A stretch of 54,633 nt of DNA from positions 1 to 54,633 of the forward strand of contig LADN01000011.1 of assembly GCA_000961585.1 (NCBI GenBank). The letters run 5' to 3'. Numbering within the stretch: the stretch's first letter is position 1; the number at the start of each line of letters is the position of its first letter. The notes under the pieces are model-generated. The model made no database searches, was not told the origin of the DNA, and saw only the letters and a list, made by a program, of their open reading frames with translations. Made by a program: the position numbers and the translations under genes. Source of the stretch: Peptococcaceae bacterium BRH_c4a. GTDB lineage: Bacteria > Bacillota > Desulfotomaculia > Desulfotomaculales > Desulfocucumaceae. Positions 1 to 54,633 of this stretch are shown here, in pieces.

Positions 1-445
1 AAAAACGCCCTGACGGGCGTTGCCGTCTTGCAGACGGCGGAAGCCAGAAGCCAGGAGCCAGAATAGTGACAGCCTGCCTTAAAAGCGACCCTCAAGAGAC
101 CCCATAGCGACATGCAGTGAGGGGGAGTGATTTAAGTCCGTGCGGAATGTACCGGAGGCTGCTACTGTCTCTTAACGACCGAGCCTACGGAATGCCGAGC
201 CGGCTGCAGGACGCAGCCGGAAGCCGGAATCGACGCATGGATGCGGCGTTGGAGGCGGTCGGCATTCCGTTGGCGACCGAGTTTAGAGACAGTTGCAGCA
301 GGAGGTTATGCAGGCCGGACTTAAATCGCTCCACCTACCCATTAGTGACCATGTAGCGACCCTCAAGTGACCCAGGAGCGACCCAAAAAAATGAAGTTGG
401 TCATGGTTGCAAAAAAGTTATCCACAATTCTCGAAAAGCATAATT
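1..445 (+). repeat. Dispersed hairpin repeat, copy 1 (complete)
   Basis: No gene is visible. The unit opens with a GC hairpin (CGCCC/GGGCG), then GCCGTC/GACGGC, then period-7 repeats of the GCCAGAA type. Next comes a direct repeat GCGACCCTCAAG (85-96 and 356-367) that brackets a long imperfect palindrome. Its arms pair as 124-139 with 317-332, 164-172 with 285-293, and 187-198 with 259-270. An inner 8-bp hairpin, CCGGCTGC/GCAGCCGG, lies at 200-220. The unit ends near a TTATCCACA 9-mer (418-426). Related copies lie at about 31575-32025 (reversed), 35846-36205, 50587-50815 (truncated) and 53588-53790 (without the palindrome). ORFs of 79 and 106 codons here are repeat translations and are not called. 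I do not recognise the family by name. Confidence 0.85.
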
Positions 446-463
446 TCCTATAAAAAAAAACGC

Positions 464-730
464 CCTGACGGGCGTTGCCGGCTAAGGAAAGGGGACACAC
501 CTCTCTATTGTGACTGCCTCCGGGGGTCAGAGGAATGTCCCCGATGCTTAGACGGCGGAAGCCAGGAGCCAGAAGCCAGAATTCAGAATCCAGAAGAGCT
601 GATCTTTCATGCCGCTAAACGGCAATACAGACAAATGAAAGAATTATTTCCGTTGAGGAAATATATCCATATTCTGGATTCTGAATTCTGGGTTCTGGAT
701 TCCGACAGAATAAGGCCCTCAGTATGAGGA
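464..730 (+). repeat. Composite repeat: GC hairpin, GGGGACA-type palindrome, period-7 repeats
   Basis: A second CGCCC/GGGCG hairpin (about 464-482) leads into a segment starting GGGGACACACCTCTC and ending GGAATGTCCCCGATGC (about 490-548). The reverse complement of this segment recurs at 11928-12003. After it come runs of the CCAGAAT/CCAGGAG heptamer type, in both orientations (550-600 and 670-705). The last part is a motif GACAGAATAAGGCC..CAGTATGAG (703-727) found at several other intergenic places. The 490-548 part resembles the REP-like sequences associated with RAYT transposases. No coding sequence is visible. Confidence 0.7.
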
Positions 731-733
731 CAG

Positions 734-757
734 AAAAAACCCGGTCTTTCGACCGGG
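734..757 (-). terminator. Rho-independent terminator of spoIVA
   Basis: On the minus strand a 7-bp stem CCCGGTC/GACCGGG with a 4-nt loop is followed directly by six T residues. It overlaps the last bases of spoIVA. Confidence 0.9.
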
Positions 758-2236
758 CTATATGATTATGCAGATGAGACCGCCACTTCCTTCGTTTACT
801 ATCCTCTGCAAAGTTTCCTGCAGTTTTAGCTGAGCATTCTCAGGCATTCTGTGCAGTTTGTTCTGTATTCCTTCCCTTACCAGATCATGCAGAGATTTTC
901 CGAAGATTTCCGAGTCCCATATCTTTTGCGGGTTTTCCTCGAATTCGTTCAGCATGTACCGGACCAGTTCCTCGCACTGTTTCTCTGTGCCTATTATGGG
1001 AGTAATTTCCGTGGTGATGTCGGCTCTGATTATATGCAGCGAGGGTGCGCTGGCCCTTAGCTTTACACCGAAGCGGTTGCCCTGGCGAATCAGCTCGGGC
1101 TCTTCAAGGTTCATCTCGTCTATCTTGGGTGTAACCACTCCGTATCCGGTCTCCCTGACCTCCTGAAGGGCCACAGACACCTTATCGTATTCGCGTTTTG
1201 CCACCGAAAGGTCTCTGACCAGCCTGAAGAGTTCATGGTCGCCGTCCACCCTGAATCCGGATTCTTCTGAAAGAACCTGGTAGAACAACTCAGCCTTGGA
1301 AGCAATATCTATGGCCGCCACCCCGGTGCCCATATCCATTTTGTTAAGGGTAACCCTGGAAATGAAATCGTAATCACCCAGGCTTTCAACGGCGTTGTCA
1401 ATATCCCGCAGCCTTCTGACGTGCCGGACGGTATCTCTGACTGCATCCTCAAACCTCTGCCGTAGCCAGTGCTTGTGATCCAGTTCTTCAATCCATGTGG
1501 GAAGCGAAATATTCACTTCGTTGACCGGGAATTCATAAAGAACCCTTTCCAGAATTGACAGTATGTCCTTCTGGGCCAGTTCGGCGCAGTTCACCGGAAC
1601 GACGGGAACATCATATTTTTCGCTTAGTTCTTCGCACAGTTCGGCGGTTTCCTGAGACTGGGGGGTGCCGGTGTTCATGATCACCATAAAGGGCCTGCTG
1701 ATATCCTTAAACTCGTCTATTACCCTTTCCTCCGCCTCCAGATAGTTCTCCCGGGGTATATCGGTTACGCTTCCATCGGTGGTGATAACTATCCCCATGG
1801 TGGAATGTTCCGAAATCACCTTTCTGGTGCCAAGCTCGGCGGCTTCCTGAAAGGGAATGGGTTCCTCGAACCAAGGTGTTGAAACCATTCGCGGCCCGTC
1901 ATTTTCCTCGTATCCCAGGGCGCCCTCCACCCTGTACCCCACACAGTCCACCAGCCGCATTTTAAACTTAAGCCCGCTGGAAATGTTTATCTCCACAGCC
2001 TCGTTGGGGACAAACTTGGGCTCGGTGGTCATGATGGTTCTGCCTGCCCCGCTCTGGGGAAGCTCATCCCGAGCCCTTTCTCTTTCATGAACATTTTTGA
2101 TATTGGGAATGACCAGGAGTTCCATAAACTTTTTGATAAAAGTAGATTTTCCGGTGCGTACCCCTCCGCCAATTCCCAGATAAAGGTCGCCCCCGGTCCT
2201 TTCTGCTATATCCCTGAAGATATCCAGTTTTTCCAT
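758..2236 (-). CDS. spoIVA: Stage IV sporulation protein A (spore coat morphogenetic ATPase)
   Basis: SpoIVA polymerises on the outer forespore membrane using ATP hydrolysis and forms the basement layer on which the spore coat assembles. The protein has 492 residues, the usual family length. A Walker A motif GGGVRTGKST lies at residues 23-32, and the C-terminus ends in the hydrophobic GGLICIII typical of SpoIVA. The start is supported by AAGGAGGGAG seven bases upstream of ATG. The gene stands as its own unit: a strong terminator closes it at 734-757, and a repeat-rich gap of about 400 bases separates it from the carbonic anhydrase gene upstream. Mother-cell (sigma-E) expression is expected from the family. 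Identification is secure. Confidence 0.97.
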   Translation of the reverse strand: MEKLDIFRDIAERTGGDLYLGIGGGVRTGKSTFIKKFMELLVIPNIKNVHERERARDELPQSGAGRTIMTTEPKFVPNEAVEINISSGLKFKMRLVDCVGYRVEGALGYEENDGPRMVSTPWFEEPIPFQEAAELGTRKVISEHSTMGIVITTDGSVTDIPRENYLEAEERVIDEFKDISRPFMVIMNTGTPQSQETAELCEELSEKYDVPVVPVNCAELAQKDILSILERVLYEFPVNEVNISLPTWIEELDHKHWLRQRFEDAVRDTVRHVRRLRDIDNAVESLGDYDFISRVTLNKMDMGTGVAAIDIASKAELFYQVLSEESGFRVDGDHELFRLVRDLSVAKREYDKVSVALQEVRETGYGVVTPKIDEMNLEEPELIRQGNRFGVKLRASAPSLHIIRADITTEITPIIGTEKQCEELVRYMLNEFEENPQKIWDSEIFGKSLHDLVREGIQNKLHRMPENAQLKLQETLQRIVNEGSGGLICIII

Positions 2237-2339
2237 AACACTCCCTCCTTGATAAGATAAAAGTATTTATATTTGGCCAAAAATTTATTGCATCCCCCCT
2301 AACCCTCTCACAGAAAGTATAAACTGTGGCGGGGTGTGT

Positions 2340-2420
2340 GAAGAGTCCGGTCATGTGTAGTTTTTTTCCAGTGGCACACGTTAACATTATATATATATGA
2401 GCAGTTAAGCAGATTATTAC
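2340..2420 (-). promoter_or_regulatory. Tentative spoIVA promoter region
   Basis: On the minus strand, GTAATA is followed 15 bases later by CATATATA. This is a loose match to sigma-E elements (ATATT-like -35, CATACAAT-like -10). It is suggested by the AT-rich tract and by the expected mother-cell expression of spoIVA. The match is weak. Confidence 0.25.
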
Positions 2421-2488
2421 AATGGGACGAAATAAAGAACCGCAAATGAAGTTGAGTGCGGTTTGTGTGAATGATCGCAGTTATTAAG

Positions 2489-2515
2489 AAAAAACGGCCT
2501 GCCAATGGCAGACCG
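2489..2515 (-). terminator. Rho-independent terminator downstream of the carbonic anhydrase gene
   Basis: On the minus strand a 9-bp stem CGGTCTGCC/GGCAGGCCG with one mismatch and an ATT loop is followed by six T residues. It lies 130 bases beyond the stop of the gamma carbonic anhydrase gene. The intervening bases are repeat sequence, so a repeat may have been inserted between the gene and its terminator. Confidence 0.8.
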
Positions 2516-2549
2516 AGGTTGTTGACAAAGTTCTACAACTACACTGAAA

Positions 2550-2645
2550 ACACCTCATACTGAAGACCTTATTCTGTCGGAATCCAGAACCCAGAATTCT
2601 GGATTCCGCCGTCTGCAAGACGGCAACGCCCGTTAGGGCGGTTTT
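2550..2645 (-). repeat. Partial dispersed repeat (hairpins, heptamers, CAGTATGAG motif), reversed
   Basis: Read on the minus strand this holds the CCGCCC/GGGCG hairpin, the GCCGTC/GACGGC hairpin, period-7 CCAGAAT-type repeats, and then GACAGAATAAGGTC..CAGTATGAG. The order matches other copies of the family but the large palindrome is missing. It abuts the stop codon of the carbonic anhydrase gene. On the plus strand the first hairpin is followed by a T-run and could terminate plus-strand transcription. Confidence 0.75.
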
Positions 2646-3170
2646 TTATTCCCTGTCCAGTCCCTGTTCCAGATAGGTTCTGGCCATGTTTGAGTATGCC
2701 ATGGAAGTTATTTTCACCCAGGCCAGGGCCTCCCCGGAGATTTCCTTTTTGGGTACCGCCGGAACTCCTGCGGCAAGGTGCCTGGCCGGAATATTGCTGC
2801 CGGTGGAAACCACGCTGCCGGCCGCAATCATGCACTGTTCACCGATAACGCACCCGTCCAGCAGTACTGCATTCATTCCTATAACGGAACCGTCATCCAG
2901 CCTGGCCGAATGCACTACCGCTCCGTGAGCCACTGATACGTTATCCCCAATGATGGTGGGGTGGTCAATATTGGTGTGAATAACGACATTATCCTGTATA
3001 TTGGTGTTTTTGCCTATGGTTATTTTGCCGAAATCGCCCCTAATAACCGCACCGTACCATACACAGGAGCCTTCTCCAATGGTTACGTCACCTATGATCA
3101 CTGCGGTGGACGCTATAAAAACTCCTGCGGCTATTTGTGGCTTCTTGCCCAGGTATTCAACAATCTTCAA
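2646..3170 (-). CDS. Gamma-class carbonic anhydrase family protein (hexapeptide repeat)
   Basis: This 174-residue protein is a left-handed beta-helix hexapeptide-repeat protein of the gamma carbonic anhydrase/YrdA type. Three histidines sit where the family binds its metal: His65 (VVIHT) and His82/His87 (AHGAVVH), with the 5-residue gap seen in the archaeal enzyme Cam. The body shows repeated IGDxVTIG-like hexads, and a C-terminal helix begins near residue 150. CO2 hydration is possible, but many homologues have no proven activity. It lies 33 bases downstream of gpsA and may be the last gene of the DUF1614-to-gpsA run. Its stop codon is followed immediately by repeat sequence. Confidence 0.88.
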   Translation of the reverse strand: MKIVEYLGKKPQIAAGVFIASTAVIIGDVTIGEGSCVWYGAVIRGDFGKITIGKNTNIQDNVVIHTNIDHPTIIGDNVSVAHGAVVHSARLDDGSVIGMNAVLLDGCVIGEQCMIAAGSVVSTGSNIPARHLAAGVPAVPKKEISGEALAWVKITSMAYSNMARTYLEQGLDRE

Positions 3171-3203
3171 TTCTCATCCCCCCTGTATACAATGCACCGT
3201 TTC

Positions 3204-4208
3204 TTACATCTCGTTTCTTTTACCCCGTCCCATAAGCGCCACCACGGCTTCCCTGGCCGGCTGGTCCTGATAAAGAACACCGTAAATCTGGCGGGTGATG
3301 GGCATGTCAACACCCAGTTCGGCTGACAGCCGGTTTGCCGCCCGGGTGGTTTTGAATCCCTCCACCACCATGCGGACTATGGACAGAGCTTCTTCCGGGG
3401 TTTTGCCCCCGCCTATCTCGATGCCCGCCCTTCTGTTCCTGCTGTGCATGCTGGTGCAGGTAACAATCAAGTCTCCCAGGCCCGTAAGCCCTGCAAAGGT
3501 CAGGGGATTGGCGCCCATCACCACTCCCAACCGGGTTATTTCGGCAAGGCCTCTGGTCATCAGAGCCGCCTTGGTGTTGTCTCCGAAACCAAGGCCGTCC
3601 GATATTCCGGTGCCCAGGGCGATGATGTTTTTCAGCGCCCCGCCCATTTCCACCCCAGTGACGTCGGTGTTGGTGTAAACCCTGAAATCCACCGACATCA
3701 AAACATCCTGGGCCTTTACCGCGGCACTTTCGTCACAGCACGCCACCACAACGGCTGTGGGCATCCCCCGGCCCACCTCCTCGGCGTGGCTGGGCCCGGA
3801 CAAAACAGCGTAATTATCTTTTTTGCCCCCGCATATTTCCCGGTAAATCTGTGACATGCGCTGCAGTGTGTGTTCGTGAATTCCCTTGGCGGCGTTGATT
3901 AAAATGGTGTTGGCGCCAAGGTGGGGGCGGGCTTCCGACAGCACATCGGCAAAGGCGTGGGAAGGAACGGCCGATATAACTATCTCCTGCCCCCTCACCG
4001 ACCGCTCCAGGTCATTGTTTACCTCTATATTATCCGGCAATAATATCTCCGGCAGGTAGTCAGTGTTTTTCCGTGTTTCCGATATTTCTTCCGCCTGTTC
4101 TTTTCTGTGAGACCACAGCAGGGGGTTTATCCCCTTTCTGGCCAAATGAACCGCCAGCGCCGTTCCCCAGCTGCCTGCCCCCAGTATAGAAACTTTATGA
4201 CAAATCAA
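3204..4208 (-). CDS. gpsA: Glycerol-3-phosphate dehydrogenase [NAD(P)+]
   Basis: GpsA makes sn-glycerol 3-phosphate from dihydroxyacetone phosphate for phospholipid synthesis. The 334-residue protein has the N-terminal nucleotide-binding signature GAGSWGTALA (residues 10-19), a central NAAKGI segment, and the catalytic/substrate-binding C-terminal domain with ALKNIIALGTGISDGL and NTKAALMTRG. The gene follows plsY by 16 bases. PlsY uses the GpsA product, so the two form a lipid-synthesis pair, and der-plsY-gpsA next to spoIVA is a familiar order in Clostridia. Confidence 0.97.
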   Translation of the reverse strand: MICHKVSILGAGSWGTALAVHLARKGINPLLWSHRKEQAEEISETRKNTDYLPEILLPDNIEVNNDLERSVRGQEIVISAVPSHAFADVLSEARPHLGANTILINAAKGIHEHTLQRMSQIYREICGGKKDNYAVLSGPSHAEEVGRGMPTAVVVACCDESAAVKAQDVLMSVDFRVYTNTDVTGVEMGGALKNIIALGTGISDGLGFGDNTKAALMTRGLAEITRLGVVMGANPLTFAGLTGLGDLIVTCTSMHSRNRRAGIEIGGGKTPEEALSIVRMVVEGFKTTRAANRLSAELGVDMPITRQIYGVLYQDQPAREAVVALMGRGKRNEM

Positions 4209-4224
4209 TTCAATACCCCCGAAA

Positions 4225-4821
4225 TCATCTGAACTTAAACCTGGATTCGGTTCCTTCTTTTAATCTTTTTATATTGGGAATGTGTTTTAAAATGGCAAAG
4301 AGACAAAGGGTGGCGCCAAAGAGTATGTACATCCGGTTATAATGAAAAATGGCCAGAAAGACGGGCACTGAAAGGGCGGCGCAGATGGACCCCAGTGAAA
4401 TATAGCGGAAGGCCAGAACCACCACGGAGAAAACAATAAAAGCCACCATAACCACCGGCGGCGCCAGGGCCGCCATCACCCCGGCCCCGGTGGCTATTAT
4501 TTTGCCGCCCTTGAAACCCAGATAAACCGGAAAAGCATGCCCCAGCAGCGCAGCCATGCCGGTTAACAACTCAAATCCCTCTATGCCTGCCTGTCCGCCC
4601 AGCAAAACCCCGGCCACTCCCTTGAGAGCGTCCATGATCAGCACAAACAGTCCGGGGACTGGTCCCAGGGTACGCCATACATTGGTGGCCCCTATATTTC
4701 CGCTGCCCTGTTTTGTTATATTGATTCCCCTGAGACGGGCCACAATAAACCCGAATGGTATTGATCCAATCAGATAGCTGGCAATCAGTAATATCAACCA
4801 TAGCAATATTGTCACTATCAC
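4225..4821 (-). CDS. plsY: Acyl-phosphate:glycerol-3-phosphate acyltransferase
   Basis: PlsY is a membrane acyltransferase that acylates glycerol 3-phosphate from acyl-phosphate. The 198-residue protein has about five hydrophobic segments and the family motifs SYLIGSIPFG near residue 18, GSGNIGATN near residue 40, and a GH-containing loop (LLGHAFPVYLGFKGGK) near residue 90. The start is ambiguous: GTG at 4821 is very close to the GGGAAGG ribosome site, and GTG at 4815 has better spacing. It sits between der (22 bases upstream) and gpsA. Confidence 0.95.
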   Translation of the reverse strand: MIVTILLWLILLIASYLIGSIPFGFIVARLRGINITKQGSGNIGATNVWRTLGPVPGLFVLIMDALKGVAGVLLGGQAGIEGFELLTGMAALLGHAFPVYLGFKGGKIIATGAGVMAALAPPVVMVAFIVFSVVVLAFRYISLGSICAALSVPVFLAIFHYNRMYILFGATLCLFAILKHIPNIKRLKEGTESRFKFR

Positions 4822-4843
4822 CCTTCCCTTTCAAAATACAGTT

Positions 4844-6175
4844 CTAAGTGGCGGCATCCTTTTCATTTTTTCTGCGCAAAAGAATTTTTATGGGTGTCCC
4901 CTGAAAACCGAATGCTGACCTTATCTGGTTTTCAAGATAGCGTATGTAGGAAAAATGGGCCAGATCCGGGTCGTTTATATAGAAGGTGAATTTTGGAGGC
5001 TTTACAGAATTCTGGGACGCATAATATATTTTAAGGCGTTTTGTTTTATGCGAAGGCGGCGGGTTCTGCAGCATGCACTCTCTGATTAAATTGTTCAGTC
5101 CCGGTGTGGACACCCTAAGGCTGTAGTTCTCGGCAACGGTGTCAACCACCTGCAGTATTTTTGTCACCCTCTGTCCGGTTAGGGCTGAAACGAACACCAC
5201 CGGAGAATACTTCATAAAGCCCAGTTCTTCTCTTATATTAGTTGTGAACTGGTCGGAGGTGCGGTCGTCTTTTTTAATAAGATCCCACTTATTCACCGCT
5301 ATTATGGAGGACTTGCCCTGATCATGGGCATAGCCGGCAATTTTTTTATCCTGTTCTGTAACACCGTCCACCGCATCAATCAGCATCAGTACAACGTCAC
5401 TGCGGTCCACAGCCCTCAATGACCGGATCACGCTGAATTTTTCAGTGGAAAGCTCTATTCGGCTTTTTCTTCTCATCCCGGCGGTGTCTACCAATATGTA
5501 CCTGCGGTCACCGTGTACGAAAAGAGTGTCTATAGCATCCCTGGTTGTACCGGGAATATCGCTTACAATAACCCGCTCCTGTCCCAGAATTTTGTTGACC
5601 AGGGATGATTTACCCACGTTGGGTCTGCCTATAACCGCTATACGGATGCTGTCCCGGTCTTCTTCTATTTCCTCTGAAACCGGAAAGTTATTGACCACGG
5701 CATCCATCATATCCCCGGTGTTCAGGCCTTCTGCCGCTGAAACCGGGATTGGCTCCCCCAATCCCAGGCTGTAGAACTCAAGAAAGTCCTGGCGGCCATC
5801 ATACTGTTCAACCTTATTTGCCACCAGGACCAATGGCTTTTCAGCCTTTCTAAGTATCCCCGCAACTTCTTCATCGTTTGAGGTTATACCCGCCCGGGCG
5901 TCAACCACGAAAATAATCACGTCAGCTTCATCTATGGCCAATTGGGCCTGCTTCCTGACGTTACTGGTCAATGCATTGTCTTCAAAAAAGTCCAGACCCC
6001 CGGTATCCACCAGGGTAAACTTCCTGCCGATCCACTCCGCATCCTGGTAAAGCCGGTCCCTGGTGACCCCGGGGATTCCCTCCACTATGGCCAGCCTCCC
6101 CCCCACTATGCGGTTGAAAAGCGTTGATTTGCCCACGTTGGGCCTTCCCACTATGGCTACTATCGGTTTAGGCAT
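4844..6175 (-). CDS. der: Ribosome biogenesis GTPase Der (EngA)
   Basis: Der is a double-GTPase needed for 50S subunit maturation. The 443-residue protein has two tandem G domains. Each has a P-loop GRPNVGKS (near residues 8 and 185), a DTGG/DTAG box and an NKxE/NKWD specificity box. A KH-like C-terminal domain follows from about residue 355. It begins four bases after the DUF512 gene stop, so the two are probably co-transcribed and translationally linked. Confidence 0.97.
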   Translation of the reverse strand: MPKPIVAIVGRPNVGKSTLFNRIVGGRLAIVEGIPGVTRDRLYQDAEWIGRKFTLVDTGGLDFFEDNALTSNVRKQAQLAIDEADVIIFVVDARAGITSNDEEVAGILRKAEKPLVLVANKVEQYDGRQDFLEFYSLGLGEPIPVSAAEGLNTGDMMDAVVNNFPVSEEIEEDRDSIRIAVIGRPNVGKSSLVNKILGQERVIVSDIPGTTRDAIDTLFVHGDRRYILVDTAGMRRKSRIELSTEKFSVIRSLRAVDRSDVVLMLIDAVDGVTEQDKKIAGYAHDQGKSSIIAVNKWDLIKKDDRTSDQFTTNIREELGFMKYSPVVFVSALTGQRVTKILQVVDTVAENYSLRVSTPGLNNLIRECMLQNPPPSHKTKRLKIYYASQNSVKPPKFTFYINDPDLAHFSYIRYLENQIRSAFGFQGTPIKILLRRKNEKDAAT

Positions 6176-6179
6176 CTAA

Positions 6180-7493
6180 TCACCCATTGCTTTCTTTCAG
6201 TATGTTGACTAATTCTTGCGGCCCTTCGGCTATTCTGACGGGCACCCCCAGTTTGGCCGCCAGATCTTCGGGGGTCATTCCGTCCAGCATCACCTGTCCG
6301 TCTTTTTTTAATACAGCGGCGGGCAGTATTACCAGACTGTCTTTTAACTCTTCCCGCTTATTTAATATGTCCTGACCGGTTAAAAGCCCAGCCGCAGTAA
6401 CCGATTCTCCAAAAAATTTATTTTTTACGGCCACTACGCTAATATCTAAATTGTTAACCCGGTTCAGGCGTTCTGCAACCGGATCCAGAACTCTCTTCCC
6501 CAGCAGACCGGTAACCAGACTGATCTTTAAAGGCCCGGGGATTTCTGAAGGTATCTTTCTTTTTGCCTTGCTCCACTCATCCATAAACAACCGGGTCAGG
6601 CCTACCCCGTTTTCGGTTTGTGGAAAGTCAGCATACCTGCCCAGGGCTGGAATCCGGGCGCCGGCCAGGAAGTAATACTCATCCCCGGCATAAACAAAGG
6701 GATAGTCAAAGGATTTAAGGCAGCAGTCCTGCCAGCCCTTCACCTTGTTCACTATCAGGGCCGCTTCCTGCCGGGTGAAATTTCTTATGCTGCTGAGTCC
6801 TTCCCTCCTGGCGGTCAGTCCCACCGGAACCACCGCCAGGGAGCGCACCCCCGGCCAGAGGGTTACCATATCAGCCACCGTTCTGTCCAGTTCCTCACCG
6901 TCATTGACTCCCGGGCAGACGACGGCCTGGGTATGTATTTCAATACCCTTTCCGGCCAGGTACTGCAGTCTTTTGTATATGTCACCGGCCCTGGGGTTGC
7001 CCAGTATTTTCACCCTCAATTCCGGGTTGGTGGCGTGAACCGAAACATACAAAGGGCTCAGCCTCAGCCTGGCAATCCTCTTGAAATCCAGATCCGACAT
7101 ATTGGTCAGGGTGATGAAGCTGCCCTGCATAAAGGACAGCCTGTAATCGTCATCCTTTACATAGAGGCTGCCCCTCAGCCCCCCGGGCATCTGGTCGACA
7201 AAACAAAAAATACACCTGTTGGCGCAGCGGGTGATGGATTCCAGCCCGGTGCATTCAAAATCTACTCCCAGGTCCTGATCGGGGTCCTTTTCTATTTCCA
7301 GATCCCATTGTTCTCCGTTTTGTTTTAACAGGTCAATACTGACCAAACTGTCCCTCGCATAAAAATAATAATCCAGTATGTCGGTTAAGGTATGACCGTT
7401 CAACGACAGTATTGTGTCACCCTGCTCCAGCCCCACCTCTGTGGCTATGCTGCCGTCGGTAACTGATGCGATCCTGAGACCCGCTTTCTTCAC
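6180..7493 (-). CDS. DUF512 family radical-SAM/PDZ protein
   Basis: The 437-residue protein starts with a PDZ-like domain (about residues 1-65; GLRIASVTDGSIA, GDTILSLNG). A radical-SAM type cysteine motif CANRCIFC follows (Cys90, Cys94, Cys97), then the DUF512 C-terminal region. The Cys-x3-Cys-x2-Cys spacing is the one that binds a [4Fe-4S] cluster with S-adenosylmethionine. The substrate of this family is unknown to me. It is commonly found beside der in Clostridia, as here. Confidence 0.9.
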   Translation of the reverse strand: MKKAGLRIASVTDGSIATEVGLEQGDTILSLNGHTLTDILDYYFYARDSLVSIDLLKQNGEQWDLEIEKDPDQDLGVDFECTGLESITRCANRCIFCFVDQMPGGLRGSLYVKDDDYRLSFMQGSFITLTNMSDLDFKRIARLRLSPLYVSVHATNPELRVKILGNPRAGDIYKRLQYLAGKGIEIHTQAVVCPGVNDGEELDRTVADMVTLWPGVRSLAVVPVGLTARREGLSSIRNFTRQEAALIVNKVKGWQDCCLKSFDYPFVYAGDEYYFLAGARIPALGRYADFPQTENGVGLTRLFMDEWSKAKRKIPSEIPGPLKISLVTGLLGKRVLDPVAERLNRVNNLDISVVAVKNKFFGESVTAAGLLTGQDILNKREELKDSLVILPAAVLKKDGQVMLDGMTPEDLAAKLGVPVRIAEGPQELVNILKESNG

Positions 7494-7553
7494 TGTTTAA
7501 ATCCTCTCTCTGTTACGTGAGCCCGCCGTGCGGTCAACCCCTCATTTCTTCGT

Positions 7554-8018
7554 TTAATTATCTGATATTTGGAAGTTACAGTCAAGTTTGACGGTCTCCA
7601 CCAGCCGGGGATAGATTTTCTTAATGTATTTTTCCATTAAAGGCCTTCCTCCAAAAGTGGCCGGCGGAAGTATCGACAGCAGTTCACCCATTAAAAACAG
7701 AAAGCCGCCGGGGGTTTTTATCTCAACAATCCGGCAGTGGTTTGTATCTATGCCGTACATCTCAAGAAAAGTGGTTATCAGATTCTTCAGCATGACCTTG
7801 CCGGAACGGCAGGAAAATGCCACCACCCTGATCCCCTGGCGGTTTTCGCCCAGGTAGCGCATCCGTCCTCCGGAGTATCTTCTATCATTCCTGGCAAAGA
7901 TTAAGTCCAAGAGTTCAACGGCAGAAATTTTCTCAGAAAGCAACTGCTTAAGGAAGATGTTCCCAGCCACCGCAGAAAGGGGGAAATCCGAGCTGCTGAA
8001 TAGAACCAGGGCTTTCAA
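7554..8018 (-). CDS. DUF3189-like protein, divergent paralogue
   Basis: This 154-residue protein aligns by eye with its upstream neighbour. YLGENRQGIRVVAFSC matches MGRDIFGNDIYVVG, FLEMYGIDTNHCRIVEI matches SDVFQIDKNSYMLTDV, and a GGR segment follows in both. It therefore looks like a diverged DUF3189 copy that has lost the N-terminal YHCFGGAHSS motif. Its start overlaps the neighbour's stop by four bases (ATGA), implying translational coupling. Function is unknown. The position in a cluster with spoIIP and YIEGIA suggests a sporulation-time role, which is only an inference. Confidence 0.7.
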   Translation of the reverse strand: MKALVLFSSSDFPLSAVAGNIFLKQLLSEKISAVELLDLIFARNDRRYSGGRMRYLGENRQGIRVVAFSCRSGKVMLKNLITTFLEMYGIDTNHCRIVEIKTPGGFLFLMGELLSILPPATFGGRPLMEKYIKKIYPRLVETVKLDCNFQISDN

Positions 8019-8539
8019 TAATATTCAACCTCCGGGCTTCTGAATATAAATTTTTTTTGTATGTCCTTATCGGGCGGCAGCTTTTGATCCAGCCGGGAAA
8101 ACACTTTTTCCACCTCTGCCAGCAGTCTCTTATAGTTTCTTCTGGTTCCCCAGGTTACTATAGGCCTGCCGGCGGTGATCAGACCCAGCCTCCTGGACAT
8201 GAACCCTCCCAGTTTCATGGTGAGATTTACACAGGGGGACACGTCCGTCAGCATGTAGCTGTTTTTATCAATTTGGAATACATCTGAGAGCCCGCTGACA
8301 ACATTGTAAAGTAAATGGGGGCGACTTCGCCGCCCCACTACGTATATATCGTTGCCAAAAATGTCCCGGCCCATAAATATCATTTTCCCGGTATCTGTTA
8401 TTTTGTGGCAGTCGAACAGATATTGTCCAATCAGCTCTTCATTCCGGGGCACCCTGTCTTTGGGCAATCTGCCAAGGTGTATGTTGGCTGCGGTTACCGA
8501 GGAGTGGGCGCCACCGAAACAGTGATATATTATTTTCAA
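8015..8539 (-). CDS. DUF3189 family protein
   Basis: About 174 residues with the DUF3189 hallmark near the N-terminus (KIIYHCFGGAHSSVTAA), a central FMGRDIFGNDIYVVGR segment, and a conserved PCVNLTMKLGGF..RRLG..GRPIVTWGT block. The start chosen is TTG at 8539, preceded by GAGAGGTG at good distance. The longer ORF up to 8638 would add a tail encoded by a CACAGAGGTCACAGAGG-type repeat. The family occurs in spore-forming Firmicutes and its function is unknown. It overlaps the next paralogue by four bases. Confidence 0.85.
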   Translation of the reverse strand: MKIIYHCFGGAHSSVTAANIHLGRLPKDRVPRNEELIGQYLFDCHKITDTGKMIFMGRDIFGNDIYVVGRRSRPHLLYNVVSGLSDVFQIDKNSYMLTDVSPCVNLTMKLGGFMSRRLGLITAGRPIVTWGTRRNYKRLLAEVEKVFSRLDQKLPPDKDIQKKFIFRSPEVEYY

Positions 8540-8574
8540 GATTGATTCACCTCTCTGGCATTCCGGAGATAAGC

Positions 8575-8635
8575 TATAAGCTTTTTTTCCACAGAGGTCA
8601 CAGAGGACACAGAGACTAAAAAGAACACAGAGTAT
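8575..8635. repeat. Short CACAGAGG-type intergenic repeat
   Basis: Imperfect repeats of (CA)CAGAGGACACAGAG lie between the DUF3189 genes and the YIEGIA capping subunit. This looks like simple-sequence intergenic filler and I see no gene in it. Confidence 0.5.
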
Positions 8636-8668
8636 CAAATAGGCTTGTTGAAGATAAATGCTTTAAAC

Positions 8669-8854
8669 TCAGTGGTGCACTATTATATAAGTGCCATTTT
8701 CCAGGTAATGGGCCATCCCGTCCAGAATGCTGGAAAGAGACTGTGCCATACCATCACATTCCTCATGGCTTCCGGCGATAAAAATGGGCGCCCCTCCGCC
8801 TACTTTTTCATTGTCGGTGGTGACCACAGCCAGTATTCGTTTACACTCTGTCAT
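8669..8854 (-). CDS. Capping complex subunit for YIEGIA
   Basis: A 61-residue protein (starts MTECKRILAVVTTDN, has a GGGAPIF segment, ends YIIVHH) whose gene overlaps the end of the YIEGIA gene by 14 bases. Its size and obligate position match the small partner protein annotated beside YIEGIA proteins in spore formers. No catalytic motif is visible. The molecular function is unproven and the name rests on family recognition and context. Confidence 0.8.
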   Translation of the reverse strand: MTECKRILAVVTTDNEKVGGGAPIFIAGSHEECDGMAQSLSSILDGMAHYLENGTYIIVHH

Positions 8855-9746
8855 ATTTCCCTGCGGCTATCCTCCCTGCCTCGGTGCTGAGCGGCTTGCT
8901 TCTGGCGCTTTCAAGCACCGGAGTCCTTTTAACCGCCAGCATCAACGCTTCCGGATCTTTGATGGCTGGTAATATGTACAGTCCGATTTCGCCGGTATCA
9001 ATGTTTTTCCGGGCCATGGGTGTCAGCTCCGGTGTATCCACGTCCTTTTTAATTCCCAGTATGGTGGCGGCAGTGTGGGCAATGGCTGCGCGCTGCCCCA
9101 CATCGTTAATAATGGCCCTGGCGTTGGCCCCCTTGGGCTTTATTCTCACGGCCAGGCCCTCAGACAGTATTTTTTTTCTCATCTGTTTCAGGCCCACATT
9201 CATTATCACTATTTCATCCACTTTTAGCAGCGCACCGGTGAAGTCAAGCCCGGCCCGTTCCACCTCGCATATGTCTCCGATGGTCTCCCCGGCCATAAAG
9301 GATCGGCTGAATATTATTAAGAGAGCGGTAATAAGCAGGGCTGCCGGTATTCCGCCAAAATAATACGCTGCGCTGACACTCATGGCTGTGGCCATGACCA
9401 GATAATTTCTGGCCTCAAAGGTGCGGGCGATTCCTTCTATATAATCGTTGCCCCTTTTTACCAGTTCTGTTTTTTCCAGATTCTCCAGTGTTTTTCTTTC
9501 CATTGCCCTTATTTCCCTAAACTGCTGGGCTGCTAAGGCAAGGAAGGTAACGGCGGCAAAATCTGGTTTTATGATGGCCGGCATCGCCACCGCACCCATG
9601 GCCGATGCTATAAACCCCAGCGAGATGTGTGCGATCATTCCGTGGGGATAACCTGGGTACTGACGGTAGTCCATCCTCAGCAGCATAAGCCTGGACAGGG
9701 TCCCGGCCAGCGTCCCGGATATAACCATGGCAAGGTGTCTTTCCAT
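8841..9746 (-). CDS. YIEGIA family membrane protein
   Basis: A 301-residue protein carrying the sequence YIEGIA at residues 102-107, which names the family. The N-terminal half has several hydrophobic segments (about residues 5-20, 37-60 and 64-75, and a pair near 115-145). The C-terminal half is a soluble domain. The family is restricted to endospore formers and has no assigned biochemical activity. The gene lies 40 bases downstream of spoIIP and overlaps its small partner, so a sporulation operon is likely. Confidence 0.88.
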   Translation of the reverse strand: MERHLAMVISGTLAGTLSRLMLLRMDYRQYPGYPHGMIAHISLGFIASAMGAVAMPAIIKPDFAAVTFLALAAQQFREIRAMERKTLENLEKTELVKRGNDYIEGIARTFEARNYLVMATAMSVSAAYYFGGIPAALLITALLIIFSRSFMAGETIGDICEVERAGLDFTGALLKVDEIVIMNVGLKQMRKKILSEGLAVRIKPKGANARAIINDVGQRAAIAHTAATILGIKKDVDTPELTPMARKNIDTGEIGLYILPAIKDPEALMLAVKRTPVLESARSKPLSTEAGRIAAGKYDRV

Positions 9747-9786
9747 ATATGTTTACCTTGTTTTTTTGAGATTGTCACAGGCAATT

Positions 9787-11013
9787 TTATTTTTCACCGG
9801 TATTGCCATCCTCACCATTCTCTTTTTTGCCCGCCATTATTTTTTTGTTCCGCAGGCCCCTAAGCGGCGCCATAAAGCCGGTGAACTCCCGTCCTATATA
9901 ATTGGAAAGCCTGCTTTTTGCCTGGCTTAAACCTCCGGAACTGATCAGCAGAAAGGCCCCTCCCCCCAGAATGGTTATACCCAGTATCCAGGCCAGGGCT
10001 TTCCATGCGCCTCCCGCGGGGGCGGCTCCCACCCCCCTGGCGCCGGGTCCGGTTGCGGCAACCCCCAGTACGGTGGGTATGGCATCGGCTAAAAGGGCAA
10101 TGCCGTTTTCGGCCTCCTGTTTTTTGTTAACGTGGGTTCCGGCCTCAATGAGCAGTGCGGTGGGCATCAGATCCTGGTTGTAATTGCCCTTTGCCATGTA
10201 TATTTCTTTTACTATTTTTGGGTGTACCTTGTTGGCGTAAGCCATCATTCTCTTTGCGAAATCAAGATTGGCGCTCATGTTGGGGTTTTGTCGTCCTATT
10301 ACCAGGCGAAGCTGGGCCACATTTTCATTGGATATTCTTTTTTCATAATAACTGGGATCGGGAATGCCATCCCTGTGAACATCCAGTATTGCCACAGGGT
10401 TTTGCTTCATTAGCTTTGTGGCCGTCCTTCTGGAACGGTAATAGGCGTTGTTGTCGTGGGGGTCATGGGGAGTCTTGTCGTATGAAACATTCATTTTCCG
10501 GTCTTGCAGCTTGCTCACCAGTGACTGACCCACCTGGAATATTCCTCCCTTAAAGGGTATTGCCTCTTTTCCGTCGGTGGGAACATAGGACTCATCGCTG
10601 TGGGTGTGATATATGCCCACAAGATTTTTCCCCTGGCCCTTCATTGCAGCCACAGGTACTTCCATGTTTGAAAAATATTCGTTATAGGACAGAAACTGCC
10701 TGTCCATGTCCACAAACCCAGCCTGGGCCTCATTTCCCCTTACCTTGGAGATGCGGTAGCGCTGTCCTTCTGAATTGATAATCTCGTCTCCCACTGCCAC
10801 TCCCCTGCAGGCCATGGAAATGAATTTGCCGTTTTCGTCGGTTATGTTGACCACATAACCGATCTGGTGGTCACTATATTCGGCTATATTGAAGAAATCA
10901 GCCGGTTTCCACGCGGGCGCCAGGCTTTTATCGAGATTCATTATGAACACAGATATTAAAGCGACCAGAAGCATTGCTATTCCAAGGTATATTTTATGGT
11001 GAGATTTATTCAT
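9787..11013 (-). CDS. spoIIP: Stage II sporulation protein P (septal/engulfment peptidoglycan amidase)
   Basis: SpoIIP cleaves peptidoglycan with SpoIID during engulfment of the forespore. The 408-residue protein has an N-terminal membrane anchor (residues 9-26). Its catalytic domain shows the zinc-ligand and active-site blocks YHTHSDESY (His136, His138, Glu141), LDVHRDG and LLIEAGTH. An unusual second hydrophobic segment lies near residues 325-345, followed by a charged tail. It overlaps the end of the DUF1614 gene by eight bases. Confidence 0.93.
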   Translation of the reverse strand: MNKSHHKIYLGIAMLLVALISVFIMNLDKSLAPAWKPADFFNIAEYSDHQIGYVVNITDENGKFISMACRGVAVGDEIINSEGQRYRISKVRGNEAQAGFVDMDRQFLSYNEYFSNMEVPVAAMKGQGKNLVGIYHTHSDESYVPTDGKEAIPFKGGIFQVGQSLVSKLQDRKMNVSYDKTPHDPHDNNAYYRSRRTATKLMKQNPVAILDVHRDGIPDPSYYEKRISNENVAQLRLVIGRQNPNMSANLDFAKRMMAYANKVHPKIVKEIYMAKGNYNQDLMPTALLIEAGTHVNKKQEAENGIALLADAIPTVLGVAATGPGARGVGAAPAGGAWKALAWILGITILGGGAFLLISSGGLSQAKSRLSNYIGREFTGFMAPLRGLRNKKIMAGKKENGEDGNTGEK

Positions 11014-11821
11014 CCATCATACCTCCGTCATTTTTTCCGCCGGTCATTCTTTTCTCCCTATTTCTATCCATTTCAAACCTGTTTTCATTCTCAATAACGC
11101 CTTCCTGAACATCAGGCTCAATCTTTCCGTCCATATCCGGCTTGCGCAGCGCACTGGCCAGGCTGGGGGCCTTTCCTTCAGTGGTGGGACCTCCGGCCAT
11201 TCTCTCTCTGACCTCGCCCACCGTTTCGGCCAGCATTACAGCGAAAATACCGGATATCACCACGGCGTCAAAGGCCCCGGCCCCTCCCAGGGCGGTGCTT
11301 CCCGCAGCCACCCCCCTGGTGGTTAGCCATACATAATGACCTATGTCAAATATCAGCACCCCCAGCGTGGCCGAGACAAAGGCGCCCCTGCGTGACCTTC
11401 CGGAAAGATAACCAACTATACCGGCCACCAGTGGGAACAGCCAAAGGGTGTCAATAAATCCATACCTCCCGGCCGGTTCAGGAAGTCCTGTCATTACCAG
11501 GGCGCCCACACCGTATATGGCCAGGGCGGTAACCAGGGATCCGATCAGGGCTCTGATTTTTTCCTTGGCCGTTCCGGCGGTTGACACCAGGTATATGGCC
11601 AGCCCCAGGGGAAGCAGAGCGCCGCCTATATTGACCGATAAGGGTAAACGGCCTCCCCATATGGGGATTTCTATAAAGCTTCCCAGTATAAGCCCTGCAA
11701 TAACGGCCAGGGCCCCTTTGTCCGAAAGCTTCATCCTGTCCAGAGCCCTCTGGGCAATTCCGAAAAATATAAGTGCCGACACGATCAGCAGGATAATTAT
11801 TCCTGCAGGAAATCTAGTCAT
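11006..11821 (-). CDS. DUF1614 family membrane protein
   Basis: The 271-residue protein has about seven hydrophobic segments in residues 1-205, including a GGAGAFDAVVISGIFAVMLAE block that I associate with DUF1614. A polar tail of about 60 residues follows. Function is unknown. It is the first gene of a cluster running through spoIIP, YIEGIA and DUF3189 to der. A role in sporulation is only suggested by the neighbourhood. Confidence 0.75.
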   Translation of the reverse strand: MTRFPAGIIILLIVSALIFFGIAQRALDRMKLSDKGALAVIAGLILGSFIEIPIWGGRLPLSVNIGGALLPLGLAIYLVSTAGTAKEKIRALIGSLVTALAIYGVGALVMTGLPEPAGRYGFIDTLWLFPLVAGIVGYLSGRSRRGAFVSATLGVLIFDIGHYVWLTTRGVAAGSTALGGAGAFDAVVISGIFAVMLAETVGEVRERMAGGPTTEGKAPSLASALRKPDMDGKIEPDVQEGVIENENRFEMDRNREKRMTGGKNDGGMMDE

Positions 11822-12147
11822 GTATATACCCCCTGATTTTTTAATAATATCCTGCCCGTAGGAATTTTTAATATGCGTGGAACAAAAACCAATATAAGCT
11901 ACCTGTCAATATTTTGGCTCATGGCTTCTGGATTCCGCCGTCTATGCATCGGGGACATTCCTAGACTCCCAGAGGCAGTCATACTGGAGAGGTGTGTCAC
12001 CTTTCCATATTATCTAAATAATGGTATTATATAGATGGCAGGGATAGCAGGGATGGCAGGTGCAGAAAAATCTCATTGGAACAAGTAAGGATGGGGAGGT
12101 GATAAGGTTCAGGGTTTATTTCCAGTAGATTAAAAGGAGGTAAACAG
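11822..12147. other. Intergenic region between divergent DUF1614/spoIIP cluster and cstA
   Basis: This 326-base gap holds AT-rich sequence near the DUF1614 start. A reversed REP-like repeat lies at about 11928-12003, the reverse complement of 490-548. Then come a possible cstA promoter, short GGCAGGGATAGCAGGGAT-like direct repeats near 12036-12061, and the cstA ribosome site. I see no coding sequence. Confidence 0.7.
12002..12030 (+). promoter_or_regulatory. Possible sigma-A promoter of cstA
   Basis: TTTCCA (12002-12007) and TATTAT (12025-12030) are 17 bases apart, matching four and five of six consensus bases. The position is about 120 bases before the cstA start and just after the REP-like repeat, so the repeat may contribute the -35 element. 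Confidence 0.4.
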
Positions 12148-13896
12148 GTGAATACAGCTCTTATTGTTATTTTGGTTTTTATTGGTTTTTCGCTGGCCTA
12201 CCGCTTTTACAGCGGGTACATCAGAAATGTGCTGGGTGAGGATGACAGCAAGCCCACTCCCGCCAACACCATGAAGGACGATGTGGACTATGCCCCCGCG
12301 CACCCTATGGTTCTTTTCTCTCACCACTTCGCCTCCATCGCCGGGGCCGGGCCAATTCTGGGCCCCACCATGGCCATGGCCTTTGGGTTTATGCCTACCC
12401 TTTTTTGGGTTTTCCTGGGCACCATATTTTTCGGGGCCGTTCACGACTACACCACTCTTTTTATCTCCATGAGGGAAAAGGGCAGATCAATAGCCCAGAT
12501 AGCCTCCACCACCATGGGGCGGGCGGGCTACCTGCTCTTTATTCTGTTCACGCTGTTTATGATATTTCTGGTTACCGCCGCCTTTCTGGGGCTCACCGCC
12601 ACCGCCCTGGCTTCCCTGGTTCCGACAAAGGTGCTGGGTGTGGACGCCGCCAGCACTTCTTTGAAGGTAATCACCCATGACGGAGTGCAGAAGGTCGTCA
12701 TAGGAGGTATTGCCTCAACCTCGGTAATCATAATGACCCTCTTCAGCCCCATACTGGGGTACCTGTACTACCGGAAGGGCATCAGCGTGTGGACTTCCGG
12801 TCTGATGGCCCTGGTGGTGGTAGTGGGATCGGTTATTATCGGGGTTTCCAATCCGGTAATGCTGGATCCAAAAATATGGATAATTCTTTTATCGATTTAT
12901 GTCCTTTTCGCTGCCGGCATACCGGTGTGGGCTTTACTGCAGCCAAGGGACTTTACCAACTCATTCCTGCTGTACCTAGGACTGGTTCTTCTCTTTCTGG
13001 GAGCCATGCTGGGTGGCGCCGGCGGTCTGACAGTTCAGGCGCCCAGCTTTAATATAGCGGAAGGCATGAAAAAAATGGGGCTCATCTGGCCTTTCCTCTT
13101 CATTACCGTAGCCTGCGGGGCCATATCCGGATTCCATTCGCTGGTTTCCGGGGGAACCTCTTCAAAGCAGGTTTCTATGGAGTCGCATACCCGCAGGATC
13201 GGTTACGGGGGGATGGTGCTGGAGGGCATTTTGGCCGTTCTGGTACTGGTGGCCGTGGGCGCCGGCATTTCATTCCAGAATTATATGGATATTGTCTGGC
13301 CAGCCAAAGGGGCCAACGCCATACTGGGATTCTCACTGGGTATGGGGGGACTGCTGGATAAAGCATTAGGCATTCCCATGTATATGGGAACCATATTCGG
13401 CATTCTGATGATAGAGGGCTTTATTGTAACCACCCTGGACACCGCGGTCCGCCTGAACCGGTACCTGTTCGAGGAACTGTGGGCTGTACTGTTTAAAGAG
13501 GTGCCTTCTATTCTGAAAACCTTCTGGTTTAACTCCGGGCTGTCTGTATTAATAATGTTTTACCTCGGGTATTCCAACGCCTACACTGTTATCTGGCCCA
13601 TCTTCGGCTCCGCCAATCAGCTTCTCTCGGGCCTGGCCCTTATAGCGGTGGCCATGTGGCTGCTGTACAGGGGTAAACCCTGCTGGTTTGCGGTTCTGCC
13701 GGCAATATTCATGATGGCCACCACCATAACCGCACTGTACCAACTGCTGGTGGGCAAATACCTGCCCACCAATAATATCCCACTGGTGGTCACAGACCTT
13801 TGTCTGATGGTTCTGTCAATGGGAGTAATAATCCTGTCAATCAAAAAGTACCTGGAATTCAAAAAAACCCCGGCCAGAGCATCCACCGGAGCGTAG
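12148..13896 (+). CDS. cstA: Carbon starvation protein CstA family transporter
   Basis: The 582-residue polytopic membrane protein has the CstA signature blocks YRFYSGYI near the N-terminus, HHFASIAGAGPILGP near residue 55, FGAVHDYTTLF near residue 97 and FHSLVSGGTSSKQ near residue 335. The family takes up peptides or pyruvate on carbon limitation; which substrate applies here cannot be told. The start is GTG, preceded by AAAGGAGGTAAACAG. It is the only plus-strand gene in the window. It is isolated by repeats on both sides and ends at its own terminator, so it behaves as a monocistronic unit. Confidence 0.95.
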   Translation: MNTALIVILVFIGFSLAYRFYSGYIRNVLGEDDSKPTPANTMKDDVDYAPAHPMVLFSHHFASIAGAGPILGPTMAMAFGFMPTLFWVFLGTIFFGAVHDYTTLFISMREKGRSIAQIASTTMGRAGYLLFILFTLFMIFLVTAAFLGLTATALASLVPTKVLGVDAASTSLKVITHDGVQKVVIGGIASTSVIIMTLFSPILGYLYYRKGISVWTSGLMALVVVVGSVIIGVSNPVMLDPKIWIILLSIYVLFAAGIPVWALLQPRDFTNSFLLYLGLVLLFLGAMLGGAGGLTVQAPSFNIAEGMKKMGLIWPFLFITVACGAISGFHSLVSGGTSSKQVSMESHTRRIGYGGMVLEGILAVLVLVAVGAGISFQNYMDIVWPAKGANAILGFSLGMGGLLDKALGIPMYMGTIFGILMIEGFIVTTLDTAVRLNRYLFEELWAVLFKEVPSILKTFWFNSGLSVLIMFYLGYSNAYTVIWPIFGSANQLLSGLALIAVAMWLLYRGKPCWFAVLPAIFMMATTITALYQLLVGKYLPTNNIPLVVTDLCLMVLSMGVIILSIKKYLEFKKTPARASTGA

Positions 13897-13906
13897 TTAA
13901 CCATTC

Positions 13907-13933
13907 GCCCCCGTCTTGCGGGGGCGGTTATTT
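13907..13933 (+). terminator. Rho-independent terminator of cstA
   Basis: A 7-bp stem GCCCCCG/CGGGGGC with a 5-nt loop is followed by GGTTATTTT, 10 bases past the cstA stop. Confidence 0.85.
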
Positions 13934-13979
13934 TATAGCATAGCTGTACTCTAACGGACTGCCGGCAACCCTAAACGCC

Positions 13980-14065
13980 GCATCCCGCCAAATAAAATAA
14001 CCGCTGTCTTCTGATTTCCGATAGAATAAGGTCGTCAGTATAAGCTGTCCAGTCCTTTTGGGCGG
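13980..14065 (-). terminator. Terminator-like hairpin after ispH/rpsA with a repeat in its loop
   Basis: On the minus strand AAATAACCGC just past the rpsA stop can pair with GCGGTTATTT about 70 bases on, followed by an AT-rich stretch. The loop contains the dispersed motif CAGTATAAG..GACCTTATTCTATCGG found elsewhere in the window. The hairpin thus looks like a terminator split by repeat insertion. Confidence 0.5.
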
Positions 14066-16168
14066 TTATTTTGTATCAAAAATATTCCCGACCAGGTCTC
14101 CGATGGTGACATTGCCACCGTCATTTTGCTGTTCTGACTTTTGGGATTCAGCCGGTCTGGGGACCCGGGGCTCTCTTGGCGCTTTTTGAACTTCCCTGAT
14201 GGAAAGCCTGATGCGTTTTTCTACGGGGTCAACACTGAGCACCTTGACGGGTATCTCCTGCCCTTCACTGACTACCTCGTCGGGTTTGGCTATGTGACGT
14301 TCGGCCAGGTGGGAAATGTGTACCAGTCCCTCTACGCCGGGCTCCAGCTGGACAAAGGCGCCAAAGGGGGCAAGCCGCACCACCTTTGCGTTTATAACTG
14401 CGCCCACCGGATATTTGTCTTCCACGCCCTCCCAGGGGTTACCCATTACCTGCTTTAAGCCCAGGGAAATTTTTTCATTGTCCCTGTCAATGCGAAGAAT
14501 CATAACGTCAACTTCATCCCCCACCTTAACAATTTCGGAGGGGTTGTTAATTCTGTACCAGGCCATTTCCGATATGTGTAAAAGTCCGTCCAGGCCTCCT
14601 ATATCCACGAAGGCTCCGAAATTTGTCAGGCGCCTTACAATGCCCCGGACTACTTGTTTTTCCTGCAGATTATCAAACATTTCCTCACGATTTTTGGCAT
14701 ACTCTTCTTCAAGAAGCGCCTTCCTGGAGAGTATAACCTTTTTTCTGGGGCGGTTTAACTCGATTACCTTGGCGGATATCTCCTGCCCAAGGAATTTGGA
14801 CAGGTCTTCTACATATACCCTGTCAACCAGTGAAGCCGGCAGGAAGGCCCGAACGCCCACATCCACCAGGAGGCCGCCCTTGACCATTTCCCGGACTGTT
14901 CCATTAACAATCTCGCCGCTCTCCAGGTGTTCTTCCAGTACTCCCCAGGTCTTCTCAGCGTCCGCTTTTTCTTTGGAAAGAATTATTCTGCCTTCTTTAT
15001 CCTCGGACTTCAGAACGAAAACATCTATTTTGTCCCCCACTTTTACGATGTCGTGAGGGGATGTAACATCGCAACAGGCAAGTTCACGCAGGGATATGAC
15101 CCCCTCTGATTTTGAACCGACGTCCACCAAAACTTCGTCCTGGTTTATTTGTACAACAACTCCGGTTACTATTTCTCCAGTGCGGACTGGTTTAATGTCC
15201 ACAGCGTCCCCCATGCCGCCATCCTTACCCGGTTCTTCTGCCGCTGCCTCGGCAACGGGGTTTTCGGCTTTAATTTCCTCCGACTCAATCTTTTCCACTT
15301 GGTATTCTATGGTATCCATGGTATCCATTCCGCCCAACTCCTTCATCCGTCTTTCAACCTCCTCAATAATCCGCTGTGGTGTTGAAGCCCCTGCGGTTAT
15401 ACCCACCGTTTTTTTACCCTCGAACCACTTTTTTTGGAGTTCGTCGGCGGTTTCAACTCTGTAGGTCGGTGTTCCCTGGGCTGTGCAGAGCTCTGCCAGC
15501 TTAGCTGTGTTTGAGCTGTCAATACCACCCACCACCACCATGGCGTCAACCTTGCGGGACATTTCCACGGCGGATTTTTGCCTTTCCCCGGTAGCATTGC
15601 ATATTGTGTTGTAAACAGCCACCTCACGGCACTTTTCCTTTAAGGCGTGCACAACATTTTTAAAGTTGGCTTCGGTCTGTGTGGTTTGGGCCAGAACCCC
15701 GACCCGCTGGGGAAGTTGTTTGTCTAAAACCTCTTCCCTGTTTGCCACCACCAATGCCTTCCCACCGGTCCAACCAATAATTCCCCTGACTTCCGGGTGA
15801 TCCCTGTCACCCACCACCACTGCCTGAATGCCCTCCCCGGTTAAATTCCCGGCTATCCTCTGGGCTTTGGCCACAAAGGGGCAGGTGGCGTCCACAATAT
15901 CTATATTCAGGTGTTTGGCCTCGTTAATTATCTCCGGGCCAACGCCATGGGAACGGATTATGACTCTGCTTCCCGGTCCGGCCCCGGAAAGGCTGTCAAT
16001 AACATTAATGCCGGATCTGATCAGTTCATCCACTACCTGTTTGTTGTGTATTATTGGTCCCAGCGAATAAACCGGGCCATCCCTGTCAAGGGCACAGCTT
16101 TTGGCCAGTTCCACCGCTCTTTTAACCCCGTAGCAAAAACCCGAACAGCTTGCCACAAGCACCTTCAA
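14066..16168 (-). CDS. ispH: Fused IspH (HMBPP reductase) and ribosomal protein S1-like protein
   Basis: This 700-residue fusion has two parts. Residues 1 to about 285 are IspH, which reduces HMBPP to IPP and DMAPP using a [4Fe-4S] cluster. The cluster cysteines are visible in SGFCYGV, VDATCPF and TICNATGERQ. An acidic linker follows to about residue 325. Four S1 RNA-binding repeats follow; the last two carry the classic NFGAFVDIG and PFGAFVQLE motifs. The same fusion is known in Clostridia. Four S1 repeats suggest a translation or RNA-binding role rather than full E. coli-type S1. It overlaps plsC by four bases and is the last gene of the aroF-tyrA-aroA-cmk-plsC run. Confidence 0.95.
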   Translation of the reverse strand: MKVLVASCSGFCYGVKRAVELAKSCALDRDGPVYSLGPIIHNKQVVDELIRSGINVIDSLSGAGPGSRVIIRSHGVGPEIINEAKHLNIDIVDATCPFVAKAQRIAGNLTGEGIQAVVVGDRDHPEVRGIIGWTGGKALVVANREEVLDKQLPQRVGVLAQTTQTEANFKNVVHALKEKCREVAVYNTICNATGERQKSAVEMSRKVDAMVVVGGIDSSNTAKLAELCTAQGTPTYRVETADELQKKWFEGKKTVGITAGASTPQRIIEEVERRMKELGGMDTMDTIEYQVEKIESEEIKAENPVAEAAAEEPGKDGGMGDAVDIKPVRTGEIVTGVVVQINQDEVLVDVGSKSEGVISLRELACCDVTSPHDIVKVGDKIDVFVLKSEDKEGRIILSKEKADAEKTWGVLEEHLESGEIVNGTVREMVKGGLLVDVGVRAFLPASLVDRVYVEDLSKFLGQEISAKVIELNRPRKKVILSRKALLEEEYAKNREEMFDNLQEKQVVRGIVRRLTNFGAFVDIGGLDGLLHISEMAWYRINNPSEIVKVGDEVDVMILRIDRDNEKISLGLKQVMGNPWEGVEDKYPVGAVINAKVVRLAPFGAFVQLEPGVEGLVHISHLAERHIAKPDEVVSEGQEIPVKVLSVDPVEKRIRLSIREVQKAPREPRVPRPAESQKSEQQNDGGNVTIGDLVGNIFDTK

Positions 16169-16776
16169 CCAATATCACCGCTTTTTGCGGCCATCAGGAC
16201 GGCCACCTCGTTCATAATTGTCCTGCTCATTGTTTCCAGATCCTCCCGGCTAACTCTGCGATCTTTTGAGCCAGTCTTTACCAGGTATATTGGCGGTCCA
16301 AAAACAATACTTGCCTTGCTTAAGAAGCCTTTGAACCCTATAACAGCCACCGGCAGCACCGGTACGGACGCTTTTGTGGAAAGCATGGCCGCCCCTCTGT
16401 GGGGGTCCAGCATATCTTCGTTTTTGCTCCTGGTGCCTTCGGGAAATATCCCCACCACACGTCCGGCGGACAGATGATCCAAGGCCGTTCTGATGGCTGT
16501 GCGGTCGGCTCCTCCCCTTTTAACCGGAAAGGCCCCCAGCATGTCGATCAGCCATCCCAGTACAGGTATTTTGAAAAGCTCCCGCTTGGCCATAAAATAT
16601 ATTCTTCTGCTTTTTGGCAGGGCACATCCTATTATAATAGGGTCCCAGTAGCTCCTGTGGTTACTTACCAGTAAAAACCCACCCTGCCTGGGAATATTCC
16701 CGGCTCCCCGTATTTCCAACCTTCTTACGGTTAACAGGAAAAATCTGCAGATAAACCGGGCAAAACCGTAGAACAT
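16165..16776 (-). CDS. plsC: 1-acyl-sn-glycerol-3-phosphate acyltransferase
   Basis: PlsC adds the second acyl chain to lysophosphatidic acid. The 203-residue protein has the HX4D motif NHRSYWDP near residue 39, the FPEGTRS motif near residue 115 and a hydrophobic N-terminus. Its start shares a base with the cmk stop, and its end overlaps ispH by four bases, so it is tightly coupled in the operon. Confidence 0.95.
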   Translation of the reverse strand: MFYGFARFICRFFLLTVRRLEIRGAGNIPRQGGFLLVSNHRSYWDPIIIGCALPKSRRIYFMAKRELFKIPVLGWLIDMLGAFPVKRGGADRTAIRTALDHLSAGRVVGIFPEGTRSKNEDMLDPHRGAAMLSTKASVPVLPVAVIGFKGFLSKASIVFGPPIYLVKTGSKDRRVSREDLETMSRTIMNEVAVLMAAKSGDIG

Positions 16777-17453
16777 CAGTAGCGGACCTCCGTTACTGTA
16801 TTCACTATGTGATTGATCACTTCCCGGGCGGTCATTCCGGTACAGTCAATAACCCTGGCGTCCACAGCCGGCCTTAGTGGGTTAACTTCCCTGTTGCTGT
16901 CTGTGTAATCTCTTTTTTCTATGTCTTCGGTGAGTTTCTCAATGTTCACCGGAAACCCCATTTTTTCAAAGTCCAGGGCCCTTCTCCTGGCTCTTTCCTG
17001 GGCCGAGGCCAGCAAAAAAAATTTGTATTCAGCATCCTTTAAAACCACGGTGCCGATGTCCCTTCCTTCCATGACCACGCTTTGTCCGCGGGCCATCTCT
17101 CTTTGGGCATCCACCAAGATTTGCCGGACTCCCGGCGCCTTGGAAACATTTGACACATTCTCGGTCACCGACGGGCTTCTTATTTCTTCGGTGACATCCT
17201 GGCCGTTCAGCATTACCCTTATATTTTCACCATTACATTCTATTATATCAATTTTTGTGCTATTTGCCAGTTGATATAAGGCCTGGGGGTCGTTAATGTC
17301 TACATTCCTTAAAAGGGCCGCCAGTGTTACAGCCCTGTACATGGCCCCGGTGTCTATATACCTGTACCCCAGTATTGAGGCCACTCCTTTGGCAACGGTA
17401 CTCTTTCCCGCTCCGGCGGGTCCGTCAATGGCTATGGAAACTATCCCGGGCAT
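16776..17453 (-). CDS. cmk: Cytidylate kinase
   Basis: Cmk phosphorylates CMP and dCMP. The 225-residue protein has the P-loop IDGPAGAGKST near the N-terminus, DTGAMYRA near residue 35, EGRDIGTVV near residue 130 and the RRALDFEKMG lid region. It lies about 100 bases downstream of aroA; the cmk-plsC-ispH/rpsA order is standard in this bacterial group. Confidence 0.97.
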   Translation of the reverse strand: MPGIVSIAIDGPAGAGKSTVAKGVASILGYRYIDTGAMYRAVTLAALLRNVDINDPQALYQLANSTKIDIIECNGENIRVMLNGQDVTEEIRSPSVTENVSNVSKAPGVRQILVDAQREMARGQSVVMEGRDIGTVVLKDAEYKFFLLASAQERARRRALDFEKMGFPVNIEKLTEDIEKRDYTDSNREVNPLRPAVDARVIDCTGMTAREVINHIVNTVTEVRY

Positions 17454-17556
17454 ATCATCTCCCCAAACTTTATGGACATAATTGCTAATTTACGCAAACA
17501 GAAAGAATCTTCGACATGTGAGCGCCATTTCCTCTTTTCCCTGTGTTCAGGTTTTA

Positions 17557-18816
17557 TTATTCTTTACCCAATATTTTTAATACATCGTAGAAGCCGGGAA
17601 ATGATATGTTTACGCACCGGGTATCCTTTATTTGCGTTTTCCCCTCGGAAACCATACCGGCCACCGTCATGGCCATGGCTATTCTGTGATCCATTCGGGT
17701 ATCCACTTCTGCGCCCTTCAGCATATTTCCCGGCTTTACAATAAAGCCGTCGGGCAATTCCTCTATGTCCACCCCGAACTTTTTCAGCTCTTCCACGATG
17801 GCTGAAATCCTGTTGGATTCCTTTACCTTCAGCTCGGCGGCGTCCCTGACCACCGTTTGTCCTTGGGCCACCGACGCTGCCACTGCCAGGACAGGAATCT
17901 CGTCTATCATCCGGGGTACCAGATCGCCTTCTATTATTGTTCCCTTAAGTCCTGATGACTTCACCCTGATATCGGAAACCGGTTCCCCGCTAAGGATCCG
18001 GCTGTTTAGCAGTTCAATTTGGGCTCCCATACCGGTAAGGGCTGAAATTATTCCGTCCCTGGTGGGGTTGAGGCCCACATCTCTGATGGTTATATCGGAA
18101 CCGGGCACTATGGCGGCTGCCACCATAAGGAATGCCGCAGAGGATATATCCCCGGGAACGGTTATTTCCGATCCCCTCAATAAACTTCCTCCCTTTACCG
18201 AAACGGTATTACCCCTTACCTCTATATCGCACCCGAAGTGCTTCAGCATCCTTTCGGTATGATCCCTGGATTTGAATGGCTCGGTGACCGAGGTGACGCC
18301 CCCGGCGTACAATCCGGCCAGAATAACGCATGATTTTACCTGGGCGCTGGCCACCGGTGAGATGTATTCAATGGCCTGCAGGTCTCCTCCCCTAATCCCC
18401 AGGGGAGCCATGGTATTTCCTTTTCTGCCGGCTATTTGCGCCCCCATTTTAGTCAAAGGAGTAATTACCCTGCCCATGGGCCTGGAGGTAAGGGACCGGT
18501 CACCGGTGATTACACTGAAAAAATTCTGTCCGGAAAGTATCCCGGTGATCAGTCGCATGGTTGTTCCTGAATTTCCCGCATCCAGTACTTTGCCCGGCTC
18601 CTTTAGACCGTGAAGTCCCCTTCCGTAAACTTTAAGATTTCCGTCGGAGGGGCCGTCAAAGGTAACCCCCAATTCCATGAAGCATTTCATGGTGGAAAGG
18701 CAGTCTTCCCCGGTGAGAAAATTTTTTATCAGTGTTTCGCCTTCGGCAATGGAACCCATCATTACAGCCCTGTGGGAAATGGACTTGTCACCAGGAACGG
18801 TTACCGTCCCGTTCAA
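17557..18816 (-). CDS. aroA: 3-phosphoshikimate 1-carboxyvinyltransferase (EPSP synthase)
   Basis: AroA is the sixth step of the shikimate pathway. The protein shows GDKSISHRA at its N-terminus, LDAGNSGTTMRL near residue 80, the SAQVKSC block and a DHRIAMA motif near residue 377. The start given is a TTG with poor ribosome-site spacing. EPSP-synthase-like sequence (KIDRIITPSKG) continues about 12 codons further upstream in the same frame to 18852, where no start codon exists. Removing one A from the A-run at 18846-18850 would join an upstream ATG (18856) to this frame. Either the start is non-standard or there is an indel. Confidence 0.93.
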   Translation of the reverse strand: MNGTVTVPGDKSISHRAVMMGSIAEGETLIKNFLTGEDCLSTMKCFMELGVTFDGPSDGNLKVYGRGLHGLKEPGKVLDAGNSGTTMRLITGILSGQNFFSVITGDRSLTSRPMGRVITPLTKMGAQIAGRKGNTMAPLGIRGGDLQAIEYISPVASAQVKSCVILAGLYAGGVTSVTEPFKSRDHTERMLKHFGCDIEVRGNTVSVKGGSLLRGSEITVPGDISSAAFLMVAAAIVPGSDITIRDVGLNPTRDGIISALTGMGAQIELLNSRILSGEPVSDIRVKSSGLKGTIIEGDLVPRMIDEIPVLAVAASVAQGQTVVRDAAELKVKESNRISAIVEELKKFGVDIEELPDGFIVKPGNMLKGAEVDTRMDHRIAMAMTVAGMVSEGKTQIKDTRCVNISFPGFYDVLKILGKE

Positions 18817-18883
18817 TCCCTTTGATGGGGTTATTATCCTGTCTATTTTTAAACATCCTTTCTACCGCCTAAGATAAAAAGTA

Positions 18884-18912
18884 TTCTGGCTTCTGGCTCC
18901 TGGCTCCTAGTC
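18884..18912 (-). repeat. GC hairpin followed by period-7 repeats
   Basis: On the minus strand GTCGCCC-type hairpin bases at the very end of tyrA lead into (C)TAGGAGCCAGGAGCCAGAA, units of seven bases. This is the same hairpin-plus-heptamer arrangement seen at 1-60, 36285-36325 and 53588-53660. Confidence 0.6.
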
Positions 18913-20028
18913 GCCCGCCAGGGCGACTTTTTTCGTTGGTATTCCCGCCGCATTCAAGAGATTCACAGCCATTTCCTGGTCTTTTTCCTCAGCAAAGGCC
19001 AGTCTGATGGTGCCGCCTTCCCCTTCCCTTACCCTCAGTATTTCGATGTCGTTTATGTTTATGCCCTCTCCGCCAAGAATTGAGGCTATATTGGCAATTA
19101 TGCCGGGCATGTCGGGCACAGTAACCACTATTTCCCAGAGGATAGGCAGGTATCCCTTTCTCCTGGCGGGCATTCCGGATTTCAGGGAGCGGGCCCTTCC
19201 CAGCAGGTCATATATCTTCTGATGGTCCCGGTTCCTGATGGCTTCCTCAAATTCATCCAGCCTGGTTTTGAACGCAGACAGGGCCTCCAGTATGCAGTTC
19301 CGGTTGGTGATGAATATATCTTTCCACATATCGGGATTTCCGGCGGCTATTCGGGTGGTATCCCTGAATCCCCCGGCAGCCAGCAAAGATTTTTTTTCGC
19401 TGCCGGGCAGGTCAAACAGATAGTTTACCAGGGAGGCCGCCACCAGATGAGGAAGGTGGCTGACCGCAGCCACCGACAGGTCATGCTCGGCAGGATCCAT
19501 GATGACAGGCTTTGCCCCGATGCCCTCCACCAAATTTATCAGCCTGTCCAAACTTTCCGGGGAAGTGTCCTCCCCAGGGGTCAGTACATAAAAGGCGTTC
19601 TCGAAAAGAAAGGGATCGGCTCCGGCGATGCCGCCTCTTTCCGACCCGGCCATGGGGTGACCACCTATAAAAACCGGGCCGGGAGGAAGCACCCGGGCGG
19701 AGCCCTCCACAATTTTTACCTTGGTGCTGCCCACGTCGGTTACCACTGCCCCGGCATCCATGAAGGGCGCAAGATCCGAAAGAATGCCAAGGGTTGTGCC
19801 CACGGGGGTGGCCACAACTATAAGATCGCACCCGGCCACCGCCCTGTAGTCCAGTGCAACCCTATGCACCGACCCGTATTCCAGGGCCAGATCCAGGGCC
19901 TCCCGGTTGCGCCCCAGGCCAATGACCTCTCCCGCCAGGGATTTACGGTTAATGGCCATTCCCAGGGAGCCACCGATGAGACCCACGCCCACTATTGCCA
20001 CTTTTTTAAAAAGAGGCTTATTACGCAT
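18907..20028 (-). CDS. tyrA: Prephenate dehydrogenase with ACT domain
   Basis: TyrA oxidatively decarboxylates prephenate to 4-hydroxyphenylpyruvate for tyrosine. The 373-residue protein has the Rossmann motif [10 protein letters not shown] (residues 14-23), a [12 protein letters not shown] active-site block near residue 122 and a C-terminal ACT domain from about residue 300 ([15 protein letters not shown]). The ACT domain probably senses tyrosine. It overlaps aroF by eight bases. Its last codons lie in a GC hairpin that leads into period-7 repeats. Confidence 0.96.
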
Positions 20029-21043
20029 CAGGCATTTTCCTGTTCATTATTTTACTTACCTGGCGAACCTCATCCATCAGATGCCTGAAATTCTCCGGTG
20101 TCAGCGACTGCGGCCCGTCACAAAGAGCTTCCGAGGGATTGGGGTGAACCTCTATAATCAGTCCGTCGGCCCCGGCCGCCACCGCCGCCCTGGCCATAGG
20201 CAGGACAAAGCGCCATTTGCCGATGGCGTGACTGGGGTCCACGATCACCGGAAGGTGGGTGAGGTGCTTCAGCACTGGTATGGCGGTCAGATCCAGCGTG
20301 TTTCTGGTGTAGGTTTCAAAACTCCGGATGCCCCTCTCGCAAAGTATAATCTGGGAGTTGCCTCCGGCAATTATGTATTCCGCAGCCATCAGCCACTCCT
20401 CAATGGTGGCTGAAATTCCCCTTTTCAAAAGGACGGGCTTATCCATGGCGGCCACTTCCTTAAGCAGGAAAAAGTTCTGCATGTTGCGGGTGCCTATCTG
20501 CAATATGTCGGCATATTGAGCCACCAGTGGCAGTGTTCTGGGATCCATCACCTCGGTGACAATTTTAAGCCCGGTGGCCTCCCTGGCTTCAGCCAGCATT
20601 TCCAATCCCTTTTCTTCCAGCCCCTGGAAAGAATAGGGAGATGTGCGGGGCTTGAAGGCGCCCCCCCGCAGTATGGTGGCGCCGGCCTCCTTTACCCGCA
20701 GGGCGCTTTCCATCAATTGTTCCCTGCTTTCCACCGCACAGGGGCCGGCCATGACGTGTATTGCATCCCCGCCTACTTCTATATCCCCCACGCATACGAC
20801 GGTATTCTCTTCCCTGAAATTTCTGCTGGCCAGTTTGAAGGGAGCCAGTATCGGAACCACCTTTTCCACCCCCGGCATGGCTTCCAGCGACATGCTTCCA
20901 AGTCTTGTCTTATCACCTATGGCCCCTATAATGGTTCTTTCGACTCCCTCGGACAGATGAATTTGAAATCCTGTTTTTTCAAGCTTACTGATCACGGCCT
21001 GGATATCCTTTTTATCTGCACAGTGATTCATTACCACAATCAC
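20021..21043 (-). CDS. aroF: 3-deoxy-7-phosphoheptulonate synthase, type I-beta
   Basis: DAHP synthase condenses phosphoenolpyruvate and erythrose 4-phosphate, the entry step of aromatic synthesis. An N-terminal ferredoxin-like regulatory domain (about residues 1-70) precedes the TIM barrel. The barrel has [32 protein letters not shown] and DPSHAIG. The start chosen is GTG at 21043, seven bases after GGAGG; the TTG at 21049 is too close to the ribosome site. It is separated from trpA by about 220 bases with an intrinsic terminator, so it probably has its own promoter. Confidence 0.95.
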
Positions 21044-21264
21044 AGCCAATCCTCCTTAATCCCGTATTGATGATATTTTAACTGTTAAGCCTTAAAGAAA
21101 TTCGCAATAAAGGACAAAACACCCCTAAGGGGCGCCGTATAACCTTTTGGCCATCCCAATCCCCCCCTGCCGTTCTACCGTACTGCCTGATGTTAAAGGC
21201 CCTTGACCACCAGCCGTTCTACAAGATTTATATTACCACAACAGGTATAGGCCAACAATACATA
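21044..21264 (-). other. trpA-aroF intergenic region with a terminator
   Basis: On the minus strand CGCCCC-TTA-GGGGTG followed by TTTTG (21114-21134) is a short intrinsic terminator. Upstream of it the sequence TAGAACGGC occurs twice, about 45 bases apart. No T-box (AGGGTGGNACCGCG) or NAG-triplet array is seen here. The terminator probably separates the trp operon from the aroF-tyrA-aroA unit. Confidence 0.55.
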
Positions 21265-22089
21265 TTATGACACAACCGCTGATTGCTTCCCCAGGGCGTT
21301 TTTGATGTCACCGGCGAGCCGGCTGACCCTTTGTATTGCACCGGTTACTCCACCCTCTCCCGGCACCGCCCTTACAATGGCGCTGCCCACCACCACGGCG
21401 TCAAAATCCTCGGCCACGCGGCGTGCCATTTCCGGTCCCGAAACTCCGAAACCCACTGCCAGCGGAAGATCGGCATGCCTCCTCAGCCGTTGCGCAAAGG
21501 CCTTCAGGTCGGTTTTTATTGCATTTGTGGAGCCGGTTACACCGGTAACAGATACGCAGTAAATAAAGCTGTCCGCCCCGGAGGTTATTCTTTTCAGTCT
21601 TTCATCGGTTGATGTCGGGGCTGCCAGGGGAACCAGCGAAAGTCCGTATTCCCGGCATGCGTTCCTCAGGGGCTGGTCCTCCTCCACCGGCAGGTCCGGC
21701 ACTATAAATCCGTCTATCCCCGATTCCCGGGACATACTGACAAAATTGCCGATGCCGTACCTCATCACAGGGTTATAATAGGTCATGGCCAGAACCGGCA
21801 GGTCGGTGTGGTTTCTCAGCTTTCCGGCAATGTTAAATATATCCGACAGCCTGATTCCCCCCGCCAGGGCCTGCTGGGAGGACTGCTGGATCACAGGGCC
21901 GTCGGCCACCGGGTCGGAAAAGGGAAAGCCTATTTCTATCAGGTCTGATCCCGAATCGGCCAGGGCTTTTAATATATCCAGTGTTTGCACAGCATCCGGG
22001 TATCCTGCGGTGGTATAGGTTATTAAACCTTTTTCTCCCCGCTTGCGGAGATTGTTAAACGCATTTGCTATTCTTTCAGTTCCGGTCAT
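21265..22089 (-). CDS. trpA: Tryptophan synthase alpha chain
   Basis: TrpA cleaves indole-3-glycerol phosphate to indole. The 274-residue protein has LIEIGFPFSDPVADGPVIQ near residue 50, which includes the catalytic Glu, then DGFIVPDLPVEE near residue 128 and GFGVSGPE near residue 213. Its start shares a base with the trpB stop. It is the last gene of the trp operon. Confidence 0.98.
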   Translation of the reverse strand: MTGTERIANAFNNLRKRGEKGLITYTTAGYPDAVQTLDILKALADSGSDLIEIGFPFSDPVADGPVIQQSSQQALAGGIRLSDIFNIAGKLRNHTDLPVLAMTYYNPVMRYGIGNFVSMSRESGIDGFIVPDLPVEEDQPLRNACREYGLSLVPLAAPTSTDERLKRITSGADSFIYCVSVTGVTGSTNAIKTDLKAFAQRLRRHADLPLAVGFGVSGPEMARRVAEDFDAVVVGSAIVRAVPGEGGVTGAIQRVSRLAGDIKNALGKQSAVVS

Positions 22090-23282
22090 TAAAAATCCAC
22101 CCCCTGATATCCGGCCACCGTGTCCACGTCTTTGTCCCCCCGGCCGGAAAGGTTTACCACCATGACGCTGTCACGACTCATTTTCCCTGCCGTTCTGATG
22201 GCCTCGGCCAGGGCGTGGGAGCTTTCCAGGGCCGGTATAATGCCTTCGGTGCGGCAAAGCACCTGGAATGCCTGCAGGGCTTCCCGGTCGGTCACCGAGG
22301 CATAGCTTACCCTCCCGGTGTCTTTGAGATGGCTGTGCTCAGGACCCACACCCGGATAATCCAGTCCGGCGGAAATTGAGTGGGCCAGTTTGATTTGTCC
22401 CTCGGAGTTCTGCAAAACGTAGCTTAAGGATCCGTGCAGCACTCCCGGGCTGCCTGCGGTGAGGGTAGCGGCGTGATTTTCGGTGTCCATTCCGCGGCCT
22501 GCCGCTTCCACTCCCAGCAGTCTGGTTTTATCCTGAAGGAAGGGGTGGAATATTCCCATGGCGTTGCTTCCCCCTCCCACGCAGGCTATGATGCAGTCAG
22601 GAAGCCTTCCTTCATATTCCATGATTTGTTTTTTGGTTTCTTCCCCAATTATCTTTTGAAAGTCCCTCACCATCATGGGGTAGGGATGGGGCCCGGCCAC
22701 AGATCCCACCAGATAGTAAGTATTATCAACATTTGCCACCCAGTCCCGCATGGCGTCATTCATGGCGTCCTTCAGTGTCCGGCTGCCCGAGGAAACAGGA
22801 ACTACGGCGGCGCCCAGAAGCTTCATGCGGACCACGTTTAAAGATTGCCTGGCCATGTCCTCCTCACCCATGTAAACGGCGCACTCCATATCGAAAAGGG
22901 CTGCGGCGGTGGCGGTGGCCACGCCGTGCTGGCCGGCCCCTGTTTCAGCTATTACCCTCTTCTTTTTCATTCTGTTGGCCAGGAGAATCTGGCCTATGGT
23001 GTTATTAATCTTGTGGGCGCCGGTGTGATTGAGGTCTTCCCTTTTGAGGTAAATTTTGGCACCCCCGCAGTAGTCGGTAAGCCTTCCGGCATAATAAAGC
23101 TCCGAAGGCCTGCCCACATATTTTTTTAAAAGCGTGTAATATTCTTTCTTGAACTCCTCGTCGGCCTGGGCCTGCCTGTATGCCGCAGCCAGCTCTTCAA
23201 GGGCGGGCATCAGTGTTTCAGGGACGAACCTGCCCCCGTAACAGCCGTAATACCCCCTATTGTCGGGCATTATTTCAGTCAC
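22089..23282 (-). CDS. trpB: Tryptophan synthase beta chain (TrpB1 type)
   Basis: TrpB joins indole and serine using pyridoxal phosphate. The 397-residue protein has the lysine motif HTGAHKINN near residue 85, [11 protein letters not shown] near residue 113 and the phosphate-binding loop GGGSNAMG near residue 233. It overlaps trpF by eight bases and trpA by one. A second, TrpB2-type gene lies at 45995-47353. Confidence 0.98.
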
Positions 23283-23892
23283 CTTTTACCCTCCTTACAA
23301 AATGCTTTATTTTGTTTATATCCTTTTGGCCCTCAGTCTCTACCCCGCTGCTTACGTCAACGGCGTACGGCCTCACCAGATTTATGGCCTGACGCACATT
23401 TTCCGGGCAGAGCCCCCCCGCCAGCACCAGGGGGCCGGCCGAAAAGCAGGCTGCCAGTTTCCAGTCAAAGGCTATTCCGGTACCCCCCCTTAACCCCCGG
23501 GCCGGGGTGTCCAGCAGGTAGCCGTCCACTTCATACATCATTGCTCTTTCCATATCCTGTTCACCGGATACTGAGAAAGACTTGATCACTTTGTATCCAT
23601 TGATGGCCTTGCAGTATTCCGGTGATTCATCCCCGTGGAGCTGGACGGTGTCCAGCCCGGTGTAGCCGGCTATTTGCTCAACCTGGTCCGCCGGCAGGTT
23701 CACAAAAACACCTACCCTGGATATGAAGGGAGGCAGCCTTTTAATTATCTCCCTGGCCTTATCCGGGCTTAGCATTCTCCTGCTGGGGGCGAATACAAAG
23801 CCCAGGGCGTCGGCCCCGGCCTCAACCGCCCCCAGAGCCGTTTCCAGATCACCTATGCCGCATATTTTAATTCTGACAGAGTGTTTATTCAT
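23275..23892 (-). CDS. trpF: Phosphoribosylanthranilate isomerase
   Basis: TrpF catalyses the Amadori rearrangement of PRA. The protein has the N-terminal KICGIGDLE with the catalytic Cys, FVAFPSRR-like [15 protein letters not shown] and the C-terminal DVSSGVE. The ATG at 23892 follows GAGGG at good spacing; two earlier in-frame starts (23913, 23904) are less likely. Confidence 0.97.
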
Positions 23893-23928
23893 AGCGTCCC
23901 TCATTTGCCTCAAAGCCCCGGTGTTGTT

Positions 23929-24726
23929 TTACTCCCGGAGGCCATTTTTACCGTATCTTAATTCCCTGACTTTGGCGGCAATGTCTTCAGACCTCATGAT
24001 GGACTCCCCCACCAGGGCCCCGTCAACACCGGCCTCCCTGATCATCTCCATGTCGGATCTGGATTTGACGCCGCTTTCACTTATCACCACCTGGCTTATT
24101 CCCTTGAATTTTTCCATTAGCCGCAGGGTGGTGCCGATGTCTGTGCTGAAGGTTTTGAGATCCCGGTTGTTTATTCCTATAATACCTGCGCCGCAGCCCA
24201 GGGCGGAGTCCATTTCCAGTTCGTTGTGCACCTCCACAATGACCTCAAGGCCGGAGTCATTGGCCACCCCCAGGAGGCTTCTCAGTTTTTCGGGCGACAG
24301 TGCGGCACATATCAGCAGCACGGCGTCGGCCCCCAGTGTCCGGGCCTGGTAAATCTGCACCGGGTCGATGATGAAATCCTTTCTGAGAATGGGAAGGCCG
24401 GCGGCCTTCCTGACCAGCGGTATATATTCCGGACGACCCGCAAAAAATTTATCATCGGTCAGCACCGAAATGGCGTCTGCTCCGCTTTTTGAATATATTT
24501 CGGCTATGTCAAAAGCATTGAAATCCTCCCGGATGATTCCCTTAGATGGTGAGGCCTTCTTAATCTCGGCCAGCAGGGTGACGCTCCCCGGTTTTCTCAG
24601 CGCACCCGCCATGGACCGCACCGGAGGCAGCTGTTCAATTATTTTCAGGGCATCCCCGGCGTTAAAGCTCCTTTTGAGTTCTTCCACCTCGTAGTGCTTA
24701 TGGTTGATAATCTCTTGAAGGATCAT
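23929..24726 (-). CDS. trpC: Indole-3-glycerol phosphate synthase
   Basis: TrpC closes the indole ring. The 265-residue protein has AEIKKASPSKG near residue 52, SVLTDDKFF near residue 88, the PILRKDFIID block near residue 110, IGINNRDL near residue 178 and SESGVKS near residue 212. It overlaps the trpD stop by four bases (ATGA). Confidence 0.98.
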   Translation of the reverse strand: MILQEIINHKHYEVEELKRSFNAGDALKIIEQLPPVRSMAGALRKPGSVTLLAEIKKASPSKGIIREDFNAFDIAEIYSKSGADAISVLTDDKFFAGRPEYIPLVRKAAGLPILRKDFIIDPVQIYQARTLGADAVLLICAALSPEKLRSLLGVANDSGLEVIVEVHNELEMDSALGCGAGIIGINNRDLKTFSTDIGTTLRLMEKFKGISQVVISESGVKSRSDMEMIREAGVDGALVGESIMRSEDIAAKVRELRYGKNGLRE

Positions 24727-25769
24727 GATATGGCCTTCTTCTCCGACTTTGCGGAGGTGAATTCCGCCATTTCCTTTAGTTTATTTGAAGCCTGACCGGA
24801 ATCAATGCTTATTTCGGCCAATTTCATACCCCCGGCGAAATCTTCGGCCAGTCCTGCCGCCACCAGGGCCAGGGAGGCGTTGATCACCACGGCGTCCCGC
24901 CTGGGGCCTCTTTCACCGGCCAGTACGGCGTTGATTATGGCGGCGTTTTCCGCAGGGGACCCGCCTCGCAAATCATCAATGCCGGCCCTTTTAACGCCAA
25001 AGTCCAGGGGGTCAATTTCCATTTGGCTTATCTTCCCGCCGGACACCTCGCACACATAAGCCGGCCCCAGGGGGGTTAATTCGTCAGTTCCGCCGGCTCC
25101 GTGCAGCACAAAGGCCCTCCTGGTTCCCAGTCTGGCCAGCACACCGGCCAGCTTGGGAACCAGATCCCTGCTGAATACTCCCAGCACCTGGGCGCTGGCC
25201 CCGGCCGGATTAGTCAGGGGGCCCAGCACATTAAAAACAGTCCTTACCCCGATCTCCCTGCGGGGACCGGCGGCGTGCTTCATTGCCCCGTGCAGCGCCG
25301 GCGCGAAAAGAAAGGCTATTCCCAGTTTGTCCAGGCACTCCTCTTTTTCATTGGCAGTGAGATTTATGTTTACCCCCAGGGCCTCCAAAACATCGGCCGA
25401 CCCGCACCGGCTGGAGACCGACCGGTTGCCGTGCTTTGCCACCGGGGCGCCGCACCCGGCCACCACCAGGGCTGCGGCTGTGGATATGTTAAAGGTGTTC
25501 GCCCCGTCCCCGCCGGTGCCGCAGGTGTCCACCACCATTTTATGGCGGGTGTGAACCGGGGTGGCCTTATCCCTCATTACCCTGGCAAAGCCGGTTATTT
25601 CCTCAACGGTTTCCCCCTTCAGCCGCATGGCAATCAGAAGAGCGGCTATCTGGGCCGGGGTGGCCTGGCCGTCCATGATCAGACCCATTACAGCCCTGGC
25701 CTCTTCCTCTCCCAAATGGCTTCCGGCCACCACCTTTTGTATGGAACGGATTATGTCGGCGTTTTCCAT
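24723..25769 (-). CDS. trpD: Anthranilate phosphoribosyltransferase
   Basis: TrpD attaches phosphoribose to anthranilate. The 348-residue protein has the PRPP-binding CGTGGDGANTFN near residue 85, KHGNRSVSSRCGSAD near residue 112 and the GPLTNPAGA block near residue 182. It overlaps trpG by one base and trpC by four. Confidence 0.98.
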   Translation of the reverse strand: MENADIIRSIQKVVAGSHLGEEEARAVMGLIMDGQATPAQIAALLIAMRLKGETVEEITGFARVMRDKATPVHTRHKMVVDTCGTGGDGANTFNISTAAALVVAGCGAPVAKHGNRSVSSRCGSADVLEALGVNINLTANEKEECLDKLGIAFLFAPALHGAMKHAAGPRREIGVRTVFNVLGPLTNPAGASAQVLGVFSRDLVPKLAGVLARLGTRRAFVLHGAGGTDELTPLGPAYVCEVSGGKISQMEIDPLDFGVKRAGIDDLRGGSPAENAAIINAVLAGERGPRRDAVVINASLALVAAGLAEDFAGGMKLAEISIDSGQASNKLKEMAEFTSAKSEKKAIS

Positions 25770-26365
25770 CAGACGACCTCCTTAATTTCATCAGTTATCC
25801 GGTTGTTAATCAAAAAGTTGCGTAAAAGCTGGTAGCCGTGATCGGTAAGAATGGACTCCGGGTGAAACTGTACCCCTTCCACGCTGCATTTGCTGTGTCG
25901 TATTCCCATTATTTCACCGTCATCGGTCCAGGCGCTTACCTCAAGGCACTGGGGCACATTCCGGGGGTCCACCACCAGGGAGTGATACCTGATGGCTGAG
26001 AATGGAGAGGGAATCCCCTTAAATACACCCCTGCCGTCATGGTGTATCATGGATGTTTTGCCGTGCATAATGGTTCGGGCCCTGACCACCGGCCCGCCGT
26101 AAACGCTGCCTATGGCCTGGTGTCCCAGGCACACTCCCAGTATCGGTATGGAGCCGGCAAACCTTCTGATCACGTCATTGGTTATCCCGGCCCCTTCGGG
26201 CCGCCCCGGGCCCGGTGATATGACCAGCCCGGCCGGGGAAATTTTTTCGATGTCGGTTACCGTCAGGGCATCATTTCTCTCCACCGTGACATCCGCCCCC
26301 AGCTCGGAAAAGTACTGGGCCAGGTTGTAGGTGAAGGAGTCGTAGTTGTCAATAATTAACAGCAA
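25769..26365 (-). CDS. trpG: Anthranilate synthase glutamine amidotransferase component
   Basis: TrpG supplies ammonia from glutamine to TrpE. The protein has [11 protein letters not shown] at the N-terminus, [12 protein letters not shown], the nucleophile motif [10 protein letters not shown] and the C-terminal VQFHPES. A TTG start at 26365 gives the family-typical [11 protein letters not shown] and correct ribosome-site spacing. The ATG at 26371 abuts GGAGG. The gene starts inside the end of trpE. Unlike B. subtilis, trpG is inside the trp operon. Confidence 0.95.
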
Positions 26366-27833
26366 TTCCATCCTCCTCCTCGGCCAGGGTCATTAAAAGA
26401 GCCCCGGCTTTATTTTCGGTTTCTATAAACTCTCGGGCCGGGTCGGAGTCGGCCACTATTCCCGCCCCCACCTGCACCGAGGCCAATCCCTGGTGAAAGA
26501 CTATGGTGCGTATGGCAATGGCGGTATCCACATTGCCGTTGAACCCGATGTAGCCCACCGCCCCGGCGTAAGGCCCCCGCCTGGACGGCTCCAGTTCCTC
26601 TATTATTTCCATGGCCCGCACCTTTGGGGCCCCGGATACAGTTCCGGCGGGAAAGCAGGCCTTCAGAACATCGCTTCCGCATAGCCCCTCTTTCAGTTCT
26701 CCCCGCACCGAGGATACTATGTGCATGACGTGGGAGTACAATTCCACCTCCATAAACTGCTGCACCTTCACCGTTCCCGGTTTGCACACCCTTCCCAGGT
26801 CGTTTCTGCCCAGATCCACCAGCATAACGTGCTCGGCCCTTTCCTTTATGTCCGAAAGCAGTTCTGCGGCCAGTTCCCTGTCCTGCTGGGGGCCTGATCC
26901 TCTGGGTCTGGTTCCTGCAATGGGCCTCGTCTCCACATTTCCGCCCTCCACCCGGACCAGCATTTCGGGGGAGGAGCCCGCCATGGTAATCCCTCCCATG
27001 TCCAGGTAGTAGAGGTACGGTGAAGGATTGTTTCTCCTCAGCCTTCTGTAAACCCTGAAGGGATCTCCCTTGAAGTCGATGTCTATCCTTCTGGACAGCA
27101 CCACCTGCAGTATATCCCCCGCTTTTATGTATTCCTTGGCGGCCTCCACCCTGTCCATGTACCCGGACCTGGACAGGTTTGTTCTGGTCGCTCTGTGCAT
27201 GCCTTTACCGGCGGGGGCCAAGCCCGGGGGGGGCGATCCTTCCCTTATCCGGGCCAGCACGTCATTAATGGCGGCTGCTGCCCTGCTGTAATCCTCCCTG
27301 CCGTCCCCGGTGGGAACGGTGTTGACAACCACCCTGAGGGTATGTTTCAGGTGATCCATGATAATATTTATCCTGGGAACCATCAGTATGCAGTCGGCAA
27401 CCCCGGTGTCGCTGCGCCCCAGATCGGGCAGTCTTTCAAGGTGTCTGACCATATCGTACCCCATATAGCCCACGGCTCCCCCGTAGAATCGGGGCATTTT
27501 GTCCAGTACCGGTGAGCGGAAGTCATTGATAAGCTTTTCGATGACGGCAAAAGGGTCTCCGGTCAGTTCTTCCCTATGGCCATCTTTTTCCAGGGTGGTG
27601 ATTCCCCTGTGGCAGGTGATCATCATATAGGGATCAAAGCCTATGAAGGAATACCTGCCCAGCCTTTCAGCCCCTTCCACGCTCTCCAGCAGAAAAGAGG
27701 CCTTTCCCCCGGCCAGCTTTGCATATAAGGTGATGGGGGTTTCGGTGTCCGAAGGCCATTCTGCGCTGACAGGCACAGACTTATAGTCTCGGCAGAGTTC
27801 AAGGTATTCTTTTTCGTCCGGGTAGTACATCAT
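26349..27833 (-). CDS. trpE: Anthranilate synthase component I
   Basis: TrpE converts chorismate to anthranilate. From the ATG at 27833, preceded by GGGGAGG, the protein is 494 residues. It has an N-terminal LLESVEG feedback-site motif (residues 45-51) and the chorismate-binding C-terminal half with [37 protein letters not shown] and [11 protein letters not shown]. It is the first gene of trpEGDCFBA and lies 23 bases after an intrinsic terminator that follows a TRAP-like site, so attenuation control is expected. Confidence 0.98.
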
Positions 27834-27850
27834 AATAACCTCCCCATAAT

Positions 27851-27879
27851 AAAAAACCGGCACCCAAATGAGTACCGGT
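27851..27879 (-). terminator. Intrinsic terminator (attenuator) in the trpE leader
   Basis: On the minus strand a 10-bp stem ACCGGTACTC/GGGTGCCGGT with an ATTT loop and two G-T pairs is followed by six T residues. It lies between the NAG-triplet array and the trpE ribosome site, as expected for an attenuator. A candidate antiterminator would pair AGATGAG (within triplets 3-4 of the array) with CTCATTT of the terminator's 5' arm and loop, seven pairs. Confidence 0.85.
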
Positions 27880-27915
27880 TAAAATGCCTTAATAAGCAAT
27901 TTTAAACAGAAAATC

Positions 27916-27968
27916 CCCATCTCAGCTCAACTGCTCTCAGCTATTCTATTCTCATCTCAGCTAATCTA
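27916..27968 (-). promoter_or_regulatory. TRAP-type RNA binding site (11 NAG triplets) in the trp leader
   Basis: Read 5'-3' on the minus strand the triplets are TAG, TAG, GAG, GAG, TAG, TAG, GAG, CAG, GAG, GAG, GGG. Each is separated by exactly two bases, so 11 triplets occupy 53 bases. This matches the TRAP (MtrB) site of Bacillus trp leaders, where an 11-mer protein ring binds 11 (G/U)AG repeats. Nine of eleven are perfect. An intrinsic terminator follows before trpE. The first six triplets overlap the last codons of the upstream gene, whose TAG stop is triplet six. No mtrB gene is in the window. Confidence 0.75.
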
Positions 27969-29455
27969 TTAATTAAATTAACACAGCGGGGCCATACTGT
28001 CAACATAAAAGCATACGGCAAGCTATTTTTTACAGCCACTTCGGACTTAAGAGTTTCCAGCGCCCTCTGGTAGCCCTGCCATTGATTACCTTCGTTCAGC
28101 GCCCTGATCATCTCCAGTCGTCCCCTGGCAGGCTCTCCTGTTTTATCATAGCAGCGGGAAAGGGCAAATCTGGCCTCAGACCATATCGGCCCGGGAAATC
28201 CTTTCAGCGACAGTTCCAGGAATGGAAGGGCCTCTGCGTGTCTTTCCAGACCCACCAGGGCCAAACCCTTCAATCTCTGGAAGTCAGCGTTTGAGGGGTG
28301 ACTCTGGGGGATATTAATGCCTTCACCGGCGGTTTTCAGCGCCAGGGCAAATTCACCGCTGCGCAGGTAGGCCTCGGCAAGGTAATACTGCGCCGATCTG
28401 TTGACAGACACCTTTGGGGCCATGCTTTGGTAGTAATCAACCACCTTTTTGTAGTAACCGGGCAGGTACTCCACCGGGGCAAACATTTTGCCGTTCCATT
28501 TAAATACAGGTATGCTGTATGTATCGCCATGATCTTTCTGCCAAAGCGCAAATTCATTTTTGCCGTCACCGTCGAAATCGCCCTGTTCAAACCTGTGGTA
28601 CATCCCGCTAAACAATAAGTCGGCGCTGCCGCCCTTAAATGAGTATATTTCGATGTGTGAGCCAATGGCCGCACCGAAGTTCCAGCCCACCATCAATTCA
28701 CTGCCGCCGCCGTTTAAATCGGCCAACTCCAGCAGTGAGGGAGGGAATTCCTCTTCCTTTTGCCACAGCTTCAGGAAGCCTTCACTATCCTGCCGGTATA
28801 CCATAACACCATACTTGCCGTTATTATTCCGGTACAGTGCGGAATACTCGTCCTTCCCGTCACCGTCCAGATCACTCTTTTTTATGACTTTGCCGGTCTC
28901 AAAAAATTCCGATCCCGAGGGCAGCAAATCCCCGTAAATTTTTACCTTGGGCTGCTGTGCCAAAGGTGGTCCCGGCATTGTGGAAAGATGAAAGGTATTC
29001 TCTTTTGTATTGTAAGTAACGCTGTAACCAAGGGCCGGGGCCACCGTGTTCAAGGGCACGTAAATGACCCCGTCCGCCGATCTGGGGGGTTGGGTCAAGG
29101 TGGTTTCGGCGCCGTTTATTAGCGCGCCCTTTCTGTCAATGAAAAGCTCCAGCAGGTGGTCCCCTTTTTTGATGAGGATTCCCCCGGTCCCTGGGAAAAA
29201 ACTATATTCCGCCCCGGTGAACCCGGCCAGGTCTGTTACCGGGGTAAGATAATCAAATTCCCCCGGCCTTGTTTCCCAAAGGGAGTCAACCCGTACCCCG
29301 TCCACCGTTATCAATGGCCGGGAGGCTTGACTGGAAGCTCCGTAAGAAGCAATTGCCGAAACCGGGAGGGCTACGGCAAATATGATCACCGACAGGGCTA
29401 TTCTGAACCTAACCGACAAAACCGGCACGCTCCCTGTAAACCGTTCTATAACCAT
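27941..29455 (-). CDS. Secreted protein: copper-amine-oxidase-N-like, Ca-binding FG-GAP-like and TPR-like segments
   Basis: The 504-residue protein begins with a basic N-terminus and a signal peptide or anchor (about residues 17-38, ending near SAIASYGAS). A stalk resembling the copper amine oxidase N-terminal domain follows (about residues 45-155, VIYVPLNTVAPALGYSVTYN). Then come two Ca-binding loops of the FG-GAP/VCBS type (DLDGDGKDE and DFDGDGKNE), and TPR-like helices from about residue 355. It is probably extracellular and its function is unknown. Its last codons overlap both the trp promoter and the TRAP-like array, so its 3' end doubles as regulatory DNA. Confidence 0.75.
   Translation of the reverse strand: MVIERFTGSVPVLSVRFRIALSVIIFAVALPVSAIASYGASSQASRPLITVDGVRVDSLWETRPGEFDYLTPVTDLAGFTGAEYSFFPGTGGILIKKGDHLLELFIDRKGALINGAETTLTQPPRSADGVIYVPLNTVAPALGYSVTYNTKENTFHLSTMPGPPLAQQPKVKIYGDLLPSGSEFFETGKVIKKSDLDGDGKDEYSALYRNNNGKYGVMVYRQDSEGFLKLWQKEEEFPPSLLELADLNGGGSELMVGWNFGAAIGSHIEIYSFKGGSADLLFSGMYHRFEQGDFDGDGKNEFALWQKDHGDTYSIPVFKWNGKMFAPVEYLPGYYKKVVDYYQSMAPKVSVNRSAQYYLAEAYLRSGEFALALKTAGEGINIPQSHPSNADFQRLKGLALVGLERHAEALPFLELSLKGFPGPIWSEARFALSRCYDKTGEPARGRLEMIRALNEGNQWQGYQRALETLKSEVAVKNSLPYAFMLTVWPRCVNLINRLAEMRIE
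27975..28003 (-). promoter_or_regulatory. Probable sigma-A promoter of the trp operon
   Basis: On the minus strand a perfect -35 TTGACA (27998-28003) is followed 17 bases later by TAATTT (27975-27980). It lies inside the 3' coding end of the upstream gene. Transcripts would begin almost at the first NAG triplet. A TTTAAT three bases further on matches the -10 consensus better, but with a 20-base spacer. Confidence 0.55.
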
Positions 29456-29488
29456 TTGGATTCACATTACTCAACCCATCAATTAATG

Positions 29489-29866
29489 TCATTGGGGCAG
29501 AAGATCCTTCCTCAGTACGGTGGCTCCTCCCAGGTACACATGCCTCAGTTCCTTCTGGGTTTTATAAGTATTGACTATTACCATGACCCTGATACATTTT
29601 CCCAGCCTTCCGGGAACATTGATTTCGTGGCCGCACAGCATGGGCACATGGGTCCAGCCCATGAACTCCCTGGCGGCTGTGGCCGGAAATTCGGCGTCCA
29701 GGTCTGTCGTCACCGTGAAGAAGGCGGCTGTAATATCCTCGGTATCAATGGAATTCTCCCTCACAATCTCGCCCAGGAGCACCTTGGTGGCTTCCAGTAT
29801 TTCAGAGGATTCATTTTTTTCCACTGTTGTTGCCCCGCGTATTCCTCTGGCTGCTCTCTCTGACAT
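29489..29866 (-). CDS. aroH: Chorismate mutase, AroH type
   Basis: The enzyme converts chorismate to prephenate, the branch towards Phe/Tyr and the substrate supply for TyrA. The 125-residue protein has the AroH fold signature: RGIRGATTVEKN near the N-terminus with an active-site Arg, FTVTTDLDAEFPA near residue 50, and a C-terminal RVMVIVNT and HVYLGGA. It lies 15 bases after the hutP-like gene. Confidence 0.95.
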   Translation of the reverse strand: MSERAARGIRGATTVEKNESSEILEATKVLLGEIVRENSIDTEDITAAFFTVTTDLDAEFPATAAREFMGWTHVPMLCGHEINVPGRLGKCIRVMVIVNTYKTQKELRHVYLGGATVLRKDLLPQ

Positions 29867-29881
29867 TTTTAAAACCCCCGT

Positions 29882-30304
29882 TTAAGATGATGATACAGCC
29901 CTGTGTCCCAGGCCGACGGCCACCTCGTCCAGATGAAGCAGTCCAACGCCGAAGAACACGGCCACACTGATGTGGTCCTTATGTCTGGCTATCCCTATTT
30001 TACCGCCTATATTAAGCCCCAGGGCCTTGGATATGATCTGTGACAGCGCCTCCCTGGCAGCGCCTGCCACCGCCCCCTCCTCGGCGTGAATATCCTTTAT
30101 CACGCCCTCTCTCTTGGCGGCCACCACCGATCTCTCGGTTATTTTGTTAACCGATGATATAAAATCCCCGCCGTAATCAACGGCGGCTGTCCTAATACCT
30201 TCTTTGGCGAAGGATGCTTTCAGTTCACGCTCCTGTTCCCGGTCCTCGGTCAGAGCCATTTCCAGGGCTGTCTTGGCAACCATCCTGCTTCCATGGAAAA
30301 TCAA
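29882..30304 (-). CDS. HutP family protein (possible RNA-binding antiterminator)
   Basis: About 140 residues. The C-terminal half (GLNIGGKIGIARHKDHISV, then FGVGLLHLDEVAVGLGHR) matches the HutP fold. In B. subtilis HutP binds NAG-containing hut mRNA with histidine and Mg2+ to block termination. Histidines in IARHKDH, LLH and GLGHR are candidate metal ligands. The start is uncertain: TTG at 30304 is favoured, with GTG at 30313 and ATG at 30283 as alternatives. No hut genes are nearby. It sits in front of aroH and the trp operon, so its target may differ from hut. Confidence 0.75.
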   Translation of the reverse strand: MIFHGSRMVAKTALEMALTEDREQERELKASFAKEGIRTAAVDYGGDFISSVNKITERSVVAAKREGVIKDIHAEEGAVAGAAREALSQIISKALGLNIGGKIGIARHKDHISVAVFFGVGLLHLDEVAVGLGHRAVSSS

Positions 30305-30357
30305 AAATGCCACCCCCCATATAAGATTGATTCCAGCCTGCCCGTCAGGGCGGCTGT

Positions 30358-30792
30358 TTACTGCCCTGCGCCCGCCACTTTGCCCAGGGACAGAATATTT
30401 CCGTTTAGTCTGAATATCTCACCGCCCCTGGGATGGGTAATGCCTCTGGTGACGTTTAAGACCTCTATGTTTACCGGGCTGTTGTAAAAAGTACCGTCCA
30501 GATGAATGCTGTCGCCCTGGCGCACCTCCACGGTTACGTATCTGTTATTGAAAGACCCCTTTACCTCGTTGTTTACCAGCACCCTGACCCGGGGCAGCAA
30601 GGAGTAGTCTTTGAGGTAGAAAGTAATCACCGGACTTCCCGGTGTCCATTCTGATGTTTTGCTTTGTGTCAGGCTGCCGGTTTCCCCTTTGGTTTCCTTA
30701 AAGCCGGTAAGTATTTGAAAGGATAAAAAAATAACAAAGAGAGTGAATAGCGCCCTGGTGAAAAGAACTTCCAATAATTTGTCGCGCCGCAA
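30358..30792 (-). CDS. Membrane-anchored protein of unknown function
   Basis: About 144 residues, with one hydrophobic segment near residues 10-26 and an extracytoplasmic part rich in beta-like sequence (ITFYLKDYSLLPRVRVLVNN, YVTVEVRQGDSIHLDGTFYN). I do not recognise the family. The likely start is TTG at 30792. Its ribosome site (AGGGGG) is the 3' arm of the hairpin at 30800-30860, so folding could hide it. Confidence 0.6.
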   Translation of the reverse strand: MRRDKLLEVLFTRALFTLFVIFLSFQILTGFKETKGETGSLTQSKTSEWTPGSPVITFYLKDYSLLPRVRVLVNNEVKGSFNNRYVTVEVRQGDSIHLDGTFYNSPVNIEVLNVTRGITHPRGGEIFRLNGNILSLGKVAGAGQ

Positions 30793-30799
30793 AAGAAAC

Positions 30800-30860
30800 A
30801 ACCCCCTTTTTCCATTCCTGTAATAAAATATGCCGTTACAGGAATATTTATCCGGGGGTT
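30800..30860 (-). terminator. Nested inverted repeat: terminator-like hairpin overlapping a ribosome site
   Basis: An outer stem AACCCCC/GGGGGTT (30800-30806 with 30854-30860) encloses a perfect 10-bp stem ATTCCTGTAA/TTACAGGAAT (30814-30823 with 30836-30845). T-rich sequence follows on the minus strand. It may act as a terminator for the upstream gene and also sequesters the ribosome site of the next one. Confidence 0.65.
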
Positions 30861-30866
30861 TTATTC

Positions 30867-31331
30867 TTATCTCAGGTTGTATTTCCTCTCCAATAATGAC
30901 CGGTAGCCTTTCAACTCTTCGGCCACCCTGAAAAGCACCCTCTCCACTCCGAGACTGTCCATATTTATAACAGGGGGAGAGATTATATCTATTTTTCTAA
31001 AGTCTTCCCTGGCCACCAGCTTTAGCAGATCTTCCACAGAGTCGGCGGCCACATCCAGTATGACAGGGGCATAAGCGGTCTCGGTGTTGCTTATATCGTC
31101 AAGAAATGAGTACACCTCAGTACCTATGTCAATGTCCAGTATAGTTATTCCCTGGAGAGGTATGTTCCTGAAGACGGCTACATTTTGTTCCCGAGCTTCC
31201 TCCGCCATCTTTTCAACTGATTTTCCCCCGAAGAAAAATTTTCCGGGTTTTGCGTTTCCTTTAAAATCTATTCTTATCTTTGCCCTGATTGTCCTTTCGT
31301 TCAGCAAGTCCTTAAAGTTAGAGCCGGTCAA
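30867..31331 (-). CDS. Conserved-looking protein of unknown function
   Basis: 154 residues with no signal peptide or membrane segment. It looks like an alpha/beta protein (TIRAKIRIDFKGNAKPGKFF, ITILDIDIGTEVYSFLDD, APVILDVAADSVEDLLKLV). I do not recognise it. The TTG start at 31331 has AGGAGGTGG at correct spacing. It is the first gene behind a strong sigma-H-type promoter at 31365-31393 and precedes the hutP-aroH-trp region. Confidence 0.65.
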   Translation of the reverse strand: MTGSNFKDLLNERTIRAKIRIDFKGNAKPGKFFFGGKSVEKMAEEAREQNVAVFRNIPLQGITILDIDIGTEVYSFLDDISNTETAYAPVILDVAADSVEDLLKLVAREDFRKIDIISPPVINMDSLGVERVLFRVAEELKGYRSLLERKYNLR

Positions 31332-31364
31332 AACGCCACCTCCTGTCCCCCTGTAGCAATTTAC

Positions 31365-31393
31365 ATATTCTCTGTAATTTTAAATAATCCTGC
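31365..31393 (-). promoter_or_regulatory. Sigma-H type promoter
   Basis: On the minus strand GCAGGATTA, an 11-base spacer and AGAGAATAT match the Bacillus sigma-H consensus (RnAGGAwWW, N11-12, RnnGAATww) at every defined position. The -10 element ends 33 bases before the TTG of the unknown gene at 30867-31331. This places that gene, and perhaps hutP and aroH, under stationary-phase/early sporulation control. Confidence 0.75.
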
Positions 31394-31399
31394 TTAATT

Positions 31400-31931
31400 T
31401 TGCCAGGGTTAAAATTCGGCCATGTTGATCAAAGTTGGCCGGCGGACCAGATGGCGGGGGGGGGGTTGCTGTTTCTTCCTGCGTTTTTAACCGGATTTTT
31501 TATCGTTGAGGAAAGTATATGTCATATTAAAGTGCTAAATCGCCAAAGCATTTTTATGCAAGCCCAGAGTTTTTCCGGGGTCGCCCCGGGGTCACTTGAG
31601 GGTCGCTGCATTGTCGCTAATGGGTAGGCGGAGCGATTTGAGTCCGGCCTGCATTACCTCCTGCTGCAACTGTCTCTAGACTCGGTCGCCAACGGAATGC
31701 CGACCATTTTGGAGGTAGGAGGCCAGAGGTTAGAGGTTAGAGGTTAGAAAACTTGTAGGAAATGACCTCAGAGCCATTTCTAGCTTAATCCGACTTCCAA
31801 CTTCCAACATCTAACCTCCAAATTCGTAGGCTCGGTCGTTAAGAGACAGTAGCAGCCTCCGGTACATTCCGCACGGACTCAAATCACTCCCCCTCACCGC
31901 ATGTCGCTGTGGGGTCTCTTGAGGGTCACTT
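31400..31931 (-). repeat. Dispersed hairpin repeat, copy 2 (reversed, loop replaced)
   Basis: Read on the minus strand this carries the same arms as copy 1 (GGAGTGATTTGAGTCC pairing with GGACTCAAATCGCTCC; CTGTCTCT with AGAGACAG). The flanks GCGACCCTCAAG and GAAAAACTC..GGGCTTGCA are also present. The apical part is replaced by about 110 bases (31712-31822) of period-7 sequence such as GAGGTTAGAGGTTAGAGGTTA. A C-rich run of about ten bases lies near 31455 (top strand G). No gene is visible between the sigma-H promoter and rluB. Confidence 0.8.
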
Positions 31932-33044
31932 TTAAAGTATGCTGTCACCATTCTGAATTCTGGCTTCTGGCTCCTGGATTCCGCCGTCTGCAAGACGGCA
32001 ACGCCCGTCAGGGCGTTTTTTTATTATCCCTCCTTTTCCAAAATTTTTATTCCTTCCTCTGGGGCTTTCTTTTTTCGGACCGGCGTTATCTTTTCTCTGT
32101 CCAGTATTATCCTTTTTGGGACCAGCGTTATATTTTCTCGATCCTGTACTATCTTTTTTGAGCCCGGCGTAATTTTTTTTGAGCCCGGCATTATCTTTTC
32201 CCGGTCTGGCATTATCTTTCTTCGGACCGGCGTTTTCTTTTTTCGCCCCGGAGTTATCTTTTCGCACACCGAATTTTTCTCTTTTCGGTCGGGTGGTTTC
32301 AAACTTCACCCTGGTTTTTTCTTTTTTCATTCCAAATTTTTTAAATAGCGCCTGCACCTCGTTATCCTTTAGATGCCTGTACCGGCCCGACTTTAAATCA
32401 CCCAGGGAAAGGCTGCCTACCCGGGTTCTCTTGAGCCTTAACACCTCGTGCCCCACTGTTTCCATCATTCGTCTGATTTGTCTGTTCCGGCCTTCTGAAA
32501 TGGTTACCTCCAGCAGGGCGTTGCCTTCATATTGATCAATCAGGCTTATCTCGGCCGGGGCCGTTACACCGTCTTCCAGCATTACCCCCTCGGCCAGCGT
32601 TTCAAGCTCTTTTCTGGTGGGGATGCCCTTTATCCTGACCTTGTATGTTTTGGGGACGCTGTGACCAGGGTGAGTCAGCCAATAGGCCAGTTCCCCGTCG
32701 TTGGTGAGCAGTAGCAGCCCCTCACTGTCGTAGTCCAGCCTTCCCACCGGGTAAACCCTTTCCTTCACGTCTTTCAGAAGATCGGTGACAATTTTTCTGC
32801 CCCTGGGATCCTTTACGGTGGACAAATATCCCCTGGGTTTATTCAATAAAATGTAAACTTTTTGTTCAGTAGCAACCAGCCGCCGGCCGTCCACCTCCAC
32901 CCTGACTTTGGCGGGATCCACCAGGGTTCCCGGTGTGGTCACGATTTTTCCGTTCACCTTTACCTTTCCTGAGGCTATAATCTCTTCGCAGGCCCTGCGG
33001 GAGGCCAGACCGTGCCTGGACATAAATTTCTGAAGTCTTTCCAT
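31932..33044 (-). CDS. rluB: Pseudouridine synthase RluB/RsuA family with repeat-rich C-terminal tail
   Basis: The enzyme family makes pseudouridine in 23S or 16S rRNA. From the ATG at 33044 the protein has an S4 domain (MERLQKFMSRHGLASRRA), the catalytic GRLDYDSEGLLLLTND motif near residue 102 and an EGRNRQIRRMM block near residue 185. After the core comes a low-complexity tail of about ten heptapeptides of the KKDNAGP type (DNA 32055-32264), very basic and probably RNA-binding or disordered. The last 30 or so residues (RPDGRCRLADGG..) are translated from an inserted dispersed repeat. Core identification is secure. Confidence 0.93.
   Translation of the reverse strand: MERLQKFMSRHGLASRRACEEIIASGKVKVNGKIVTTPGTLVDPAKVRVEVDGRRLVATEQKVYILLNKPRGYLSTVKDPRGRKIVTDLLKDVKERVYPVGRLDYDSEGLLLLTNDGELAYWLTHPGHSVPKTYKVRIKGIPTRKELETLAEGVMLEDGVTAPAEISLIDQYEGNALLEVTISEGRNRQIRRMMETVGHEVLRLKRTRVGSLSLGDLKSGRYRHLKDNEVQALFKKFGMKKEKTRVKFETTRPKREKFGVRKDNSGAKKENAGPKKDNARPGKDNAGLKKNYAGLKKDSTGSRKYNAGPKKDNTGQRKDNAGPKKESPRGRNKNFGKGGIIKKRPDGRCRLADGGIQEPEARIQNGDSIL
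31935..32025 (-). repeat. Dispersed repeat fused to the 3' end of rluB
   Basis: The two GC hairpins (CGCCC/GGGCG and GCCGTC/GACGGC) and the CCAGGAGCCAGAA heptamers occur in coding frame at the end of rluB. They give the peptide KKRPDGRCRLADGG. On the plus strand the first hairpin is followed by seven T residues. Confidence 0.85.
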
Positions 33045-33127
33045 GTACTGACCTACTTCCATCTGTAATAAATAATTACATGTGAATTTTACCATGGATA
33101 GCTGAAAGCTGACAGCTAATGTATTTA

Positions 33128-33664
33128 TTATTTTCCATAAAGGGCGTTGACAATGTATACCGAGGCCAGCAGGGTGGTGATATCGGCGGCCAGCCCGGAA
33201 TATATGGCGTACCTGTAGCGGTAGATGCCCACTGACCCGAAATAGAGAGTTAGCACATAAAAGGTTGTGTCACTGGTGCCCTGCATGGTGGACACCAGCC
33301 GTCCCAAAAAAGAATCCGGTCCGTGGGCGGCGATTATATCGGTGGCTATGCCCAGGGCCGCACCTCCGGAAAGGGGTCTCATTACGGCATGGGGCAGCAG
33401 CTCGGCGGGAAAGCCGATAGTGTTCAGCAGCGGAGAGATCAGCTTTACCAGAACCTCCATGGCGCCAGAGGCCCTGAATATGTTAATCGACACCATCATG
33501 GCCACCAGGTAGGGAATGGTTTTTATGGCGGTGGAAAAGCCGGTTTCGGCCCCCCGGACAAAGGCCTCAAATACCTTGACGCCTCGAATCATGGCGGCCA
33601 GAGGCACCAGCAGGAGAATAACAGGGATCGCCCAGCGGGATATCTCGGCTATCAAAGCGTACAT
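33128..33664 (-). CDS. spmB: Spore maturation protein B
   Basis: SpmA and SpmB are membrane proteins needed for spore core dehydration. The start at 33664 has GGGAGGA at good spacing; the longer ORF to 33718 overlaps spmA. The 178-residue protein has about five hydrophobic segments and the conserved RPLSGGAALGI and GTSDTTFYV motifs. It begins next to the spmA stop. Confidence 0.95.
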   Translation of the reverse strand: MYALIAEISRWAIPVILLLVPLAAMIRGVKVFEAFVRGAETGFSTAIKTIPYLVAMMVSINIFRASGAMEVLVKLISPLLNTIGFPAELLPHAVMRPLSGGAALGIATDIIAAHGPDSFLGRLVSTMQGTSDTTFYVLTLYFGSVGIYRYRYAIYSGLAADITTLLASVYIVNALYGK

Positions 33665-33665
33665 T

Positions 33666-34271
33666 TTAGTTCCTCCCGGGCCTTGAAAAAATAATTCTGA
33701 AGAGCCTGTCCGCCACAATGGCCACAGTCATGCCGCAGGCTGTGGCGAAAATTGTGGTGCCCACCACCTCTGTGGGGGCCGCCGAACCGTGCATCACCCT
33801 GATACCAATGATGGTGCTGGGGATAATTGTTATGCAGGAGGTGTTCAGGGCCAGAAAGGTGCACATGGCGTCGGTGGCCGCGCGGGGGTCTCCCCGGTTA
33901 AGCTTTTGCATCTCCTGCATGGCGATGAGGCCCATGGGGGTGGCGGCATTGCCCAGTCCCAGAATATTGGCGCTGACGTTCATTATTATAGCACCCATGG
34001 CCGGGTGATTGCCGGGGACGGAGGGAAAAAGAAACCTCATGGCCGGAGCGATTAGCCTGGCCAGCAGGGTTATTATTCCAGCTTCTTCTGCAAGTTTCAT
34101 TATACCCAGCCAGAAAGTTATCACGGCTATCAGCGCCAGTGACGTTTTCACCGCGTTTCCCGCCCCCTCCAGGGCGGCCGTGGTGACCGCCTCGATGTTT
34201 CCGTTGGCGGCGGCCGCCAGTATTCCGAATACAATCATTCCCAGCCAGATTAAGTTAACCAACCGGCTCAC
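33666..34271 (-). CDS. spmA: Spore maturation protein A
   Basis: The 201-residue polytopic membrane protein has the family block NVSANILGLGNAATPMGL near residue 98 and ALNTSCITIIPSTIIGIR near residue 140, shared with nucleoside-recognition (Gate) domains. It is directly upstream of spmB. Mother-cell expression is expected. The upstream 200 bases are heptamer and CAGTATGAG repeats. Confidence 0.95.
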   Translation of the reverse strand: MSRLVNLIWLGMIVFGILAAAANGNIEAVTTAALEGAGNAVKTSLALIAVITFWLGIMKLAEEAGIITLLARLIAPAMRFLFPSVPGNHPAMGAIIMNVSANILGLGNAATPMGLIAMQEMQKLNRGDPRAATDAMCTFLALNTSCITIIPSTIIGIRVMHGSAAPTEVVGTTIFATACGMTVAIVADRLFRIIFSRPGRN

Positions 34272-34279
34272 TTCCCAAT

Positions 34280-34500
34280 GCGAAATTAAAGAAGAAGACA
34301 GGAGACAGAAGTCAGGAGTCAGAATAGTCAGCCCTGCCGCCAGAGGCGCAACGGAGAATGTTCTGGCTCCCGAATCCCGACGAATAAAGTCATCAGTATG
34401 AGCTATTTTCAGGCTTGTCTGTTTTTACATTATGAGGAGCCGGGAAAATATAGAACAGATGACTCCTGACTCCCGACCAAATAAAGCCGTCAGTATGAGC
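34280..34500 (+). repeat. Period-7 repeats with two CAGTATGAG motifs
   Basis: AGACAGGAGACAGAAGTCAG-type heptamers (34298-34330) and the opposite-strand GACTCCTGACTCCCGAC (34461-34477) flank two copies of CCGAC..AATAAAG..RTCAGTATGAGCT (about 34376-34402 and 34472-34500). The second copy supplies the last three codons and stop of the FAD oxidoreductase gene. Confidence 0.75.
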
Positions 34501-35758
34501 TGCCAAATACTCCTGTAAGCCCTGCCCTGGACACCCTTTTCTCTATGCTTTCAATGTCGGTGGTGTAAAGCCCCAGATCCTTCATTCTTTCAAAATAAAC
34601 CGATCCCGAGAAGGTATATTTGTTTTTCAGACCTATCCCCTCTTTTATCTGGGAGATCATGAATGAAATTATATCCCCCGCGGCGGTGGAATCCGGCAGT
34701 GTTATAAGCTCCCGCCCCCTTTCAAGCATGGCGGCGTTGTGCCCTGCCAGCATTCCGGTTACTATGGCCTCGGTGTGTCCCACCAGAGGGCCGGTCTTTT
34801 CACCGGCGCAGAGAAGATTTGCCATTCCCATAACCTGCAGTTTTTCTCCGGCAGGAGCTATGGCCATAAATCTCACGGAATTGCCGGTGCCGCCGGAGTA
34901 TGGGTCCTCGTACCGGGCACTTCCAAAACCGTCAATGGTCCTCAGTATTTCCAGGGGGAAATAGGGGGTCATCAGTTTGGCGTGGCCTGTGTCCAGCAGA
35001 ATGAGGTTGTCGGCAAATTCCCGTAGGTTATACTGCTGGCAGGCTTTACGGTCCAGCAGGCCCCCTTTTTTTATTCTCTCCGGCAGCGGGACAACGGCCA
35101 CTCCATCCCTCTCAATATTGTTCACCAGCCACGGGGCCAGGGATTTCTTATCCAGTTTGCAGGAACCGCTCATGGCGCCGGAGCTGCATAGTTCCCCCTG
35201 CGCCGTCATCTCTTTTATGCCGGCCTTTGCGGTAAGGCTCACCCTGGGGCCGAAGGTGGGGCATCTCAATATGCACATGGCGCACCCGGTACCAAAACGG
35301 GAGCAGTTGTTCAGCGGGCCGGCCGTGCCGGTGGTGTCAATGAAAACATCGCCGGGCACAGCCTGTTGATCGGATATTACGCCGCTTATAACCCCGTCTT
35401 TGATCAATACATCAGTCATCCGGGCCCGGAGTTTAATAATTATCCCCTTATGGGAGAGAAATTCCCTGATAACAGGCTCTATCCTGGTAACATCATATAA
35501 AGAGGCATGTCTGTGTCCGGGAAAATTAACCCACCGGTGGCGGGCCGTCCGGTCAATTATTCTTACCAGTTCCCGCCCCCCCATGGCCGAAATCTCTTCC
35601 AGTGCAGTGTAACGGCCGTTGTTCCGCATAATTCCCCCCACCAGGCCGGTGCCCAGAAGCATATCGGTTTTTTCCAGCAGCGTCACCTCCGCCCCGGCCA
35701 TGGCCGCGGAACAGGCGGCGGCGCACCCCGCCCATCCTCCTCCCACCACCACAATCAT
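34490..35758 (-). CDS. FAD-dependent oxidoreductase
   Basis: From ATG 35758 (GAGGTGGGG upstream) the protein is 422 residues. The N-terminal dinucleotide-binding motif is VVGGGWAGCAAA and a second FAD motif is GDVFIDTTGTAG near residue 125. A cysteine-rich loop CAMCILRC lies near residue 145, and the C-terminal NLLCAGEKTGPLVGHTEAIVTG resembles GidA/HdrA/FAD_oxidored members. The substrate is unknown. The cysteine loop could bind a metal or act in thiol redox chemistry. The ORF reaches 35923, but the extra N-terminus is repeat sequence. The last codons lie in a dispersed motif. Confidence 0.8.
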   Translation of the reverse strand: MIVVVGGGWAGCAAACSAAMAGAEVTLLEKTDMLLGTGLVGGIMRNNGRYTALEEISAMGGRELVRIIDRTARHRWVNFPGHRHASLYDVTRIEPVIREFLSHKGIIIKLRARMTDVLIKDGVISGVISDQQAVPGDVFIDTTGTAGPLNNCSRFGTGCAMCILRCPTFGPRVSLTAKAGIKEMTAQGELCSSGAMSGSCKLDKKSLAPWLVNNIERDGVAVVPLPERIKKGGLLDRKACQQYNLREFADNLILLDTGHAKLMTPYFPLEILRTIDGFGSARYEDPYSGGTGNSVRFMAIAPAGEKLQVMGMANLLCAGEKTGPLVGHTEAIVTGMLAGHNAAMLERGRELITLPDSTAAGDIISFMISQIKEGIGLKNKYTFSGSVYFERMKDLGLYTTDIESIEKRVSRAGLTGVFGSSY

Positions 35759-35845
35759 AAAAGCACCCCACCTCACACCAGCAGTTCTATCGTCGATATT
35801 TTTAACAATATATTTAACAGGGATGATAAAGGTGAGGGGGAAATA

Positions 35846-36205
35846 AAAAAACGCCCTGACGGGCGTTGCCGTCTTGCAGACGGCGGAATCCAGGAGCCAG
35901 AAGCCAGAATCCAGAAAAAGCAAGCATGACCCCCAAGCGACATGCAGTGAGGGGGAGGGGTTTTAGTCCAGGCGGATGTTCCGGAGGCTGTTATCTGGCT
36001 CTTGGCGACAGAGCCGTACGGACTGCCGAACCGGCTGCAGGACGCAGCCGGTAGCCGGAATCGACGCATGGACGCGGCGTTGGAGGCGGTCGGCAGTCCG
36101 TTAGGCGACGAGCTTAGAGCCAGTTCAGCCGGAGGATAAGTAGATCGGACTCAAACCCCTCCACCGGCCACAGAGTGACCCAGGAGCGACCCCAGAAAAA
36201 CTCTT
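35846..36205 (+). repeat. Dispersed hairpin repeat, copy 3 (complete)
   Basis: The order is the same as copy 1: GC hairpin, GCCGTC/GACGGC, heptamers, GCGACATGCAGTGAGGGGG, then the large palindrome. Arms pair 35954-35969 with 36147-36162, 35995-36002 with 36116-36123, and 36018-36029 with 36090-36101. The same inner hairpin CCGGCTGC/GCAGCCGG is present. Several paired positions differ from copy 1 on both arms so that pairing is kept. The right flank GAAAAACTCTTGGGCTTGCA matches copy 2. On the minus strand the first hairpin is followed by a T-run and may end transcripts coming from the CopZ-like gene side. Confidence 0.85.
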
Positions 36206-36338
36206 GGGCTTGCAAATGCTTTGGTGCTTCAGCGCTTTAATGCTCTAATGCGTCATATACTTTCCTAAACGAGAACAAAATCGCCCTATCGGGCGACTAG
36301 AAGTCAGGAGACAGGAGACAGAATCTAGTGAATTTATA
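36206..36338. other. Repeat flank and period-7 sequence, no gene seen
   Basis: This contains the conserved right flank of the hairpin family (AATGCTTTGG..CATATACTTTCCT), a CGCCC/GGGCG hairpin near 36281-36297, and GTCAGGAGACAGGAGACAG heptamers. I see no coding sequence. Confidence 0.6.
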
Positions 36339-36409
36339 GGGTCAGCCCTTGACATAGGACATAATTATAGTTGTTATTACTAAATATATTCAATTATGGT
36401 AGAGATTAA

Positions 36410-36517
36410 ACGGCCAGACCCCTTCGGGTTAAATATGAGGGATCAGTGTATCACGGAAGGCACGTGGAAATTAAAGAAGGAAAATATTCTTCACTACTGC
36501 CAATTATAAAAAGTTCT
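36410..36517 (+). pseudogene. 5' fragment of a RAYT/IS200-like (Y1) transposase gene
   Basis: Reading from 36413, the frame gives ARPLRVKYEGSVYHGRHVEI. This closely resembles the N-terminus of RAYT/Y1 transposases (ARPLR-E-PGAVYHV), including the first His of the family. The expected ATG is ACG (36410-36412). The fragment ends after about 35 codons where the palindromic element begins. The catalytic HUH and Tyr regions are absent, so it is dead. Confidence 0.6.
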
Positions 36518-36705
36518 AGGAGGCTGTTGAAAAAGTCCATCTGCGGCGTTGCGGCGGCGGCTTCAATGCTCAACGTACAAGGAGTACGCCTCCGCTTGAA
36601 GCCTTGCCGCGCCTTGCATCTGGAGCTTTTTGAACAGCCTCCGGTTGTAGTCGAATAAGTACTTTGTTGACCTCTTAATATAGTTTTGCAACACTCTCCT
36701 AGAAC
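36513..36705. repeat. 193-bp palindromic element with 10-bp perfect terminal inverted repeats
   Basis: The ends are GTTCTAGGAG (36513-36522) and CTCCTAGAAC (36696-36705). The interior holds a second strong palindrome from GGAGGCTGTTGAAAAAGTCC (36519) to CTTTTTGAACAGCCTCC (36642). I recall similar GGAGGCTGTT..AACAGCCTCC sequences from many anaerobe genomes, where they behave like small non-autonomous elements. No transposase is encoded. The 66-codon minus-strand ORF across it is not considered a gene. Confidence 0.6.
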
Positions 36706-36734
36706 GGAATCTGTCCAATGTCAAGGGCTGCCCC

Positions 36735-36960
36735 CTTGTTTTTCCGCTCGTTTTTCCGACCACAGAACGACCTGAGCGACCCCAGGTAAACTTAGGGAAA
36801 GCGTTTAGCGCTTTAGTGGTTTAATGCATTAAGGCCCTGTATCAGCGAAGCTTAAATGGGGGGCAATCGTCAGACAATTCTACTTTTCATCAGAAAAGAT
36901 ATAGCCTTCAGACAAAGGTTTTAGCCTTGTTTCTAACGGCTATGTTAACAAGTTTTGCAC
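36735..36960. other. Intergenic stretch with degraded repeat flank
   Basis: GACCTGAGCGACCCCAGG and the following GCGCTTTAGTGGTTTAATGC resemble the right flank of the hairpin-repeat family. On the minus strand ATAGCC..GGCTAT followed by ATCTTTTC (about 36898-36945) could terminate the CopZ-like gene. I see no coding sequence. Confidence 0.4.
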
Positions 36961-37431
36961 TTACAGTGATGGTTTTTCTTTCATCTCCTGGGCCTTGGCA
37001 ATCACCGATTGCACAGCAGGTCTACATCAGGTGCCAGCGGGATTTTTTGTAAGACATTCCTTGCCGGTGTTTGCCCCAGTGTGGTCCTGAATATCTTTAA
37101 TGTCTCTTCAACAACCACGGATGGCGATATGCTCAATAATGTCAGCCTCCGTAACGCCTTTACAGTAGCATATAGGGACAAATTGGTCGTTCTCTTTGAA
37201 CCATATCTTAACCTTAATATCGTCTTTATAAAATACCTGCTGACCGAAATATGCAACGTCACAGGCTTTTGAAAGGCATAGGGAAAAACTTTCTAGTGAG
37301 TTTGGAAGAAGGTCATCATTTAGCATATTCTTTAATGTTTCGGCTTTAACCATTTTACCCAACTCATGGCAATTAGGACAGGGGTATGTATCCGAATTTA
37401 GATGGTTTGAACCGCAAACTACAGTTGACAT
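36961..37431 (-). CDS. CopZ-N/BFD-like [2Fe-2S] protein with two in-frame TGA codons (candidate selenoprotein)
   Basis: Before the first TGA are 107 codons with YPCPNCHELGK, a CDVAYFGQQVFYKDD block and PICYCKGVTEADI. This resembles the zinc/[2Fe-2S] N-terminal domain of archaeal CopZ (zf_CopZ plus BFD-like). The same frame continues past TGA at 37108-37110 and TGA at 37027-37029 to TAA at 36961-36963, adding family-like sequence (HTGANTGKECLTKNPAGT, then CRPAVQSV), 156 residues in all. Both TGAs sit at Cys positions (RGC-TGA; NPAGT-TGA-C where homologues have CC). A hairpin GCAATC-GGT-GATTGC begins 14 bases after the second TGA, with its G-rich loop 20 bases downstream, as in a bacterial SECIS. 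A pseudogene is the alternative. Confidence 0.65.
36998..37012 (-). promoter_or_regulatory. Candidate bacterial SECIS hairpin
   Basis: On the minus strand a perfect 6-bp stem GCAATC/GATTGC has the loop GGT, which starts 20 bases after the TGA at 37027-37029. Bacterial SECIS elements usually lie within the coding region, with the loop about 16-37 bases after the UGA and a G at the start of the loop. No comparable hairpin was found after the first TGA. Confidence 0.45.
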
Positions 37432-37496
37432 ATGGAAACTGCGCTCCTCTCCTTGATGGGTAGTACAAAGAAGATACCAGATGCAAATTACTTATA

Positions 37497-37709
37497 TTAT
37501 TTATAGATCCCACTGCGGTAATCAATAGCCTGTATGTATATAACCTTTTAACCATGCTGGATCTCAAAAATTATGCGGTAAGTGCCAATCCGAAGGCGAT
37601 ATAAACCCTGGTATCCTTTTATGGGTTTAATGTCGCCATGCGGATGAATTGCAATAAGGCCCTTTAACCCTTGTGCAATTCTCTCTTGTACACCTTTTTC
37701 TCGGAACGC
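37497..37709 (-). pseudogene. Degraded RelE/ParE-type toxin gene
   Basis: The minus-strand frame between a TGA (37710-37712) and TAA (37497-37499) encodes VQERIAQGLKGLIAIHPHGD, then IKGYQGLYRLRIGTYRIIFE. This is the core of a RelE/ParE-family mRNA interferase-like toxin. It is interrupted by TAA at 37548-37550 and then continues with KVIYIQAIDYRSGIYK, the usual toxin C-terminus. The first 20 or so residues are missing and no start codon is available. It overlaps the end of the small antitoxin-like gene, so the pair is a dead toxin-antitoxin remnant. Confidence 0.75.
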
Positions 37710-37804
37710 TCAATCAAATACTGGAGGAAATCAAAAACTGTTTTTTGATCATGCTCCTGCAGACGCTCAACCAAAATATGAATCTCCTCTTTGCGCACCA
37801 CCAT
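37664..37804 (-). CDS. Small antitoxin-like protein (partner of the broken RelE toxin)
   Basis: From ATG 37804 the 46-residue protein reads MVVRKEEIHILVERLQEHDQ then KTVFDFLQYLIERSEKK. This is a charged helical sequence like the small antitoxins encoded upstream of RelE/ParE toxins. No ribosome site is obvious. It is short for an antitoxin, and its C-terminus overlaps the truncated toxin, consistent with a deletion across the junction. It begins just inside the end of ytfJ, whose stop is at 37812. Confidence 0.5.
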   Translation of the reverse strand: MVVRKEEIHILVERLQEHDQKTVFDFLQYLIERSEKKVYKRELHKG

Positions 37805-37811
37805 GTTGAGT

Positions 37812-38249
37812 TCATTCGATGATAGTAGCCGGCCTGGCGGCTGTAGTGACCCTGCTCCGGGTCTCCTTCCTGCTGAATATGTCCTGTAGCTGGGACAGAA
37901 GCTGAGGGGCCATGTCAATAATCCTGTCGGCAATGACGTTATTGTCTACCGGAAGCAGTCTGACACTGCCGTTTCCCACCACCAGGAAGCCTACGGGCTG
38001 CACCGAAACGCCGCCTCCGCTGCCTCCGCCAAAAAAGGGAGACTGTTCCGGATCGTTTTTCCCTTCGCCTCCGGAGGTTTCAAATTCGCCTCCCCCTGCC
38101 GCAAATCCGCAGGATACCCGGGATATTGGTATAATCACAGTTCCGTCGGGCGACTCCACGGGATCACCCACTACGGTGTTCACATCAATCATTTCCTTGA
38201 TGTTTTCCATGGCTGTTTTCATTAAGCCTTCTATTGGGTGTCCGGACAT
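37812..38249 (-). CDS. ytfJ: GerW/YtfJ family sporulation protein
   Basis: The 145-residue protein has the YtfJ features MIDVNTVVGDPVESPDGTVI near residue 19, IPISRVSCGFAAGGGEF near residue 40, a glycine-rich FFGGGSGGGVSVQPVGFLVV segment and VRLLPVDN. In Bacillus YtfJ (GerW) is a forespore protein needed for germination. It starts within the end of the DUF2953 gene (65-base overlap), the usual arrangement for this pair. Confidence 0.93.
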   Translation of the reverse strand: MSGHPIEGLMKTAMENIKEMIDVNTVVGDPVESPDGTVIIPISRVSCGFAAGGGEFETSGGEGKNDPEQSPFFGGGSGGGVSVQPVGFLVVGNGSVRLLPVDNNVIADRIIDMAPQLLSQLQDIFSRKETRSRVTTAARPATIIE

Positions 38250-38871
38250 AGCTGCGCCTCCTGTCAGTCTTTCTGAGCATTTTAATAATTTTAACGGTCT
38301 TGCCGCTTAAAATAAGTGATCCCGCCGCTCTAACACCGGTAGAAATAATATAGCCGGTTCTTGTTATAAATATGCAGTTCAGGTTTATACTGATCCCGGC
38401 ATTGTTAAAATCAGGTATGACAGAAAGCGCCGGTGGGCCGGAAAGTCTGATCAGGCTGCACGCCGCTGAGGCCAGGTATCCCTTTAGCGACCAGATTAAG
38501 CCCGAGGCCACCCCGGTGATATAGGGGTCCTGGAATCCAAAAACAGTTTTCCAGTTTAAATCACTTATCACAGTCCTCTGCCTTATGTAGTCAAAGGCAG
38601 GCTTCAAAGTACCGACTGTATCGATCCAGAAGGGCGCCTGTCTCACCAGTTCACCCATTGGCGGCCATTGGCGGCCTGTTCTCTGGAGATTGGCTTTGAA
38701 GTCAATACTAACAACACGAAAGCTGTGCCTCAGGCCAGGCCAGATAGAAATCCCAAGCACCAGAAGGTCTTCTTTTCCCTGCCTGCCATAATTTACTCTG
38801 ATCATTACCGGCAGCAAGGAAACCAACAAAAAAATCAGCGCCAACCCCGCCAGGAGGTATATGAAAATCAC
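38185..38871 (-). CDS. DUF2953 domain-containing protein
   Basis: The 228-residue protein has an N-terminal membrane segment (residues 3-24), a region of beta-like sequence, and the DUF2953 core (TVFGFQDPYITGVASGLIWSL, ISINLNCIFITRTGYII). Function is unknown. It is usually encoded directly upstream of ytfJ in spore formers, as here, and the overlap implies coupled translation. Confidence 0.85.
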   Translation of the reverse strand: MIFIYLLAGLALIFLLVSLLPVMIRVNYGRQGKEDLLVLGISIWPGLRHSFRVVSIDFKANLQRTGRQWPPMGELVRQAPFWIDTVGTLKPAFDYIRQRTVISDLNWKTVFGFQDPYITGVASGLIWSLKGYLASAACSLIRLSGPPALSVIPDFNNAGISINLNCIFITRTGYIISTGVRAAGSLILSGKTVKIIKMLRKTDRRRSYVRTPNRRLNENSHGKHQGND

Positions 38872-38935
38872 TGTTTCCGCCTCCTGCTTTATTTTTCCAC
38901 CTGATTTGCAAACCTATACCCTTGACAGAACAACC

Positions 38936-39826
38936 TCATGACCGTTTCCTGATAAAATTTAAGAAGGCCAGGACAGTTGGATAATAATTTTGATTTTTAG
39001 CAGAAATAACGTAGAAGCTCATGGGGATTTGGTATTCAGGGTTGTCCAGCACCTTGATCAGTCCTAATGAAAGTTCAAGGGATAAGGCATGTTTTGAAAC
39101 GAAAGCAACGCCCATTTTTTCTGCGACCATACGTTTTATTGCTACGGTGTCCCCTATTTCCACCTGCTTATTGAAAATAATTTTTTTTTCAGTTAAAAAA
39201 TTTTCCGCCATAATACGTGCCGCAGAACCCTCTTCCCTTAAGAAAAGAGTTTCTTTTTCGAAGTCCTCAATACTAATTTCTTTTTTATTATGCAGTGGAT
39301 GATTAGGAGAAAGAATCATCGCCAACTCATCCCGGAGGTAGGGTTCTACATGCAGAGAAGGGTTTTTTACCTGTCCTCCTACCAGGCCAAGGTCCAGCTT
39401 TTTTTCTAAAACCAGTTGTTCTATCGCCGTGCTGTTTTCCAGGCGTAAAATGACATTGATATTCGGGTATCTCTCCTGGAAGGCCCGAAGTATTGGCGGA
39501 AGTATGTAACTGCCTATTGTGGCGCCTGCTCCGATTAAAACCTGCCCTTGATCAAGCTCTTTAAATTGAGACATAGCCCGTTCCGCTTTTTTGGCAAGGT
39601 CAAATATGCCTTCAGCGTACCCGAAAAGATTGCGGCCAACATCGGTTAGTTCCACCTGCCGGCCCCTTTGGACAAAAAGTTCCAGGCCAAGGCTTCTCTC
39701 CAGGGCCGCTACCTGACGGGAAACCGCAGGCTGGCTTAAAGCCAGTTCCTCCCCGGCTCTGGAGTAATTAAGGTGTCTGGCTACATTATAAAAAATCTTC
39801 AATTGGTAAAGATTTATTTCGGGCAT
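38936..39826 (-). CDS. LysR family transcriptional regulator
   Basis: The 296-residue protein has a LysR helix-turn-helix (LNYSRAGEELALSQPAVSRQ, residues 19-38) and a periplasmic-binding-like effector domain from about residue 90 (GQVLIGAGATIGSYILPPIL). The effector is unknown. Its sequence is most like the CysB/CbbR-type broad group. It lies downstream of trpS past a terminator and probably has its own promoter. Confidence 0.93.
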   Translation of the reverse strand: MPEINLYQLKIFYNVARHLNYSRAGEELALSQPAVSRQVAALERSLGLELFVQRGRQVELTDVGRNLFGYAEGIFDLAKKAERAMSQFKELDQGQVLIGAGATIGSYILPPILRAFQERYPNINVILRLENSTAIEQLVLEKKLDLGLVGGQVKNPSLHVEPYLRDELAMILSPNHPLHNKKEISIEDFEKETLFLREEGSAARIMAENFLTEKKIIFNKQVEIGDTVAIKRMVAEKMGVAFVSKHALSLELSLGLIKVLDNPEYQIPMSFYVISAKNQNYYPTVLAFLNFIRKRS

Positions 39827-39862
39827 TTTATTATCCTTTTACATTGGTATTTTCTTCAAAAT

Positions 39863-39916
39863 AAAAACCCCCGTTCAGGAATGTTAACAGTTATCATTCC
39901 ATAATAGGGGAGTTTT
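39863..39916 (-). terminator. Terminator of trpS with nested inverted repeats
   Basis: On the minus strand AAAACTCCCC pairs with GGGGGTTTTT and encloses GGAATG..CATTCC. A T-run follows. It overlaps the last bases of trpS and resembles the nested hairpin at 30800-30860. Confidence 0.8.
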
Positions 39917-39917
39917 A

Positions 39918-40895
39918 TTATAGCTTAATTGCCTCCCTGACCATCTTCATGGTTTCTTTGGCCACTGCCCTGGCCCTTTGGGCGCCATCGGAGAGGATTT
40001 CCTGAACGTAGCCCTGCCGGGACATTATTTCTTTTCTTTTTTCCCGCAGAGGATACAGTATGCTGTCAAGGCTTGCGTGCAGCATTTTTTTGCAGGCCAC
40101 GCACCCTATTCCTCCCTTGCGGCACTCTTCCTCCAGCCCGGACACCTTGTCCAGACTGTATATGGTATGGTATTTATGCACCACGCACACCTCGGGGTGT
40201 CCGGGGTCGTTCTTCCTTATCCTGGCCGGGTCGGTGATCATGGAGTTTACCGACCGGGTCAGATCTTCCGGATCGGCAAATATGCCGATGTCATTGGAGT
40301 AACTTTTGCTCATTTTTCTGTTGTCCACCCCCGGCAGGAGGCTTATCTTTGCCAGCAGGGCCTTTGGCTCCGGAAAGACCGAAGAGTACATGAAGTTAAA
40401 GCGGCGGGCCACCTCCCGGCAGAGTTCCAGGTGGGGAAGCTGGTCCTCACCCACGGGAACGGCGTTGGCCCTGTAGATCAGTATGTCGGCGGCCTGCAGG
40501 AGGGGGTAGCCCAGGAATCCGTAGGTCATGATGTCCTTGCCCTGGTCTTTGAACTGCTGTACCTGGTCCTTGTACGTCGGCACCCTCTCCAGCCAGCTCA
40601 GGGGGATGATCATTGAAAGCATCAGGTGAAGCTCGGCATGCTCAATTACATCGGACTGTGTGAAAATGACGCTCTTCTCAGGATCCAGACCCACCGCCAG
40701 CCAGTCGGCCACCATTTCCACGGTGTTTTTCTTGATTCCCCCGGTTTCCTCAAAGGAGGTGGTGAGGGCATGCCAGTCAGCCACAAAAAAGAAGCACCTG
40801 TACTGGTTCTGCAGCCTCCTCCAGTTTTCTAAAACGCTGAGATGCCCGATATGAAGGCGGCCCGTAGGCCTCATTCCGCTCAAAATTCTTTCCAT
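39918..40895 (-). CDS. trpS: Tryptophanyl-tRNA synthetase
   Basis: The class I synthetase has the HIGH-type motif GRLHIGHLSVLENW near residue 12 and the KMSKS motif DNRKMSKSYSN near residue 192. Its 325 residues are normal for the family. No T-box leader is visible in the 60 bases upstream. It follows the M50 protease gene and probably belongs to the lysA-CCA-M50-trpS run. Confidence 0.97.
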   Translation of the reverse strand: MERILSGMRPTGRLHIGHLSVLENWRRLQNQYRCFFFVADWHALTTSFEETGGIKKNTVEMVADWLAVGLDPEKSVIFTQSDVIEHAELHLMLSMIIPLSWLERVPTYKDQVQQFKDQGKDIMTYGFLGYPLLQAADILIYRANAVPVGEDQLPHLELCREVARRFNFMYSSVFPEPKALLAKISLLPGVDNRKMSKSYSNDIGIFADPEDLTRSVNSMITDPARIRKNDPGHPEVCVVHKYHTIYSLDKVSGLEEECRKGGIGCVACKKMLHASLDSILYPLREKRKEIMSRQGYVQEILSDGAQRARAVAKETMKMVREAIKL

Positions 40896-40955
40896 TTTCT
40901 GCCTGCAAATCTCCCTTCCCGGTTAAAGTTAAGATCACTTGTATTCATAATGGTA

Positions 40956-41582
40956 TCAGAAAAGCTCCCTTGTCTGGTAGACCAGCCAGATTAAAAACTG
41001 AATCAGCGGGCTAATGAATATACCCAAAATTTTACCTATGATACCTGTGACCAGCAGCAACAGTAAAATTATGGTGCCGTACTGTTCAAATTTGTATAGC
41101 CACTCCTGGGTTCCGGGTATGAGTCCGGCCAGTATTTTCGACCCGTCCAGGGGAGGTACGGGCAATAGGTTGAAAACGGCCAGTATGATGTTAATGCGTA
41201 TAATCTCAAAGGTTATTCCCTTTAGATAAGGAACCTCCCACAAAAAGGCTCCCAAAAGAATCGCGGCTATGACAGCAATGATGAAATTTGTGGCCGGACC
41301 TGCCAGGGAGACCAGCAGCATGCCACGGCTTTTATTTCCCGTAAGGTTGTAATAATTTACCGGAACAGGCTTGGCCCAACCGAAGCCAGCCGCAAAAAGC
41401 ATAATCAGCCCCAGTATGTCTATGTGGGCGGCCGGGTTAATGGTGAGCCGTCCCTGGTGGCAGGCCGTCCTGTCGCCCAGTTTGTAGGCCATGGCGGCGT
41501 GGGCGAACTCGTGAAAGGACAGCCCAATGACCACCGCCGGTATCATGTAAAGTATTCTGGTGGGATCAAAAAAATCTAACAA
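40956..41582 (-). CDS. Site-2 protease family (M50) membrane metalloprotease
   Basis: The 208-residue polytopic protein has the zinc motif HEFAHA near residue 25 and the second zinc-ligand motif NLLPVPPLDGSKIL near residue 138. This is the small YwhC-like group without PDZ domain, whose substrate is unknown. It overlaps the CCA-transferase fusion gene by seven bases. Confidence 0.93.
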   Translation of the reverse strand: MLDFFDPTRILYMIPAVVIGLSFHEFAHAAMAYKLGDRTACHQGRLTINPAAHIDILGLIMLFAAGFGWAKPVPVNYYNLTGNKSRGMLLVSLAGPATNFIIAVIAAILLGAFLWEVPYLKGITFEIIRINIILAVFNLLPVPPLDGSKILAGLIPGTQEWLYKFEQYGTIILLLLLVTGIIGKILGIFISPLIQFLIWLVYQTRELF

Positions 41583-44266
41583 AACAGATCTCCTTTTAAT
41601 TTTATAGAGTATCCTTTCTGAGAGCTGACGGCTGATTGCTGACAGCTATTTTCAAGATATTGGTCCAGGAATTCCTTTTCCTCTTCCTCGCTGCTGACCA
41701 GGCCGTCCAGCCTTGCCCTCCAGAGTTCTGTGAGGGCGTTCCGGTATAAGGGTCCGGGCTTGTAGCCCAGGGATTTTATATATTTACCGTTTAAAACCGG
41801 CTTATTTTCCTTAATGGCGGTGAGAATTGCCTTAAACCTCTGTTTCATCCACTCCTCATCCAGCAGTGCCATTAGAAGTGGGTAGGATTCCTTGGGAAGA
41901 TCCATTATTATCCGGGCCAGGTCGCTGATTTTAATGCTTTCAGGGTCCTTCCATATTTTTGTCAGGGCGTCCCTCCAGCCTTTCAGTGTCACCATCACTT
42001 TCTCGGTTTGCTTCCGGTTAAGGCTGTATTTTATGCATATTTTTTCGGCCACATCTTCATCGGACCAGTGCAGCACGGCTATCAGCATGGGCAGCCAGGG
42101 CTCGGTCTGGTCGCCGCCCATGCCCCATTCCCGCAATATTTTAACGGAGCTGCTGATACCCTTGAGAACGGGCTGAACCTCCCAGTAGGTAACCCCGGGC
42201 AGCACCTGGGGCAGTACCTGCAGGACGTCCAGCCGGGCAAACATCCTGGCGGCCCCGGGCTCCAGCATTATATGACAGAGTTCGTCCCACAGCCTGTCAT
42301 TGGACACCTTCAGCAAAACCTGCTGCTTCACCGCCTCTTTGATGAGTTTAAGGGTCTGGGGCTCAATTTGTATTTTATAGCGCTGCTCAAATCTTACCGC
42401 CCGTAAAATTCTGGTGGGATCCTCTATGAAACTCAGGTTGTACAGCACCCGCACCAGGCCGTAGTGCAGGTCTTCCCGGCCTCCGTAATAGTCCACCAGT
42501 TCACCGAAATCATCCTGGTTTAATGATACCGACATGGCATTTATGGTGAAATCCCGGCGGTAGAGATCCTGTCTGAGGGAAGATCTTTCCACCTGGGGCA
42601 GGGCGGCCGGGTACTCATAATACTCTACCCTGGCCGTGGCTACGTCCATCTTGAAGCCGTCGGGGAAGATCAATTCGGCGGTGCCGAATTTTTGGTGCGC
42701 CGTCATTTTGGCGCCCATTCTTTCGGCTATTTTTTCAGCCAGGGCGATTCCGTCCCCTTCCGCCACGATGTCCACGTCAATGTTATCATACCCCAGCAGT
42801 ATATCCCTGACCACTCCGCCGGCGGCATAAATTCTGCAGTTCAATTCCTCGGAAATTGCGCCGGTCTGCCTCAGTATTCTCATGATGCCGGGGGACAGGC
42901 CCCTTCTCATAACTTCGCCTATGTTATTGTAATAGCTCTGCTGTTTTGATCCATTGTGCACCGCCTGGAAGCCGTTTTGAATATCACCGTGCAGTGTCCT
43001 CAGCACATCTGTGCGGGATACTATGCCCACCAGGCGGTTTTCCTCCACCACCGGAACGCGCCCTATATCGTTTTCAATCATAATTTCCCTGATTTCGGCC
43101 ACTGGCATATTGGGATGAACAGTAACCACGTTGAAAGTCATGTACCCTTTAACAGGGGCGTGACCCAGTCCGTGGTTTACCGCCTTCTCCACATCACGCC
43201 GGGAAATCACACCTTTAAGGATAAGGCCTTCCACCACGGGCAGCCCCGAATGGCCGTAGCGCATCATTACTTTGTTGGCTTCAGCTATGGAGGTGTCGGA
43301 GAAAACCGTTTTAACCGGGCAGGACATTATATCACAGGCCGCCATGGGAGGTTTAACCTTTTCCCTGATGGTGGTAACAAGTTTTTCAGCCAGTTCATTG
43401 ACGCTGCCGTTCTTCACGGTGGCCGAAGCCGCCGCCGGGTGACCTCCGCCCATGAAGGGGCCCAGTATCCCGGCCACATCAATCTGGGGTATATTGCTTC
43501 TTCCCACTATATAAACCCGATCCTCCATCATGACCAGGGTAAAAACAGCATCAAGCCGCTCTATCTCTGAAATGGTATGGGTCAAAAGGGACAGCCCCAC
43601 CACGAATTCATCGGTATTGGCTTTGGCTATGAGGATCCTGACGCCATTGATCAGATGCCTTTCGGCAGACATCAACAGGGTTTTCAGCAGATCCTTCTGA
43701 TCTTCTGTCATGGGCCTTCCCAAAAACTCAGCAACCACACCCAGGTTGGCCCCCCTTTCAATAAGGCAGGACACGGCTGCGGCATCCCTGGCCGTGGTGC
43801 TGGTAAACAACAGGGATCCGGTGTCCCCGTATATCCCCAGCGCCATGACGGTCGCTTCCAGGGGTGTTATGAAGATGCCATCGCCTATTATTTTTTCCAC
43901 CAGCAGGGTTACCGTTGCCCCTATTATTTCTACGACCTCCAGGGATCCATGGACATCCCCTTCGGTCCAGGGGTGGTGATCGTAAATATGCACATCAATT
44001 CCGGGTCTGGAAAAGAGATCGGCCAGTTTGTTCACTCTTTTGGGATTCTTGGTGTCCACCAGTATGATTCTCTTCACGGTCTCGAAATTTATTTCTTTTA
44101 CTGACTTCACGGTGAAAATATCTTTATGGAGGGACATAAATTCTTCCACGTTTTTGGAGAGCTTTCCGGGAAATACCATCACGGCCTCGGGGTATATTTT
44201 TTTTGCCGCCATCATGGAAGCCAGAGCGTCCAGGTCGGTATTGGTATGGGATGTTATGATTTCCAT
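41576..44266 (-). CDS. cca: DHH-CBS-CBS-CCA tRNA nucleotidyltransferase fusion
   Basis: The 896-residue protein has an N-terminal DHH/DHHA1 phosphoesterase (TSHTNTDLDALAS; YDHHPW; GGGHPAAASATV near residue 273). Two CBS domains follow (about residues 315-430), then a CCA/poly(A) polymerase head and body (AAGGVVRDILLGYDNIDVDI near residue 485; RRDFTINAMS; RILRAVRFEQRY). It adds or repairs the tRNA CCA end. The DHH part may act as a nuclease and the CBS pair may sense nucleotides. The last 20 or so residues (SCQQSAVSSQ..) come from period-7 repeats of the AGCTGTCAGCAATC type. Confidence 0.93.
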   Translation of the reverse strand: MEIITSHTNTDLDALASMMAAKKIYPEAVMVFPGKLSKNVEEFMSLHKDIFTVKSVKEINFETVKRIILVDTKNPKRVNKLADLFSRPGIDVHIYDHHPWTEGDVHGSLEVVEIIGATVTLLVEKIIGDGIFITPLEATVMALGIYGDTGSLLFTSTTARDAAAVSCLIERGANLGVVAEFLGRPMTEDQKDLLKTLLMSAERHLINGVRILIAKANTDEFVVGLSLLTHTISEIERLDAVFTLVMMEDRVYIVGRSNIPQIDVAGILGPFMGGGHPAAASATVKNGSVNELAEKLVTTIREKVKPPMAACDIMSCPVKTVFSDTSIAEANKVMMRYGHSGLPVVEGLILKGVISRRDVEKAVNHGLGHAPVKGYMTFNVVTVHPNMPVAEIREIMIENDIGRVPVVEENRLVGIVSRTDVLRTLHGDIQNGFQAVHNGSKQQSYYNNIGEVMRRGLSPGIMRILRQTGAISEELNCRIYAAGGVVRDILLGYDNIDVDIVAEGDGIALAEKIAERMGAKMTAHQKFGTAELIFPDGFKMDVATARVEYYEYPAALPQVERSSLRQDLYRRDFTINAMSVSLNQDDFGELVDYYGGREDLHYGLVRVLYNLSFIEDPTRILRAVRFEQRYKIQIEPQTLKLIKEAVKQQVLLKVSNDRLWDELCHIMLEPGAARMFARLDVLQVLPQVLPGVTYWEVQPVLKGISSSVKILREWGMGGDQTEPWLPMLIAVLHWSDEDVAEKICIKYSLNRKQTEKVMVTLKGWRDALTKIWKDPESIKISDLARIIMDLPKESYPLLMALLDEEWMKQRFKAILTAIKENKPVLNGKYIKSLGYKPGPLYRNALTELWRARLDGLVSSEEEEKEFLDQYLENSCQQSAVSSQKGYSIKLKGDLFC
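41620..41660. repeat. AGCTGA-type period-7 repeat inside the end of the CCA fusion gene
   Basis: TGAGAGCTGACGGCTGATTG followed by CTGACAGCTA is a heptamer-like repeat within the 3' coding end. The same kind of sequence (ATAGCTGAAAGCTGACAGCT) occurs between rluB and spmB near 33097-33118. Confidence 0.6.
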
Positions 44267-44296
44267 TAATGTACCTCAGGGCAAATTTAAAGATTA

Positions 44297-45685
44297 TTAT
44301 ACCATATTTCGTGCTATGAAAAAATAGCTCTTCTTCTTCAGCCTTTCCGGAATATGGTCGTGGCGGATCAGATCGTCGTAGCTTTCCCTTTGTATAATAA
44401 TATCGGCCTCGCCGTTTTTGACCAGCACCATGGCCGGCCTTGGAAGGCGGTTGTAATTCATGGACATGGAGTAGTTATAGGCCCCGGTGCAGCTAACCAG
44501 CAGTATATCCCCGGTCTCAACCGGGGGCAGGTTTATGTTCCAAATCAGCATATCACCGGACTCGCAGCATTTTCCGGCCACCGATACTGTTTCCCGGGCA
44601 GGCAGGGCGGCCTTGTTGGCCAGGGCGGCCTCATAAACCGACTGGTAAAGGGCGGGTCTGGGATTGTCGCTCATACCGCCATCCACAGCCACATACTTCC
44701 TGACACCGGGTATGTTCTTTACCGACCCCACGGTGTAAACGGTGCTTCCGGCCGGCCCGCTGATGGACCGCCCCGGCTCCACCATGACCCTGGGAACAGC
44801 AGACCCGTATTTCAGAGATTTTTTGCTAATCTTTTCCATCACCAAATCGGCGTATTTTGAAATGGGAGGCGGGCTGTCACCCGGGGTGTAGTATATGCCC
44901 AGGCCTCCTCCCAGGTTGACCTCTTCCGGAAACCAGCCGGTTTTCATTTTCATGTCCCCGGCAAAGTCCATCATCACATCCACTGCGTGCGCATAGGATT
45001 CCAGTTCGAATATCTGGGAGCCTATGTGGCAGTGAATACCTCTTAGGTTTATAGCCTCCGACTGCAGGGAGGCCCTTACCGCCTGTTCGGCCTGACCGGT
45101 TTGAACCGCCAGGCCGAACTTGCTGTCAATCTGTCCGGTCTTTACATACTCATGGGTATGGGCCTCTATCCCCGGGGTAACCCGTAATATCACGTCGGCC
45201 GCGGTTTTCAGATCCGAGGCCAGGCTGTTTAGTAGGGACAGCTCGTGCGGGTTGTCTACCATAAAGCGTCCCACACCTGATTCCAGCGCCATTTTCAATT
45301 CAGCCGGGGATTTGTTGTTTCCGTGAAAATATACCCTGCCCATGGGAAATCGGGCCATGGCGGCGGTGTAAAGCTCTCCTCCGGACACCACGTCCAGCCC
45401 AAGACCCTCTTCCTCCACCAGTCGGCAGACGGCCAGGGTGAGGAGTGTTTTTCCGGCATATATGACTTCGCCGCCGTGCCTTTCAATAAACGACCTGTGA
45501 TATTCACGGCAGTTCTTCCTGAACAATTCCTCATCCAGAATATACAGCGGGGTACCAAACCGCTGCGCCAGATCGGTTACATCGCACCCGCCTATATCCA
45601 AATTGCCTCTGCTGTTTACTTTCATAGTGCCCTGAAATTTCATTAAAGCTTCCTCCATCCCGGGATAATCTATACTATTCAGCAT
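44297..45685 (-). CDS. lysA: Diaminopimelate decarboxylase
   Basis: LysA makes L-lysine from meso-diaminopimelate using pyridoxal phosphate. The protein has the PLP-lysine region VIYAGKTLLT, the HCHIGSQI motif, GGGLGIYYTP and a MVEPGRSI phosphate-binding segment. A GCCESGD block marks the dimer active site. The start at 45685 has GGAGG 10 bases upstream. A lysine riboswitch lies directly upstream, so lysine should repress it. Confidence 0.96.
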   Translation of the reverse strand: MLNSIDYPGMEEALMKFQGTMKVNSRGNLDIGGCDVTDLAQRFGTPLYILDEELFRKNCREYHRSFIERHGGEVIYAGKTLLTLAVCRLVEEEGLGLDVVSGGELYTAAMARFPMGRVYFHGNNKSPAELKMALESGVGRFMVDNPHELSLLNSLASDLKTAADVILRVTPGIEAHTHEYVKTGQIDSKFGLAVQTGQAEQAVRASLQSEAINLRGIHCHIGSQIFELESYAHAVDVMMDFAGDMKMKTGWFPEEVNLGGGLGIYYTPGDSPPPISKYADLVMEKISKKSLKYGSAVPRVMVEPGRSISGPAGSTVYTVGSVKNIPGVRKYVAVDGGMSDNPRPALYQSVYEAALANKAALPARETVSVAGKCCESGDMLIWNINLPPVETGDILLVSCTGAYNYSMSMNYNRLPRPAMVLVKNGEADIIIQRESYDDLIRHDHIPERLKKKSYFFIARNMV

Positions 45686-45704
45686 ATGGTTGTATCCTCC
45701 AACA

Positions 45705-45736
45705 AGAAAACGGCCCCATAGCAAAAAAAGGCCGCA
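45705..45736 (-). terminator. Probable expression-platform terminator before lysA
   Basis: On the minus strand CGGCC, a loop of about 14 bases with a T-run, then GGCCG followed by TTTTC, just before the lysA ribosome site. The stem is short. The position suits a riboswitch-controlled terminator. Confidence 0.45.
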
Positions 45737-45765
45737 AAAAATAAAATAAACCCCACCCTCCTTCC

Positions 45766-45963
45766 GAGATGAGATAGCGCTTCATCCGAAAGCTGGGAAT
45801 GTTTTCGGATGACAGTCCGGCACCTGTTCGGCGACGGCCCAGCAGCGGCTGTATGGTCAGCCGCAACTTCGGCGGTAAGCCCCTTGGCCCCGGATCATCG
45901 GTACCTTCCTCACCGGGATTACTCATGCGTTACCGCGCCTCTACCCCACTCCCTTACGGGAGA
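45766..45963 (-). promoter_or_regulatory. Lysine riboswitch (L box)
   Basis: On the minus strand the core elements appear in the known order: GGTAGAGGCGCG, ATGAGTA, GGTGAGGAAGG, CCGCCGAAG, GCTGGGCCGT, GGACTGTCA, then a P5-type hairpin CATCCGAAA/TTTCGGATG and GCGCTATCTC. GGTAG and CTATC can close P1. This matches the lysC L box of B. subtilis part by part. It lies between the TrpB2 gene and lysA and should shut lysA off when lysine is abundant. Confidence 0.9.
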
Positions 45964-45994
45964 TGAGGCTTGTTATTAAATTAGGATTAAAAAA

Positions 45995-47353
45995 TCATAC
46001 CCTGGGCAGATTCTTCAGGGCTACCTTCAGGTCTTCCTCGGGCAGGGGGAAGTCTTCCAGCTTTCCTGCCAGGAACAAGTCGTAGGAGGGCAGATCCAGC
46101 AATCCGTGTCCGCTCATGTTGAACAGAATTGTTCTGGCCTCACCGGCCTCTTTGGCCGCAAGGGCTTCCTGTATGGCGGCCTGTACCGCATGGGCGGACT
46201 CGGGTGCCGGTATTATTCCCTCATTCTTGGCAAAAAGTATGGCTCCGTTGAAAACTGAGGTCTGGCCAAGTCCAATGGCCTCCACTATACCGTCCTTAAC
46301 CAGCCTGCTCAGAAGCGGCGAGTCACCGTGGTAGCGCAGCCCGCCGGCGTGAATTCCCGGGGGCATGAAGCCGGCGCCCAGGGTATACATTTTAACGATG
46401 GGGGCAAGGCCGGCCACGTCGCCAAAGTCATATTGGTATTCTCCCCTGGTAAGGGTGGGGCAGGATATGGGCTCCACGGCCACCAGACGGACCCTGGCGT
46501 CCCTGGCCAGCTTGTCATGGGCGAAGGGGAAGGCCAGTCCCGCAAAGTTGCTGCCGCCGCCGCAGCAGGCAATAACAACATCGGGGTAGTAGCCGGCTTT
46601 GGCCATTTGTTCCTTGGCCTCCAGACCTATTATGGACTGGTGGAGGCAAACGTGGTTTAGAACGCTGCCCAGAGCGTAGTTGGTATCCTCCCTCTTGGCC
46701 GCGTCCTCCACCGCCTCGCTGATGGCTATGCCAAGGCTGCCGGGCGAATCGGGGAAATCCTGCAGTATTTTTCTGCCTGAATCGGTCTGGTTGCTGGGGG
46801 AGGGGATTACATTGGATCCGAATATCTCCATCAATGATCTTCTGTAAGGCTTCTGGTTGTAGCTCACCTTTACCATGTAAACGGTGCATTCCATATCGAA
46901 AAAATTGCAGGCCTGGGAAAGGGCTATGCCCCACTGCCCGGCGCCTGTTTCGGTGGCCAGTCTTTTTACGCCCTCTTTTTTGTTAAAATAGGCCTGGGGC
47001 ACGGCGGTGTTAAGTTTGTGACTGCCTGCCGGGCTTACTCCTTCATATTTGTAAAAAATCCTGGCGGGGGTGTCCAGGGCCTTTTCCAGACGGCGTGCCC
47101 TGTATAGGGGAGAGGGCCTCCAAAGCCTGAGAATATCTCTTACCTCATCGGGTATTTCGATCCAGCGGTCCTGGGAAACCTCCTGCATGATCAGTCCCAT
47201 GGGGAAAATGGGGGTCAGATCCTGGGGGCCGATGGGCTGCATGGTTCCCGGGTGCAGCGGAGGATCGGGCAGGTTGGGCATGTCCGCCTGAATGTTATAC
47301 CAGTGGGTGGGCATCTCCTTTTCGGTCAGCAGAAACTTGATATCACCACTCAT
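45995..47353 (-). CDS. TrpB2-type tryptophan synthase beta-like protein
   Basis: From ATG 47353 the protein is 452 residues, longer than TrpB1 and with the TrpB2 N-terminal extension ([20 protein letters not shown]). It has the PLP-lysine region GSHKLNTA near residue 113, [11 protein letters not shown] near residue 138, and the phosphate loop [11 protein letters not shown] near residue 257. TrpB2 enzymes make tryptophan from indole and serine without TrpA, perhaps for indole salvage. The genome therefore carries both types. The gene is far from the trp operon and next to the activase cluster. Confidence 0.93.
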
Positions 47354-47391
47354 CTTTTCTAAAACTCCTCTCTTCCGGCCAGTAAAAAATT

Positions 47392-47440
47392 TCATGTTAT
47401 AATTGTATATGATGGTTTTTTTTTCTGCAATATCACATAT
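47392..47440 (-). promoter_or_regulatory. Possible promoter of the TrpB2 gene
   Basis: On the minus strand TTGCAG, a 17-base spacer and TACAAT lie about 40 bases before the TrpB2 start. The -10 matches five of six bases; the -35 is poor. Confidence 0.3.
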
Positions 47441-47455
47441 CATTTTTATGCCGCT

Positions 47456-48433
47456 TTAAGAGCTTATTTTTCTCCTGTCCATCCGGGTTGACCATTTGCC
47501 GCAGCGATCTCCCCAGCGGGCGATGACCGATCCGTCCTTCCTTATTTCCACAACCTCACACATGTTGGGACACCCGTCACATTCGAAGCTGCCGGCTCTA
47601 AAATCACTTTCGGCAGCGCCAAACCCTTTGAACCTTGTGGGCACCCCCCTGGCCACATGATCCCTGGCCAGCATTGAGGCTCCCACTGCCCCCATGACTC
47701 CAAAGTGAGGAGGTATGATCACTTCAATATTCAGCGCCCTTTCAAAGGCTGCTTTCATTCCCTGGTTGGCCGCAACGCCTCCCTGGAAAACCACGGTCCC
47801 GGAAATATCCTTTCCCTTGCCCACATTATTCAGATAGTTTCTAACCAGCGCCTCGCACAGCCCGGCAAGAATATCGGGCATATCGTAGCCCATCTGCTGT
47901 TTGTGAATCATGTCCGACTCGGCAAACACCGCGCACCGGCCGGCAATCCTCACCGGAGAAGACGACTTCAGTGACAGGTCGCCGAATTTTTCAATGGGTA
48001 TGTTGAGCCTGGCCGCCTGCTGGTCTAGGAAGGAGCCGGTGCCTGCGGCACATACCGTGTTCATGGCGAAGTCGGCAACAATCCCGTCTCTTAATATAAT
48101 TATCTTTGAGTCCTGGCCGCCGATCTCCAGAACTGTTCTCACTCCCGGAACCACTCTGGAAGCCGCCACGGCGTGAGAGGTTATTTCATTTTTTACCACA
48201 TCAGCCCCTGCTATTATTCCGGCCAGGTGTCTGCCGCTGCCGGTGGCGCCCACACCCCGGATAACAGTTTTAGGGGGCAAAAGTTCGGTCATTTCCTGAA
48301 GTCCCCTTTGCAGGGCGGCAATGGGCCTGCCGTTGGTGCGCAGGTAAATGGACTCCCTCACTTTTCCGTCCTCATTTATATACACAAGGTTGGTGCTTAC
48401 CGACCCCACATCAATTCCCAAAAAACCAATCAT
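47456..48433 (-). CDS. BadF/HgdC-type acyl-CoA dehydratase activase (ASKHA ATPase)
   Basis: Activases of this family hold a [4Fe-4S] cluster between two subunits and drive an electron into a dehydratase at the cost of ATP. The 325-residue protein has the ASKHA motifs GFLGIDVGSVSTN at the N-terminus, EIGGQDSK near residue 98 and FQGGVAANQG near residue 225. The cluster cysteines in NTVCAAGTGSFLDQQ and IAGRCAVFAESDM are present. A distinctive C-terminal extension, FECDGCPNMCEV, could bind another metal or cluster. The start is ATG 48433, one base after the neighbour's stop. The partner enzyme's substrate is not known. Confidence 0.9.
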   Translation of the reverse strand: MIGFLGIDVGSVSTNLVYINEDGKVRESIYLRTNGRPIAALQRGLQEMTELLPPKTVIRGVGATGSGRHLAGIIAGADVVKNEITSHAVAASRVVPGVRTVLEIGGQDSKIIILRDGIVADFAMNTVCAAGTGSFLDQQAARLNIPIEKFGDLSLKSSSPVRIAGRCAVFAESDMIHKQQMGYDMPDILAGLCEALVRNYLNNVGKGKDISGTVVFQGGVAANQGMKAAFERALNIEVIIPPHFGVMGAVGASMLARDHVARGVPTRFKGFGAAESDFRAGSFECDGCPNMCEVVEIRKDGSVIARWGDRCGKWSTRMDRRKISS

Positions 48434-48434
48434 C

Positions 48435-49529
48435 TCAAGCCAACTCCTTTTTTCTGTCTCTATTCTCCGCCAGCAGATCCACAAAAGCCTCAAGCCTGGT
48501 CATAAGGCCGGCTTCCCCGGACTGTTCGTCCACGATGAGGGTCATCACCGGCATTCCGGTATCCTGGCTGAAGCTGGGCAGTACGCTCTGGGCCACAATT
48601 TCGGGCATGCAGGTAAAGGGCAGAATCTGTATCACACCGTCGAAGCCGGCATTATTGTAATAAACCGCCCCTCCCAGCGTTTCCTGTCCGTGCCCTCCCA
48701 CGAAATGCCTCAGGTAAGGGGCCGAACACCTCTGGTAAAGGCTGCTGCTGCGCAGTCCCTTTACCAGTCCCATGAAAAGGTGGTCGTTTACCCACTGGCT
48801 GAGGTATATGGAGCGGTCCACCTCAACCCCCAGGCGGCCCAGTTTTCTTTCAATATCCATATTGGCGAAGGGTTCCAGCAGCGTATATATTTCTCCCACC
48901 AGTCCGACCTTTAAAACCTGCCGGCTTTCTGTGGGAATGCTTTTCATAATCTCCGCAGAGTTGTTCTGCGATTCCTGCAGATGCTCAGGCCGCCGGGTCT
49001 CAGCTATAAGTTTCAGAGCCTCAGTCAGGGCCGTGTCTGTATGCCCGGGGGATTTTTCCCTGGGCCGCAGCTTCATGGCCATTATTTCCAGATCATCCAC
49101 AGCCCTGGATTTGGCAAACCCGAACCTGATTCCCCTGATCACTTCAAACCAGGACCGGTTTCCGGTGATGTATTTAATCCGTGACAGCAGTTGGCTGATA
49201 TGTTTTTCCGGGGGCTCCAGAACCACCAGTTTGTAGTTGTAGCCCAGGTCGCAGAGAATTTCGTGTTCCACCTGGGCATAATAGCCGAATCTGCAGGGAC
49301 CGCAGCCTCCCGCCATAATGATGGTGTCCGCCCCCAGTTCGCTTGCCTCCATGAAATTGCCTAAGTTAAGCTTGAAGGGCATGCAGGAAAATTCAGGAGA
49401 ATGCTTTGACCCAAGGCTTAGTGTTTTTTTAGTGGAAGGCGGGGGAACCACTGTTTCCACTCCCAGGTACTGCAGCATAGCGTTTAGACATATCCATAGA
49501 TTGCCCATGTGTGGAAAAGTAACCTTCAT
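48435..49529 (-). CDS. 2-hydroxyacyl-CoA dehydratase-like protein (activase partner 1)
   Basis: The 364-residue protein has the HgdB/DUF2229-like pattern: KVTFPHMGNLW at the start, SPEFSCMPFKLNLG near residue 48, GGCGPCRFGYYAQ near residue 80 and QILPFTCMPEIVAQ near residue 310. Cysteines in these blocks are where relatives hold a [4Fe-4S] cluster. In many Firmicutes these parts are fused with the activase in one very large protein; here they are separate genes. Start ATG 49529. Substrate unknown. Confidence 0.82.
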   Translation of the reverse strand: MKVTFPHMGNLWICLNAMLQYLGVETVVPPPSTKKTLSLGSKHSPEFSCMPFKLNLGNFMEASELGADTIIMAGGCGPCRFGYYAQVEHEILCDLGYNYKLVVLEPPEKHISQLLSRIKYITGNRSWFEVIRGIRFGFAKSRAVDDLEIMAMKLRPREKSPGHTDTALTEALKLIAETRRPEHLQESQNNSAEIMKSIPTESRQVLKVGLVGEIYTLLEPFANMDIERKLGRLGVEVDRSIYLSQWVNDHLFMGLVKGLRSSSLYQRCSAPYLRHFVGGHGQETLGGAVYYNNAGFDGVIQILPFTCMPEIVAQSVLPSFSQDTGMPVMTLIVDEQSGEAGLMTRLEAFVDLLAENRDRKKELA

Positions 49530-49567
49530 ATACTTTTATGGATCCTCCGGCTGTTTGATTTATGGCG

Positions 49568-50545
49568 TCAGATTCCGGACGCCTGACCATGCATGTTCAC
49601 CATATCCAGGAAGGCCTCAATCCTGGTTACAATACCGGCCTCTCCGGTGTGTTCGTCCAGTATCAGGTTCAGGAAGGGGAGGTTTCCCTTACGGCGCACC
49701 TTCCTTTCAATCATATCCCCTGTCATGGAGTCCGGCCCGCAGGCAAAGGAGGCAACGTGTATTATTCCCCGGATGGAAGGATTGTCAGTGAAGTGATAGG
49801 CGGCGCCAACCATTCGGCGGCCCAGGGTCCAGAACAGTTTTTTGTTAAGGGTTCCGGCATAGCTGTTGACCAACCGCTCCGGAACATTGTCCGCAGTTAC
49901 AATATTAATTCCTGATTCTTCCAGACGCTTTATCAGATTTATGTTTATAAAGCTGTCATATATGTTGTAAGGATGTCCCACCACGGCCACTGTGGGGCGG
50001 TGGTCAGGCCCATCCCCCGGAATACCCTCCCGGTTAATAAATGCCTCTTCCGGCAGCATGCCGGCCTCCACCCGGCTGTCAAAGCGGGCCATTTCGGATC
50101 TGGCCTTTCTGTATGCGGCAGTTATTTTAAGGGGGTTTTTACAGATATGCGCTCCCATTTCGGAGAACTGGCGGAACATATCACCCTCCCTGCGGTACAT
50201 GTTAATGCTGGTGTCTATTATTGCCGGGAGGCCCTGAACGCACTGGCGCACCATGTCGGGAAAGCCCAGAAACTTGGGGCAGATATATTCCCTGGGAGAA
50301 ACGCTTACCAGGCGCGGGATGAATATATAGTCCACCCTTTCCCGCAGGGCCTGAACATGTCCGAAGGCAACCTTTACCGGCAGGCAGGCCTCGTCAACAG
50401 ACAGTTTCAGTCCCTCCTGCAGCACTGCCTTGGTGGTGTGGCCCGAGGTTGTCACCTCAGCCCCCAGTTCTTCAAAAAAGGTTTTCCAAAGGGGATAATA
50501 TTTATAGAAAAGCAGAGACCTGGGAATTCCAATTATTACAGGCAT
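49568..50545 (-). CDS. DUF2229 / 2-hydroxyacyl-CoA dehydratase-like protein (activase partner 2)
   Basis: The 325-residue protein begins IGIPRSLLFYKYYPLWKTFF, the DUF2229 signature. It has SVDEACLPVKVAFGHV near residue 49, a YICPKFLGFPD block near residue 87 and HVASFACGPDSMTGDMIE near residue 270. The conserved cysteines suggest cluster binding. It is the first gene of the three-gene activase group. The group may handle a radical dehydration or another low-potential reduction; that is inference. Confidence 0.82.
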   Translation of the reverse strand: MPVIIGIPRSLLFYKYYPLWKTFFEELGAEVTTSGHTTKAVLQEGLKLSVDEACLPVKVAFGHVQALRERVDYIFIPRLVSVSPREYICPKFLGFPDMVRQCVQGLPAIIDTSINMYRREGDMFRQFSEMGAHICKNPLKITAAYRKARSEMARFDSRVEAGMLPEEAFINREGIPGDGPDHRPTVAVVGHPYNIYDSFININLIKRLEESGINIVTADNVPERLVNSYAGTLNKKLFWTLGRRMVGAAYHFTDNPSIRGIIHVASFACGPDSMTGDMIERKVRRKGNLPFLNLILDEHTGEAGIVTRIEAFLDMVNMHGQASGI

Positions 50546-50586
50546 TTTAACCCTCCCGCAATATTATGGTCAAAATTTCAACCGGT

Positions 50587-50815
50587 TATGCTATGCATAA
50601 AAATAACCGCCTTGCCGGCGGTGCCGTCTTGCAGACGGCGGAATCCAGAAGCCAGAAGCCAGAATCCAGAATGGTGACAGGCTGCCTTAAAAGCGAACCT
50701 CAAGCGACCCCACAGCGACATGCAGTGAGGGGGAGGGGTTTTAGTCCAGCCGTGGGATCAGGCATCTCGGTGTATCTCACCTTGGGGAAGATGTCTGGTA
50801 GTCCGGACTTGTTCA
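50587..50815 (+). repeat. Dispersed hairpin repeat, copy 4 (truncated)
   Basis: The left part (GC hairpin, GCCGTC/GACGGC, heptamers, AAGCGAACCTCAAGCGACC, GCAGTGAGGGGGAGGGG, TTTTAGTCC) matches copies 1 and 3. After AGTCC the sequence differs and ends with GTAGTCCGGACT near 50808, so only a short AGTCC/GGACT closure remains. It lies between the activase cluster and the spoVAE-type gene. Confidence 0.8.
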
Positions 50816-51409
50816 TCTGCTGCCATTATAACCACTCCTGTTTAAAATTTCCTTAAGCGCTCTGGTGGTAAGGGGCGCCCCGGCAGCCGGATCATCGGCT
50901 CCGTCCATCTTGCCGATGTCACCTATTCCCACAATTATGGGTATATCAAGGCCTTCCAGCACCTCCACTGTGTCACCGCACAAAGAGGGGGTTAACTCTT
51001 GCTTAATATCACCGCACTTATCTACGGCCATGGAGGTTATGCTTCCCGATCTGGTTACCGAGCAGTCCACATCCACCCCCTGGGCAAATTCAGTGTTGGA
51101 GGCCACTGCCACTACCCCCAAAACCTCTATGTCAGGGTGTCTGACCAGATACTCCAGCGCCCTTTCCCCCTTGCCGGCGCCCAGAAAACCTTTGTCATCC
51201 AGCATTACCACCACCGGGTCATGGGGTGTTCTTTTTATTTGAGCCACCAGTTGATCGCCGCTGAGTCTGGTGGGATTCCCGGCAGAACAGGAAATACACC
51301 TTGCTCCTATTTTTCGGGAGGCTGTCTCCACCGCTCTTTTTGCCGCCCTGTCACCGTCTGTAATCAGTATCACTTTTCTTTTTAAAATGTTTGTGATGTC
51401 AACCACCAC
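50813..51409 (-). CDS. spoVAE: Stage V sporulation protein AE (SpoVAEA type)
   Basis: The conserved part begins KVILITDGDRAAKRAVE and continues with ISCSAGNPTRLSG, VVVMLDDKGFLGAGKGERAL and VAVASNTEFAQGV. This is the cytosolic SpoVAEA family linked to dipicolinate handling in the forespore. The start is uncertain: the ORF is open to 51523, but that region holds a GACACC/GGGTGTC hairpin with T-run. GTG codons at 51409, 51406 and 51373 are the better candidates. It follows dodecin and sigF, as spoVA genes do in Bacillus, but the other spoVA genes are not here. Confidence 0.85.
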   Translation of the reverse strand: MVVDITNILKRKVILITDGDRAAKRAVETASRKIGARCISCSAGNPTRLSGDQLVAQIKRTPHDPVVVMLDDKGFLGAGKGERALEYLVRHPDIEVLGVVAVASNTEFAQGVDVDCSVTRSGSITSMAVDKCGDIKQELTPSLCGDTVEVLEGLDIPIIVGIGDIGKMDGADDPAAGAPLTTRALKEILNRSGYNGSR

Positions 51410-51447
51410 CCAGAATTTATGTTTCCCGGGTATCCCTGCTTTATGTG

Positions 51448-51482
51448 TCAGAAAGACACCCATCACAGGTGTCTTTCCATTT
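51448..51482 (-). terminator. Terminator-like hairpin between dodecin and spoVAE-type gene
   Basis: On the minus strand GACACC-TGTGAT-GGGTGTC followed by TTTCT, about 60 bases past the dodecin stop. It may end the dodecin transcript or reduce read-through into the spoVAE-type gene. Confidence 0.55.
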
Positions 51483-51539
51483 GCATAATTTTTGCGGTAG
51501 CCCCTCAAAGGGAAAAAAACCATTTGAACACATAGTTGT

Positions 51540-51734
51540 TTACTGTTTGTGGGCCATCTTAAGGTTTGCCTTGTAGCCGACTATCCTGCCGTTTTCCACG
51601 TGGGCGGTAAAGTTTACCACTTCAACTCCCACAATTTCATTGATGTTCCTGGACGCTTCTGTTACTGCTGACTGGACGGCATCCTTCCAGCCGGCGGATG
51701 ATTCTCCCACCAACTCTGTCACCTTAATGTGCAT
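51540..51734 (-). CDS. Dodecin family protein
   Basis: The 64-residue protein has the dodecin pattern KVTELVGESSAGWKDAVQSA, then ASRNINEIVGVEV and a C-terminal beta strand (VGYKANLKM). Dodecins form hollow 12-mers that bind flavin or CoA. The ribosome site GGAGGAG is well placed. A forespore-type promoter lies upstream at 51817-51845. Confidence 0.95.
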   Translation of the reverse strand: MHIKVTELVGESSAGWKDAVQSAVTEASRNINEIVGVEVVNFTAHVENGRIVGYKANLKMAHKQ

Positions 51735-51816
51735 TTCTATCTCCTCCTTGATACATGATTAATCCTGGACCGGTATTTCGTCCGGCGCATATGAACAAAA
51801 CCGGCTTGCCGCTTTG

Positions 51817-51845
51817 TATTATGCCCTGAAAAAGATAATAAATGC
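51817..51845 (-). promoter_or_regulatory. Possible sigma-F/sigma-G promoter of dodecin
   Basis: On the minus strand GCATT (51841-51845), a 17-base spacer and CATAATA (51817-51823) resemble forespore sigma elements (GNATA, then CATNNTA). It lies about 80 bases before the dodecin start and past the end of sigF, so forespore expression of dodecin and the spoVAE-type gene is possible. Confidence 0.45.
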
Positions 51846-51896
51846 AACTCTCTGAAAAAACTCATATTGGAATCCTCATCCGGCCAGTCGTCAAGC

Positions 51897-52688
51897 CTAA
51901 TCCCCGGTTCCTCCGGATCCCGGCTTTATAAAATCCCTTATTTTCTTCAGTGCCTGTCTTTCCAGCCTGGATACCTGAACCTGTGAAAGATCCAGGCGGG
52001 CGGCAATATCGGCCTGGGTTTTATCCTCAAAAAATCTCCATATCAGTATTTTCCTGTCCCTTTCGGGAAGACTCTGTAAAAGTTCCTTTACCGCTATGCT
52101 GTCCAGCCAGGGGACCTCCCCTCCGTTATTATCCTTTAGTTGATCCAGCAGGTAGATTGGGTCCCCGTCGTCCTGATGCAGAGTGTCGTAAATGGATGCG
52201 GGTATCTGTACAGCCTCCATGGCCGAAACAACATCCTCCCGCAAAACACCCATCTCCTCCGCCACTTCTCCTATGGTGGGCTCCCGGCCTATTTTGCCGA
52301 TCAGCTTCTCCCTGGTCTGCTGCACCTTAAAGGCCATTTCTTTCAGGGACCGGCTCACCTTCACGGGGTTGTCGTCCCTTAAAAATCTTCTTATTTCACC
52401 CACAATCATGGGCACTGCGTAGGTGGAGAATTTAACGTCGTAGCTCAAATCAAACTTGTCGATAGCTTTCATCAGCCCGATGCAGCCGATCTGAAAAAGA
52501 TCCTCCAGCTCATAGCCCCTGTTCTGAAACCTTTTTACAAGGTTGAACACCAGTTTAAGGTTACAGTTAACCAGCCTGTCCCTGGCCTGTCTGTCCCCCT
52601 CCTGGGCTCTTTTCAGCAGTTCCCGCATCTCCTGGTCCTTGAGGAGAGGGAACCGGGGCAGGTTCATCTCTATTAACCTGGAACTCAT
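51897..52688 (-). CDS. sigF: RNA polymerase sporulation sigma factor F
   Basis: The first forespore-specific sigma factor. The 263-residue protein has region 2 (LVNCNLKLVFNLVKRFQNRG, FQIGCIGLMKAIDKFD, FSTYAVPMIVGEIRRF), region 3 (EMAFKVQQTREKLIGKIG) and region 4 (DKTQADIAARLDLSQVQVSR). Its place after spoIIAB and spoIIAA identifies it as SigF rather than SigG. Confidence 0.97.
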   Translation of the reverse strand: MSSRLIEMNLPRFPLLKDQEMRELLKRAQEGDRQARDRLVNCNLKLVFNLVKRFQNRGYELEDLFQIGCIGLMKAIDKFDLSYDVKFSTYAVPMIVGEIRRFLRDDNPVKVSRSLKEMAFKVQQTREKLIGKIGREPTIGEVAEEMGVLREDVVSAMEAVQIPASIYDTLHQDDGDPIYLLDQLKDNNGGEVPWLDSIAVKELLQSLPERDRKILIWRFFEDKTQADIAARLDLSQVQVSRLERQALKKIRDFIKPGSGGTGD

Positions 52689-52697
52689 CAGCCCACC

Positions 52698-53144
52698 TCA
52701 GTGCCCCTGCTGCGGGGTTGCTTCTTTTCTGCAGGCTCTGGTCATAATGACCCGCGTACCCTTGCCGGGCAATGACTGCACGTCCAGGCTGTCCGAAAAG
52801 GACTGCATGAAGGCGAATCCCAGTCCCATTCTTTCGGGGTCGGTGGAATAGGCCGGCTGAAGGGCATTTTCAATGTTATCTATGCCTAATCCCCTGTCTT
52901 CCACTGCCAGTACCAGGGTTTCACAGCGAATCTCGGCCGACAGCTCAATGATTTTGGCGGGGTCATTCTGATAACCGTGTATAATGGAATTGGTCACGGC
53001 CTCCGAGACTGCTACTTTTAATTCCTCTATATCGTTCAGTGTGAAATCAAGCTGGCTGGCAAAGGCGCCGGCGGCAACCCTGGCAAAGGAAACATTGGCT
53101 GCAAGGCTGCTGAATTCAATTTTCATTCTGTTAACTGGTTCCAA
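52698..53144 (-). CDS. spoIIAB: Anti-sigma F factor (serine kinase)
   Basis: SpoIIAB binds SigF and phosphorylates SpoIIAA. The 148-residue GHKL kinase has the N box EAVTNSIIHGY near residue 49, the G1 box VEDRGLGID near residue 81 and the G2 box GLGFAFMQSF near residue 107. It lies 9 bases before sigF and 12 after spoIIAA. Confidence 0.97.
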   Translation of the reverse strand: MEPVNRMKIEFSSLAANVSFARVAAGAFASQLDFTLNDIEELKVAVSEAVTNSIIHGYQNDPAKIIELSAEIRCETLVLAVEDRGLGIDNIENALQPAYSTDPERMGLGFAFMQSFSDSLDVQSLPGKGTRVIMTRACRKEATPQQGH

Positions 53145-53156
53145 AATATAGCCTCC

Positions 53157-53498
53157 TTATCCCGCAAGATCCAGCGCCAAAGCTTCGCTGGGACACTCCT
53201 GCATTATATTTAGCAGCCCTGAAAGCTCCAGCACCTTTTTCACCTGGGCCGTTGCCCCCACGATAAAAACTTTACCCCCGTATCTGGACACCCTGCGGTA
53301 CCTCCCCAGTATTACTCCCAGGCCAGAGCTGTCTATATACGTTACACCCTCCAGGTTGATAATTAAATTTTTTATCAGGGAATTGTCGTCCAGCTCTTTT
53401 TCCAGGGATTCTCTGAGGGTATCGGTCACTGCCAGATCAATCTCTCCTCTAAGCCTCACCAGCATTGATTTTTCCTTTACCTCAATGTGCATGTCCAA
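53157..53498 (-). CDS. spoIIAA: Anti-sigma F factor antagonist
   Basis: The STAS-domain protein releases SigF from SpoIIAB when unphosphorylated. The 113-residue protein has GEIDLAVTDTLRE near residue 20 and the phosphorylation site TYIDSSGLGVILG near residue 53 (Ser in DSSGLG). The start may be TTG 53498 or ATG 53492; GGAG spacing favours TTG. It is the first gene of spoIIAA-AB-sigF. I could not find a convincing sigma-H promoter in the short upstream region. Confidence 0.97.
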   Translation of the reverse strand: MDMHIEVKEKSMLVRLRGEIDLAVTDTLRESLEKELDDNSLIKNLIINLEGVTYIDSSGLGVILGRYRRVSRYGGKVFIVGATAQVKKVLELSGLLNIMQECPSEALALDLAG

Positions 53499-53587
53499 CT
53501 ATGTGATGCTCCTTCCGATTTTATATAACCCGATCCCTACTTCTAAATATTACCATATATATTTTTGAAAGGCAATTTTAACGGGGT

Positions 53588-53790
53588 AATAAAAAAACGC
53601 CCTGACGGGCGTTGCCGTCTTGCAGACGGCGGAATCCAGGAGCCAGGAGCCAGAATCCAGAATGGTGACAGCCTGCCTTAAAAGCGACCCTCAAGCGACC
53701 CAGGAGCGACCCCCAAAAATGAACATAGGGTCTTCGCCGTGACAAAATAAGTTATCCACAATTTTCGAAAAGCATAATTTCCTATACTGT
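53588..53790 (+). repeat. Dispersed repeat, copy 5 ('empty' form without the palindrome)
   Basis: The left half matches copy 1 (hairpins, heptamers, GTGACAGCCTGCC, GCGACCCTCAAG at 53684-53695). It then goes straight to CGACCCAGGAGCGACCC, which in copy 1 lies after the palindrome. The right flank also matches (AAGTTATCCACAATT..CG, AAAAGCATAATTTCCTATA). Thus one GCGACCCTCAAG is found here where copy 1 has two flanking the palindrome. Confidence 0.85.
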
Positions 53791-53795
53791 AAAAT

Positions 53796-53983
53796 AGCCG
53801 CCCTGAGGGCGGCCTGGAATTCAGGAGACAGGAATATGCCATGGGGCAAATATTGTGGCACTCCCAGAGGAAACGGGGAGAAACGGTGAAAACAAACCTG
53901 CTCCTAAAGTATATAGGTCCATATCTACTCGACCTTGTTAACTTATTGCTTATTGATCGTCTTGTTAATGTACTTGAATACAG
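53796..53983. other. Intergenic stretch between repeat copy 5 and the Rhs fragment
   Basis: A CGCCC/GGGCG-type hairpin (53799-53815) leads into ATTCAGGAGACAGGAAT heptamers. The rest (53835-53983) has no open frame that I can assign. A minus-strand frame gives a short helix-turn-helix-like string (IGVSSVTVFKYIN) with stops around it, too short to call. Confidence 0.4.
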
Positions 53984-54331
53984 TCACCGAAGAAACTCCA
54001 ATGTGGCAGGCAGACTATTTCTTTTAGTGATTTTCTGCCTCCGGTAACCTTTTGGAGTCCAATCTGGCCCTTTGTATTTTTGTTTTCTGTTGTAACCAAT
54101 TCTTTTATGGGTGAAGCGTCCTACATGGGGGTCGTACCAGCGGGAGTTGTAGAACATGAGCCCGGACTTGGGGTCGTGGTCTTTGCCGGTAATCCCTTTG
54201 AAGCTGTAGGGGGCCAGTGTGCCGGCGAACATGCCGCCGAAGGCGTCCCAGCGGTATTTGACGGTGTTTTCTCCCAGGTGGTCGGTGAGGTCGCTTAATA
54301 AGTTAAGGGACAGGCCTCGAAGCCTCCCAAA
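53984..54331 (-). pseudogene. Orphan Rhs repeat-core fragment with a short tip
   Basis: The open frame encodes the end of an Rhs core: NTVKYRWDAFGG, SFKGITGKDHDPKSGLMFYN, SRWYDPHVGRFT, then a basic tip of about 40 residues (GPDWTPKGYRRQKITKRN..). Rhs proteins carry variable C-terminal toxins after this core. Here the core lacks everything before about residue TDHLGEN and has no start codon. Rhs-like sequence begins right where the upstream partial gene stops (54303), which is the pattern of an orphan core-tip module left by toxin exchange. Confidence 0.75.
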
Positions 54332-54633
54332 TCAGGTATCCCTCACCATCATATGCACCAATGGCTAACTTTTGAGTTTTTTTAACCAAAGCCTTTATAT
54401 CATTATTGCTAATATTCTTTTTCTCTGGCTTATTAGGCCACGAAGTCATTACACATACAAAGTGCCATAGAGAATTCGCTACACTAATTGTTTTTGTAAT
54501 CATTTCTTTGTCAATATTTTTATGGGTCAGCAGGTAATACACTTCATTATCTAATACCAACATCTGATCATCAACTGATGTTTTAAACATATCACGAGGA
54601 CTCCGAGTAGCGTCTTCCAAAACACACACGCCA
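54303..54633 (-). CDS. Partial gene at window edge, possible Rhs-associated immunity protein
   Basis: The frame runs into the window edge, so the N-terminus may be missing. About 108 residues are visible (LDNEVYYLLTHKNIDKEMIT, ANSLWHFVCVMTSWPNKPEK, ending GYLIWEASRPVP). I do not recognise the family. It is AT-richer than its neighbours and sits directly upstream of an orphan Rhs tip. That is where immunity genes of Rhs toxins lie, so an immunity role is plausible but unproven. Confidence 0.45.
   Translation of the reverse strand, partial: GVCVLEDATRSPRDMFKTSVDDQMLVLDNEVYYLLTHKNIDKEMITKTISVANSLWHFVCVMTSWPNKPEKKNISNNDIKALVKKTQKLAIGAYDGEGYLIWEASRPVP

Follow-up and report, generated by a model that had tools for sequence, protein, structure and literature searches.

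Organization of the trp locus

The window (the whole 54,633-nt stretch of DNA analysed here) carries on its minus strand a tryptophan operon in which a leader is followed by the closely spaced genes trpE, trpG, trpD, trpC, trpF, trpB and trpA (Table 1). The leader comprises a promoter, an array of eleven regularly spaced triplets, an intrinsic terminator and a Shine-Dalgarno sequence, and the ATG start codon of trpE lies at 27833. A 17-nt spacer separates the TTGACA and TAATTT elements, and the latter did not appear in a consensus promoter scan because it matches TATAAT at only three of six positions. Between the end of the −10 element and the first triplet lie 6 nt, so that the predicted transcript would begin almost at the array. 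Read from 27968, the triplets are TAG TAG GAG GAG TAG TAG GAG CAG GAG GAG GGG; thus nine of the 11 are GAG or TAG, and ten are NAG, with one GGG. The gap between the array and the terminator is 35 nt.

An initial annotation, made from the letters of the window, had described this promoter, the eleven NAG/GGG triplets spaced exactly 5 nt apart across 53 bases and the terminator before trpE, and all of these are present, the terminator stem having 11 pairs where 10 had been counted. It had also placed the promoter and the first six triplets inside the upstream gene, with a stop codon that is itself a triplet. The upstream open reading frame (ORF) bears this out: its last 27 codons traverse the promoter and triplets 1–6, and its stop codon (27943-27941) is triplet 6. 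AGCTGA-type heptamers, which had been reported near the site, were not found adjoining it; the heptamers that Tandem Repeats Finder detects in the window are GAAGCCA and AGAGGTT, the nearest at 31719-31748, and AGCTGA-like heptads were seen on another contig, near the pab locus described below.

Elsewhere in the window, a lysine riboswitch aptamer lies at 45767-45951 (-) (Rfam RF00168, 104.7 bits), and two TwoAYGGAY RNAs, at 150-307 (+) and 35979-36137 (+), score barely above the gathering score. A 21-nt tandem repeat of 9.3 copies (32068-32262), inside the ORF 31932-33095 (-), encodes a Lys/Asn/Gly-rich tail on what appears by eye to be a ribosomal large-subunit pseudouridine synthase.

Table 1. 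Positions of the features of the trp locus in the window, and of the pab leader on contig C47.
Feature	Position	Strand	Basis or remark
Upstream ORF	27941..29455	(-)	Copper amine oxidase N-terminal-like domain; weak TPR and FG-GAP matches
-35 element TTGACA	27998..28003	(-)	Sequence read; TTGACA also kept in family leaders
-10 element TAATTT	27975..27980	(-)	Sequence read
Predicted TRAP site, 11 triplets (9 KAG, 1 CAG, 1 GGG)	27916..27968	(-)	Exact 5-nt spacing, 53 bases
Predicted antiterminator, 5′ strand AGAUGGG (triplets 10-11)	27916..27922	(-)	Nascent folds and complementarity test
Predicted antiterminator, 3′ strand CUCAUUU (top of terminator 5′ arm and loop)	27866..27872	(-)	Nascent folds and complementarity test
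Intrinsic terminator (attenuator)	27855..27880	(-)	11-bp stem (6 G-C), 4-nt loop, then T-run
trpE Shine-Dalgarno GGGGAGG	27839..27845	(-)	By eye
trpE (anthranilate synthase I)	26349..27833	(-)	TIGR00564 above cut-off
trpG (glutamine amidotransferase subunit)	25769..26371	(-)	
trpD	24723..25769	(-)	
trpC	23929..24726	(-)	
trpF	23275..23913	(-)	
trpB	22089..23282	(-)	
trpA	21265..22089	(-)	
Putative pab leader (locus L025)	C47 50944-51044	(-)	Array, terminator and conserved hairpin upstream of pabA-pabB-pabC

The triplet array and the mtrB gene

When GAG/TAG triplets are counted across the whole window over 11 positions spaced by 5 nt, the minus strand reaches at most 9 and the plus strand at most 4. 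In 100 dinucleotide shuffles of the whole window the mean was 4.1 and the maximum 6, and when the local 170 nt were shuffled 2000 times, 0 of 2000 shuffles reached 9. The site is the sole occurrence in the 3.49-Mb genome of seven consecutive KAG triplets at 5-nt spacing, also when up to two mismatches are allowed. A control with reversed triplets was dropped in favour of the dinucleotide shuffles, since GAG is unchanged by reversal and the arrays themselves are picked up by such a control.

The initial annotation had made its reading of the array depend on an mtrB homologue, and the genome encodes a single one (C78:12715-12915; PF02081, E = 1.4e-38; NCBIfam equivalog NF009724, 138.6 bits with the cut-off at 117). 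The gene is flanked by the end of a dnaE-like ORF and by a pfkA-like ORF, both named by eye. The closest solved relatives of its product are all TRAP/MtrB chains, and the conserved block of MtrB reads FHHSEKLDKGE...AQFTEHTSA.KIRG. Unlike in B. subtilis, a search for an anti-TRAP gene in this genome found none. Within the order, G063 alone has a convincing anti-TRAP homologue (locus L291, 54.2 bits); the remaining matches in the order are weak, lie mostly in frames of 370-430 aa and are probably DnaJ zinc domains. A similar ORF fragment (MVTAYFKSDPQETPQRHAVRG...) is found at 31811-31993 of the window and near mtrB in locus L001, a recurrence that suggests a repeated element.

We found mtrB in 105 of the 113 genomes of the order and in 200 of the 398 genomes of the phylum sample. 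The congener G002 has a perfect trpE array, yet no mtrB match. We rejected the idea that it is a natural mtrB knockout, as the adjacent pfkA is apparently missing too and the only phosphofructokinase match of this genome appears to be a paralogue located away from mtrB; the dnaE-mtrB-pfkA segment is probably missing from the G002 assembly.

Conservation of the array at trpE

In the family, arrays are present in all seven readable trpE leaders, including that of G005 with 7 KAG of 11. Across the order, 72 of 87 trpE leaders passed the array score and 15 fell below it, some of the latter being short or cut by contig ends. A shuffle test on 76 leaders (11 of the 87 with an uncertain start were omitted) gave a mean best count of 5.51, against 2.50 in shuffled sequences, with p ≤ 0.05 in 59 leaders and p ≤ 0.01 in 51. 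The 5-nt periodicity, for which the initial annotation had pointed to close relatives, is thus retained: distances between KAG triplets peak at 5 (429, against 30 at 4 and 47 at 6), and also at 10 and 15. A simple search detected a terminator in 52 of the 72 array-bearing leaders. A scan of contigs for TrpE was set aside, its 80 retained loci being at most 52% identical and, judged by their titles, from other lineages.

Among eight more distant trpE-like genes, an array was found in G069 (6 of 11) and none in the other seven. Of these seven, three are without mtrB (G028, G031 and G018) and four have it (G026, G041, G091 and G105); the presence of mtrB therefore need not mean that TRAP controls trpE. 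Where a trpE-like gene is present, absence of mtrB accompanies absence of the array, except in G002. Nine genomes of the order (G085, G086, G087, G088, G092, G098, G102, G104 and G106) have mtrB with no TrpE match at E ≤ 1e-60, so TRAP may there control transport or pab instead.

Predicted antiterminator and attenuation mechanism

We folded nascent transcripts cut in the terminator loop. In all six family leaders so folded, the array or its 3′ edge pairs with the 5′ arm of the terminator; in G002 it is internal triplets that pair. When the array was held unpaired, mimicking bound TRAP, the pairing between array and terminator was lost and the terminator was free in these six leaders. Complementarity between the last triplets and the terminator tip averaged 6.27 over 53 leaders, against 4.63 in shuffled sequences and 3.84 in upstream controls; individually, p ≤ 0.05 was reached in 21 of the 53, and the leader described here (p 0.229) is not beyond shuffling. 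The partners co-vary, from AGAUGAG/CUCAUUU in this family to GAGUAGAG/CUCUACUU in G036 and AGAUGAGCAU/AUGUUCGUCU in G075. At the level of the group, these folds and pairings point to an antiterminator that would use part of the array and exclude the terminator.

Together, the array, the terminator, mtrB, the order-wide conservation and the covariation of the antiterminator support the initial proposal of Bacillus-type TRAP attenuation of trp, and we hold with a probability of roughly 0.94 that the leader is a Bacillus-type TRAP attenuator of the trp operon. From sequence and folding, we infer the transcript start, the dependence on tryptophan, the binding of TRAP and the termination at the trp leader as follows. 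The promoter would start a short leader RNA, with the 11-triplet TRAP site making up almost all of its 5′ end. At low tryptophan, TRAP would be unbound and AGAUGGG would pair with CUCAUUU in the top of the terminator 5′ arm and the loop, blocking the terminator and letting RNA polymerase read into the trp operon. With tryptophan available, the tryptophan-bound TRAP ring would wrap the array; the antiterminator could then not form, the terminator would fold, and transcription would stop before trpE.

The leader resembles that of B. subtilis in its 11 triplets, mostly GAG/UAG with 2-nt spacers, in an operon that starts with trpE and in the presence of mtrB in the genome, and differs in that trpG lies inside the trp operon. 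The B. subtilis trp leader has a 5′ stem-loop ahead of the TRAP site; here the array starts so soon after the −10 element that little or no room is left for such a stem-loop. Of the 67 leaders in which a promoter could be recognised, 58 have at most 30 nt between the −10 element and the array. In the excerpt of PMC4027176 used here, the B. subtilis antiterminator spans +60 to +111 and the terminator +108 to +133, and the two overlap and are mutually exclusive, as is predicted for the leader described here. The present terminator has a longer stem and a clean T-run, whereas the B. subtilis one is described as weak in the part of PMC3913778 that we draw on.

The same part of PMC3913778 describes that B. 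subtilis TRAP terminates transcription in the leader even with the attenuator mutated or deleted. This raises the alternative that the TRAP site is genuine and that its main effect is direct, by forced termination or a block of trpE translation, the antiterminator/terminator switch being secondary; the antiterminator pairing of this leader, which is not individually significant, fits such a view. Against it stand the 11-bp terminator stem with its T-run, the co-variation of the terminator tip with the last triplets across families, and the arrangement of the leader, in which 35 nt separate array and terminator and the Shine-Dalgarno sequence lies beyond the terminator, outside the array. We consider a mainly direct effect unlikely.

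Attenuation of trp genes is also known from the T-box trp leaders of Firmicutes (PMC2494555), and Rfam T-boxes lie at the trpE-like gene in some genomes of the order (G026, G028, G031, G041 and G091), which would be compatible with a T-box or other tRNA- or metabolite-sensing leader in which the triplets are incidental. The T-box covariance model, however, has no match in the window at the gathering threshold, the spacing of the triplets is exactly 5 nt across 53 bases, and array and mtrB recur together throughout the order, so that such a leader is very improbable here; the predicted sensor of free tryptophan is instead a protein.

The overlap with the upstream gene had led the initial annotation to state that the same bases serve as protein-coding sequence, promoter and RNA site. 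This is true of the present sequence but was probably not selected. The G002 homologue of the upstream protein shares 42% identity with it, and the alignment runs up to residue 477 of 504, at the end of the G002 protein, so the last 27 residues here are most simply explained as a recent C-terminal extension; the stop codon of the G002 gene precedes the promoter, which argues that no shared coding constraint has acted on the evolution of the array. In another genus of the family the gene upstream is a different one, aroH-like by eye. The overlap, as read from these sequences, is real but probably incidental. That the triplets are a by-product of AG-rich codons with no regulatory role, as their first six members inside codons of the upstream ORF might suggest, hardly deserves credence, because coding sequence does not have a period of 5 and five of the triplets lie beyond the stop codon, and congeners refute it by retaining the array although the homologous upstream gene has already ended.

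A second TRAP-like leader upstream of pabA-pabB-pabC

The seven-triplet pattern has one other match in the genome, at three mismatches (C47:51007-51044); a pabA-like gene lies about 80 nt downstream of it, and a terminator separates the two. The pabA-like gene is followed by pabB (TIGR00553, above cut-off) and by a class IV aminotransferase gene (pabC-like). The initial annotation had suggested that, with trpG inside the trp operon, one site could control all seven genes; the gene order fits this, but a second trpG-like gene, pabA, lies under the apparent second TRAP site.

In this genome the pab array has 7 NAG in 11 positions (p 0.003). Among 54 distinct pab arrays, which remain from 58 after removal of L269 (a duplicate), L286 (no terminator), L290 (chance-like) and one identical or short array, the mean NAG count is 5.26, against 3.34 in shuffled sequences, and 24 of the 54 have p ≤ 0.05. 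The signal is weaker for strict KAG (p ≤ 0.05 in 11 of 35; p 0.086 in this genome), and in the pab leaders of family f46 nine NAG triplets follow one another without a break. A conserved core, NAGACGACTCGKAG-N-GGGGTGAGNACCRGC, occurs together with the terminator in 27 of 47 pab loci whose selection took no account of the core (40 fetched by PabB and 7 of the family), and a CGC/GCG variant of it occurs in one further locus, that of G067. Those of the 47 loci that come from genomes of families f2, f6 and f7 lack the core, although these genomes have mtrB.

A covariance model of the pab core matched 56 of 398 phylum genomes at E ≤ 0.001. At E ≤ 7e-7 there were 32 genomes, and all 32 have mtrB, compared with 200 of 398 overall, a count in which related genomes are entered separately and which does not represent 32 independent events. 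Two of the 32 stand apart, G447 resembling a chance match and G318 being without the usual terminator; weaker matches, including those in genomes without mtrB, are probably mostly due to chance. G066 has two copies of the core on contig C244 (16465-16494 and 27661-27690), separated by about 11 kb, and a pabA-type gene lies downstream of each.

Directly 5′ of the terminator and abutting it lies a hairpin, CUCG/UGAG, with the loop KAG...GGGG. Across 56 distinct sequences it has at least 55 paired cells per position; six sequences, which represent at least two lineages (G067 and f46), show a compensatory change from U-A to G-C, and the stem stays paired in the CGC/GCG variants. The alternative ACUC/GGGU hairpin drawn by RNAalifold is disfavoured, two of its four pairs being broken in six sequences each. 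An upstream hairpin, GAG-ACGA-CUC, was rejected, as G, C, A and T all occur as first base of the triplet and no compensating change accompanies them. A leader peptide from the conserved GTG/ATG is unsupported: an ORF is present in 35 of 35 motif copies, with lengths that range from 4 codons to readthrough into pabA. Complementarity between the pab terminator arm and the array was not supported in 58 leaders (mean 5.10 versus 5.16 shuffled), so the pab leader cannot simply repeat the trp switch. A search of Rfam gave no meaningful family match for the pab leader.

Taken together, we regard it as fairly likely that, in this phylum, TRAP runs a second, differently built transcription attenuator before pabA-pabB-pabC, made up of a NAG-AC-GA-ending array and a hairpin that abuts the terminator. 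The hairpin may serve the TRAP ring as a docking element on the 3′ side, or TRAP may compete there with a ribosome, and the regulation could have either sign.

Work by Yang et al. in 1995 is said to have established that TRAP regulates B. subtilis trpG (pabA), at the level of translation. As in that system, the pab leader places a putative TRAP site ahead of a pabA/trpG-type gene that belongs to a pab operon; it differs in the terminator between array and pabA and in the separate trpG of the trp operon. The terminator after the array leads us to predict transcription attenuation here, in contrast to the translational control in B. subtilis. With ANTAR dual-hairpin leaders, as the section of PMC3369931 cited here presents them, the pab leader has in common a small hairpin beside a terminator. 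Its loop of about 10-15 nt contrasts with the six of the ANTAR leaders, and, unlike in them, its hairpin stands beside the terminator stem without overlapping it and follows a triplet array (PMC3369931, same section). We rejected an assignment to this class, as two six-nucleotide loops with A at position 1 and G at position 4 were not found in an alignment inspected by eye.

Discussion

In the open-licence literature, to which our survey was directed, we found no description of TRAP in this order, no TRAP attenuator at pab and no TRAP control of a pab operon outside Bacillus. We claim no novelty for the trp part; the pab leader is the part that could surprise specialists.

At the trp site, a textbook Bacillus attenuator is standard equipment across another order, in which 105 of 113 genomes carry mtrB, and dozens of leaders with co-changing triplets and terminator tips form a natural mutant series for the switch. 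If the pab leader is real, it would be a compact conserved RNA absent from Rfam, and TRAP would be a wider regulator of the chorismate branch that acts through an attenuator of different anatomy. Synthesis of the folate precursor would then be coupled to tryptophan despite the dedicated trpG in the trp operon.

What the first reader, a model, noticed from the sequence alone, without database searches (positions are those of the whole stretch)
36961..37431. Candidate selenoprotein: CopZ-N/BFD-like Fe-S protein with two TGA codons at cysteine positions
The minus-strand frame crosses two TGA codons (37108-37110 and 37027-37029) and continues with convincing family sequence to a TAA. Both TGAs lie where cysteine is expected: RGC-TGA, and NPAGT-TGA-C where related CopZ/BFD domains have CC. 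Random decay would rarely give two stops that are both TGA and both one base from a Cys codon. A GCAATC-GGT-GATTGC hairpin follows the second TGA at SECIS distance. Other genes here use TGA as stop, so the recoding would be local. A [2Fe-2S]/zinc protein with two Sec residues would be unusual, and I am not aware of a described selenoprotein of this family.
Basis: partly seen in the sequence, partly recalled or inferred. Interest (0 to 1): 0.9.

Follow-up and report, generated by a model that had tools for sequence, protein, structure and literature searches.

The report
CopZ-like selenoprotein with extra stop codon
This is a gene for an already catalogued bacterial selenoprotein (an iron-sulphur/zinc protein related to copper chaperones); one of its two internal TGA codons clearly encodes selenocysteine, while the other is found in this genome alone and is more likely a stop mutation or sequence error than a second selenocysteine.

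Summary
In detail: minus-strand frame 37431-36961 crosses two TGAs (codons 108 and 135) and matches the CopZ N-terminal zinc/[2Fe-2S] fold. The second TGA is a real Sec codon. All 43 homologues collected with this motif have TGA there, and the hairpin behind it has frozen synonymous codons across genera. The genome has selA, selB, selC and selD. But this is a published family: CopZ-type (2Fe-2S) selenoprotein "form 1", motif GxUC. The first TGA is different: 42 of 43 homologues, including a 91%-identical sister, have TGC/TGT there. No dedicated SECIS is seen; the hairpin behind it is equally strong or stronger in 11 of 42 relatives with Cys, and stronger in the sister. Damaged copies are common in the order (at least five other genomes), and the toxin-antitoxin remnant just upstream carries a deletion and a nonsense codon. 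Best reading: a form-1 selenoprotein gene with one genuine Sec (U135) plus a lineage-specific premature TGA at the otherwise invariant Cys108 (mutation or sequence error). A true two-Sec variant is not excluded; I give it about 17%.

The parts
36961..37431 (-). Reading frame of a CopZ-N-type Zn/[2Fe-2S] selenoprotein, form 1 (GxUC), 156 aa if both TGAs are read through
37108..37431 (-). Part translated if TGA108 acts as a stop (107 aa: whole zinc domain, CYC, C107)
37108..37110 (-). TGA codon 108; TGC/TGT (Cys) in 42 of 42 other form-1 homologues; likely premature stop or sequence error
37027..37029 (-). TGA codon 135 = selenocysteine; TGA in 43 of 43 form-1 homologues
36998..37012 (-). bSECIS apical hairpin GCAATC-GGT-GATTGC, loop 20 nt after TGA135
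37064..37079 (-). Weak hairpin CTGG-GGCAAACA-CCGG 32 nt after TGA108; same structure in Cys108 relatives, so not a dedicated SECIS
37459..37833 (-). Remnant of a ParE-type toxin-antitoxin pair just upstream (approximate limits), broken by a deletion (about 0.2 kb missing relative to the sister) and an in-frame TAA

Best explanation
A gene of the known CopZ-type (2Fe-2S) selenoprotein form 1. UGA135 is decoded as Sec by SelA/SelB/SelC/SelD using the hairpin 20 nt downstream. In the protein, by alignment to A. fulgidus CopZ, C88, C90, C126 and C136 would hold a [2Fe-2S] cluster, C18, C21, C52 and C57 the zinc, and Sec135 sits next to the cluster ligand C136; the form-1-specific vicinal pair C107-C108 would be its thiol partner, so the protein probably does Sec/thiol redox or soft-metal (Cu-like) handling (inferred). 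In this genome only, Cys108 has become TGA by one base change. Having no SECIS of its own it most likely stops translation at 107 residues, leaving the zinc domain and half the cluster site: a recent inactivating mutation, or an error in a draft assembly.
For: TGA135 in 43/43 form-1 homologues; over the hairpin codons V140 GTG 42/43, Q141 CAA 40/42, S142 TCG 43/43, V143 GTG 41/42, I144 ATT 42/43, while other invariant residues use all their codons; helix kept in 99.3% of cells, 2 pairs with double changes. selA, selB, selC (anticodon TCA), selD present. Codon 108 is TGC/TGT in 42 others and TGC in the 91%-identical sister. Hairpin after codon 108: -6.2 kcal/mol, matched or beaten in 11/42 Cys108 relatives, -8.5 in the sister; codons 117-124 not frozen. 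Five other genomes of the order carry damaged copies (G082 TAG; G014, G024, G029, G055 remnants). Upstream toxin-antitoxin remnant damaged in the window but not in the sister. Fold: 2HU9, TM 0.72/0.85.
Against: The frame after codon 108 is intact to the TAA; codons 109-153 show no amino-acid change from the sister, and the window branch has no excess of replacements (6 syn, 5 nonsyn against 5 and 5 on the sister branch), so no decay shows beyond the TGA. The change is at an invariant Cys and to TGA, as a second Sec would need. The weak hairpin meets the loop (G first), stem (4 bp) and spacing (32 nt) rules of the published bSECIS model, though its local energy (-6.2) misses -7.5; a fold of the whole 60 nt from TGA108, which adds a long-range outer helix, reaches -11.2.
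Confidence: 0.78

Rival explanations
1. A genuine two-Sec protein: both UGA108 and UGA135 are read as Sec, so that the C107-C108 / U135-C136 site becomes C-U / U-C and could form a diselenide.
For: C108 is invariant with Sec135 and absent (mostly Ala) in most forms lacking Sec135, so the sites are functionally linked; C to U is one base; downstream frame intact; Sec machinery present; a hairpin with GG in the loop lies 32 nt downstream.
Against: 0 of 42 other form-1 homologues have TGA at 108; the hairpin is no better than in Cys108 relatives and stronger in the sister; codons there are not frozen; the family SECIS model gives no hit at this TGA, E up to 10, though SECIS elements differ between genes; damaged copies are common.
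Confidence: 0.17
2. Neither TGA is decoded: the whole gene is a pseudogene with two stops from decay.
For: Two in-frame TGAs and a broken neighbour.
Against: TGA135 is in all 43 form-1 homologues with a frozen SECIS and the genome has the Sec machinery.
Confidence: 0.02

Closest known systems
(2Fe-2S)-binding protein, copper chaperone CopZ family, form 1 selenoprotein (cd10141, GxUC, one Sec; review PMC13188914, also PMC9312934)
   Same: GT-U-C motif, CopZ zinc + BFD-like domains, one conserved Sec with SECIS
   Different: A second in-frame TGA at the otherwise invariant Cys108
Csac_0668 family 2Fe-2S cluster-binding (seleno)protein, form 2 (NF045877)
   Same: Best NCBIfam hit, same fold (E 4e-32)
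   Different: 111 bits against a cut-off of 190; in the close matches here (L043, L046, L075, L076) the single TGA lies near the N-terminus, and the BFD site is CC
CopZ N-terminal domain of Archaeoglobus fulgidus (PDB 2HU9)
   Same: Fold and Cys pattern CYC...C...CC
   Different: No Sec, no C107-C108 pair, 31% identity

Membership tests
CopZ-type (2Fe-2S) selenoprotein form 1 | GxUC with in-frame TGA at the first Cys of the BFD CC | tested here: met
   GTUC at 133-136, TGA in 43/43
CopZ-type (2Fe-2S) selenoprotein form 1 | bSECIS 16-37 nt after the Sec codon, G in first two loop bases, MFE <= -7.5 | tested here: met
   20 nt, loop GGT, -8.6 (apical part) to -11.0
CopZ-type (2Fe-2S) selenoprotein form 1 | Zinc domain and BFD-like [2Fe-2S] domain | tested here: met
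   zf_CopZ above cut-off; BFD 24.5 of 26 bits; structural match to 2HU9 over both domains. Cluster and zinc themselves not testable
CopZ-type (2Fe-2S) selenoprotein form 1 | Sec-decoding genes in the genome | tested here: met
CopZ-type (2Fe-2S) selenoprotein form 1 | Exactly one Sec codon in an otherwise open frame | tested here: not met
   a second TGA at 108; so either a disrupted member or a two-Sec variant
NF045877 Csac_0668 family (form 2) | Score above curated cut-off | tested here: not met
   111.4 against 190
Two-Sec variant | TGA at codon 108 shared by another homologue, or its own SECIS | tested here: not met
   0 of 42 share it; no distinctive SECIS
Two-Sec variant | Sec present at residue 108 in the protein | not testable with these tools
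   needs proteomics or a reporter

The most novel reading that the evidence does not exclude
A CopZ-N-type protein with Sec at both 108 and 135: a newly gained second Sec facing an old one beside a [2Fe-2S] cluster, using a hairpin that already existed in the coding sequence as its SECIS.
Probability: 0.17. Interest if true: 0.65.

Novelty: new member of a known kind. Interest (0 to 1): 0.32.

Why it matters
It adds a clear comparative SECIS (frozen synonymous codons across genera) for a selenoprotein family of unknown function, and an invariant C107-C108 pair that accompanies the Sec, which points to its chemical partner. If the second TGA were also Sec, it would be a caught-in-the-act Cys-to-Sec change between close relatives.

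Tried and rejected
Chance origin of both TGAs (rejected: TGA135 is shared by all form-1 homologues). TGA108 as the 'CU' site of form 2 (rejected: in the form-2 matches with a TGA it lies near the N-terminus). A first hairpin scan limited to about 30 nt gave -2.8 for TGA108; widened to the published 16-37 nt it gave -6.2, so the wider scan is the one used. Accelerated evolution on the window branch as a sign of decay (not seen). Searching metagenome contigs for further strains was not possible (cap 0); one sister was found in genome contigs. The structure model gives no coordinates here, so distances between C107/C108 and U135 were not measured. A first DNA alignment of the hairpin had wrong offsets and was replaced.

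Full report
Observation. The frame at 37431-36961 (-) reads 156 residues with TGA at codons 108 and 135 and a TAA end. It scores as zf_CopZ plus BFD-like [2Fe-2S], its only solved relative by sequence is the A. fulgidus CopZ N-terminal domain 2HU9, and an AlphaFold model made from an alignment of 34 sequences (mean pLDDT 89; both TGAs modelled as Cys) matches 2HU9 with TM 0.72/0.85.

Known family. NCBIfam's best hit is NF045877, a '(seleno)protein' family, below its cut-off. A 2026 review lists two CopZ-type (2Fe-2S) selenoproteins, form 1 with GxUC and form 2 with CU, one Sec each. The window's GTUC is form 1. So the claim of an undescribed selenoprotein family does not hold.

TGA135 is selenocysteine. 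I gathered 87 distinct homologous sequences; 43 carry TGA at the GxUC position. In these the codons over the hairpin are almost invariant (V140 GTG 42/43, S142 TCG 43/43, V143 GTG 41/42, I144 ATT 42/43), while equally invariant residues outside it, such as A120, G123, P131 and G133, use all codons. The helix has pairs that change on both sides. Loop distance, loop G and energy meet the published bSECIS rules. selA and selB lie side by side on contig C9, selC has a TCA anticodon, and there are two selD genes, each with one in-frame TGA of its own. Generic hairpin stability alone would not have shown this: 14% of random TGAs in the window have as good a hairpin; the comparative evidence does.

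TGA108 is the open point. Codon 108 is TGC or TGT in all 42 other form-1 homologues. C107 and C108 are invariant in form 1 and absent from nearly all forms without Sec135, so the residue matters. The nearest relative, a Desulfotomaculum MAG (L072, same sequence as L054 of G049), is 91% identical in protein and has TGC there. The hairpin downstream (CTGG-GGCAAACA-CCGG, 32 nt, -6.2 kcal/mol) is encoded by the TGANTGK stretch; 11 of 42 Cys108 relatives have one as good, and the sister's is stronger (-8.5). Codons 117-124 are not frozen. The family SECIS model hits only TGA135 convincingly in the window.

Why a premature stop is preferred. Damaged form-1 copies occur in at least five other genomes of the order: G082 (TAG at the Q115 codon), G014, G024, G029 and G055 (remnants). 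In the window itself the ParE-type toxin-antitoxin pair just upstream, intact in L072, has lost about 0.2 kb across the antitoxin-toxin junction and carries GAA to TAA in the toxin remnant. Cys to TGA makes up 11 of 68 single-base nonsense paths. Against this, the downstream frame is intact and no excess of replacements is seen on the window branch, so the event is recent, tolerated, or an error in the assembly. The genome has a single copy of the gene.

How it probably works (inferred). By alignment to 2HU9, C88, C90, C126 and C136 are the cluster ligands and C18, C21, C52, C57 the zinc ligands; the assignment of ligands in 2HU9 is from my own knowledge of CopZ. Sec135 is then the non-ligand residue beside the cluster, with C107-C108 as its likely partner. 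A role in redox or soft-metal handling, as for CopZ, is the most economical guess.

Verdict. One real Sec in a known family, plus an extra TGA that is probably not Sec. Two-Sec variant: about 17%.

Noticed in passing
window 36513-36705: A roughly 190-bp element with 22-nt terminal inverted repeats, present in about 33 nearly identical copies in this genome and in many copies in relative G006: a recently active MITE-like element about 255 bp downstream of the gene.
   Followed up: partly
L021 (G000:C85:102163-102255): tRNA-Cys (GCA) about 95 nt long that passes the Rfam tRNA-Sec cut-off, beside a gene that by eye looks like a YedE-type transporter (not searched); it resembles the selC*-type tRNA-Cys described in PMC7609411.
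   Followed up: partly
L038 and L039 (G000:C97 and C78): Two selD genes in one genome, each with one in-frame TGA.
   Followed up: no
window 37694-37804 and 36830-37701 against G049:C91: The toxin-antitoxin plus selenoprotein segment is 89-94% identical to a genome assigned to another family, while the best same-family match over the selenoprotein gene is 74%: possible horizontal transfer or mis-binning.
   Followed up: partly
L018 (G029:C33:164714-164791): A 26-residue C-terminal remnant of this gene keeps TGA135 and its hairpin sequence and has another TGA upstream near the Cys126 position, so extra TGAs also turn up in a plainly broken copy.
   Followed up: partly
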